The notes beneath the pieces were generated by a model. That model was not told the DNA's origin, searched no databases, and was given only the letters and a program-made list of their open reading frames with translations. A stretch of 32,334 nt of DNA from Bacillota bacterium (GTDB taxonomy: Bacteria; Bacillota_I; Bacilli_A; Acholeplasmatales; Acholeplasmataceae): contig JAHIRQ010000019.1 of NCBI GenBank assembly GCA_018818645.1, forward strand, positions 1 to 32,334, read 5' to 3'. Below, one piece after another: positions 1 through 32,334 of this stretch (its first letter is position 1; every line of letters starts with the position of its first letter). The position numbers and the translations under genes are program-made.

Positions 1-1
1 A

Positions 2-1279
2 GTGATTACCCTAAATTTTACAGCTTATGATTTTATTGATGGACCAGTTAGTAAAAAACTTGTGTTTGAAGCGATGGGAAAACATTCTAATTTACTTCTT
101 GTCAAAGACAATGTTATTGTTGATACTTTGAAAAAAATGTTTTTTGAAGAAGGTAGACAACTCTTACCACAAGCTGAATTTGAGTATTTTCCATCCGATA
201 AGAAGTCGTTTCTTCATATTGACTATAGTCATATTTTTTCACCCAAAGATATCGTTGACCAATATATGGGAATATCACCATTTATCGCTAAATATCTATT
301 TGAACATAAAATTCAATTAGAATCTATCGAATGTATGCCAACTAGAGATTTAAATACGAAAAAAGATTACGTGTTTGATATATTCGATAAGAGTCATGAA
401 AAAATATATTTTAATTCAATTTCAGAAATGATGGATGATCAAAAAGAAGAGAAAAAAATATCTTTTCTATCTCATCAATTATTTATCGATAAACAACTTA
501 AGAAATATGAAAAAAAGAGAATACAATACGAGGAAATGCTCATCGAAGCTGAAGCTAAACTGAACCAAAAAAGATATGGTGATTTGATTTATCAATCAGG
601 ATTAGATATGAGTAGCAAATATTCATCGATTGAACTCGGTGGAGAAAATATCATTCTGGATCCGATGAAGACTTTGAATGAAAATGCACAAGACTTTTTT
701 AAATTATATCAAAAGGGTAAACGTGGATTACTGCATATTCAAGATCAAATCAGACAAAATGATGAACTGATTGAACTCTTTAATGATTTCAAGGGATTTC
801 TTAGTTTTGCTACTGCTGACTCCTTAAAGGATTTAGAAAAAGATTTAATTCCATATGGCTATAAAGGCGTAAAAATCAAGGTTGTTCATTCAAAAAAAGT
901 TAGTAAACCCAATGTATTAAGAATCCAAGATCAAGACATCATTTATACGATCGGAAAAAATAATCTTCAAAATGAATATATTACACATGAACTTGCTCAA
1001 AAAGATGATTATTGGTTTCACGTTAAAGATGCTCCTGGAGCACATGTCATTGTCAATACCAATAAGTTAAATGAAGAGATTTTAAGGAAAGCTTGTATGC
1101 TGGCTGCATATTTTTCAAGTCAAAGAGAATCATCTAGCATCCCTGTAGATTATACTTTAATTAAAAACATAAAAAAGATACCTGGTCTACCTGGATATAA
1201 AGTATCAATTAAGAACCAACAAACGATGTATATTGATATCGATATCGATAAAATTACGTCTTACTTAAAGAATGTCTAA
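2..1279 (+). CDS. rqcH: RqcH / NFACT family protein (FbpA-like), 5' end missing
   Basis: C-terminal 425 residues of an NFACT protein, which in bacteria (RqcH) binds stalled 50S subunits carrying peptidyl-tRNA and directs C-terminal alanine tailing of the nascent chain. The family is usually about 550-570 residues, so roughly 130-150 N-terminal residues lie left of the window; the GTG at position 2 is only the first in-frame start-like codon, not a real start. A charged coiled-coil stretch is visible around residues 150-190 (KQLKKYEKKRIQYEEMLIEA). The C-terminal NFACT-R (DUF814) domain carries the family signature YWFHVKDAPGAHVIV near residues 337-351. The gene ends with TAA and is followed by a weak hairpin, so it is probably the last gene of its transcript. 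Family assignment is firm; the role is taken from Bacillus RqcH. Confidence 0.88.
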   Translation: MITLNFTAYDFIDGPVSKKLVFEAMGKHSNLLLVKDNVIVDTLKKMFFEEGRQLLPQAEFEYFPSDKKSFLHIDYSHIFSPKDIVDQYMGISPFIAKYLFEHKIQLESIECMPTRDLNTKKDYVFDIFDKSHEKIYFNSISEMMDDQKEEKKISFLSHQLFIDKQLKKYEKKRIQYEEMLIEAEAKLNQKRYGDLIYQSGLDMSSKYSSIELGGENIILDPMKTLNENAQDFFKLYQKGKRGLLHIQDQIRQNDELIELFNDFKGFLSFATADSLKDLEKDLIPYGYKGVKIKVVHSKKVSKPNVLRIQDQDIIYTIGKNNLQNEYITHELAQKDDYWFHVKDAPGAHVIVNTNKLNEEILRKACMLAAYFSSQRESSSIPVDYTLIKNIKKIPGLPGYKVSIKNQQTMYIDIDIDKITSYLKNV

Positions 1280-1304
1280 GTTAATTCTAATTTAGACTTT
1301 TTTT
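1274..1304 (+). terminator. Weak intrinsic terminator after rqcH
   Basis: The 6-bp inverted repeat GTCTAA (1274-1279, containing the stop codon) and TTAGAC (1292-1297) is followed directly by seven T residues. The stem is short and AT-rich with a 12-nt loop, so read-through is likely. Confidence 0.5.
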
Positions 1305-1381
1305 AATGTATATACGCAAATGATTTGATATAAGTGGTAAAAAGAGGTAAGATAAGGGTATAAATTATAGGAGGAACTATT

Positions 1382-1990
1382 ATGACATACGAATTACCAA
1401 AACTAGGCTTTGCATTTGATGCATTAGAGCCATTTATCGATGCTAGAACAATGGAAATCCATTACACAAAGCATCATCAAGCTTACATTACAAACCTTAA
1501 CGCTGCTCTAGAAAAGCACCCTGAATTAAAAACACCACTTGAAACACTACTTGCTGATCTATCCTTAGTACCAGCTGACATCCGTGGTGCTGTCCAAAAC
1601 AATGGTGGTGGACACTTTAACCACACATTCTTCTGGCAATTACTTAAGGTCAATAATGGAGAAACACCAAAAGGTGCATTAGGAAAAGCGATTGACGATG
1701 CATTTGGAACTTTCGGAGCATTTAAGGAAGCATTCTCAAATGCTGCAAAAACAAGATTCGGTAGTGGTTGGGCATGGCTTATTGTAACACCTGAAAAATC
1801 TTTAAAGGTTTTATCCACTCCAAATCAAGATACACCACTTGCTGATGGTACACCTATTTTAGGATTAGATGTATGGGAACATGCATACTACCTAAATTAT
1901 CAAAACCGTCGTCCTGATTATGTTTCTGCATTCTTCAATGTAGTGAATTGGGAAGTTGTTGCTAGTCTTTATCAAAAAGCAGTTAAGTAA
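1382..1990 (+). CDS. sodA: Superoxide dismutase, Fe/Mn family (Mn-type features)
   Basis: Cytosolic superoxide dismutase, converting superoxide to hydrogen peroxide and oxygen. Its 202 residues are the normal length for the family. The four metal ligands are visible: H27 (in [11 protein letters not shown]), H81 ([13 protein letters not shown]), D163 and H167 (LDVWEHAYY); the gateway Tyr is Y35. The active-site Gln sits in the C-terminal half (Q149, in PNQDTP) and residues 75-77 are GGG, a pattern usual in Mn rather than Fe enzymes, although metal choice cannot be proved from sequence. The ATG follows a strong AGGAGG (1369-1374) with a 7-nt gap. The gene stands alone between two terminators. 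Codon use here is somewhat richer in C-ending codons (ACC, TTC, AAC) than in its neighbours, as expected of a highly expressed gene. Confidence 0.97.
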
Positions 1991-1997
1991 CCAAATG

Positions 1998-2025
1998 AAG
2001 CAGGTGAGCACACCTGCTTTTTTTT
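1998..2025 (+). terminator. Intrinsic terminator of sodA
   Basis: A perfect 9-bp stem AAGCAGGTG / CACCTGCTT with AGCA loop is followed by a run of eight T (2018-2025). It lies 8 bases past the sodA stop. Confidence 0.95.
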
Positions 2026-2092
2026 ATTAAGACCTTAACGCTGTGATAAATATTTAAATGTGATACAATGAAATCGATTTAAAGGAGGACTT

Positions 2093-2608
2093 ATGAATAG
2101 ACTTTTACGAATCTTTATATCGATTGTTGGTATGATTATCATTGTCATTTTTTCAATGAATAGTATTTTATTTATAACGCATCCAAGTTTAAGTTACGGA
2201 ACAGAAGGTATGTTTCACATCTCGATAATTTTCATGTTGTTTGCTTTAGGCATCCTCTTCTTTTTGACTAAGTTAAACGATCGATATGTTATTGATTCCA
2301 GTGAAACAGATCAGTCTTTAATCAGCTTGATTCTTAAGCATGATTTAGTTATACTTAATTTTATATCAATATCAATCTTAATATTTTATTTTAGTGCGAA
2401 TCAAATCGAATCATCTATGCCAATTTTTGCAATTATCGTTGCTTCATGTCTGATTGCTATATTATGGATTGTTTTCATTTCATGGATACATCAAAAAAAA
2501 GAAAGAAGCATGAGCATGTTTCTTTCAAATTATGTTTCAAATATAGTTTTCAATTCTGTGACTGTTTATCTGTTTATTGAATTATTCTTATATTTCAATC
2601 TAAATTAA
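2093..2608 (+). CDS. Small polytopic membrane protein, unknown function
   Basis: I do not recognise a family. The 171 residues contain about five hydrophobic segments (roughly 5-28, 43-60, 83-103, 110-132 and 150-168). Charged loops sit between segments 2 and 3 (KLNDRYVIDSSETDQ) and between 4 and 5 (HQKKERS). The start is set by AAAGGAGGAC just upstream (2081-2090). A TACAAT -10-like box (2064-2069) with a poor -35 at 17 nt could be its promoter. It converges on the next membrane gene, which has the same length and a similar topology, so the two may be diverged paralogs (inference). Confidence 0.75.
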   Translation: MNRLLRIFISIVGMIIIVIFSMNSILFITHPSLSYGTEGMFHISIIFMLFALGILFFLTKLNDRYVIDSSETDQSLISLILKHDLVILNFISISILIFYFSANQIESSMPIFAIIVASCLIAILWIVFISWIHQKKERSMSMFLSNYVSNIVFNSVTVYLFIELFLYFNLN

Positions 2609-2629
2609 ACTGCTACTGCAGTTTTTTTT
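2607..2629 (+). terminator. Intrinsic terminator after the 171-aa membrane protein
   Basis: The 7-bp stem AAACTGC / GCAGTTT with TACT loop is followed by eight T (2622-2629). It works best for rightward transcription; read leftward it is followed only by AATTTAG. It overlaps the stop codons of both convergent genes. Confidence 0.85.
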
Positions 2630-3140
2630 ATATGACAGCTGCGCTAAGTAACCCGTATAGAATCACAGGTAGTACAACTCCAATAAATAAATATACGATA
2701 TTTAAATTATAGGAATAGTTATTGTTCTTATTATTCTTAAATAGATAGTAATAATGGAATGTAGTAAATAAAAATGGAAAAAATAATATGTAGAGTAAAG
2801 AAACATATAATAGATTTGAACCTATACCTAAGATCATCATGAAAATAGAAAACACATACATAAAGACTAAAATGGATAGACTAATCATGTTTTTATAGAT
2901 AAAATTCAAGAGGAGATTAGGTTCTTCTTTTTTTTCATTGAAAAGTGATTTTCCTAAATAAAGAATTCCTGTAAATAATCCAATTAAAATGATTAAAGCA
3001 ATCCAGTTGTTCTCAAAAAACGAAGAGTTATTGAATATTGGATTCCATGGTGCAGTGTCATCTAACATTAAATCAATGAGCAAATAAGGATAAAGCAGTG
3101 ATAAGAAAATAAGTGATACTAATTTGACTTTTGTTTTCAT
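2628..3140 (-). CDS. Small polytopic membrane protein, unknown function
   Basis: No family is recognised. The 170 residues hold about five hydrophobic segments (roughly 5-25, 46-64, 84-107, 110-130 and 146-168). A Lys/Glu-rich loop lies between segments 2 and 3 (NEKKEEPN) and an Asn/Lys-rich loop (FKNNKNNNYS) before the last. The ATG follows CGAGGG at 6 nt. It has its own extended -10 promoter, immediately beyond the hpf terminator. Size, segment spacing and loop charge resemble the convergent neighbour at 2093-2608. Confidence 0.72.
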   Translation of the reverse strand: MKTKVKLVSLIFLSLLYPYLLIDLMLDDTAPWNPIFNNSSFFENNWIALIILIGLFTGILYLGKSLFNEKKEEPNLLLNFIYKNMISLSILVFMYVFSIFMMILGIGSNLLYVSLLYILFFPFLFTTFHYYYLFKNNKNNNYSYNLNIVYLFIGVVLPVILYGLLSAAVI

Positions 3141-3178
3141 GTAATCCCTCGTGTTTTTTTTCTTTTTTCGTTTATTTT

Positions 3179-3187
3179 ATTATAGCA
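3179..3187 (-). promoter_or_regulatory. Extended -10 promoter for the 170-aa membrane gene
   Basis: On the minus strand this reads TGCTATAAT, a perfect extended -10, about 40 bases before the ATG. No good -35 is seen. The -35/spacer region falls inside the hpf terminator hairpin, so the terminator and the next promoter are packed into about 35 bases. Confidence 0.7.
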
Positions 3188-3188
3188 T

Positions 3189-3214
3189 AAAAAAAAGGAA
3201 GCTTGCTAGCTTCC
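3189..3214 (-). terminator. Intrinsic terminator of hpf
   Basis: The 7-bp stem GGAAGCT / AGCTTCC (3197-3203 and 3208-3214) has a 4-nt loop. On the minus strand it is followed by eight U (3189-3196). It begins at the hpf stop codon. Confidence 0.92.
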
Positions 3215-3765
3215 TACAAAGGTTGTGTTTCAATGATTGCGTAATCTCCATCATCTCTTCGATATACCACGTTGGTTCGATCAGTTTCTTTATCAAGGTA
3301 AACATAGAAATCATGACCTGAAAGTTCCATCGCCGCAATTGCTTCTTGTGAAGACATTGGTTTGAGTTCAACTTTCTTACTCTTAACCAATTGACTTGCA
3401 AGTATATCTTTTTCTAACATTTCAGCATCGAATTCATTACTATATGCCTGTTTAATACCTTCTTTTTCAAGATTATGCTTCAATTTATCTTTATATCTTC
3501 TAATTTGTGCAACCAGTTTATCATTTGCTTTATCAATTGCTGCATACATGTCAATATCGGATACTTCAGCGCGTAGCACTGTTCCTCTTGCAGGAATCGT
3601 GACTTCCACTTTATGGTGATCCTTATAAACTTTGCAAACAACTCTTACCTCAGAAATGACTTCTGGGCCAAAAAAGGAAACGACTTTGTACAATCTCTTT
3701 TCTGCGTATGCTTTGATAGCATCTGTTGGTGTAAAACCATTTTTTCCTAATACTTCGAATTTCAT
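3214..3765 (-). CDS. hpf: Ribosome hibernation promoting factor, long form
   Basis: Ribosome hibernation factor that binds the 30S decoding region and, in the long form, dimerises 70S ribosomes into inactive 100S particles. At 183 residues it is the long form: an N-terminal S30AE/HPF domain (about 1-100, starting MKFEVLGKNGFTPTDAIKAY) and a C-terminal dimerisation domain (about 125-183, with ELKPMSSQEAIAAMELSGHD and FYVYLDKETDRTNVVYRRDD). The start is set by AAGGAG on the minus strand at good spacing. Its ATG overlaps the stop of the upstream zinc-finger gene as ATGA, implying translational coupling. In many Firmicutes this gene follows comFC, and the same order seems kept here. Confidence 0.96.
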   Translation of the reverse strand: MKFEVLGKNGFTPTDAIKAYAEKRLYKVVSFFGPEVISEVRVVCKVYKDHHKVEVTIPARGTVLRAEVSDIDMYAAIDKANDKLVAQIRRYKDKLKHNLEKEGIKQAYSNEFDAEMLEKDILASQLVKSKKVELKPMSSQEAIAAMELSGHDFYVYLDKETDRTNVVYRRDDGDYAIIETQPL

Positions 3766-4142
3766 AGTTTTTCTCCTTTTCCTTCTATATTTTCATAAAG
3801 TGAGACGACATAAATATCGCCAAGCTTTAGAGAATCCAATAATGCAAGAGTATTATCATCTAGTATATCAAATATAATCATTGTTTTACCCTGATGATGC
3901 TTTAAGAAATCCATATAGTATGGTTTCAAAAAGGACATGAAGGCTATTGGATTTACAGGATAATACCTACTGGATAGAAGATGATTCAATAAAACTCCCT
4001 CTTCTATCGGCAAAACATCTAATCTCATCAATAATGGATACCTTTGATAACATAACTCACAAATATGATGTGTTTCTATTGAGAACAGGTTGAGTATATT
4101 CTTATGGGTTCTCACTTTTTTTCTACATATCTCACAAAGCAT
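3762..4142 (-). CDS. Zinc-finger protein resembling the N-terminus of ComFC
   Basis: A 126-residue protein with a four-cysteine zinc-binding pattern at C3, C6, C28 and C31 (MLCEIC ... HHICELC), as at the start of ComFC/GntX proteins. ComFC continues with a phosphoribosyltransferase domain; here the remaining 95 residues are too short and no PRTase signature is visible. It sits directly upstream of hpf, the usual place of comFC in Firmicutes, and is coupled to it by an ATGA overlap. My reading is a reduced or degenerate ComFC relative, perhaps no longer serving DNA uptake; an unrelated zinc protein is possible. Its ribosome binding site lies in a strong hairpin (see 4144-4177). Confidence 0.6.
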   Translation of the reverse strand: MLCEICRKKVRTHKNILNLFSIETHHICELCYQRYPLLMRLDVLPIEEGVLLNHLLSSRYYPVNPIAFMSFLKPYYMDFLKHHQGKTMIIFDILDDNTLALLDSLKLGDIYVVSLYENIEGKGEKL

Positions 4143-4143
4143 A

Positions 4144-4177
4144 ACAAGCCCTCCTAATTGATATTAGAGGGGCTTGT
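4144..4177 (-). promoter_or_regulatory. Hairpin that buries the ribosome binding site of the comFC-like gene
   Basis: Arms 4144-4157 and 4164-4177 form a 14-position stem with a 6-nt loop on the minus-strand transcript, with 13 positions paired (one G-U) and one C-A mismatch. The 3' arm contains UUAGGAGGG, the Shine-Dalgarno of the comFC-like gene, whose ATG starts 2 bases after the stem. It is not followed by a U run, so it is not a typical terminator. It begins 6 bases after the stop of the EF-G-like gene. Confidence 0.7.
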
Positions 4178-4183
4178 GGATTA

Positions 4184-6241
4184 TTACTTTTTATAAGCTT
4201 CTACAATTTTATCAATTAGCATGTGTGGAACTTCTTCATATCTTAAGAATTCACGTGTAAATGAACCACTGCCTTGAGTCATTGCTTTTAAGTCGATTGC
4301 GTACTTAACAATTTCAGCTTCTGGAACTTCTGCGATGACGACTTGGAAGCCTTCGCTTTGGTTCATACCTAAAACACGACCGCGACGTTTGTTCATGTCT
4401 CCCATCACATCACCAACAAATTGGTCCTTGATAGTAACTTCAACCTTAACGATTGGTTCTAGAATAGTTGGCTGACAAGTCTTTACAGCATCTTTAAATG
4501 CTAGTCCAGCAGCTAATTTAAATGATATTTCATTCGAATCTACTGGATGGAATGATCCATCATATAGAGTTGCTTTAACATTGATAACTGGGAATCCAGC
4601 AAGAGGACCATGCTCAAATATTTCAATTAAGCCTTTTTCAACTGCTGGGAAATAGTTTCTAGGTACAGCACCACCAAATACATCTTCTTCAAACTCAAAG
4701 ATTTTTTGTGATGGAGCAAATCGAATCCATACATGACCAAATTGGCCAGCCCCACCGGATTGTTTCTTGTGTTTACCTTCAGCTTGTACTTCTTTTTTAA
4801 TCGTTTCGCGATAAACGATTTTTTGTTCATCAATATCAACGTCTACTTTAAACATTGTCTTCATTCTTTCTAGGACATAATTCAAATGAGTCATCCCCAT
4901 ACCGCCTAGTAAGAGTTGAGCTGTTTCTTTATTTCTCTTAATTTCAAAGGTTGGATCTTCAAGATTTAATCGATGAAGTGCCATTGAAATTTTATCTTCA
5001 TCATTTTTATTTTTTGGATGTACTGCAATATATATAACTGGTGTAGGTAATGCAACTGAATCATAGACAATTTGACTCTTTGGATCAGCCAAAGTATCGC
5101 CAGTTTCAATTCCTTCAACCTTTGCAATAGCAGCCATATCACCTGCATGGAAAACTGTACATTCGATTTGTTGTTTACCGCGTGGAATGAATAGGTTTGT
5201 AATCTTTTTATTATCACCTTTATTCGATATAACAACTTCTTGACCTAATTTAAGTGTTCCAGAATTAATCTTTAAATAGTTAATTTGACCAAGAAATGGG
5301 TCTACTGTTGTTTTAAATACATAGGCTGAGAATGGTTCATCATCATGAGTATGACGAACAACTTCTTGATTCGTTTTTGCATCTTTACCAGTTAATGGAC
5401 GTAATTCATCTGGTGCTGGTAAGTAATCAACTAACATGTTTAGTAATGTTCTAACACCAATGGTTTTTGTTGCACTACCAACCATAACTGGAGTAAGTTC
5501 ACCTTCCATAATTCCTGCACGAAGTGCTTCTTTAACCTTGGCTTCAGGTATTTCTTCACCTGCAAGGTACAAATCAAGCAATTCTTCTGATGTTTCTGCA
5601 ACAGATTCTAAAATCATGTTATGTAATTCATCAACTTTAGATTTCTTTTCATCCCAAATAGGTGCATCATGTGAATCTGTACCATCAAAGATTCTTGCCT
5701 TCATTTCGATGACGTTAACGAATCCTTCAAAGTTTTCATCATGACCGATTGGCCAACAGAAAGGTACTGCTTTTTTACCTAATTTTTCACGAATTTCTTC
5801 TAATACATTTTCGAATTTAACATTTTCTTTATCCATCTTATTTACATATAAGATAGTTGGAATATGTCTCTTTCTAATTTCTTGCCAAACGCGCTCAGTA
5901 CCTACTTCAACACCCTTCAGTGCATCAATAAGGATAACAGCTCCTTTGACAACTTCTAATGCTTGGCTTAAGTCACCAACAAACTCATCACTACCTGGAA
6001 CATCTATAAAGTTTAACTTATAATCTTTCCATTCAACTGGTAGAACGCTTAATGAAAGACTTGAAAGCTTGATTTGTTCTTCAACTAAGTAGTCAGAAAC
6101 AGTGTTCTTTCTTTCAACTTCTCCCTTTTTGTCAATTGCTTTTCCTGCGAATAGCAGTGCTTCCGAAATACTGGTTTTGCCTGATCCTTGATGTCCTAAA
6201 ATTGCAATGTTGCGAATCTCTTTGGTGTTATACTCCTTCAT
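4184..6241 (-). CDS. Elongation factor G-like GTPase (EF-G2 / FusA2-like)
   Basis: A 685-residue, five-domain translational GTPase homologous to EF-G but of the EF-G-like branch. The G domain has the P-loop GHQGSGKT (16-23) and NKMD (134-137). The switch regions depart from true EF-G: the switch II motif DTPGH is DVPGS (80-84), so the GTPase-activating His is absent, and the ERGITI motif of switch I is not recognisable (LVEEQIKLSSLSLS). Domain IV has GKHKKQSGGAGQFGHVWI, typical of EF-G-like proteins, and the C-terminus is EF-G-like. The start is fixed by AGGAGG (6248-6253) and an extended -10 promoter. It is unlikely to be the main translocase, which should be encoded elsewhere (usually next to rpsG). 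Role unknown; ribosome recycling or rescue is possible given the hpf neighbour. Confidence 0.88.
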   Translation of the reverse strand: MKEYNTKEIRNIAILGHQGSGKTSISEALLFAGKAIDKKGEVERKNTVSDYLVEEQIKLSSLSLSVLPVEWKDYKLNFIDVPGSDEFVGDLSQALEVVKGAVILIDALKGVEVGTERVWQEIRKRHIPTILYVNKMDKENVKFENVLEEIREKLGKKAVPFCWPIGHDENFEGFVNVIEMKARIFDGTDSHDAPIWDEKKSKVDELHNMILESVAETSEELLDLYLAGEEIPEAKVKEALRAGIMEGELTPVMVGSATKTIGVRTLLNMLVDYLPAPDELRPLTGKDAKTNQEVVRHTHDDEPFSAYVFKTTVDPFLGQINYLKINSGTLKLGQEVVISNKGDNKKITNLFIPRGKQQIECTVFHAGDMAAIAKVEGIETGDTLADPKSQIVYDSVALPTPVIYIAVHPKNKNDEDKISMALHRLNLEDPTFEIKRNKETAQLLLGGMGMTHLNYVLERMKTMFKVDVDIDEQKIVYRETIKKEVQAEGKHKKQSGGAGQFGHVWIRFAPSQKIFEFEEDVFGGAVPRNYFPAVEKGLIEIFEHGPLAGFPVINVKATLYDGSFHPVDSNEISFKLAAGLAFKDAVKTCQPTILEPIVKVEVTIKDQFVGDVMGDMNKRRGRVLGMNQSEGFQVVIAEVPEAEIVKYAIDLKAMTQGSGSFTREFLRYEEVPHMLIDKIVEAYKK

Positions 6242-6280
6242 CCTTGACCTCCTGTAATCGTTTTCATATTCTATATATTA

Positions 6281-6307
6281 ATTATATCATATTTTTATAT
6301 GACTCAA
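6281..6307 (-). promoter_or_regulatory. Promoter of the EF-G-like gene
   Basis: On the minus strand: TTGAGT (6302-6307), a 15-nt spacer, then TGATATAAT, an extended -10 with TATAAT at 6281-6286. It is divergent from and close to the yidD promoter. Confidence 0.75.
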
Positions 6308-6332
6308 ATCGTTTTGTCATAAATTTGATAAT

Positions 6333-6361
6333 TTAACATAAGTGACGGAATATGCTATAAT
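6333..6361 (+). promoter_or_regulatory. Promoter of yidD
   Basis: TTAACA (6333-6338), an exact 17-nt spacer, then TGC-TATAAT (TATAAT at 6356-6361). The predicted start is around 6368, only about 9 bases before the ATG. Confidence 0.85.
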
Positions 6362-6376
6362 ATAGACGGTGAAAAC

Positions 6377-6622
6377 ATGAAAAAAATAGCAATTTCATTA
6401 ATTGAATGGTACCAAAGAGACATCTCGCCAAATAGTAATCATAAGTGTAGACATACACCTACTTGCTCTGCATATGCAAAGGAATGCTATGTTCGTTTTA
6501 ACTTTTTTAAAGCATCATTTTTAACAAGCAAGCGAATTTTAACATGTAATCCTTTATTTAAGCCAAAATATGACCCCGTTCCTGAGAAAAAAATCAAGAA
6601 GAAAAAAGAAAATGCCAGTTGA
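6377..6622 (+). CDS. yidD: Membrane protein insertion efficiency factor YidD
   Basis: A small 81-residue protein of the YidD family, which sits at the inner face of the membrane and helps YidC/SecYEG insert proteins. Family marks are the N-terminal amphipathic part with WYQRDISPN, the motif CRHTPTCSAYAKE (residues 24-36) and the later Arg-Cys-Pro region (KRILTCNPLF, 53-62). The Lys-rich tail (PEKKIKKKKE) is common in low-GC forms. It is monocistronic, between its own strong promoter and a terminator that overlaps its stop. There is almost no 5' leader and only a weak GGTGAA before the ATG, so initiation may be close to leaderless. In many bacteria yidD lies with rnpA/yidC; here it is away from them. 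Confidence 0.93.
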   Translation: MKKIAISLIEWYQRDISPNSNHKCRHTPTCSAYAKECYVRFNFFKASFLTSKRILTCNPLFKPKYDPVPEKKIKKKKENAS

Positions 6623-6636
6623 TGGCATTTTTATTT
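6609..6636. terminator. Bidirectional terminator between yidD and the V-ATPase operon
   Basis: Stem AAAATGCCA / TGGCATTTT (6609-6617 and 6623-6631) with a 5-nt loop. Rightward it is followed by TTTTATTTTT; leftward by TTTTCTTTTTTC. It serves yidD and the end of ntpD. Confidence 0.88.
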
Positions 6637-7263
6637 TTCCATATTTTGTTTTTTCTTTTCTTGTTGAGCTTTGATTACTTTTTGGCGTGTAAATGCTTCT
6701 CTTTCTTTTTCTTCTAAAGCTTCTGTTATGAATTTAATATTAGATTCAAATCGAGGAATCACTACATTTTGTAAAGCATTTGCTCTTTTCTGAGACTTTC
6801 TGATTGCATTTGCAAGACGATAGGTTGAATTATCAACCTCAGCAAGTTTTACAGTTAATTCTCTAACCTTTTGAAATGATTTATATGCAAAGTCAAATTT
6901 TGTATTGGTATGACCGATACCATAAGTGATTTTAACATGCTCAATAGTATGTGTTACACTAGGTAGTTCAACACCCATTACAGAACGATAAGAAACCTCT
7001 ACACCATCATCTAATTGAATAGATTTTGCGATATCAGAAACGATACCTAATGTAATATTTGCTTCTTGAAGAGCTTGATAAGCTTGTTTATATGTCTTTG
7101 AAAGTTCTTCTCTTAATAATTTAACATCCTCAATTAAGGTCATCATCTCACGAATCAAAATATTTCTTTTTCGATCCATAAGCTCATAACCTTTTTTAGC
7201 AAGTTGATTCGATTTTTGAATTGCAATCAAATTCCCTTTAGTAGGAAATATTTGATCATTCAT
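6631..7263 (-). CDS. ntpD: V/A-type ATPase subunit D (central stalk)
   Basis: Subunit D forms the rotating central coiled-coil shaft inside the A3B3 head, the counterpart of F-type gamma. The sequence begins [32 protein letters not shown] in short overlap with family form ([15 protein letters not shown]), with long N- and C-terminal helices and [20 protein letters not shown] near residues 155-175, the conserved C-terminal helix. An ATG at 7263 is better than the TTG at 7269 because a GGAG lies 9 nt before it; this gives 210 residues. The start overlaps the ntpB stop by 8 bases (ATGAATGA). Last gene of the ATPase operon. Confidence 0.95.
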
Positions 7264-8704
7264 AGTCAAAATCTCCGTTCAATTCAGAAATGATAGGTTT
7301 ACTAACAATATGGAATCTTTCAACAGCACGCAAGTGATTATAATGTTTTTCGATATATTTTTCATCAATACGATGCAATTCTTCTTTTGGAAGAGTAGAT
7401 ACTAAATCCCATCCTAACTCAAGTGTGTCAATCATGGATCGATTGCTCTCAAAGCCTTGATTGATAAAGTATTTTTCAAATAGCTTTCCAAATTCAATAT
7501 AAAGTCTATCTATTGGACTTAATTCATCTTCACCAATAACTGAAGCTAGACTTCTTGCATCTTGAACAGTTGCATACGATGCAAATAATTGATTTGCAAT
7601 TGATGAATGGTCTTCTCTAGTATAACCATCACCAATACCATCCTTCATTAATCTAGAAAGTGAGGGTAGAACACCTACTGGTGGGAATATTCCAACTTGA
7701 TTTAACTCACGACTCAATACGATTTGACCTTCTGTAATATATCCAGTTAAATCAGGTACTGGGTGTGTTATATCATCGTTAGGCATTGTTAAAATTGGAA
7801 TCTGAGTAACACTACCCTTTGCAGTAGAAACAATCCCTGCTCTTTCATAAAGGGATGCTAAATCTGAATATAGATATCCAGGAAAGCCTTTACGACCAGG
7901 AATTTCTCCTTTACTGCTTGAGAACTCTCTAAGTGCTTCGCAATAGGCTGTAATATCAGTAAGAATAACTAGAACATGCATGTTATGCTTATAAGCAAGA
8001 TATTCAGCAGCAGTTAATGCAAATCTTGGGGTTAATGTTCTTTCGATGATTGGTTCATTGGATAAATTTAGAAACATTACAACCTTATGCATGACTCCAG
8101 CCTCTTCAAAAGACTGTCTAAAATAGTCAGCTACATCGTTTTTGACTCCCATTGCTGCGAAGACGATACAAAAATTATCACCTTTTCCATCAGCAATTTT
8201 AGCTTGTTTAACAATTTGAACAGCAAGTTCGTTATGAGGCATACCTGATCCTGAAAAAATCGGTAGTTTTTGACCTCTTATTAATGTTGTTAAGGCATCA
8301 ATAGAACTAATTCCTGTTTGAATATAATTTCTAGGGTAAACTCTAGCAACTGGATTCAGTGGATGTCCATTGATGTTTCTTCTTTCATCAATAAATACTT
8401 CACCTAAACCATCAATTGGTCTACCAGATCCGTTGAATGTTCTACCAAGAATTTCTTTGGATAAACTCATTTCCACTGGATGTCCTGTAAACTTTGTTTT
8501 CGTATTCAATAAGGACATATCATGTGTACCTTCAAATACCTGAATAGCAACCTTGCTACCATCTATTTGAACGACACGACCATATCTAGTTGAACCATTA
8601 GAAAGCTTGATTTCAACCATTTCTTCAAATCCAACATTAGATACATTGTCTAGAAAGATAAGTGGCCCATTGATTTCATCAAGTCCAATATAATTTAGAT
8701 TCAT
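7256..8704 (-). CDS. ntpB: V/A-type ATPase subunit B
   Basis: Non-catalytic nucleotide-site subunit of the peripheral V1/A1 head, alternating with subunit A. Its 482 residues are longer than the usual 455-465, mainly at the C-terminus (ending [10 protein letters not shown]). It lacks a Walker A P-loop; in its place is [19 protein letters not shown], the signature of B subunits. The conserved stretches [19 protein letters not shown] and [19 protein letters not shown] are also present. The ATG follows AAGGAGG. It begins 11 bases after the ntpA stop, and its own end overlaps ntpD. Confidence 0.97.
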
Positions 8705-8715
8705 GAAAAGCCTCC

Positions 8716-10464
8716 TTAATGTATTTTTTTAATCACTTTATCAATGTATTTATGATAACTATCTAGTTTAGAGATTTCTTCATTTGATACATCATATTTC
8801 ATTTTAATTACATGTTCAAAAATTCCTGTTTCAATAATTGTATTTAGTGATTTGCCATCTTCAATAAAGGTTTTCGCTTTTTTGTTTAAGTAGAGGATGA
8901 CATCCATCATTTTTAACTGCTTTTCTAATGGAACATACGTATCATCTTTATGAAATGCATTTTGTTGAAGGTAACCCAATCGAATGACTTTACCAATTTC
9001 TATGATTAATTTTTGATCATCTGGTAATACATCACTACCAATCAACTTAACAATTTCCATTAATTTGTTTTCTTCAGCAAGAATCCCCATGATTTCTTGA
9101 CGATTAGTCAAAAATCTTGGACTTACTTCCGTATCAAACCATTTTGTTAAATCATTAATATATTCTGAATAGCTTAAATTCCAATTGATTGCTGCGTAAT
9201 GGCGCATATAAGCAAGTTGCTTATCTAATGCCCAAAAGCTTCTAACAAATCGTTTTGTATTTTGAGTAACAGGCTCAGAAAAGTCTGCTCCTTGAGGAGA
9301 TACAGCTCCAATAATTGAAACTGAACCAATTTGATGATTTAGTGTTTCAATATATCCAGCGCGTTCATAGAATTGCGAGATTCTACTTGGTAAATATGCT
9401 GGGAATCCTTCTTCAGCTGGCATTTCTTCTAAGCGTCCGCTGATTTCTCTAAGTGCTTCTGCCCATCTTGAAGTTGAATCAGCCATAACAGCTACATGGT
9501 AACCCATATCTCTATAATATTCTGCAATTGCGACTCCAGTATAAATACTAGCTTCTCTTGCAGCAACTGGCATGTTTGAGGTGTTTGCAATTAATACGGT
9601 TCTTTCCATTAAAGGTTTATTTGTTCGTGGATCAATCAATTCACCAAATTCTTCTAGAACTTGGGTCATTTCATTTCCACGTTCTCCGCATCCTACATAA
9701 ATAATAATATCTGCATCACACCATTTTGCAAACTGGTGCTGCATCATTGTTTTCCCTGTACCAAATCCACCTGGAACAGCAGCAGTTCCACCTTTAGCTA
9801 TTGGAAAAAGTGTATCGATAACACGTTGTCCGCTAATCAGTGGTACTGAGATAGGTAATCTTTTAGTTACTGGTCTTGGTGTTTTGATTGGCCATTTTTG
9901 AACCAATGTGAGTTCATGTACATTTCCTTTTGCATCCTTCGTTTTCAAGATGACATCATATAGTTTATAGGATCCTGATTTAGCAACCCAAGTCACTTTG
10001 CCGCCCTGATGATTTGGGATCATTAAACGATGCTCTATAGATTCCGTTTCTTGAGTAACTGCAAAAATATCGCCAAACTTGACTTCATCATCAATATTTA
10101 CCTTCATGGTAACCTTCCATGAAATGTTGCGATCAAGTGATTCATAATCGGAACCAGTAGGTATAAAAATACCTTCTTGATCACGGATAGTCCGTAGGGG
10201 TCTTTCGATTCCGTCAAAAATATTTTTAAGTAGTCCAGGTCCAAGCATGGCAGAAATCGGTTCACCAGTTGTATAAACTGGTTCTCCAACCTTTAAACCA
10301 CTTGTTGATTCATATACCTGTATTGTTGTTTTAGATTTGCTTATAGAAATAACTTCACCTAGAAGTTTTTCTTTACCGACGAAAACCATTTCAAGCATAG
10401 AAAAATCGGTAGCATTTTGGACGGTAACAACAGGTCCGTTGATTGAATAAATTTGATTTTCCAT
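8716..10464 (-). CDS. ntpA: V/A-type ATPase catalytic subunit A
   Basis: Catalytic ATPase subunit of the V1/A1 head. At 582 residues it is typical. The Walker A loop is GGFGTGKT (232-239), preceded by VP, and the catalytic Glu lies in GERGNE (E261). The non-homologous region that separates A from F-type beta subunits is present between about residues 110 and 200. Walker B and the [15 protein letters not shown] segment, with [20 protein letters not shown] in family form, follow. The ATG follows TAGGAGG, which overlaps the ntpE stop. Direction of use (ATP-driven pump or synthase) cannot be told from sequence. Confidence 0.98.
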
Positions 10465-10473
10465 TGTAACCTC

Positions 10474-11079
10474 CTAATGACGAATGAAAAGTTTGGAATT
10501 CATATAAAACCATTGTTTTCTTTCGTTCAATTTTGTGTCAATTGTTTCATCGATTTCTATTTCATCATCGAAGAGTAATGCTTGAAATCCACCGAGATGG
10601 ATATCTTCTGTCCGCTCAATTGTGCTCTTTAAACCAAATTCTTTTTGGATTATTTTTTCCAATTTAATATCTTCAAGACCTATTTTGAAGGAAACTTTTT
10701 TATCTCCAATAGATGTCTTAAGCTCTTTAGTTTTTGAAACCATCAATTCTTCATATTCTGGTTTCAGAATAAAATCGACTAGCTTTTTTTCAACATGATT
10801 GAAAACATAATTCGTCATTTCTGTGCGCTTTTTAATTAGTTTTTCATCATAGCCGACACCAATTTTATTGATTTTATCTTGATAATCAACCTGCACATCA
10901 CGAATTGCTTTACTGAGTTGAACTTGTTTTTTAATTGCTAGATCTTCTTTTACTTTCTTAATTTCTCTGCTATAAATACCATTTATTTCTTTGCGTAACT
11001 TCTCAACTTGCTTATCTGATTCTCTTTGAATTGCTTTTTCAAAGTAACGCTTTAACTGATCCTCATTATAGTATGCCAC
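10474..11079 (-). CDS. ntpE: V/A-type ATPase subunit E (peripheral stalk)
   Basis: Subunit E forms, with the G/H subunit, the peripheral stalk that holds the head still. The N-terminal 95 residues are a charged helix rich in Lys, Glu and Gln, followed by a compact C-terminal domain (about 110-200) ending in DDEIEIDETIDTKLNERKQW. The frame is open from a GTG at 11088, but a second GTG at 11079 has GAGG 8 nt upstream, overlapping the ntpF stop, whereas the first GTG has none at usable distance; I therefore start at 11079 (201 residues). Context between F and A supports the call. Confidence 0.88.
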   Translation of the reverse strand: MAYYNEDQLKRYFEKAIQRESDKQVEKLRKEINGIYSREIKKVKEDLAIKKQVQLSKAIRDVQVDYQDKINKIGVGYDEKLIKKRTEMTNYVFNHVEKKLVDFILKPEYEELMVSKTKELKTSIGDKKVSFKIGLEDIKLEKIIQKEFGLKSTIERTEDIHLGGFQALLFDDEIEIDETIDTKLNERKQWFYMNSKLFIRH

Positions 11080-11089
11080 TCTCTTCACC

Positions 11090-11398
11090 TCACAACTTAA
11101 CGCCTATGGCTTCGCTCACATATCGGTCAATTGCTTTTCCGATTTCTGAGGTGCCATGACGGTCTGGAATTTCGACAATGAGCTGACGTGGTTGGGTTAA
11201 TTTAAGTTCTGATATAATTTTCGGTGCTAGTTCGATTAATTTTGTCGTCACTAAAATAATCGCGATTGTTGGATCTTCGAGAGCTGTTTCTAAAGCTCTT
11301 AAAAAATCACTCTTCCCATGCACGACTACACCTTCTATACCAACCAAACGCATTCCAACTTCAGTATCAACATTGTCACTAATTAAGAAAAATTTCAT
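11090..11398 (-). CDS. ntpF: V/A-type ATPase subunit F
   Basis: A small 102-residue subunit that binds the central stalk beside D. It starts MKFFLISDNVDTEVGMRLVG, and has the alternating alpha/beta pattern with IAIILVTTKLIELAPKII (about 55-72) and IVEIPDRHG (about 80-88), all typical of subunit F. The ATG follows GAAGG. In Enterococcus hirae naming this subunit is NtpG; I use the A-type letter. Its TGA overlaps the ntpE Shine-Dalgarno. Confidence 0.9.
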   Translation of the reverse strand: MKFFLISDNVDTEVGMRLVGIEGVVVHGKSDFLRALETALEDPTIAIILVTTKLIELAPKIISELKLTQPRQLIVEIPDRHGTSEIGKAIDRYVSEAIGVKL

Positions 11399-11418
11399 AA
11401 GAAACCTTCTTTCATTTA

Positions 11419-11871
11419 TTAAAGCTTGTTAATGATTAGAATGGAAATCAATAATCCGTAAATCGCAACACCTTCACCAAGTGCAACGAAAATCAAAGAC
11501 TTACCAAAGTTCTTCTCGTTTTCAGAGAAAGCACCGATTGCTGCAGGAGCAGCAGCCGCAACAGCGACACCAGCACCAAGTGCAGACATACCAGTAGATA
11601 ACGCAGCACTTAAGAATCCTAAACCTTGTGCAAGTGTTCCAATCATTGGATTAACGACAGCTTCATCACCTTCAGCTGCAGAGACACTAAATCCAAAAAC
11701 CATTTGAAAAACAAGTACAAACACGATAATTCCAAAGAAACCAGCAATATGTGTCACTAATCTATTTCTTGCAGAACGAACAGTCGCCTTTCCTCTAAAT
11801 ACTTTTATTAAAGGTAAACTAACTAAAACTAAGAATAGCAGTGGCAATAATACATCCATATAATTCAACAT
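11419..11871 (-). CDS. ntpK: V/A-type ATPase membrane rotor subunit K (c-ring), with extra N-terminal hydrophobic pair
   Basis: Proteolipid of the rotor ring. The C-terminal half (about 76-150) is a normal c-subunit hairpin: GLGFLSAALSTGMSALGAG, a polar loop GAFSENEKNFGKS, then LIFVALGEGVAIYGLLISIL with the ion-binding Glu in LGEGVA (about E133). The first 75 residues are different: two hydrophobic segments (5-23 and 41-66) joined by a basic loop (RGKATVRSARNR), without the glycine pattern or a second carboxylate. The second segment ends FSVSAAEGDE, which resembles a signal-peptidase site. So each subunit seems to bring one ion site. Strong AGGAGG 8 nt before the ATG. Confidence 0.92.
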   Translation of the reverse strand: MLNYMDVLLPLLFLVLVSLPLIKVFRGKATVRSARNRLVTHIAGFFGIIVFVLVFQMVFGFSVSAAEGDEAVVNPMIGTLAQGLGFLSAALSTGMSALGAGVAVAAAAPAAIGAFSENEKNFGKSLIFVALGEGVAIYGLLISILIINKL

Positions 11872-11883
11872 TTCATAATCCTC

Positions 11884-13806
11884 CTAATTATTTAACGCGT
11901 TAAACGCGATTCCATTTCCTACATAATAACGTGAAAACATTTCATAAAATTGTAATCTAAGTACTTGAATACCAACAATCATACCTTCTAGCGCCATCAC
12001 AAAGACGTTCCCTAGAATTAAGACAATGATTGAAGCACTTCCACCAACCATTGACATTAAGCTTGTTACGACAAGCATCATTCCAGCATGAGATAATACG
12101 AACCCACCAACACGCAAGAATGACATCGTATTTGTCATGTACGATAACATGATTTCAAATAATTCAAAGAATCCTTCAACAAAGAATCCACCAAAACCAC
12201 TTGGAAACATCTTATGCTTGTGAACTTTTCTTTCGATTGGTTCTTTGAAGAAAATCATTAGAATTGGTATACCAACGAAAATCAATATTGTAGCTAAACT
12301 AAATACTGGTATACCTAACCCAAGTTGAAGAGCGGCACCAACACCGATATAACCGTAAAGGATCAGACCAGCAATGCCATTATGTGAACAAACAAGTTCA
12401 ACATAATCCTTTTTCTTAAACAATGTATAAATATTAAGAAACATTGCAATAATAATTAAAACTGCCCCGATGGCGATTGCCGTTATCAGCAACGTCATTG
12501 TGAAACTGGCATCCATAATGTGTATGGGTTTTTCTGCCAATCCAAGGAACTGAGTATAAAATGGAGTTAATATCTCTTCATCTCCAAAAAATGATCCGTA
12601 AAGCAACCCAAAGAGTGCTGAGGATAATCCGATTCGGACACCAACTGCGCCTAATCTCATCTTTTTGAACTTATAGAGTAGATATCCGATTAACATCAAG
12701 ACTAACCCTTGACCTAAATCACCAAACATCATACCAAATAACAATGAATATGTGATTGCAACAAACGGTGTCGGATCTAAATCCGTATAACCAGGTAAGC
12801 CATACATTTCAACAAACATACCAAATGGCTTACTAAACCAACCATTTTTTAGTTTAGTTGGTGGTGAAATACGTTTATCACTATCCGCATCGTTGACTTC
12901 GATTTCAACATCTTCGAGATCTTCAAACATTGCCTTAAATTTATCAACATTTTGAACTTCTGTAAACCCCGATATACTAAATTTATCACCAAGACCAACC
13001 ACGTATTTTTTCGATTCGAAGATTCGATTTAGAAATAGGAGTTCCCCTTTAATACATGCAAGTTCATTATTACAACCACAAGTGATATTATTAATGTCTA
13101 CTTTATTTTGATTGATTTTTTCCTTTGCAATATTAATTTCATTAACGAGAGCTTCTATCGCTTGCTTAGGTGTCCCATGTACGAAATCAGGAATAAAACT
13201 TCTTTCGAAGAACATTGAAGAAAAAATGTTATCAACTTCACGCTTATATTCGTCAGTCGTGAAATACATACACCAGCTATAACTGTCATCAAAACTAAAT
13301 GTTTTGAAAACAAATGGTTTGTTCTGAAAGAATCGAAGCTTTTCAACACTATCATTTGGCAATCTACCAAATCTGATAAAAATATATTCACATGCGAAAA
13401 GATCATCCAGTGCAATATCTAAGCTTTGTATGTTTTCTACCTGAATCAATGCATTCTCATATTTTTGTATAAAAGCTTCATGCTCTTTAATCTTATTCAC
13501 TTCTTTTTCAAGTGAAGATTTGATTTCTTGTATGTAATCAAACATAGAATTCAAATTGTATTCAACATCTCTTTGCTCAATATTTGGCAAATTTAAATCG
13601 TATTTTTTTTCTATTTCATCAAGTTCCTGAAGCATTGATACACAGGGATTTTCAGAAACAAATGAAGTCAATCCATGAACCTTATCTACAATTTCACTCG
13701 CTAAAACAGGGTGAAAATCCTTCAGGTCTATAAATCTTGTCAAAACTCGATCTAAATTGCTTACATTTGAGGTCAAATCTATTAGGTTAACTTTTGCTAT
13801 ACCCAT
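11884..13806 (-). CDS. ntpI: V/A-type ATPase membrane subunit I (a subunit)
   Basis: Stator subunit that carries the ion half-channels beside the K ring. Its 640 residues have a cytosolic N-terminal half (about 1-330, with coiled coil around 85-125) and a C-terminal half with about eight membrane segments, opening with TPFVAITYSLLFGMMFGDLGQG. The essential Arg lies in the last helix (QVLRLQFYE, about R617), followed by the conserved SRYYVGNGIAF. The ATG follows AGGAGG. It lies 8 bases after ntpC and 12 bases before ntpK. Confidence 0.96.
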   Translation of the reverse strand: MGIAKVNLIDLTSNVSNLDRVLTRFIDLKDFHPVLASEIVDKVHGLTSFVSENPCVSMLQELDEIEKKYDLNLPNIEQRDVEYNLNSMFDYIQEIKSSLEKEVNKIKEHEAFIQKYENALIQVENIQSLDIALDDLFACEYIFIRFGRLPNDSVEKLRFFQNKPFVFKTFSFDDSYSWCMYFTTDEYKREVDNIFSSMFFERSFIPDFVHGTPKQAIEALVNEINIAKEKINQNKVDINNITCGCNNELACIKGELLFLNRIFESKKYVVGLGDKFSISGFTEVQNVDKFKAMFEDLEDVEIEVNDADSDKRISPPTKLKNGWFSKPFGMFVEMYGLPGYTDLDPTPFVAITYSLLFGMMFGDLGQGLVLMLIGYLLYKFKKMRLGAVGVRIGLSSALFGLLYGSFFGDEEILTPFYTQFLGLAEKPIHIMDASFTMTLLITAIAIGAVLIIIAMFLNIYTLFKKKDYVELVCSHNGIAGLILYGYIGVGAALQLGLGIPVFSLATILIFVGIPILMIFFKEPIERKVHKHKMFPSGFGGFFVEGFFELFEIMLSYMTNTMSFLRVGGFVLSHAGMMLVVTSLMSMVGGSASIIVLILGNVFVMALEGMIVGIQVLRLQFYEMFSRYYVGNGIAFNALNN

Positions 13807-13814
13807 AATTCCTC

Positions 13815-14852
13815 CTAGTAAATAAGCATTTGCTTAATTTCATTTTCATCCACTTGATAGCGGATACCTTCAATGATATTCGTAAGATTTTCGATTTCAA
13901 TCTCACTTAGCGTCACGAATGCAGTAAAAACTTTTGGTACTTCTGTAGAAAAATACATAAATTTCTTAGCTAAATCATATTTAATCCGACCTGCATAATA
14001 CTCAACATATACATAATCTTTTTCGTTAGTGAACTTAGCATATTCTGATTTAGACAAATACTTCAGTATTAAATCAGGATTATCAAGTTGTAAAATCTCA
14101 TCAATTTTCTTTTCACTAATTCTCATATGTTTTTTGATTAATACGCTTTTGATTGTGATTGGATCAGCTTTATAAAACTTCTTTAAACGGTATATTTTTA
14201 TAATATTACCAAGCTCAATTCTAGTCTGATAAATACTCTCTATATCCCTTTTCAAAGAACCACTATAATTATTCTCTATTCTTCTAAATGCTTCATCATA
14301 GTAGTACACTTCAAGTGCATGCTCAATATCTAGATATCGAATCATATCTGCATTTTTCGTGTAGAATTTCTTTAAGATTGGATAATAGTTCGAATCAACA
14401 AGTGCTTCAAGCAGTTCATCGTAGTTTGTTACCTTAAATAGCTTCTCCATATTGATATTTGTATGCGTATCAAAGAAAAAAGGAATTTTTCCTTTGATTT
14501 CATCAAATTCACTAGATATTATAGTTCTTAAGGAAGATAAAATAATTTCATTTTCTTGAGCAACTATATTTAATTTATAAAATTCTTTATCTTTCGTAAA
14601 TACAAGTTTAACAAGTCTAAAAATATTGTCAAATGAATTTTTACGAATGAGAGCTTCAAGTTGTCCACGATGTATAGAATTCTCTTGAACATCTTTTAAA
14701 GCTAAGCTATAATGCTTTTGTTTTTTTAAGTAACTTACAAGATCAGGAATTGATTGCATTTTTATAATGCGTTCGTAGTCTTCTAGTTTTAGAAAGTTAC
14801 CATAGATAGCTTTTGCTTTCGATATAATTGAATTATTTGCTTGGGAACTCAT
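13815..14852 (-). CDS. ntpC: V/A-type ATPase subunit C (rotor cap)
   Basis: Subunit C (eukaryotic d) caps the K ring and docks the central stalk. The 345-residue, all-helical sequence contains the family pattern of three homologous helical lobes, with DIEHALEVYYYDEAFRRIEN, LGNIIKIYRLKKFY and the closing ESEIEIENLTNIIEGIRY-like stretch (LSEIEIENLTNIIEGIRYQV). The ATG follows AAAGGAT at about 9 nt. Its position here, second in the operon ahead of I, differs from the Enterococcus order F-I-K-E-C-G-A-B-D. Confidence 0.9.
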   Translation of the reverse strand: MSSQANNSIISKAKAIYGNFLKLEDYERIIKMQSIPDLVSYLKKQKHYSLALKDVQENSIHRGQLEALIRKNSFDNIFRLVKLVFTKDKEFYKLNIVAQENEIILSSLRTIISSEFDEIKGKIPFFFDTHTNINMEKLFKVTNYDELLEALVDSNYYPILKKFYTKNADMIRYLDIEHALEVYYYDEAFRRIENNYSGSLKRDIESIYQTRIELGNIIKIYRLKKFYKADPITIKSVLIKKHMRISEKKIDEILQLDNPDLILKYLSKSEYAKFTNEKDYVYVEYYAGRIKYDLAKKFMYFSTEVPKVFTAFVTLSEIEIENLTNIIEGIRYQVDENEIKQMLIY

Positions 14853-14876
14853 CTTATAGTATCCTTTCTAATTAGA

Positions 14877-15188
14877 TTACTTTGTACAAAATGAAAAAAT
14901 ATCTTCAATCCATTGCTTTTTATTCTTATCAAATTGAGTTTTCATATCTGTAAGAGAATTCTCATAAGCAATTATTTCCTTCTCTTCTCTTTCTTGAATC
15001 TCTTTTTCATATTTTTCTTTATTTGCTAATATAGCAGCTTTAATTTCTTCTTTAATGTCAGCTTTGAGTTTGGCTTCATCCGCTTTGATGATGTCATCGA
15101 TATGAGCTTTTTCTTCTTGTAGTTCCATGACCTTTTCTCGTGCAATCCTATCTAGCTTAATCGTTTCTTGAATAATCGGTGTATGCAT
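14877..15188 (-). CDS. V/A-type ATPase small peripheral stalk subunit (G/H type)
   Basis: A 103-residue, highly charged, almost wholly helical protein (REKVMELQEEKAHID, DIKEEIKAAIL, KEIQEREEKEII), fitting the coiled-coil partner of subunit E. Sequence identity to known G/H subunits is hard to judge by eye; placement first in the ATPase operon is the strongest evidence. The frame opens with TTG at 15191, but the ATG at 15188 is the likely start, with GAGGTGA about 7 nt upstream. The stop is 24 bases before ntpC. Confidence 0.78.
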   Translation of the reverse strand: MHTPIIQETIKLDRIAREKVMELQEEKAHIDDIIKADEAKLKADIKEEIKAAILANKEKYEKEIQEREEKEIIAYENSLTDMKTQFDKNKKQWIEDIFSFCTK

Positions 15189-15213
15189 CAATACTCACCT
15201 CTTTCTATATATA

Positions 15214-15219
15214 ATTATA
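15214..15219 (-). promoter_or_regulatory. Possible promoter of the V-ATPase operon
   Basis: A perfect TATAAT on the minus strand lies 25 bases before the first ATPase start. The only -35-like box is TTAATA at about 19 nt. No terminator is seen between proS and this point, so the ATPase genes may also be read from the proS transcript. Confidence 0.4.
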
Positions 15220-15240
15220 CTCCTAATATGATCGTTTATA

Positions 15241-16674
15241 TTAATATGCTCTTGCAAACCATACGGTTTGAGTCGCTTTTTTATGAGTTACTGGACAAAT
15301 CTCAGTGATTAGCTTTTGTTCAAATGGAATAACTCTAGCAGTTGCTGTGGTATCCTTTTTGATTTGTATTTCAGCATCTTCTCCTGAAATACTCATCGCA
15401 ACATATCCACCTTTTTGGATATATGCCTTAAACTCATCATAAGTTTTAGCTTCATATGTATTTTTATTCACGTGATCTAATGCATTTTGATACAATGTAT
15501 TGTGCATGTTTCTAAATATTTCTGGAAGGGCTCCTAAAACATTGTCAATGTTAAGAATATGCTTTTCTCGATCGTGTCGAGTTACTAAAGTAATTTCATT
15601 TCTTTCTAGATCTCTTGGTCCAATTTCAATACGTACTGGAACACCTTTCATTTCATATTCAGAGAATTTCCATCCTGGTGACTTGTTCGAATCATCAATC
15701 GAAACTCTATATCCTGCTTTTTTTAACTGATCAAACAGTGTTTTTGTAGCGACTTGAACAGACTCTTTTTGTGATTGTATTGGAATAATAACAACTTGTG
15801 TAGGTGCAACATATGGAGGTAAAACTAAGCCTTCATTGTCTCCATGAACCATAATGACAGCACCAATAAGACGTGTAGATACACCCCACGATGTTTGATG
15901 GACATATTGAAGTGAATTTTTTTCATCCGTAAATTTAATATCAAATGCTTTTGCGAAACCTTGACCAAAATAATGAGTGGTTCCTGATTGAAGTGCTTGA
16001 CCATCATGCATCAATGCTTCAATAGAATAAGTATCTACTGCTCCAGCAAATTTTTCTTTTTCTGTTTTTTTACCTGTTACGAAAGGAATTGCTAATAATT
16101 CTTCACCAAGTTTACGATAGATTTCTAGGATATCTAATGTTTCTTTTCTAGCTTCTGCTTCAGTAGCATGTGCAGTATGACCTTCTTGCCATAAAAACTC
16201 TTTCCCTCTTAAAAAAGGACGTGTTGTTTTTTCCCAGCGAACAACACTACACCATTGATTGTATAGTTTTGGTAAATCTCTATAGGAATTGATAATTTTT
16301 TGATAATGAACACCAAATAAGGTTTCAGAAGTTGGTCTTATAATCAATCGTTCAGTGAGTTCTTCAACACCTGTAGTTGTTATCATTGCAGTTTCAGGAG
16401 CGAATCCCTCTACATGATCCTTTTCTTTTTGAAATAGTGACTCAGGAATCACTAAAGGCATGTAGACGTTTTGATGATCCGTTTCCTTGAATTTCTTATC
16501 TAAATAATTCATAATATTTTCCCATATTGCATAGCCATATGGACGATAAATAATGAAGCCTTTGACTTCACTATAATCCATTAACTCAGCCTTTAGGCAT
16601 AAGTCTGTATACCATTGTGCGAAGTCAGCATCTCTTGATGTGACTGCATCATTCATTTTTTTGTTATTGCTCAT
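15241..16674 (-). CDS. proS: Prolyl-tRNA synthetase, short (archaeal/eukaryal-type) form
   Basis: Class II aminoacyl-tRNA synthetase charging tRNA-Pro. At about 477 residues it is the short form without the INS editing domain. Visible are motif 1 (IIYRPYGYAIWENIM), the RPTSET segment, motif 2 (RWEKTTRPFLRGKEFLWQEG) and motif 3 (SWGVSTRLIGAVIMVHGD). The C-terminus ends in the invariant Tyr (FARAY); of the Cys residues of the archaeal-type zinc module only one is clear (EICPVTH), so zinc binding may be lost. The frame opens at a GTG (16683), but the ATG at 16674 has AAAGGTG at proper spacing and is chosen. Its Shine-Dalgarno overlaps the end of the upstream gene. Confidence 0.96.
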   Translation of the reverse strand: MSNNKKMNDAVTSRDADFAQWYTDLCLKAELMDYSEVKGFIIYRPYGYAIWENIMNYLDKKFKETDHQNVYMPLVIPESLFQKEKDHVEGFAPETAMITTTGVEELTERLIIRPTSETLFGVHYQKIINSYRDLPKLYNQWCSVVRWEKTTRPFLRGKEFLWQEGHTAHATEAEARKETLDILEIYRKLGEELLAIPFVTGKKTEKEKFAGAVDTYSIEALMHDGQALQSGTTHYFGQGFAKAFDIKFTDEKNSLQYVHQTSWGVSTRLIGAVIMVHGDNEGLVLPPYVAPTQVVIIPIQSQKESVQVATKTLFDQLKKAGYRVSIDDSNKSPGWKFSEYEMKGVPVRIEIGPRDLERNEITLVTRHDREKHILNIDNVLGALPEIFRNMHNTLYQNALDHVNKNTYEAKTYDEFKAYIQKGGYVAMSISGEDAEIQIKKDTTATARVIPFEQKLITEICPVTHKKATQTVWFARAY

Positions 16675-16679
16675 TGAAC

Positions 16680-17012
16680 TCACCTTTTGTTTTTGAAATA
16701 TTTGTAAATACTACTTACGATACCTATAATAATAAAGATTGCAAATATATTGCTGAATGATCCTGTTGATGAAGAAAAAACAGACTGTAAAACAATGACC
16801 CCAACGATTACAGATATGAATATACCTACTGCCTGATTATTCTGGGTTGATTTTTTTGGATTATTCCGAATTTCATCGTCTTTGAAATCATCAAATGAAG
16901 GGCTATCCTCGGTTTTTATTTCGTTTCTGTATGTTTTTACTTGTTGATCATGTTCTTTATCTTGCTCTTCAAATAGCTTATCATATTTTGCAAATGGATC
17001 TTTTTCGTTCAC
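16680..17012 (-). CDS. Small membrane-anchored protein, unknown function
   Basis: Not recognised. The 110 residues comprise an acidic/charged cytosolic part (about 1-58: DPFAKYDKLFEEQDKEHDQQ) and two hydrophobic segments near the C-terminus (about 61-79 and 86-105), ending KYFKNKR. The only usable start is GTG, which shares its G with the cvfB stop (TAGTG). No clear Shine-Dalgarno is seen, so translation probably depends on coupling to cvfB. It is followed almost at once by proS, so cvfB, this gene and proS look like one operon. Confidence 0.65.
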   Translation of the reverse strand: MNEKDPFAKYDKLFEEQDKEHDQQVKTYRNEIKTEDSPSFDDFKDDEIRNNPKKSTQNNQAVGIFISVIVGVIVLQSVFSSSTGSFSNIFAIFIIIGIVSSIYKYFKNKR

Positions 17013-17854
17013 TATTTATTCACTAAAACTGTTTTGCCATCGACAAAATCAATTTTACGCTCCTTATATAGATGTCCTAAAGCTCTTTTAAATGCTTTTT
17101 TACTCATACTAAAGATTAAATCAATATCTTCGGGTGATGAATTAGAATCGAGATCCATTTCACCTTTTCTAATGATATAGGAAAGGATGTTATTCGCATC
17201 CTCATAAATTGCAATTTCTTTTTGCGGAGCAAGAGATCCTGTGTATCCTTTTTCTGAGTGAAAAGTGACTTTAACACTAACCTCTTGTCCATATCGAATC
17301 GGCACTTTAATCATCGAGTGATGTACGAAAATCCAATGTCCATCTCTTGTTAAAAGATTGACACCTTCTCTACCTATCTTTTGAACTCTAGCAACAACTG
17401 CTTCTTTAAGATTCAGTTCTTGTTCCGGTTTAATTTTAACTTCTTCTTTCGATGATATTTTTGCAACCAATTTGCCTTTTACCTTGACGTTAATATATAA
17501 AATATCGCCAACTTGAGGCCATTCAGAATGGTCGAATGGTAGATCTTCATGAGATAATAATAGTTCTTTAGCAATGCCCATGTCTAAGAATACTCCTAGG
17601 GATTCATGAATATCACTGACTGTAACAAATCCTGGATTTGACACAGTTATATAAGGCATTTTTAATGTTGCTGCAAGTCTTCCTTTATTATCGAAATAAA
17701 GAAATGCATCCACTTCTTGACCTGGTTTTAAATCTTGATGTAAGCTTTCATTATTATGCAAAAAGACTTGATCCTCTTCAGAATCAAGCATATATCCGAT
17801 ATCTGTTTTTCTGTTAACAATCAAACGATTGATTTCACCAATCTTTAAGTCCAT
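17012..17854 (-). CDS. cvfB: CvfB/YitL family S1-domain RNA-binding protein
   Basis: A 280-residue RNA-binding protein of the CvfB (YitL) family, with three consecutive S1-like folds (about 1-65, 68-135 and 145-212) and a C-terminal winged helix (about 225-280, with SPEDIDLIFSMSKKAFKRAL and a closing FVDGKTVLV). The family affects virulence gene expression in Staphylococcus aureus; the molecular role elsewhere is poorly known. The ATG follows AAAGGTG at 7 nt. Own promoter upstream; first gene of a probable cvfB-(110 aa)-proS operon. Confidence 0.9.
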   Translation of the reverse strand: MDLKIGEINRLIVNRKTDIGYMLDSEEDQVFLHNNESLHQDLKPGQEVDAFLYFDNKGRLAATLKMPYITVSNPGFVTVSDIHESLGVFLDMGIAKELLLSHEDLPFDHSEWPQVGDILYINVKVKGKLVAKISSKEEVKIKPEQELNLKEAVVARVQKIGREGVNLLTRDGHWIFVHHSMIKVPIRYGQEVSVKVTFHSEKGYTGSLAPQKEIAIYEDANNILSYIIRKGEMDLDSNSSPEDIDLIFSMSKKAFKRALGHLYKERKIDFVDGKTVLVNK

Positions 17855-17869
17855 AGTATCACCTTTAAT

Positions 17870-17900
17870 ATTTTATCACAAAATAGAAAAAACATGTAAA
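17870..17900 (-). promoter_or_regulatory. Promoter of the cvfB-proS operon
   Basis: On the minus strand: TTTACA (17895-17900), a 19-nt spacer, then TGATAAAAT with the -10 TAAAAT at 17870-17875. It overlaps nothing coding and lies just after the fic terminator. Confidence 0.55.
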
Positions 17901-17903
17901 AAT

Positions 17904-17927
17904 AAAAAAAAGAGTGCATTCGCACTC
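17904..17927 (-). terminator. Intrinsic terminator of fic
   Basis: GAGTGC / GCACTC stem (17912-17917 and 17922-17927) with a 4-nt loop, followed on the minus strand by eight U. The fic stop codon is inside the stem. Confidence 0.93.
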
Positions 17928-18654
17928 ATAAATCTAATTCTTTTAAGACTTCTTCATAGCGTTTGATTAAAAGTCCTTTAAAAAAGCTAACTAGAGGTTT
18001 TAAATCTTTTTCTTGTTTAAAGGCTTCAAGATGTTCGATATATGCTTCACGTTGTTCCAACGGAATTGAAATGGGTAAGTAATTCTCAACCATTAAGTAA
18101 TAATTTAAGGCAAGCTTTGCAAGTCGACCGTTTGCATCAACAAATGGATGTATTTTAGCAATACTTGCATGTGCATAAGTTGCTTTTTCTAAAGGTGTTC
18201 CTTCAAAATGTTCAAGATTTCTAAAGAATTTAGACATTCTATCGTAAACCTTAACGTAATCAGGGGGTTGATGTTCTGCTCCAAAGATATTGATATTTAC
18301 ATTTCTGTAAACGCCACCTTGAAATATTCCTTCAACCAATATTTCATGCATGTCCTTCATTTTTTCTTCTGTAAATGGCTTTTTTTCTTTCGCTTCTTTT
18401 TTAATAAATTCAAATGCTTTTAGATGATTTAATATTTCTTTTTGTTCTCTTTCGCTATACTCGAGTAGAGCTTTCGCTTGGCTGAGTCGTTTTACGTCCT
18501 CATAAGGAATTCTATTTTGTCCTACCATACCAACAGCATCATATGTGTAGACTAAGGCAAACTTCTTTTCGACCTCTTCTATTTGTTTTGGGTCTGCTTC
18601 CTTAACTACGTTAGCTAGATGCTGGCACTCTACCTCTAATAGATCTTTCTCCAT
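17926..18654 (-). CDS. Fic domain protein (probable AMP-transferase)
   Basis: A 242-residue Fic-fold protein; most such enzymes transfer AMP from ATP to a hydroxyl on a target protein. The core motif is HPFVDANGRLAK (169-180): the catalytic His, phosphate-binding Asn-Gly-Arg and acidic D173 are present, with Ala for the usual Gly174 and Lys for the final Arg. The flap that docks targets is around 113-136 (GGVYRNVNINIFGAEHQPP). The N-terminal region that in self-inhibited Fic proteins reads S/TxxxE-G/N appears here as YDAVGMVGQNRIPYED (38-53), without the inhibitory Glu. No antitoxin gene lies beside it. Monocistronic with promoter and terminator. Its target cannot be told. Confidence 0.88.
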   Translation of the reverse strand: MEKDLLEVECQHLANVVKEADPKQIEEVEKKFALVYTYDAVGMVGQNRIPYEDVKRLSQAKALLEYSEREQKEILNHLKAFEFIKKEAKEKKPFTEEKMKDMHEILVEGIFQGGVYRNVNINIFGAEHQPPDYVKVYDRMSKFFRNLEHFEGTPLEKATYAHASIAKIHPFVDANGRLAKLALNYYLMVENYLPISIPLEQREAYIEHLEAFKQEKDLKPLVSFFKGLLIKRYEEVLKELDL

Positions 18655-18681
18655 ATTATCAACGCTCCCATCTTTAAGGAT

Positions 18682-18711
18682 ATTATATCATAAAAACGCT
18701 ATCAGAGACAA
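18682..18711 (-). promoter_or_regulatory. Promoter of fic
   Basis: On the minus strand: TTGTCT (18706-18711), an 18-nt spacer, then TGATATAAT with TATAAT at 18682-18687. The ATG follows at about 28 bases, with GGGAG 10 nt before it. Confidence 0.72.
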
Positions 18712-18716
18712 GAGAT

Positions 18717-18747
18717 AAAAGAAAAACACGATTTAATATAATCGTGT
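18717..18747 (-). terminator. Intrinsic terminator downstream of csp
   Basis: A perfect 8-bp stem ACACGATT / AATCGTGT (18726-18733 and 18740-18747), loop of 6, followed on the minus strand by TTTTCTTTTA. It overlaps the fic -35 region by proximity only. Confidence 0.82.
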
Positions 18748-18785
18748 CAAACTTATGTCTGAATCTATATCCAAACAAATAGAAG

Positions 18786-18805
18786 GGGGACCCTTGCGAG
18801 TCCCC
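18786..18805 (-). terminator. GC-rich hairpin directly after csp
   Basis: GGGGAC / GTCCCC stem with an 8-nt loop, 15 bases past the csp stop. The following minus-strand sequence (CTTCTATTTG) is a poor U tract, so this may be a 3'-end stabiliser or weak first terminator ahead of the better one at 18717-18747. Confidence 0.6.
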
Positions 18806-18819
18806 ATACCTTTTGGAAA

Positions 18820-19017
18820 TTAAACTTTAACTACGTTAGCCGCTTGTTGTCCGCGGTCGCCGTTTTTAACATCAAATTCTACTTGGTCGCCTTCTGCTAA
18901 TGTTTTGTAACCTTCAGTTTGAATTGCACTAAAGTGTACAAAAATGTCCTTACCTTCAGCTGATGAGATAAATCCATATCCCTTGTCAGCGTCAAACCAT
19001 TTTACTACGCCTTTCAT
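18820..19017 (-). CDS. csp: Cold-shock protein, CspA family
   Basis: A 65-residue single cold-shock domain that binds single-stranded RNA/DNA and opens RNA structure. RNP1 is KGYGFISS (13-20) and RNP2 is DIFVHFSAI (25-33); the N-terminus [17 protein letters not shown] and closing QAANVVKV are standard. The ATG follows AAAGGAG. The 5' leader is only about 40 bases, too short for the long cold-responsive leader of E. coli cspA, so the gene may be expressed at all temperatures. Confidence 0.97.
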
Positions 19018-19063
19018 TACGATACTCCTTTAATATTTACTTGACAACTTAATGCCTATTTAC

Positions 19064-19092
19064 ATTATACACAACCGAAACTTAAATTACAA
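19064..19092 (-). promoter_or_regulatory. Promoter of csp
   Basis: On the minus strand: TTGTAA (19087-19092), an exact 17-nt spacer, TATAAT (19064-19069). The predicted start is near 19057. Confidence 0.8.
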
Positions 19093-19116
19093 GGAATTAC
19101 GACAATAAAGTTTTAA

Positions 19117-20898
19117 TTACACAAATTGACTTTGATAAAGTTCGTTGTAGAAGCCCTTTTGTTCTAATAACTTACTATGTGTGCCTTGTTCTATGATATT
19201 TCCATCCTTTACAACAAGAATTAAATCGGCATTTTGAATGGTAGATAAACGATGTGCGATGACGAAAGTTGTTTTATTCTCCATAAGTGCAAGCATTGCT
19301 TTTTGAATCTGAACTTCTGTATGGGTGTCCACATTGGATGTAGCTTCATCAAGAATTAGCATTTTTGTTTTGGATAAAATTGCTCTTGCTATAACTAAAA
19401 GTTGCTTTTGTCCCTTAGAGATATTAATACCTTCATCGGTCAAGATTGTATCATAACCATTCGGTAAATGTGAAATAAAGGAATGAATTCTAGCCTTTTT
19501 AGCAGCTTCTTCAACCTCAATCCGACTGACATCTCCATTGCCATAGGATATATTCTCAAAGACAGTTCCATGGAAGATCCATGTATCCTGTAAAACCATA
19601 GAGAATGCACTTCTGAGACTTTTTCGAGTTAAGCTTCTTGTGGGTTTACCATCAATCATGATGTCTCCTTCTTGGACATCATAAAAGCGCATCAATAAAT
19701 TAACCAAAGTCGTTTTTCCACCACCTGTTGGACCAACAATCGCAATCACGCTACCCTTCGGAACTTTAAATGATACATTGGTTAGTACTGGTGTATTTTC
19801 CACATAATTAAATGATACATCCTTGAATTCAACGTCACCTTTAATATCATAGTAATCTAACGCATTTTCAATATCCTTAGGTTCATCCGGTTGATCTAGA
19901 ACATTAAATACACGTTCTGATGCAGCGAGTGCACTTTGGATATCAGCAATAATATTACTCATTTGATTAATAGGTCCTGAAAATCGTCTAGAATATAAGG
20001 TAAAGCTTGCAAGCTTCCCGATATCAATGGAGCCAAAGAAATATAGAATACCTCCAAATACACCAACTAGTGCAACTGATAAGTTTGAAACAAAGTTTAC
20101 GGATGGTCCTACTGCTGTTGAGTAGTATCCTGCTTCGTAGGATGCAGTTGCTGCTGCATCATTGATTTCATCAAATTTTTCTAAAATAGAATCTTCTTGA
20201 ACATAGGATTGAATGGTTCGTTGCCCTGTAATCATTTCTTCAGCAAATCCATTTAATTCACCAAGTTTTTGATTTCTAATCCGATATTTCTTTTTGACAA
20301 TCCTAGAAAGTACTCTTGTGATTATGATCGATATGGGTATTGTGAGTGTAAACACTAAAACAAGGATTGGAGACATAACCAACATCATCACAAATGAGAT
20401 TACAACGGTAATAATTGATGTGAATATTGAGATTACATCATTTGCTAATGAAGTATTAATCGTATCAATGTCATAGCTCATCTTTGAGATGATATCTCCT
20501 GTTTGATTCTTATCAAAATAAGAAATGGATACCTTGTTTAGCTTTGCAAATAAATCTTTTCTCATCTTATAAACAACACTTTGAGAAATCTTTGTCATAG
20601 CAACTGCTAATAAATAACTTAAGAGTGAGCTGAATAGATAAAAGAAAATCATAAGACCTGCAAAAAAGAATACAAGCTCGAAATCAACTCCGCCTTCCAT
20701 TGCTGAAATGGTTCTACCTGTTAAATAAGGTCCAACGAGTGATAAAGCATTTGCAATAATTGTTAAGAAGATAGCTAACGCTAGTTTTCCTTTATAAAAG
20801 TATAGATAACTCCATAGTCTTTTTAAAACATATTTAGTATTTCTAGCCTTGTCAGAGCCATCATTTCTACCTCTGCCTTGTTTACCTGCATACATCAT
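19117..20898 (-). CDS. ABC exporter half-transporter, catalytic-Glu subunit
   Basis: A 593-residue half-transporter: six membrane segments (about 35-330) fused to an ATPase domain. Walker A is GPTGGGKTT, the Q-loop lies in FSMVLQDTWIF, Walker B ends LILDEATSNVD with the catalytic Glu, and the H-loop is VIAHRLST. The signature motif is altered to NISKGQKQL instead of LSGGQ. It pairs with the next gene, whose signature is normal but whose Walker B Glu and H-loop His are replaced, the layout of asymmetric heterodimeric exporters such as LmrCD or TM287/288. Start ATGATG overlaps the partner's stop by 4 bases. Substrate unknown; multidrug or lipid export are the usual guesses. Confidence 0.94.
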   Translation of the reverse strand: MMYAGKQGRGRNDGSDKARNTKYVLKRLWSYLYFYKGKLALAIFLTIIANALSLVGPYLTGRTISAMEGGVDFELVFFFAGLMIFFYLFSSLLSYLLAVAMTKISQSVVYKMRKDLFAKLNKVSISYFDKNQTGDIISKMSYDIDTINTSLANDVISIFTSIITVVISFVMMLVMSPILVLVFTLTIPISIIITRVLSRIVKKKYRIRNQKLGELNGFAEEMITGQRTIQSYVQEDSILEKFDEINDAAATASYEAGYYSTAVGPSVNFVSNLSVALVGVFGGILYFFGSIDIGKLASFTLYSRRFSGPINQMSNIIADIQSALAASERVFNVLDQPDEPKDIENALDYYDIKGDVEFKDVSFNYVENTPVLTNVSFKVPKGSVIAIVGPTGGGKTTLVNLLMRFYDVQEGDIMIDGKPTRSLTRKSLRSAFSMVLQDTWIFHGTVFENISYGNGDVSRIEVEEAAKKARIHSFISHLPNGYDTILTDEGINISKGQKQLLVIARAILSKTKMLILDEATSNVDTHTEVQIQKAMLALMENKTTFVIAHRLSTIQNADLILVVKDGNIIEQGTHSKLLEQKGFYNELYQSQFV

Positions 20899-22631
20899 TT
20901 TTGCTCACCCCCTAATTGGTAGTAAGCAATTTCTTGATACATCTCTGATGATTTCATCAAATCCTGATGTGTGCCGGAATCTAGGATCTCACCATCTTCA
21001 ATCAATAGAATTAAATCGGAATCCTTTAAACTACTAATGCGCTGTGCAATGATAATCATTGTTGTATCCTTAAGTTCATTTTTTAAGGACTTACGCATAT
21101 TCATGTCTGTTTTATAATCAAGTGCAGATGAGGCATCATCTAAGACCATAATATCTGGTTTACCAGCTACTGCTCTTGCTATTAAAACTCTTTGTTTTTG
21201 CCCTCCAGATAAATTCATACCTTTTTGAGCCATTTGATAATTCATGTCATTTGCTTTCTCATAAATGAATTCAGCTTGAGCAACTCTGGTTGCTGTTTCG
21301 ATATCATCATCAGTGATTGCATTTCGATTGAACTGAATATTTCCAAAAATAGAATCAGCAAATATTAAGTCGTTTTGAAAAACAACACCAATTCGTCTTC
21401 TTAAATCATTTTGGGATATATCTTTTATGTTTTTGCCAAAGAATTCGATGGACCCTGAATCCACATCATAAAATCTCATCAGTAAATTGATGATAGTTGT
21501 CTTCCCTGAGCCAGTTGCTCCAATAATTCCTAAGGTTTGTCCAAGATACAATTTAAAACTAATATTTTTTAGGTTACTTTCCTTTTGATTGTAGGAAAAA
21601 TAAACATTCTTGAATTCAATAATTGGTTTAGCTGGATCCTTTTCTATAAGCTCAGTTCCATCTTTCATATCAATTGGCATATCCAAAACTTCATCGATTC
21701 TTTCACCTGAAGCTGTTGCTCTTGACGCAAGAACAAAGACACGCGTGATGCTCATCATTGCGTTCAAGATAATCGTAAAGTAGGTTACAAAGGCCATAAT
21801 CTTCCCGATTTCAGTTTGACCTTCAGCGATTCTATACGCACCTGCAACTAGAACTAAAACAAGCCCTATATTCATCACAGTATTCATCATCGGATTAATC
21901 TTTGCCATAGTGATATTGGCTTTCAATTCAGCGTTAACTGTATTTTGATTTGCATCATCAAATGCATTCATTTCATGGTCACTCATGGATAAAGCACGGA
22001 CAACTCTAGCTCCTGAAATGTATTCTCTTAATTTTCTAACCAATAGATCAACATAACCCTGGCTCTTTTTATACAATGGGATCCCTTTTCTTGAGGTGAA
22101 GTATACAATTACAGTGATGAAGGGAAGTATTGCGACCATAATGAGTGTGAGTAAAGGATCTAATAAGAGTGACATCAAGACACCACCGATTAGAAGTACT
22201 GGTGCACGAACACCTAAGCGTTGCATGGATGCTGTTGCATTATACATATTATAGGTATCTGTAGTCATTCTTGAGATTAATGAAGGTCTAGTCAGCTGAT
22301 CGACTTGATTTGCAGAAAGTCTTTCTATCTTAGAAAATAGGTCATGTCGTAGACCTTTTACCGATAAAGCTGCTATCATTTCTGCTTTTCTATTTGCAGC
22401 AACATTTAAATATAAACCTAAAAAGGCGATTAAGACCATCAATCCCCCAAGTAAATATAAGCTATTTAAATTTGATGTGGAATCCGCTTGAAGTTTAGGG
22501 ATTTCAGTATCGATCATATAAGCAATTAGCCAAGGCAAAAATAAATCAGCAAGTGCTCCAACCGACTTAAACGTCAGTGATATGGTAAGCATTCGCCAAT
22601 ATGGTTTGACTAATCTTAAGATCATCTTCAT
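20895..22631 (-). CDS. ABC exporter half-transporter, degenerate-site subunit
   Basis: A 578-residue partner of the gene at 19117-20898, translated first. Six membrane segments (about 10-315) precede the ATPase domain with Walker A GATGSGKTT, Q-loop VVFQNDLIF, a canonical signature NLSGGQKQR, Walker B IMVLDDASSALD (Asp where the catalytic Glu should be) and IIAQRISS (Gln where the H-loop His should be). The heterodimer thus has one competent and one degenerate ATP site. The ATG follows AGAGGA at about 10 nt. Extended -10 promoter upstream. Confidence 0.94.
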   Translation of the reverse strand: MKMILRLVKPYWRMLTISLTFKSVGALADLFLPWLIAYMIDTEIPKLQADSTSNLNSLYLLGGLMVLIAFLGLYLNVAANRKAEMIAALSVKGLRHDLFSKIERLSANQVDQLTRPSLISRMTTDTYNMYNATASMQRLGVRAPVLLIGGVLMSLLLDPLLTLIMVAILPFITVIVYFTSRKGIPLYKKSQGYVDLLVRKLREYISGARVVRALSMSDHEMNAFDDANQNTVNAELKANITMAKINPMMNTVMNIGLVLVLVAGAYRIAEGQTEIGKIMAFVTYFTIILNAMMSITRVFVLASRATASGERIDEVLDMPIDMKDGTELIEKDPAKPIIEFKNVYFSYNQKESNLKNISFKLYLGQTLGIIGATGSGKTTIINLLMRFYDVDSGSIEFFGKNIKDISQNDLRRRIGVVFQNDLIFADSIFGNIQFNRNAITDDDIETATRVAQAEFIYEKANDMNYQMAQKGMNLSGGQKQRVLIARAVAGKPDIMVLDDASSALDYKTDMNMRKSLKNELKDTTMIIIAQRISSLKDSDLILLIEDGEILDSGTHQDLMKSSEMYQEIAYYQLGGEQK

Positions 22632-22655
22632 AAAAACACATCCTCTACATAGAAA

Positions 22656-22664
22656 AATATATCA
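22656..22664 (-). promoter_or_regulatory. Extended -10 promoter of the ABC exporter pair
   Basis: The minus strand reads TGATATATT, 25 bases before the ATG. The -35 is poor (TTTCAT at 17 nt). Confidence 0.5.
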
Positions 22665-22713
22665 TAGAACGCTATGGAATGAAACATTTCTCTACAAATA
22701 TTTGTATTTCGTA

Positions 22714-22736
22714 CAAAAAGCCCATAGGGCTCTTTG
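22714..22736 (-). terminator. Intrinsic terminator of the endonuclease operon
   Basis: On the minus strand a 10-position stem CAAAGAGCCC / GGGCTTTTTG (one G-U) with a 3-nt loop, 11 bases past the stop of the 132-residue gene. The U run lies within the 3' arm. Confidence 0.6.
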
Positions 22737-22746
22737 TTTTTATTCA

Positions 22747-23145
22747 TTAAACTTCGAAATTGGTTATGACTTGATATCCACTATCAAATCGAATATTAAA
22801 GTTTGCTACCGTGACCTGATCTTCTTGGTCTACATTTATATAGTGACATCCCCTTAAGATAGCATTCGCATTGAATCTATCATCTTTGGTAATATCTTCA
22901 AGTCTCATGATGCAAATGGTGCCCGTATCGGTTCCAACATCACCAAATAATCCATCACCTTCTGCTGTTCTTGTAATGAATAGTGTAACTCCATCTATAA
23001 CTAACTTTTGAAATTGGTTCATATCCTTATAAAACAAATCCCAAAGTGTAGTGATGAACTGATCACCTTCCTTAGTCTTTTTGATCATCATTGCAGGATC
23101 TCCGATAAAGTAAGTCCCTGCAGATAATTTATATGAATTAGACAT
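22747..23145 (-). CDS. Small soluble protein, unknown function, coupled to endonuclease I
   Basis: A 132-residue acidic protein I cannot place with confidence. Visible landmarks: an N-terminal AGTYFIGDPAMMI, a central TAEGDGLFGDVGTDTGTICI, and a C-terminal beta-rich part. No signal peptide or membrane segment. The GDP...GDG.FGD...DTG pattern recalls small uncharacterised beta-sheet proteins found in many bacteria. The ATG lies 8 bases inside the end of the endonuclease gene, with AGAGAGG upstream, so the two are translationally coupled. Confidence 0.7.
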   Translation of the reverse strand: MSNSYKLSAGTYFIGDPAMMIKKTKEGDQFITTLWDLFYKDMNQFQKLVIDGVTLFITRTAEGDGLFGDVGTDTGTICIMRLEDITKDDRFNANAILRGCHYINVDQEDQVTVANFNIRFDSGYQVITNFEV

Positions 23146-24124
23146 TCAATATTCCTCTCTTTCTAGAGATTAAATCTAAAATAATAGTTTGATTCATAAC
23201 AGATAATGGATTATTTTCTGTAATCTCTGAAATTGTTTTTCCTTCCCAAATCAAATGAACATATTCAGGTTTATCAATAAATGGATTTCTATTGCCCTGT
23301 GCTTCATAGATATGTTGATTTCTACTACGTTCAAAATCATCGACTGGGTCTTCCTTATGCCATTCAAGTAGAACTGTTAGCTTACCCATTTTCGCACCAG
23401 CCATCGTGTAATGATTGGATTCATCTTCAAGTCCATCATCGGTTAGAACTAAAAAGTCATACATAACTGCCATATAGAAGATGATTCTGGCAACATCACC
23501 CTTATGATCATCTCCTGGATAATATCCCCCATCATCAGTGAGTTGATTTTCTCCAGATGCATCTGAATAAAAGCGATCACTTCGACTTGAATTTACACTA
23601 GGGGTAATCGCTCTTAGATTGTGTAGGTCTGATGCTTGATTTCGATTGGATTCTGTTACTCTATCCATACCTAATCTTGAATTTGGCCAAATGTGTTCAC
23701 GATGCCAGGATGTAGAATCCCATACCGCATTTACTAGTAGACCATTATAGACATTGTAGACCTTAGTAGAATCTGTTAAGCTTTGATCAGCTATTTCTAA
23801 GTATGTTTTCGCTTCAGCATAGGAAGTTGGAGTAAAACCTGTGTTTAAAATCGCGTTCAATTCGTCTTTAAGGTCATCTCCAATTAGATTATTAGCATCA
23901 TAATAGTAATCTGATACCACAACAAGTGTATAATAATAGAATCCATCCACATTTTGGTTCGCACTATAAACTGGTGGATTTTCATCTGGAAGCATGTAGG
24001 TTGCATAATAATAACCTGCAGCAACTACAATCAGTGCAAGTAGGATTGATATAAGCTTATTTTTTGGTGTTTTCTTTGATATAACTGTTCTTTTTTTATA
24101 TGGTCTTTTACTTTTATTTGCCAT
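23138..24124 (-). CDS. Membrane-anchored endonuclease I (EndA/NucM family)
   Basis: A 328-residue His-Me finger nuclease. A basic N-terminus (1-23) and one membrane segment (about 24-44) suggest an anchored enzyme with its catalytic domain outside. Motifs of the Endonuclease_1 family: WHREHIWPNS (140-149), SDLHNLRAITPSVN (165-178), DDHKGDVARIIFYMAVMY (205-222), WHKEDPVDDFERSRN (255-269) and QGNRNPFID (276-284). In wall-less bacteria such surface nucleases are thought to release nucleotides for uptake; here that is inference. The ATG follows GAGGTAG. Own extended -10 promoter. Confidence 0.93.
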   Translation of the reverse strand: MANKSKRPYKKRTVISKKTPKNKLISILLALIVVAAGYYYATYMLPDENPPVYSANQNVDGFYYYTLVVVSDYYYDANNLIGDDLKDELNAILNTGFTPTSYAEAKTYLEIADQSLTDSTKVYNVYNGLLVNAVWDSTSWHREHIWPNSRLGMDRVTESNRNQASDLHNLRAITPSVNSSRSDRFYSDASGENQLTDDGGYYPGDDHKGDVARIIFYMAVMYDFLVLTDDGLEDESNHYTMAGAKMGKLTVLLEWHKEDPVDDFERSRNQHIYEAQGNRNPFIDKPEYVHLIWEGKTISEITENNPLSVMNQTIILDLISRKRGILNV

Positions 24125-24155
24125 AGTATCTACCTCATCAATAAATTATAAATTT

Positions 24156-24164
24156 ATTATAACA
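24156..24164 (-). promoter_or_regulatory. Extended -10 promoter of the endonuclease operon
   Basis: The minus strand reads TGTTATAAT, 32 bases before the ATG. A TTGGTT at 16 nt is a weak -35. Confidence 0.7.
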
Positions 24165-24255
24165 TATCCGTACTTCAAACCAACTTCAGTCAATCTAAAT
24201 TATCGATATCTATCTTTTTAGATCAACAATAGTGATCACAATTTAAAGATATGAA

Positions 24256-24284
24256 TTGACAATCGATTCATTTTACGATAAAAT
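24256..24284 (+). promoter_or_regulatory. Promoter of tRNA-Thr
   Basis: A perfect TTGACA (24256-24261), 17-nt spacer, TAAAAT (24279-24284). The predicted start is about 30 bases before the tRNA. Confidence 0.88.
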
Positions 24285-24320
24285 CGTTTATGCATGAATA
24301 ATCAAGAAAAATGAAACCAC

Positions 24321-24394
24321 GCCCCCATAGTTTAGTGGTAAAACGCAGCAATGGTAATGCTGAAATACAAGTTCGATTCTCGTTGGGGGCACCA
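24321..24394 (+). tRNA. tRNA-Thr (anticodon GGT)
   Basis: A full cloverleaf of 74 bases with encoded CCA. The acceptor GCCCCCA / TGGGGGC is perfect; the D stem is GTTT / AAAC; the anticodon stem CAGCA / TGCTG holds the loop ATGGTAA, anticodon GGT. The T arm (ACAAG TTCGATT CTCGT) has one A-C mismatch. G1-C72 and C2-G71 plus G35-U36 agree with known threonine identity elements. Single gene with its own promoter and terminator. Confidence 0.93.
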
Positions 24395-24406
24395 GTATAT
24401 AAATGA

Positions 24407-24435
24407 AAGCGACTCTTAATCTGAGTCGCTTTTTT
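24407..24435. terminator. Terminator shared by tRNA-Thr and the M50 protease gene
   Basis: A perfect 9-bp stem AAGCGACTC / GAGTCGCTT (24407-24415 and 24423-24431) with a 7-nt loop. Rightward it ends in six T; leftward it is followed by TTTCATTTATA, a poorer tract. The stop codon of the leftward gene sits in the loop. Confidence 0.88.
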
Positions 24436-25663
24436 GTTCTTCTTCGATAACAGGTTCAACTTCTTCCAAATGAACTACCGTGCTATACTCTCTAAATGGA
24501 AGTTTCTCATGATGTGCTTGAAGTAATTCATATGGGTCTACTAAGACATCAAATATCCAGTTATTTCCAATAAAATAGTTATCCTTATTGGAAAGAAATG
24601 AATCCTGATATTCGAGATGTAAGATATGCATATATTTCATTTTGTTATAATTAAGCATCTTTGAATCCAATTTTGTGCTTACAAGTTTTTGAATATCATC
24701 AAATAATTTATATGCTTTTTCAACATTGCTATTGAAATAATGATAACTTGCAATATCATAGATTAAACTTAATCCCAGTTCATCTTTTAAATATTTCCTG
24801 ATTGGTATCCGATTGATTTTAATATCGATCGTATGATCTAAGGGTTCATCTCTTCGAATAACTCCATCGATGTAGCTCAGTAGGATCATGGTATGAAACT
24901 GTGATGAACTGATTGGTAAACCTTTTAATGTATCTCTAGATTTTTCCCATATGAAGTGATCGGATTCTTTTGAATCTGATAAGGTAAACATCGAGTATTG
25001 AGTAATCATCGCTAGGGCAAATGTCTGATCAGTTCTCATCTTTTTATAAGCTACAAAATCTCCAAAGAACATTGGGTTCGATAAAGTAAATGAATATATA
25101 AAAAGTAAATTAATTGGTATAGCATAAAATGCTAATAAATAGATGATTCCCATGAATTCACTTTGAGGAACAAATAAGACTGCTAAGATGAATGAAACGA
25201 TTGTAACCGATAAAAATGTAATGGTTACAATAGGTGCTGCGATTAATGCTCTTGAGAATTTTTTTACTATTTTTTGATACTCGTTTTCATCCTTAACATC
25301 TCCAAAATCTGGAACGACTAACCCACCAAGTAAGACAATCAATTTAGGTTTAATTCTAAATCTCCAGCCCTTTTCTGTTTTATGAAAAATAAAGATTGTG
25401 ATATAGAGTGCTCTAAGCTTAACCTGTTGAAAAACAAAGGAAAAGAAGTGTCCTAATTCATGAATAGTTAGGGAAATATAAAAAGTTAAGAAAAACCATA
25501 GTAGATAATCCAAAAATGTTAGTGAACTTCTAACGTCATTGAAACCTAGCCACTGGCTGACTTGACTGAACCCTAAAAAAGAATATAAAATAAGTGTTAA
25601 TACAACAAGAAAAGGTAGGAATCTAAACTTTATTTTCTTCTTTTTCTTTTTATCGAATGCCAT
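24416..25663 (-). CDS. M50 (site-2 protease-type) membrane metalloprotease
   Basis: A membrane protein of about 415 residues with the zinc-protease motif HELGH (68-72) inside a hydrophobic segment, and a downstream NPMFFGDF that fits the third zinc ligand (Asp) of site-2 proteases. Membrane segments lie at about 14-32, 50-68, 95-110 and 140-190; the C-terminal 190 residues are soluble and helical, of unknown fold. The frame is open from 25729, but the ATG at 25663 (MAFDKKKKKKIKF), which overlaps the end of the P-II-like gene by 14 bases, fits a basic cytosolic start; its Shine-Dalgarno (AGGAAG) is distant, so the start is uncertain. Third gene of the DUF1538 operon. The substrate is unknown. 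Confidence 0.82.
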   Translation of the reverse strand: MAFDKKKKKKIKFRFLPFLVVLTLILYSFLGFSQVSQWLGFNDVRSSLTFLDYLLWFFLTFYISLTIHELGHFFSFVFQQVKLRALYITIFIFHKTEKGWRFRIKPKLIVLLGGLVVPDFGDVKDENEYQKIVKKFSRALIAAPIVTITFLSVTIVSFILAVLFVPQSEFMGIIYLLAFYAIPINLLFIYSFTLSNPMFFGDFVAYKKMRTDQTFALAMITQYSMFTLSDSKESDHFIWEKSRDTLKGLPISSSQFHTMILLSYIDGVIRRDEPLDHTIDIKINRIPIRKYLKDELGLSLIYDIASYHYFNSNVEKAYKLFDDIQKLVSTKLDSKMLNYNKMKYMHILHLEYQDSFLSNKDNYFIGNNWIFDVLVDPYELLQAHHEKLPFREYSTVVHLEEVEPVIEEEQKSDSD

Positions 25664-26315
25664 AGGTTTGGTGAACTTCCTGAACAAATATGATTCCATT
25701 TCCGGGTTGATCAATATCAAGTTCCTCACAAATGGATGTGATGATTGGTTTTACAATCTCTTTTTGGGCAAGAATTAATACAATTTCTTTTTCAGGTTCT
25801 ATCTCCATGGCGAATAACTTACTTGTTTCATGAATACCTGATCCTCTTGCATTGATGATGGTTGCACCTTTGGCACCTGCCATAGTTGCTGCATCAACAA
25901 CCTTTTCTCCTGATCCTTTATCTACAATTGTAAATATTGCTTTATATTCAGTCATATTATGACCTCCAATTTCATTTTTAGCTTCATACTCATATTTTCC
26001 AGCACCCAAAAACTGTGTTACAGGGATTACAAATGCTATACCATGATGTGGTTTAGCGAGTTTTAGTTTCTCATATAAAGCATCTAGTGCAGGATTGATA
26101 ATCTTTCTAGGTGCAATCATCAATACCAATTCTTTTCTAGTTTCTGTAAGCTCCAAAAATTCAAGTAAAGGTCTTTTATGTGTACCCTTACCTAGAATGA
26201 TTGTACCTCCAAGAATACCCTCTTCTTTCGCATATTTTAATACCTTACTGCCTATACCATAATTGACGATGATACATAACATTTCAAAGTTTGATAATAA
26301 AGATATGTTTTCCAT
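25650..26315 (-). CDS. Tandem P-II-like signalling protein
   Basis: A 221-residue protein made of two P-II-like ferredoxin folds (about 8-100 and 122-218). The halves align: MLCIIVNYGIGSKVLKYAKEEG with YKAIFTIVDKGSGEKVVDAA, then GGTIILGKGTHK with GATIINARGSGI, KELVLMIAP with KEIVLILAQ, and PHHGIAFVIPV with GNGIIFVQEV. P-II proteins bind ATP, ADP or other nucleotides between subunits and control transporters. No classical uridylylated Tyr is evident. The ATG follows AAGGAGG and starts 1 base after the DUF1538 stop. The fused pair would act as a pseudo-oligomer. The ligand is unknown. Confidence 0.88.
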   Translation of the reverse strand: MENISLLSNFEMLCIIVNYGIGSKVLKYAKEEGILGGTIILGKGTHKRPLLEFLELTETRKELVLMIAPRKIINPALDALYEKLKLAKPHHGIAFVIPVTQFLGAGKYEYEAKNEIGGHNMTEYKAIFTIVDKGSGEKVVDAATMAGAKGATIINARGSGIHETSKLFAMEIEPEKEIVLILAQKEIVKPIITSICEELDIDQPGNGIIFVQEVHQTYGIR

Positions 26316-26316
26316 C

Positions 26317-27795
26317 CTAGATACCTCCTTTTCTTGATCTTATTTTAAAGACAAATCCTAGTAACTGCAGGGTAATGATTGGGGCTAATGCAACTAAAGC
26401 AATCATTCCAAAACCATCAAGTAAGACGTTCGCACTCGGAGTCGCATTTGCAGCACCTGTTGTAAATGCGAGAATGAATGTTGCTGTCATTGGACCTGTT
26501 GCAACTCCTCCGGCATCAAATGCTATCCCTACAAATAGCTTTGGAACCATAAACATTAAGGCTAGTGATATGATATATCCCGGTAACAATAGATGCCATA
26601 ACTGCAGGGATGGAACCAATATTTTTAAGATGGAAAGCATGATGGCAAATCCTACTCCAATCGATAAGGGGATAAGCACAGCTTTCTTCTTAACATAACC
26701 TGATGTTATATCTTCAATTTGATAAGTCAATACTGAGACTGCAGGTTCTGCAGCGATTGTAAAAAGTCCAAGCAAGAAGGCAATCAGCAAGATATACACT
26801 TTATGATCTAAGAGAGCTAACGTATAACCTATTTTTGAACCAACTTCCATAAAGCCTGCATTGACTCCAACTAAAAAGATAAATAAACCGAGGAGAGCAT
26901 AGATAAAACCCTTAAGAATTCTAATGAATGCTCTTTTTGTTAATTTAAATGAAACAGTTTGCAATATAAACAAAATGATTATCAGGGGTAATAAAGACAT
27001 AAAACTCTCATTGAATACAGAAGTTACGATTGATGTAAAAGGTTTTATGATTTCTGTAGATTCAGTAATGTTTTCTGGGATATGAGCTGCAAAGTTTAAG
27101 TTCCTATTGAAGAAACCCAAAATCATGAGAGCGATGATTGCCCCAGTGGAAGCTATCGATACTAGACCAAAGCTATCTTTTTCTGATGATTTACTGTCCT
27201 TCTTCATTTTGGTAATACCAATAGATAATGCAAGTAGAAATGGTACTGCTAGAACACCTGTGGTTGCACCTGAGGCATCAAATGAAATAGCTAAAAATTC
27301 TGGTGATGTAAAAAATGCTAACACAAATATAATCAAGTATAGAACAAGTAATATTCGATATAGAGGAAGGTTATAGATAATTCTAATGAAACCTAAGCCA
27401 ATCATGATTGCTAGACCTATGGAAACACTAATTAAGATACTGACAGATGATATATCACCTTGGGTGACAAAGTCTACTTGATTCGAAAATACGAGTAAAC
27501 CAGGCTCAGCAATCGAAATAAAGAATCCTAGAATTAAACCAGCTACTAAAACAATTACGAGTTTATTGGTCTTAGTAAGGGTAGATCCTGTGTGACTTCC
27601 TAGCGGAGTTATCCCTAAATCAACACCAACTAAAAATAGTGATAAACCGATGATTACAAACACTGAACCAATGATAAAGCGAATTAAAAAAGGTGTAGAT
27701 AGTGGAACAAGTGTGAAGTTTAAAATAATAACTATAAGAGTAATGGGAACAACTGCTATGATATTATCTCTAAATTTCTCAGCTAAAATATTCAC
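26317..27795 (-). CDS. DUF1538 family membrane protein (probable transporter)
   Basis: A polytopic membrane protein of about 492 residues built from two homologous halves of the DUF1538 type. Paired motifs: FLVGVDLGITPLGSHTG with FLVGVNAGFMEVGSKIG, ISIAEPGLLVFSNQVDF with TIAAEPAVSVLTYQIED, and AISFDASGATTGVLAVP with GIAFDAGGVATGPMTAT. The duplicated AEP and FD-GG/A-TG motifs in membrane segments look like a transport path. The frame opens at a GTG (27804), but the GTG at 27795 has GGGGAG 8 nt upstream and is chosen. First gene of the operon with the P-II-like and M50 genes. Function is unproven; pairing with P-II-like proteins suggests a regulated transporter. Confidence 0.88.
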   Translation of the reverse strand: MNILAEKFRDNIIAVVPITLIVIILNFTLVPLSTPFLIRFIIGSVFVIIGLSLFLVGVDLGITPLGSHTGSTLTKTNKLVIVLVAGLILGFFISIAEPGLLVFSNQVDFVTQGDISSVSILISVSIGLAIMIGLGFIRIIYNLPLYRILLVLYLIIFVLAFFTSPEFLAISFDASGATTGVLAVPFLLALSIGITKMKKDSKSSEKDSFGLVSIASTGAIIALMILGFFNRNLNFAAHIPENITESTEIIKPFTSIVTSVFNESFMSLLPLIIILFILQTVSFKLTKRAFIRILKGFIYALLGLFIFLVGVNAGFMEVGSKIGYTLALLDHKVYILLIAFLLGLFTIAAEPAVSVLTYQIEDITSGYVKKKAVLIPLSIGVGFAIMLSILKILVPSLQLWHLLLPGYIISLALMFMVPKLFVGIAFDAGGVATGPMTATFILAFTTGAANATPSANVLLDGFGMIALVALAPIITLQLLGFVFKIRSRKGGI

Positions 27796-27834
27796 GTTGC
27801 TCACTCCCCTTCTTCTGTTTGTTATTCTATTTAA

Positions 27835-27864
27835 ATTATACTATAGTTTCAAAGTTATTCCTAA
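27835..27864 (-). promoter_or_regulatory. Promoter of the DUF1538 operon
   Basis: On the minus strand a perfect TATAAT (27835-27840) with a weak TTAGGA (27859-27864) at 18 nt. The start codon follows about 40 bases later. Confidence 0.55.
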
Positions 27865-27996
27865 TTCTAGTGTCTAAACACAAGTGAATCCAAATGTTAC
27901 AATTTATGAATAAAGAACTATAGAAGTAAGGATATGATTTATAATGGATTGATGACAGTTTTTATTAAAAATCAACATCATTTCTATGAATCCTGC

Positions 27997-28025
27997 TTGA
28001 CATCTTTTAAAATATTTGCTATCAT
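27997..28025 (+). promoter_or_regulatory. Promoter of tRNA-Gly
   Basis: A perfect TTGACA (27997-28002), 17-nt spacer, TGC-TATCAT (28020-28025). Confidence 0.88.
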
Positions 28026-28041
28026 AAAAAAGCACGATAGC

Positions 28042-28116
28042 GTGGGCGTCGTATAATGGTTATTACACGTGCTTGCCAAGCATGAGATGGGGGTCCGATT
28101 CCCCTCGCCCGCTCCA
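28042..28116 (+). tRNA. tRNA-Gly (anticodon GCC)
   Basis: A 75-base cloverleaf with encoded CCA (discriminator T). Acceptor GTGGGCG / CGCCCGC has one G-U at 2-71. Anticodon stem CGTGC / GCATG, loop TTGCCAA, anticodon GCC at 28075-28077. T stem GGGGG / CCCCT. The T loop reads TCCGATT, with C at position 55 (28095) where nearly all elongator tRNAs have T. The D stem has a T-T mismatch at 13-22. Own promoter and terminator. Confidence 0.93.
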
Positions 28117-28126
28117 TAAGGAAATC

Positions 28127-28152
28127 AACTATGCGAAAGCGTAGTTTTTTTT
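28127..28152 (+). terminator. Intrinsic terminator of tRNA-Gly
   Basis: Stem AACTATGC / GCGTAGTT (one G-U) closed by a GAAA tetraloop, followed by eight T (28145-28152). Confidence 0.93.
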
Positions 28153-28191
28153 ATCTTTTTGAGCATTATAAAACAATCGAATCATTTATGG

Positions 28192-28220
28192 TTGCTAAGT
28201 TCAAATTGATATGCTATAAT
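28192..28220 (+). promoter_or_regulatory. Promoter of the riboswitch-antiporter transcript
   Basis: TTGCTA (28192-28197), an exact 17-nt spacer, TGC-TATAAT (28215-28220). The predicted start is near 28227, giving a leader of about 195 bases. Confidence 0.85.
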
Positions 28221-28228
28221 TCATATCG

Positions 28229-28345
28229 TTGTATGTCTCCGAATCACAATGATTTGAGTGGGGGAACCAGTTTTTTGGGGTGAATCATCACATGAAGGGT
28301 AACTTGGAACCCTAACCCGTCAGCTAACCTCATAGGAGTAATCAC
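28229..28345 (+). promoter_or_regulatory. c-di-AMP riboswitch (ydaO/yuaA class)
   Basis: The leader carries the conserved blocks of the ydaO/yuaA aptamer in order: CCGAATC (28239-28245), GGGGGAACC (28260-28268), a T run, GGGGTGAATC (28277-28286), GGGTAACTT (28297-28305) and AACCCGTCAGCTAACCTC (28314-28331). Helix P1 can form between CTCC (28237-28240) and GGAG (28335-28338). The class senses cyclic di-AMP and mostly controls potassium and osmolyte transport, usually shutting expression off when ligand binds. A terminator follows at once, fitting transcription control of the antiporter gene. Outer edges are approximate. Confidence 0.93.
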
Positions 28346-28346
28346 C

Positions 28347-28383
28347 AAGCGTGTAGTCTATGCTAAGACTATGTGCTTTTTTT
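28347..28383 (+). terminator. Riboswitch expression-platform terminator
   Basis: A 13-bp stem (28347-28359 with 28366-28378, three consecutive G-U/U-G pairs in the middle) with a 6-nt loop and a run of seven T (28377-28383). It lies between the aptamer and the antiporter start. Confidence 0.9.
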
Positions 28384-28423
28384 GTTAGTCAAACAAGAAA
28401 AGCCTATGGAAGGATGAGTTGAA

Positions 28424-29632
28424 TTGAACATCATTTTAAAAATTAGTATAATTCTTGTTGCAGGTTTCATCTTTGGAAAAGGAGCGAAATTTTTAAAGCT
28501 CCCCAGTGTATCTGGTTATTTAATTGCTGGTCTTCTGCTTGGGCCATCTTTATTTAACTTTGTATCTAGTGAAGAAGCTGAATCCTTTGAAATCATTAGT
28601 GAGATTACATTATCCTTCATCGCTTTTGGTATCGGTAGTGAGTTTATGCTTAAAGATATCGTTAAAATGGGTAAAAAGATAGCAATTATTACACTCGCAG
28701 AAGTCGCTGGTGCAATCATTGTAGTATTTTCAGTCATGTATTTTCTATTCAATCAAGATTTTGCATTCTCTTTAGTCATCGCTTCTATGTCAGCAGCAAC
28801 TGCTCCTGCAGCTACAATTATGGTCATTAGACAATATAGAGCATATGGACCTGTGACAAAAACAATTCTTCCTGTAGTAGCACTTGATGATGTATTTGGA
28901 ATTGTAGCTTTTGGTATTGCAATATCGGTTGCTAAAATACTAGTCTCTGGAACTGAATTCTCGATATTAAAAATTATCGGTGTTCCAATTTATGAAATAT
29001 TTGGTTCTCTTCTCCTGGGATTGATACTAGGAGTTGTTCTATCTTTATTAACTAAGAAAATTGATCCAAAAGATGAGCTTCAGATTAAAACAATATTCTT
29101 TGTTGGTATCGCGACAGGATTATCAAAAGTTCTTGATTTCTCACCACTTCTCACCAATATCATGATGGGAGCAACCTTAGCAAATCTCAGAGTATTTTCA
29201 AATCGATCATTTTCTGCAGTTAACGACTTCGTTCCTATATTCTATATTTTATTCTTCACAATTGCTGGTGCAGCACTTGATTTGAAAATACTTTATACGG
29301 TTGGACTTATAGGAGCAGGCTATATTGTAGCAAGAGCTTCAGGAAAGATCTTAGGTGCCTTCATTGGTGCCAAATGGGTTAAGGCGGAACCTCAGGTTCA
29401 AAAATATTTAGGATTTGCATTATTGCCCCAAGGTGGGATATCAATAGGGCTTTCTGTTATCGTGATGCAACAGCTTCCAATGTATTCTATTCAAATAACA
29501 ACAATCATTATGGCAAGTGTTCTTTTCTATGAAACACTCGGTCCAATCTTTGCAAAAATATCGATACATAAAGCAGGAGAAATTAATATATTACCTGATG
29601 TCGATGAAATGTATGAGGAATCAGCTCACTAA
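28424..29632 (+). CDS. CPA2-type cation/proton antiporter
   Basis: A 402-residue membrane antiporter of the Na+/H+ exchanger fold (KefB/GerN/NapA relatives), 11-12 membrane segments. The ion site shows ALDDVFGI with the Asp pair D155-D156, and the crossing unwound helix SAATAPAA (123-130). The protein ends soon after the last segment (EINILPDVDEMYEESAH), with no TrkA-N/RCK domain, so gating must come from elsewhere or expression alone. The start is TTG with AAGGATGA 9 nt before it; the in-frame alternatives are worse. Controlled by the c-di-AMP riboswitch. Substrate probably K+ or Na+ by context. Confidence 0.92.
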   Translation: MNIILKISIILVAGFIFGKGAKFLKLPSVSGYLIAGLLLGPSLFNFVSSEEAESFEIISEITLSFIAFGIGSEFMLKDIVKMGKKIAIITLAEVAGAIIVVFSVMYFLFNQDFAFSLVIASMSAATAPAATIMVIRQYRAYGPVTKTILPVVALDDVFGIVAFGIAISVAKILVSGTEFSILKIIGVPIYEIFGSLLLGLILGVVLSLLTKKIDPKDELQIKTIFFVGIATGLSKVLDFSPLLTNIMMGATLANLRVFSNRSFSAVNDFVPIFYILFFTIAGAALDLKILYTVGLIGAGYIVARASGKILGAFIGAKWVKAEPQVQKYLGFALLPQGGISIGLSVIVMQQLPMYSIQITTIIMASVLFYETLGPIFAKISIHKAGEINILPDVDEMYEESAH

Positions 29633-29636
29633 AAAA

Positions 29637-29667
29637 GGGTTCAGCAAACTTGCTGAACCCTCATTTT
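29637..29667. terminator. Bidirectional terminator between antiporter and 231-aa membrane gene
   Basis: A perfect 10-bp stem GGGTTCAGCA / TGCTGAACCC (29637-29646 and 29651-29660), loop AACT. Leftward it is followed by six U; rightward by TCATTTTTAA. Confidence 0.9.
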
Positions 29668-30362
29668 TAATCTTTCTTGTATTTGAGTAAACCTAGAATT
29701 GCTCCATAGATTAAATAAAAGGCAAATGCAGTAAATAAGAAATAGCTAATCGGACTTTCAAGAAGATTACCATTGAATACTACATCTAGAAATCTAAATG
29801 GTACATCTGCAACTCCTGCTAAAAGTAAAACAATTGCGAAGAATGGACTACCAAACATCAGTGCTACGACTGGTGGGAATATCTTTAGTACAGCACCACT
29901 AAAGCCATCTCGGAAAAAGAAGAAAATAAAGGCGATGACTGCTGAAATCACAACAGGGGATGACCCTAACCCACCTTTAAACTCACCAGAAAGTAATCCT
30001 GATAATACAACAAGAGCTAAATAGATAAAAATGATGGAATTGATGATCAGTTCTAAAGTAAATGTTCCAGAAAATGAAAATGAACTGAAATCAAAGGAAG
30101 TAAGTGCGAGTAATAATGCTCTACCGGCTCCAAGAAATAGTGTGATGAGCAAGATAAGATGCGAAGCCATTGACTTATTCGAAAGCTGCAAACCAAGTAC
30201 TGCAAATAAAACAAGTAAAAGTGGAATAAGTCCTGCTAAAAATAACCAAATATTACCGGACCCACCAAGATTTGTTAATAAGACATAAGCTGCAATAATA
30301 ACTATAATAACTGTAGTTATTGTATGTGAGAATAAACTCTTAAAATTCTTAATAAAATTCAT
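29667..30362 (-). CDS. Polytopic membrane protein, unknown function
   Basis: Unrecognised. The 231 residues have about seven hydrophobic segments (about 15-32, 37-57, 65-88, 101-122, 135-150, 163-185 and 202-224) with short loops and only a short charged tail (KYKKD). The stretches FFRDGFSGAVLKIFPP and GVADVPFRFLDVVF are the most distinctive loops. The ATG follows AAAGGAG. It is single, between the bidirectional terminator and the next operon, with no clear promoter. Confidence 0.75.
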   Translation of the reverse strand: MNFIKNFKSLFSHTITTVIIVIIAAYVLLTNLGGSGNIWLFLAGLIPLLLVLFAVLGLQLSNKSMASHLILLITLFLGAGRALLLALTSFDFSSFSFSGTFTLELIINSIIFIYLALVVLSGLLSGEFKGGLGSSPVVISAVIAFIFFFFRDGFSGAVLKIFPPVVALMFGSPFFAIVLLLAGVADVPFRFLDVVFNGNLLESPISYFLFTAFAFYLIYGAILGLLKYKKD

Positions 30363-30431
30363 ATTGTTACTCCTTTATTTAATGTAGTCTTATTCTACCA
30401 TCTCAAGTATTTTTTTTCTAACAATCCGCAT

Positions 30432-30465
30432 AAAGAAAACATCCTACATAGCAAGGTGTTTCTTT
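30432..30465 (-). terminator. Possible terminator of the DUF402-ArAE operon
   Basis: On the minus strand AAAGAAACACC pairs imperfectly, with bulges, to GGATGTTTTCTTT across the stop codon of the ArAE gene. It is U-rich at its 3' side but the stem is irregular. Confidence 0.4.
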
Positions 30466-31427
30466 CCAAATTCTGGGTATTGATGATGAAAATGAATTTT
30501 AATAACGAGAAGTGATTCGATTTCATTTAGTATTTGATAGAGTTTTGCTCTGAGTTCAAATTCTTCTCTAGTTTCTGGTAGTGGTGCATCCTTAAATACT
30601 TGCTGCAGTTCATCTAATTTTCTCAATTGATAAGTTGCTTTATCATAAACTCCAATATCATTACTTAATCCCTTGATAAACTCTGATATTTTGAGTGCAT
30701 TTGGGTGTATTTTTTTTATTTTAAGTGCTTGTTGATACATATGTCTTATATAACTTGATTGTTCTTTTCTCATATGAAGATATGCAAGATAACTATGATC
30801 ATTATAAAAGAGTAAATCTTTATCGACAAGTTCTACGATATCGATTGTATCCGATATTTTTCGATCAACTGTCGCATAATGTCTATAATACTCATCATTA
30901 TAATCTGGATCTTTTAATAATAAAGAAAGCATAAAAAGATGATCTCTAACAAGTTGATCAATTGACAAAACGTGATTATCAAGTTCTTTTTCGGATTGTG
31001 TTGGATAGATTAAATTAAAGATTAATGCAATCCCTACTGATATAAAAAGTAATGCAAGCTCATTACCAATTAGATTGAAGGAAAACTCCCCATGAACAAG
31101 TAAATGCGTTACAAGAACTAGAGCAGGTACGATACCTTCATTAACCTTTAATACCCAAGAGGCATATGCAAAAATAAAGACAAAGAAACTATAGACTACA
31201 AAATTATAGCCAAATGCTATGAACATGAGTGTTGCTAGCATAATCCCAAAAATAGAATCGACTACTCTTCTAATCGATACTACTAGAGAATCCTTTTTTG
31301 TTAAATGAATCGACAATATTGCTAAAACTCCAGCAGTTAACCAGTAATCAAGATTAAGAAAACGAGCTACTAAACTCGCTAAAACACCAACCAAACTCAT
31401 TTTGATTGCTGTATTTAAAAGTCTCAT
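30444..31427 (-). CDS. ArAE_1/UPF0421 (FUSC-related) membrane protein
   Basis: A 327-residue protein with four or five membrane segments in the first 145 residues (starting RLLNTAIKMSLVGVLASLVARFL in short form: TAIKMSLVGVLASL, then YWLTAGVLAILSI) and a soluble helical C-terminal half. The pattern GVLAILSIHLTKKDSL ... RRVVDSIFGIMLATL matches the aromatic-acid-exporter-like family that includes Bacillus YgaE (UPF0421). Transport of aromatic acids is inferred from distant relatives only. The ATG follows GAGGGAAAG, 7 bases after the DUF402 stop, so the two form an operon; I recall the same two families lying near each other in Bacillus subtilis (ygaC, ygaE). Confidence 0.85.
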   Translation of the reverse strand: MRLLNTAIKMSLVGVLASLVARFLNLDYWLTAGVLAILSIHLTKKDSLVVSIRRVVDSIFGIMLATLMFIAFGYNFVVYSFFVFIFAYASWVLKVNEGIVPALVLVTHLLVHGEFSFNLIGNELALLFISVGIALIFNLIYPTQSEKELDNHVLSIDQLVRDHLFMLSLLLKDPDYNDEYYRHYATVDRKISDTIDIVELVDKDLLFYNDHSYLAYLHMRKEQSSYIRHMYQQALKIKKIHPNALKISEFIKGLSNDIGVYDKATYQLRKLDELQQVFKDAPLPETREEFELRAKLYQILNEIESLLVIKIHFHHQYPEFGKKHLAM

Positions 31428-31434
31428 CTTTCCC

Positions 31435-31965
31435 TCACTTTTTATTCATACCTTTATATTGTTCGTGATAAGCTTTAATGTCAGATAGACAAAAAGGCTT
31501 TTCCTTGTTTTCTATTTTTCCAATAAGTATTTGAATTTGATTGTTAATAATCGATTGAATTTCTTCTGAGTAACACATCAATCCTAAGTGTGTCTCATAT
31601 TCTTTTTCATCAAGTAGCACGTATTTCCCATCAGGAAATACCTTGATATCAAGGTCATAATCAATATACTTGATGGCTTCACCATCATATAAATAAGGAC
31701 TTGACAGGTTACAATAGAAATAAACACCATCTTTTTTTAACATACCTATGATATTAAACCATAGATCTGAATAAAAATAGCAGATTGCAGGCTCTTTTGT
31801 ATGCCAGCTTCTTCCATCTGATTCGATAACCTTTGTTCGATTGTTTGCAGTTACTAATACGTTTTGATCTTGATATAATACCACGGTTTTTTTCCAGATA
31901 CGGTGCAATTTTTTATTATGCTTGTAGCTGTGAATAGGTACAGTCATACCGGTTGATAATTTCAT
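31435..31965 (-). CDS. ntdP: DUF402 nucleoside di/triphosphate phosphatase
   Basis: A 176-residue DUF402 protein. Members such as Staphylococcus aureus SA1684 and Bacillus YgaC hydrolyse nucleoside di- and triphosphates with divalent metal. Visible family stretches are HRIWKKTVVL (21-30), YFYSDLWFNIIGM (63-75), and the metal/substrate region YFYCNLSSPYLYDGEAIKYI with YDLDIKVFPDGKYVLLDEKEYE (82-124), rich in conserved Asp, Asn and Glu. The ATG follows GAGGTGG. Extended -10 promoter upstream. First gene of the pair with the ArAE protein. Confidence 0.9.
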   Translation of the reverse strand: MKLSTGMTVPIHSYKHNKKLHRIWKKTVVLYQDQNVLVTANNRTKVIESDGRSWHTKEPAICYFYSDLWFNIIGMLKKDGVYFYCNLSSPYLYDGEAIKYIDYDLDIKVFPDGKYVLLDEKEYETHLGLMCYSEEIQSIINNQIQILIGKIENKEKPFCLSDIKAYHEQYKGMNKK

Positions 31966-31989
31966 AAAACCACCTCAAATGATGTATTT

Positions 31990-31998
31990 ATTATAACA
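31990..31998 (-). promoter_or_regulatory. Extended -10 promoter of the ntdP operon
   Basis: The minus strand reads TGTTATAAT, 25 bases before the ATG, with a TTCAAT at 17 nt as a weak -35. Confidence 0.72.
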
Positions 31999-32068
31999 TG
32001 TAAGTTTATTTTATTGAATGTTTATGAAAAGTTTTAGTATTTTTTGGTATTCCGAGGTTTTGATCATT

Positions 32069-32091
32069 AAAAAAACTCCGATATGGAGTTT
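32069..32091 (-). terminator. Leftward terminator hairpin ahead of the TnpB region
   Basis: AAACTCC / GGAGTTT stem (32073-32079 and 32085-32091) with a 5-nt loop; on the minus strand it is followed by a U run. No leftward gene is visible to its right within the window, so it would stop antisense or read-out transcription from the element. Confidence 0.65.
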
Positions 32092-32099
32092 ATCTAAAA

Positions 32100-32148
32100 G
32101 TTTCAGAAAACTCCCTCTTCAAAGGATTAAGTGGGAGATGAATGAAAC
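32100..32148 (+). repeat. Nested inverted repeat, possible subterminal hairpin
   Basis: GTTTCA (32100-32105) pairs with TGAAAC (32143-32148), and inside it CTCCC (32111-32115) with GGGAG (32133-32137), separated by symmetrical 5-base internal loops (GAAAA and ATGAA). IS200/IS605 ends carry hairpins near the cleavage sites; this could be one, or an RNA structure in the tnpB leader. Confidence 0.5.
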
Positions 32149-32201
32149 CAACTTTTAATCTTAAAATATCTATAAATAAGTAAACTTTTTATATCATTAC
32201 A

Positions 32202-32210
32202 TGATATAAT
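32202..32210 (+). promoter_or_regulatory. Extended -10 promoter of tnpB
   Basis: TGATATAAT with TATAAT at 32205-32210; no good -35. The ATG is 37 bases on. Confidence 0.6.
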
Positions 32211-32247
32211 ATAAGTATAGAAATCGCGATATAAGGGGGTTGATGAT

Positions 32248-32334
32248 ATGAGTGAAACCATGAAAGGTTATGTCTATAGACTAAAACCTACAACCAAACA
32301 AATCAATCTCATCAACCAAACCTTTGGCTGTGTC
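32248..32334 (+). CDS. tnpB: TnpB-family RNA-guided nuclease / transposase OrfB, N-terminus only
   Basis: Twenty-nine codons to the window edge. The translation begins MSETMKGYVYRLKPTTKQIN and continues with LINQTFGCV, the usual opening of IS605-family OrfB/TnpB proteins (typical form MKAYKYRIYP...TFGCVRFVYN). AAGGGGG (32233-32239) stands 8 nt before the ATG; an internal ATG at codon 5 is a second candidate. Codons ACC, ATC, CTC and AAC are frequent in this short piece, unlike the AT-ending host genes, which fits a transferred gene. TnpB proteins of this family cut DNA guided by an RNA made from the 3' end of the element; that part, and the RuvC residues, are outside the window. Confidence 0.82.
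   Translation, partial: MSETMKGYVYRLKPTTKQINLINQTFGCV

Follow-up and report, generated by a model that had tools for sequence, protein, structure and literature searches.

A conserved DUF1538-P-II gene pair, very probably a cation/proton antiporter with a P-II-type control protein, next to a site-2-type protease gene in Acholeplasmataceae

We describe a three-gene cluster in a 2.2-Mb draft genome of the Acholeplasmataceae (genus of Peloplasma), in which a double DUF1538 membrane protein and a tandem P-II protein very probably make up a cation/proton antiporter and its P-II-type control protein. The DUF1538-P-II module is real, widely conserved and seemingly undescribed. With moderate confidence we read the whole cluster as an UmpAB-like antiporter controlled by the tandem P-II protein, with the protease encoded behind them as a co-transcribed neighbour that has its own job. 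Four observations support this reading, namely the domain identities, the near-universal pairing, a confident structural model with repeated membrane acids, and a second P-II/antiporter pair in the same genome. The window, by which we mean the whole 32,334-nucleotide stretch of DNA analysed, holds the following features around the cluster:

24321..24394, plus strand: tRNA-Thr(GGT) (ARAGORN), conserved marker flanking M50 on one side
24416..25663, minus strand: membrane metalloprotease of the M50 site-2 type, its C-terminal half helical and TPR-like (Pfam, AlphaFold2)
25650..26315, minus strand: tandem P-II-like protein (Pfam P-II; residues 11-104 and 125-219)
26317..27795, minus strand: membrane protein with two DUF1538 domains, predicted fused UmpA/UmpB-like antiporter (Pfam PF07556)
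28042..28116, plus strand: tRNA-Gly(GCC) (ARAGORN), conserved marker on the other flank, with DUF1538-P-II between it and M50
28227..28353, plus strand: c-di-AMP riboswitch (ydaO/yuaA; Rfam RF00379, 83.4 bits)
28424..29632, plus strand: neighbouring CPA-family Na+(K+)/H+ exchanger (Pfam PF00999, E 3.8e-37)

The original prediction of three tightly packed genes holds in each detail. On the minus strand the order is DUF1538, tandem P-II and M50; the first two genes are separated by a 1-nt gap, and the P-II and M50 genes overlap by 14 nt (ATGGCATTCGATAA), with the M50 ATG at 25663. The P-II gene has a perfect AGGAGG site, and for the DUF1538 start the GTG at 27795 suits a GGGGAG Shine-Dalgarno site better than the alternative, mechanically called GTG at 27804. 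A bidirectional terminator-like hairpin (24405-24433) lies at the end of M50, before the converging tRNA-Thr. The predicted domains were also recovered, all three above curated Pfam cut-offs: DUF1538 twice in one protein (PF07556, E 2.9e-130; 432 bits over two stretches, cut-off 22.6), P-II twice in one protein (PF00543, E 8.2e-16; 58.6 bits, cut-off 25) and Peptidase_M50 (PF02163, E 7.7e-11; 42.2 bits, cut-off 27.2). Since the three-gene order recurs in 11 genomes, it is not a chance arrangement. In G006, a genome of the same genus, the DUF1538 protein is identical to that of Peloplasma aerotolerans (Mycoplasmatota, Acholeplasmataceae).

DUF1538 had initially been taken as uncharacterised, which proved incorrect, as UmpAB of Halomonas zhaodongensis is a heterodimeric, two-component Na+(Li+,K+)/H+ antiporter whose transport has been measured (PMC5484666). 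UmpAB and the window protein share two DUF1538 repeats and the same Pfam family, but UmpAB consists of two components whereas the window protein has both halves in one chain. It also scores below the NCBIfam equivalog cut-offs (165.9 bits against 490 for UmpA and 144.5 against 500 for UmpB), and we therefore call it a member of the DUF1538 family, make no UmpA/UmpB equivalog claim, and note that the transported cation may differ. The AlphaFold2 model (pLDDT 89.5, pTM 0.88) has two similar halves, with an E-P pair at a helix break in each. E97, P98, D173 and D427 are invariant across 42 DUF1538 sequences and E350-P351 is conserved in at least 90% of them; judging from the model, the helix-break E-P pairs would make an attractive ion site. 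Comparison of the model with the PDB gave no clear match using Foldseek (best E 0.046, TM-scores ~0.1-0.2) or a second structural comparison (best Z 5.1 at 15 A rmsd), and we rejected a known fold for DUF1538 on these grounds, which does not in turn show that the fold is new.

Both domains of the P-II protein were recovered by an iterated profile, and the second-domain profile matches solved P-II structures (best E 7.1e-6), so the P-II fold that had been proposed is upheld by the Pfam and profile matches. Precedents for P-II-type control of transporters are SbtB acting on SbtA (PMC8352866) and GlnK acting on Amt (PMC8395244). As with SbtA-SbtB and AmtB-GlnK, a membrane transporter is here encoded with a P-II-fold regulator; unlike them, the transporter belongs to another family, and the regulator has two P-II domains and lacks the classical signatures. 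At DUF1538 loci, 0 of 290 P-II domains matched the PROSITE uridylylation or C-terminal P-II signature, whereas E. coli GlnB, used as control, matched both patterns. In an alignment with GlnB the T-loop is seen to be shortened. An adenine nucleotide would be the default guess for the P-II ligand, though the signatures that classically go with ATP and 2-oxoglutarate are missing.

The pairing of the two genes extends well beyond the window. Of 101 relatives, 62 have DUF1538, almost always in the form of a double protein of ~500 aa. Genes were called on the fetched loci, and a locus counts as evaluable if 300 nt or more of sequence follow DUF1538. For 66 of the 67 evaluable DUF1538 genes of the order, a P-II gene on the same strand lies no more than 700 nt downstream. 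Two P-II domains follow DUF1538 in 61 of these cases, one in 4 and three in 1, with some of the single-domain counts apparently coming from ORFs overlooked by the simple gene caller. The sole evaluable exception, genome G063, has no P-II gene near DUF1538; a P-II gene of the exchanger-linked type is found elsewhere in that genome, and no exchanger was found beside it. In a scan of named species genomes (the best 80 of 585 relatives, mostly clostridial and with a bias to Bacillota), P-II lies behind DUF1538 in 79 of 79 loci with a continuing contig, and in 73 of those 79 it is a single two-domain gene. Three of the named loci fell beyond the distance window of our script because the P-II start was overcalled. 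The pairing also reaches the Alphaproteobacteria, where umpA-umpB operons on two plasmids (Chelativorans, Methylocystis) have a P-II gene behind them, and the single P-II of these plasmids resembles the second P-II domain of the window protein. Clusters with three or four P-II genes, or with two DUF1538 genes, were seen in G076, G064 and G088. The Halomonas UmpAB paper makes no mention of a P-II partner (PMC5484666), nor did the part of the literature covered by our search. A transporter controlled by P-II had been put forward as a plausible reading, and since DUF1538 and P-II form a conserved pair, it is now the best one.

Most Bacillota DUF1538 proteins carry an acidic-hydrophobic C-terminal tail (such as DDEIIEL). 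By a strict pattern, defined after the tails had been viewed, the tail is found in 40 of 68 relatives compared to ~5 in shuffled tails, and in 64 of the 80 named loci (best 80 of 585) compared to ~4. It is absent from the window clade and also from the G063 protein, which has no P-II gene nearby; docking of the P-II protein may therefore differ in the window clade. The idea that the tail is lost whenever P-II is fused holds among the relatives but is false in clostridial loci, where a fused P-II and the tail are found together.

The product of the M50 gene is a genuine site-2-type protease and is probably active. H68, E69 and H72 of the HELGH motif are invariant in 34 relatives, as is G201-D202, whose Asp is a candidate for the third zinc ligand expected in a later helix. 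The AlphaFold2 model (pLDDT 90) was ranked poorly by Foldseek alone; the second structural comparison ranked RseP and SpoIVFB first, their entries filling the first seven places (Z 8.6-11.5 over residues 48-222 of the model). The window protein shares HELGH, the later GD motif and the fold with RseP, SpoIVFB and other PF02163 proteases, and differs from RseP and SpoIVFB by its TPR-like helical C-terminal half.

Whether M50 belongs with the pair is a different matter. Its position next to DUF1538-P-II is not restricted to one genome, as M50 lies directly behind the pair in the 11 genomes mentioned above, which span three genera, and no conserved link to DUF1538 is seen beyond these genera. The suggestion that the protease is the novel part of the unit fared less well, since M50 keeps its place without DUF1538 and is found at 0 of the 80 named DUF1538-P-II loci (best 80 of 585 relatives). 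It also had no match on the plasmids. In 23 genomes tRNA-Gly(GCC) stands directly before M50 with no DUF1538 between them, and tRNA-Thr(GGT) usually follows M50. When the pair occurs here, its place is precisely between tRNA-Gly and M50 (10 of 10 genomes with a readable upstream side). The set used for the M50 tree includes 22 genomes without DUF1538 and 12 with DUF1538 elsewhere, and because the tree needs six changes, gain and loss are indistinguishable. Across Acholeplasmataceae, genes come and go in the slot between tRNA-Gly(GCC) and tRNA-Thr(GGT), with M50 as its constant member. In G037 and G024, the gene coupled to M50 on its upstream side, with 4 nt of overlap, comes from an unknown family (cluster c13), and genes of this cluster are also found near DUF1538 loci of other families. 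The ABC genes behind P-II in G036 gave an apparent synteny that we rejected, as they are not orthologs of the window ABC pair (~29% identity).

These comparisons bear on an alternative in which the three genes act as one unit, with the site-2-type protease setting the antiporter level by cleaving the antiporter itself, the P-II protein or a membrane anchor. The 14-nt gene overlap, the intact active-site residues, and the presence of M50 downstream in 10 of 10 members that can be read in the fused-P-II clade of the window all speak for it. The DUF1538 of G020 is also found beside M50 and belongs to another lineage (a joint grouping with the window clade was rejected, AU test p 1.8e-5), and finding M50 next to DUF1538 in two separate lineages gives a hint of something beyond inheritance. 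However, the pair occupies one and the same pre-existing tRNA-Gly/M50 slot in G020 and the window clade, as would also be expected from a hot spot or from gene replacement, and many DUF1538-P-II genomes have no M50 homolog. Together with the retention of M50 where DUF1538 is missing or located elsewhere, and its absence from the named loci, this makes the alternative unlikely, and the comparison with empty tRNA-Gly/M50/tRNA-Thr sites weakens any single functional DUF1538-P-II-M50 unit. We read the protease as most probably a neighbour that is co-transcribed; its gene belongs to an older tRNA-Gly/M50/tRNA-Thr locus, and the enzyme most likely does its own job.

The only other P-II (PF00543) gene in the genome encodes 112 aa and is followed after 10 nt by a CPA-type exchanger (locus L280:2339-3893 on contig C173; exchanger L280:2339-3544). 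Among relatives, a CPA-type exchanger is within ~250 nt of P-II genes of this second type at 25 of 30 loci. Two P-II types therefore pair with two antiporter families in one genome. The exchanger at 28424 in the window is homologous to the exchanger of this second locus (42% identical), and it is divergent from the cluster and preceded by the c-di-AMP riboswitch, which is overlapped by a terminator-like hairpin (28347-28378) ahead of the exchanger. Elsewhere the genome encodes a DAC-domain cyclase and a separate PstA-type receptor. With the riboswitch, the cyclase and this receptor nearby or in the genome, c-di-AMP is a candidate ligand for the tandem P-II protein. PstA, a c-di-AMP-binding P-II-like protein (PMC4316997), shares the P-II fold superfamily with the window protein, which lies near a c-di-AMP riboswitch, but PstA represents a distinct Pfam family and the genome has its own gene of that type; the window protein matches P-II and has no PF06153 (PstA/CdAMP_rec) match.

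It could also be argued that DUF1538 carries a cargo other than alkali cations, such as a small organic ion, and that P-II, like GlnK and SbtB, signals the nitrogen or carbon state. In favour of this, ammonium and bicarbonate transporters are among the known targets of P-II-type proteins (PMC8395244, PMC8352866), a single DUF1538 pair has been assayed in the literature we found, and no solved transporter clearly matches the predicted fold. Against this, exchange of Na+, Li+ and K+ was measured for UmpAB (PMC5484666) and the genome's other P-II gene is also next to a cation/H+ exchanger, and we consider a different cargo improbable. UmpAB was active in E. coli from a 4.2-kb insert without a co-cloned P-II gene, so P-II is dispensable for basal activity; this fits P-II domains that have their site of action elsewhere in the cell and share only a transcript with the antiporter. 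Such a separation is very unlikely, as the pairing is nearly universal among the sampled Bacillota and extends to Alphaproteobacteria, and as another antiporter family is paired with a second P-II type.

In the antiporter reading that we prefer, the DUF1538 protein would be a single-chain UmpA-UmpB antiporter that swaps Na+, Li+ or K+ for protons. The P-II gene product would be a soluble two-barrel protein docking on its cytoplasmic face, and a small molecule bound to the tandem P-II may turn transport up or down. More tentatively, these genes may represent an undescribed class of cation/proton antiporters from two unrelated families (DUF1538 and CPA), gated by non-classical P-II proteins with non-classical ligand sensing, the conserved acidic tail of most Bacillota DUF1538 proteins serving as docking peptide. 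P-II proteins are the textbook sensors of nitrogen and carbon. If our reading is true, their role would widen to include the homeostasis of ions and pH in many bacteria from the gut and the environment, and the pairing would offer a way into the control of DUF1538 transporters.
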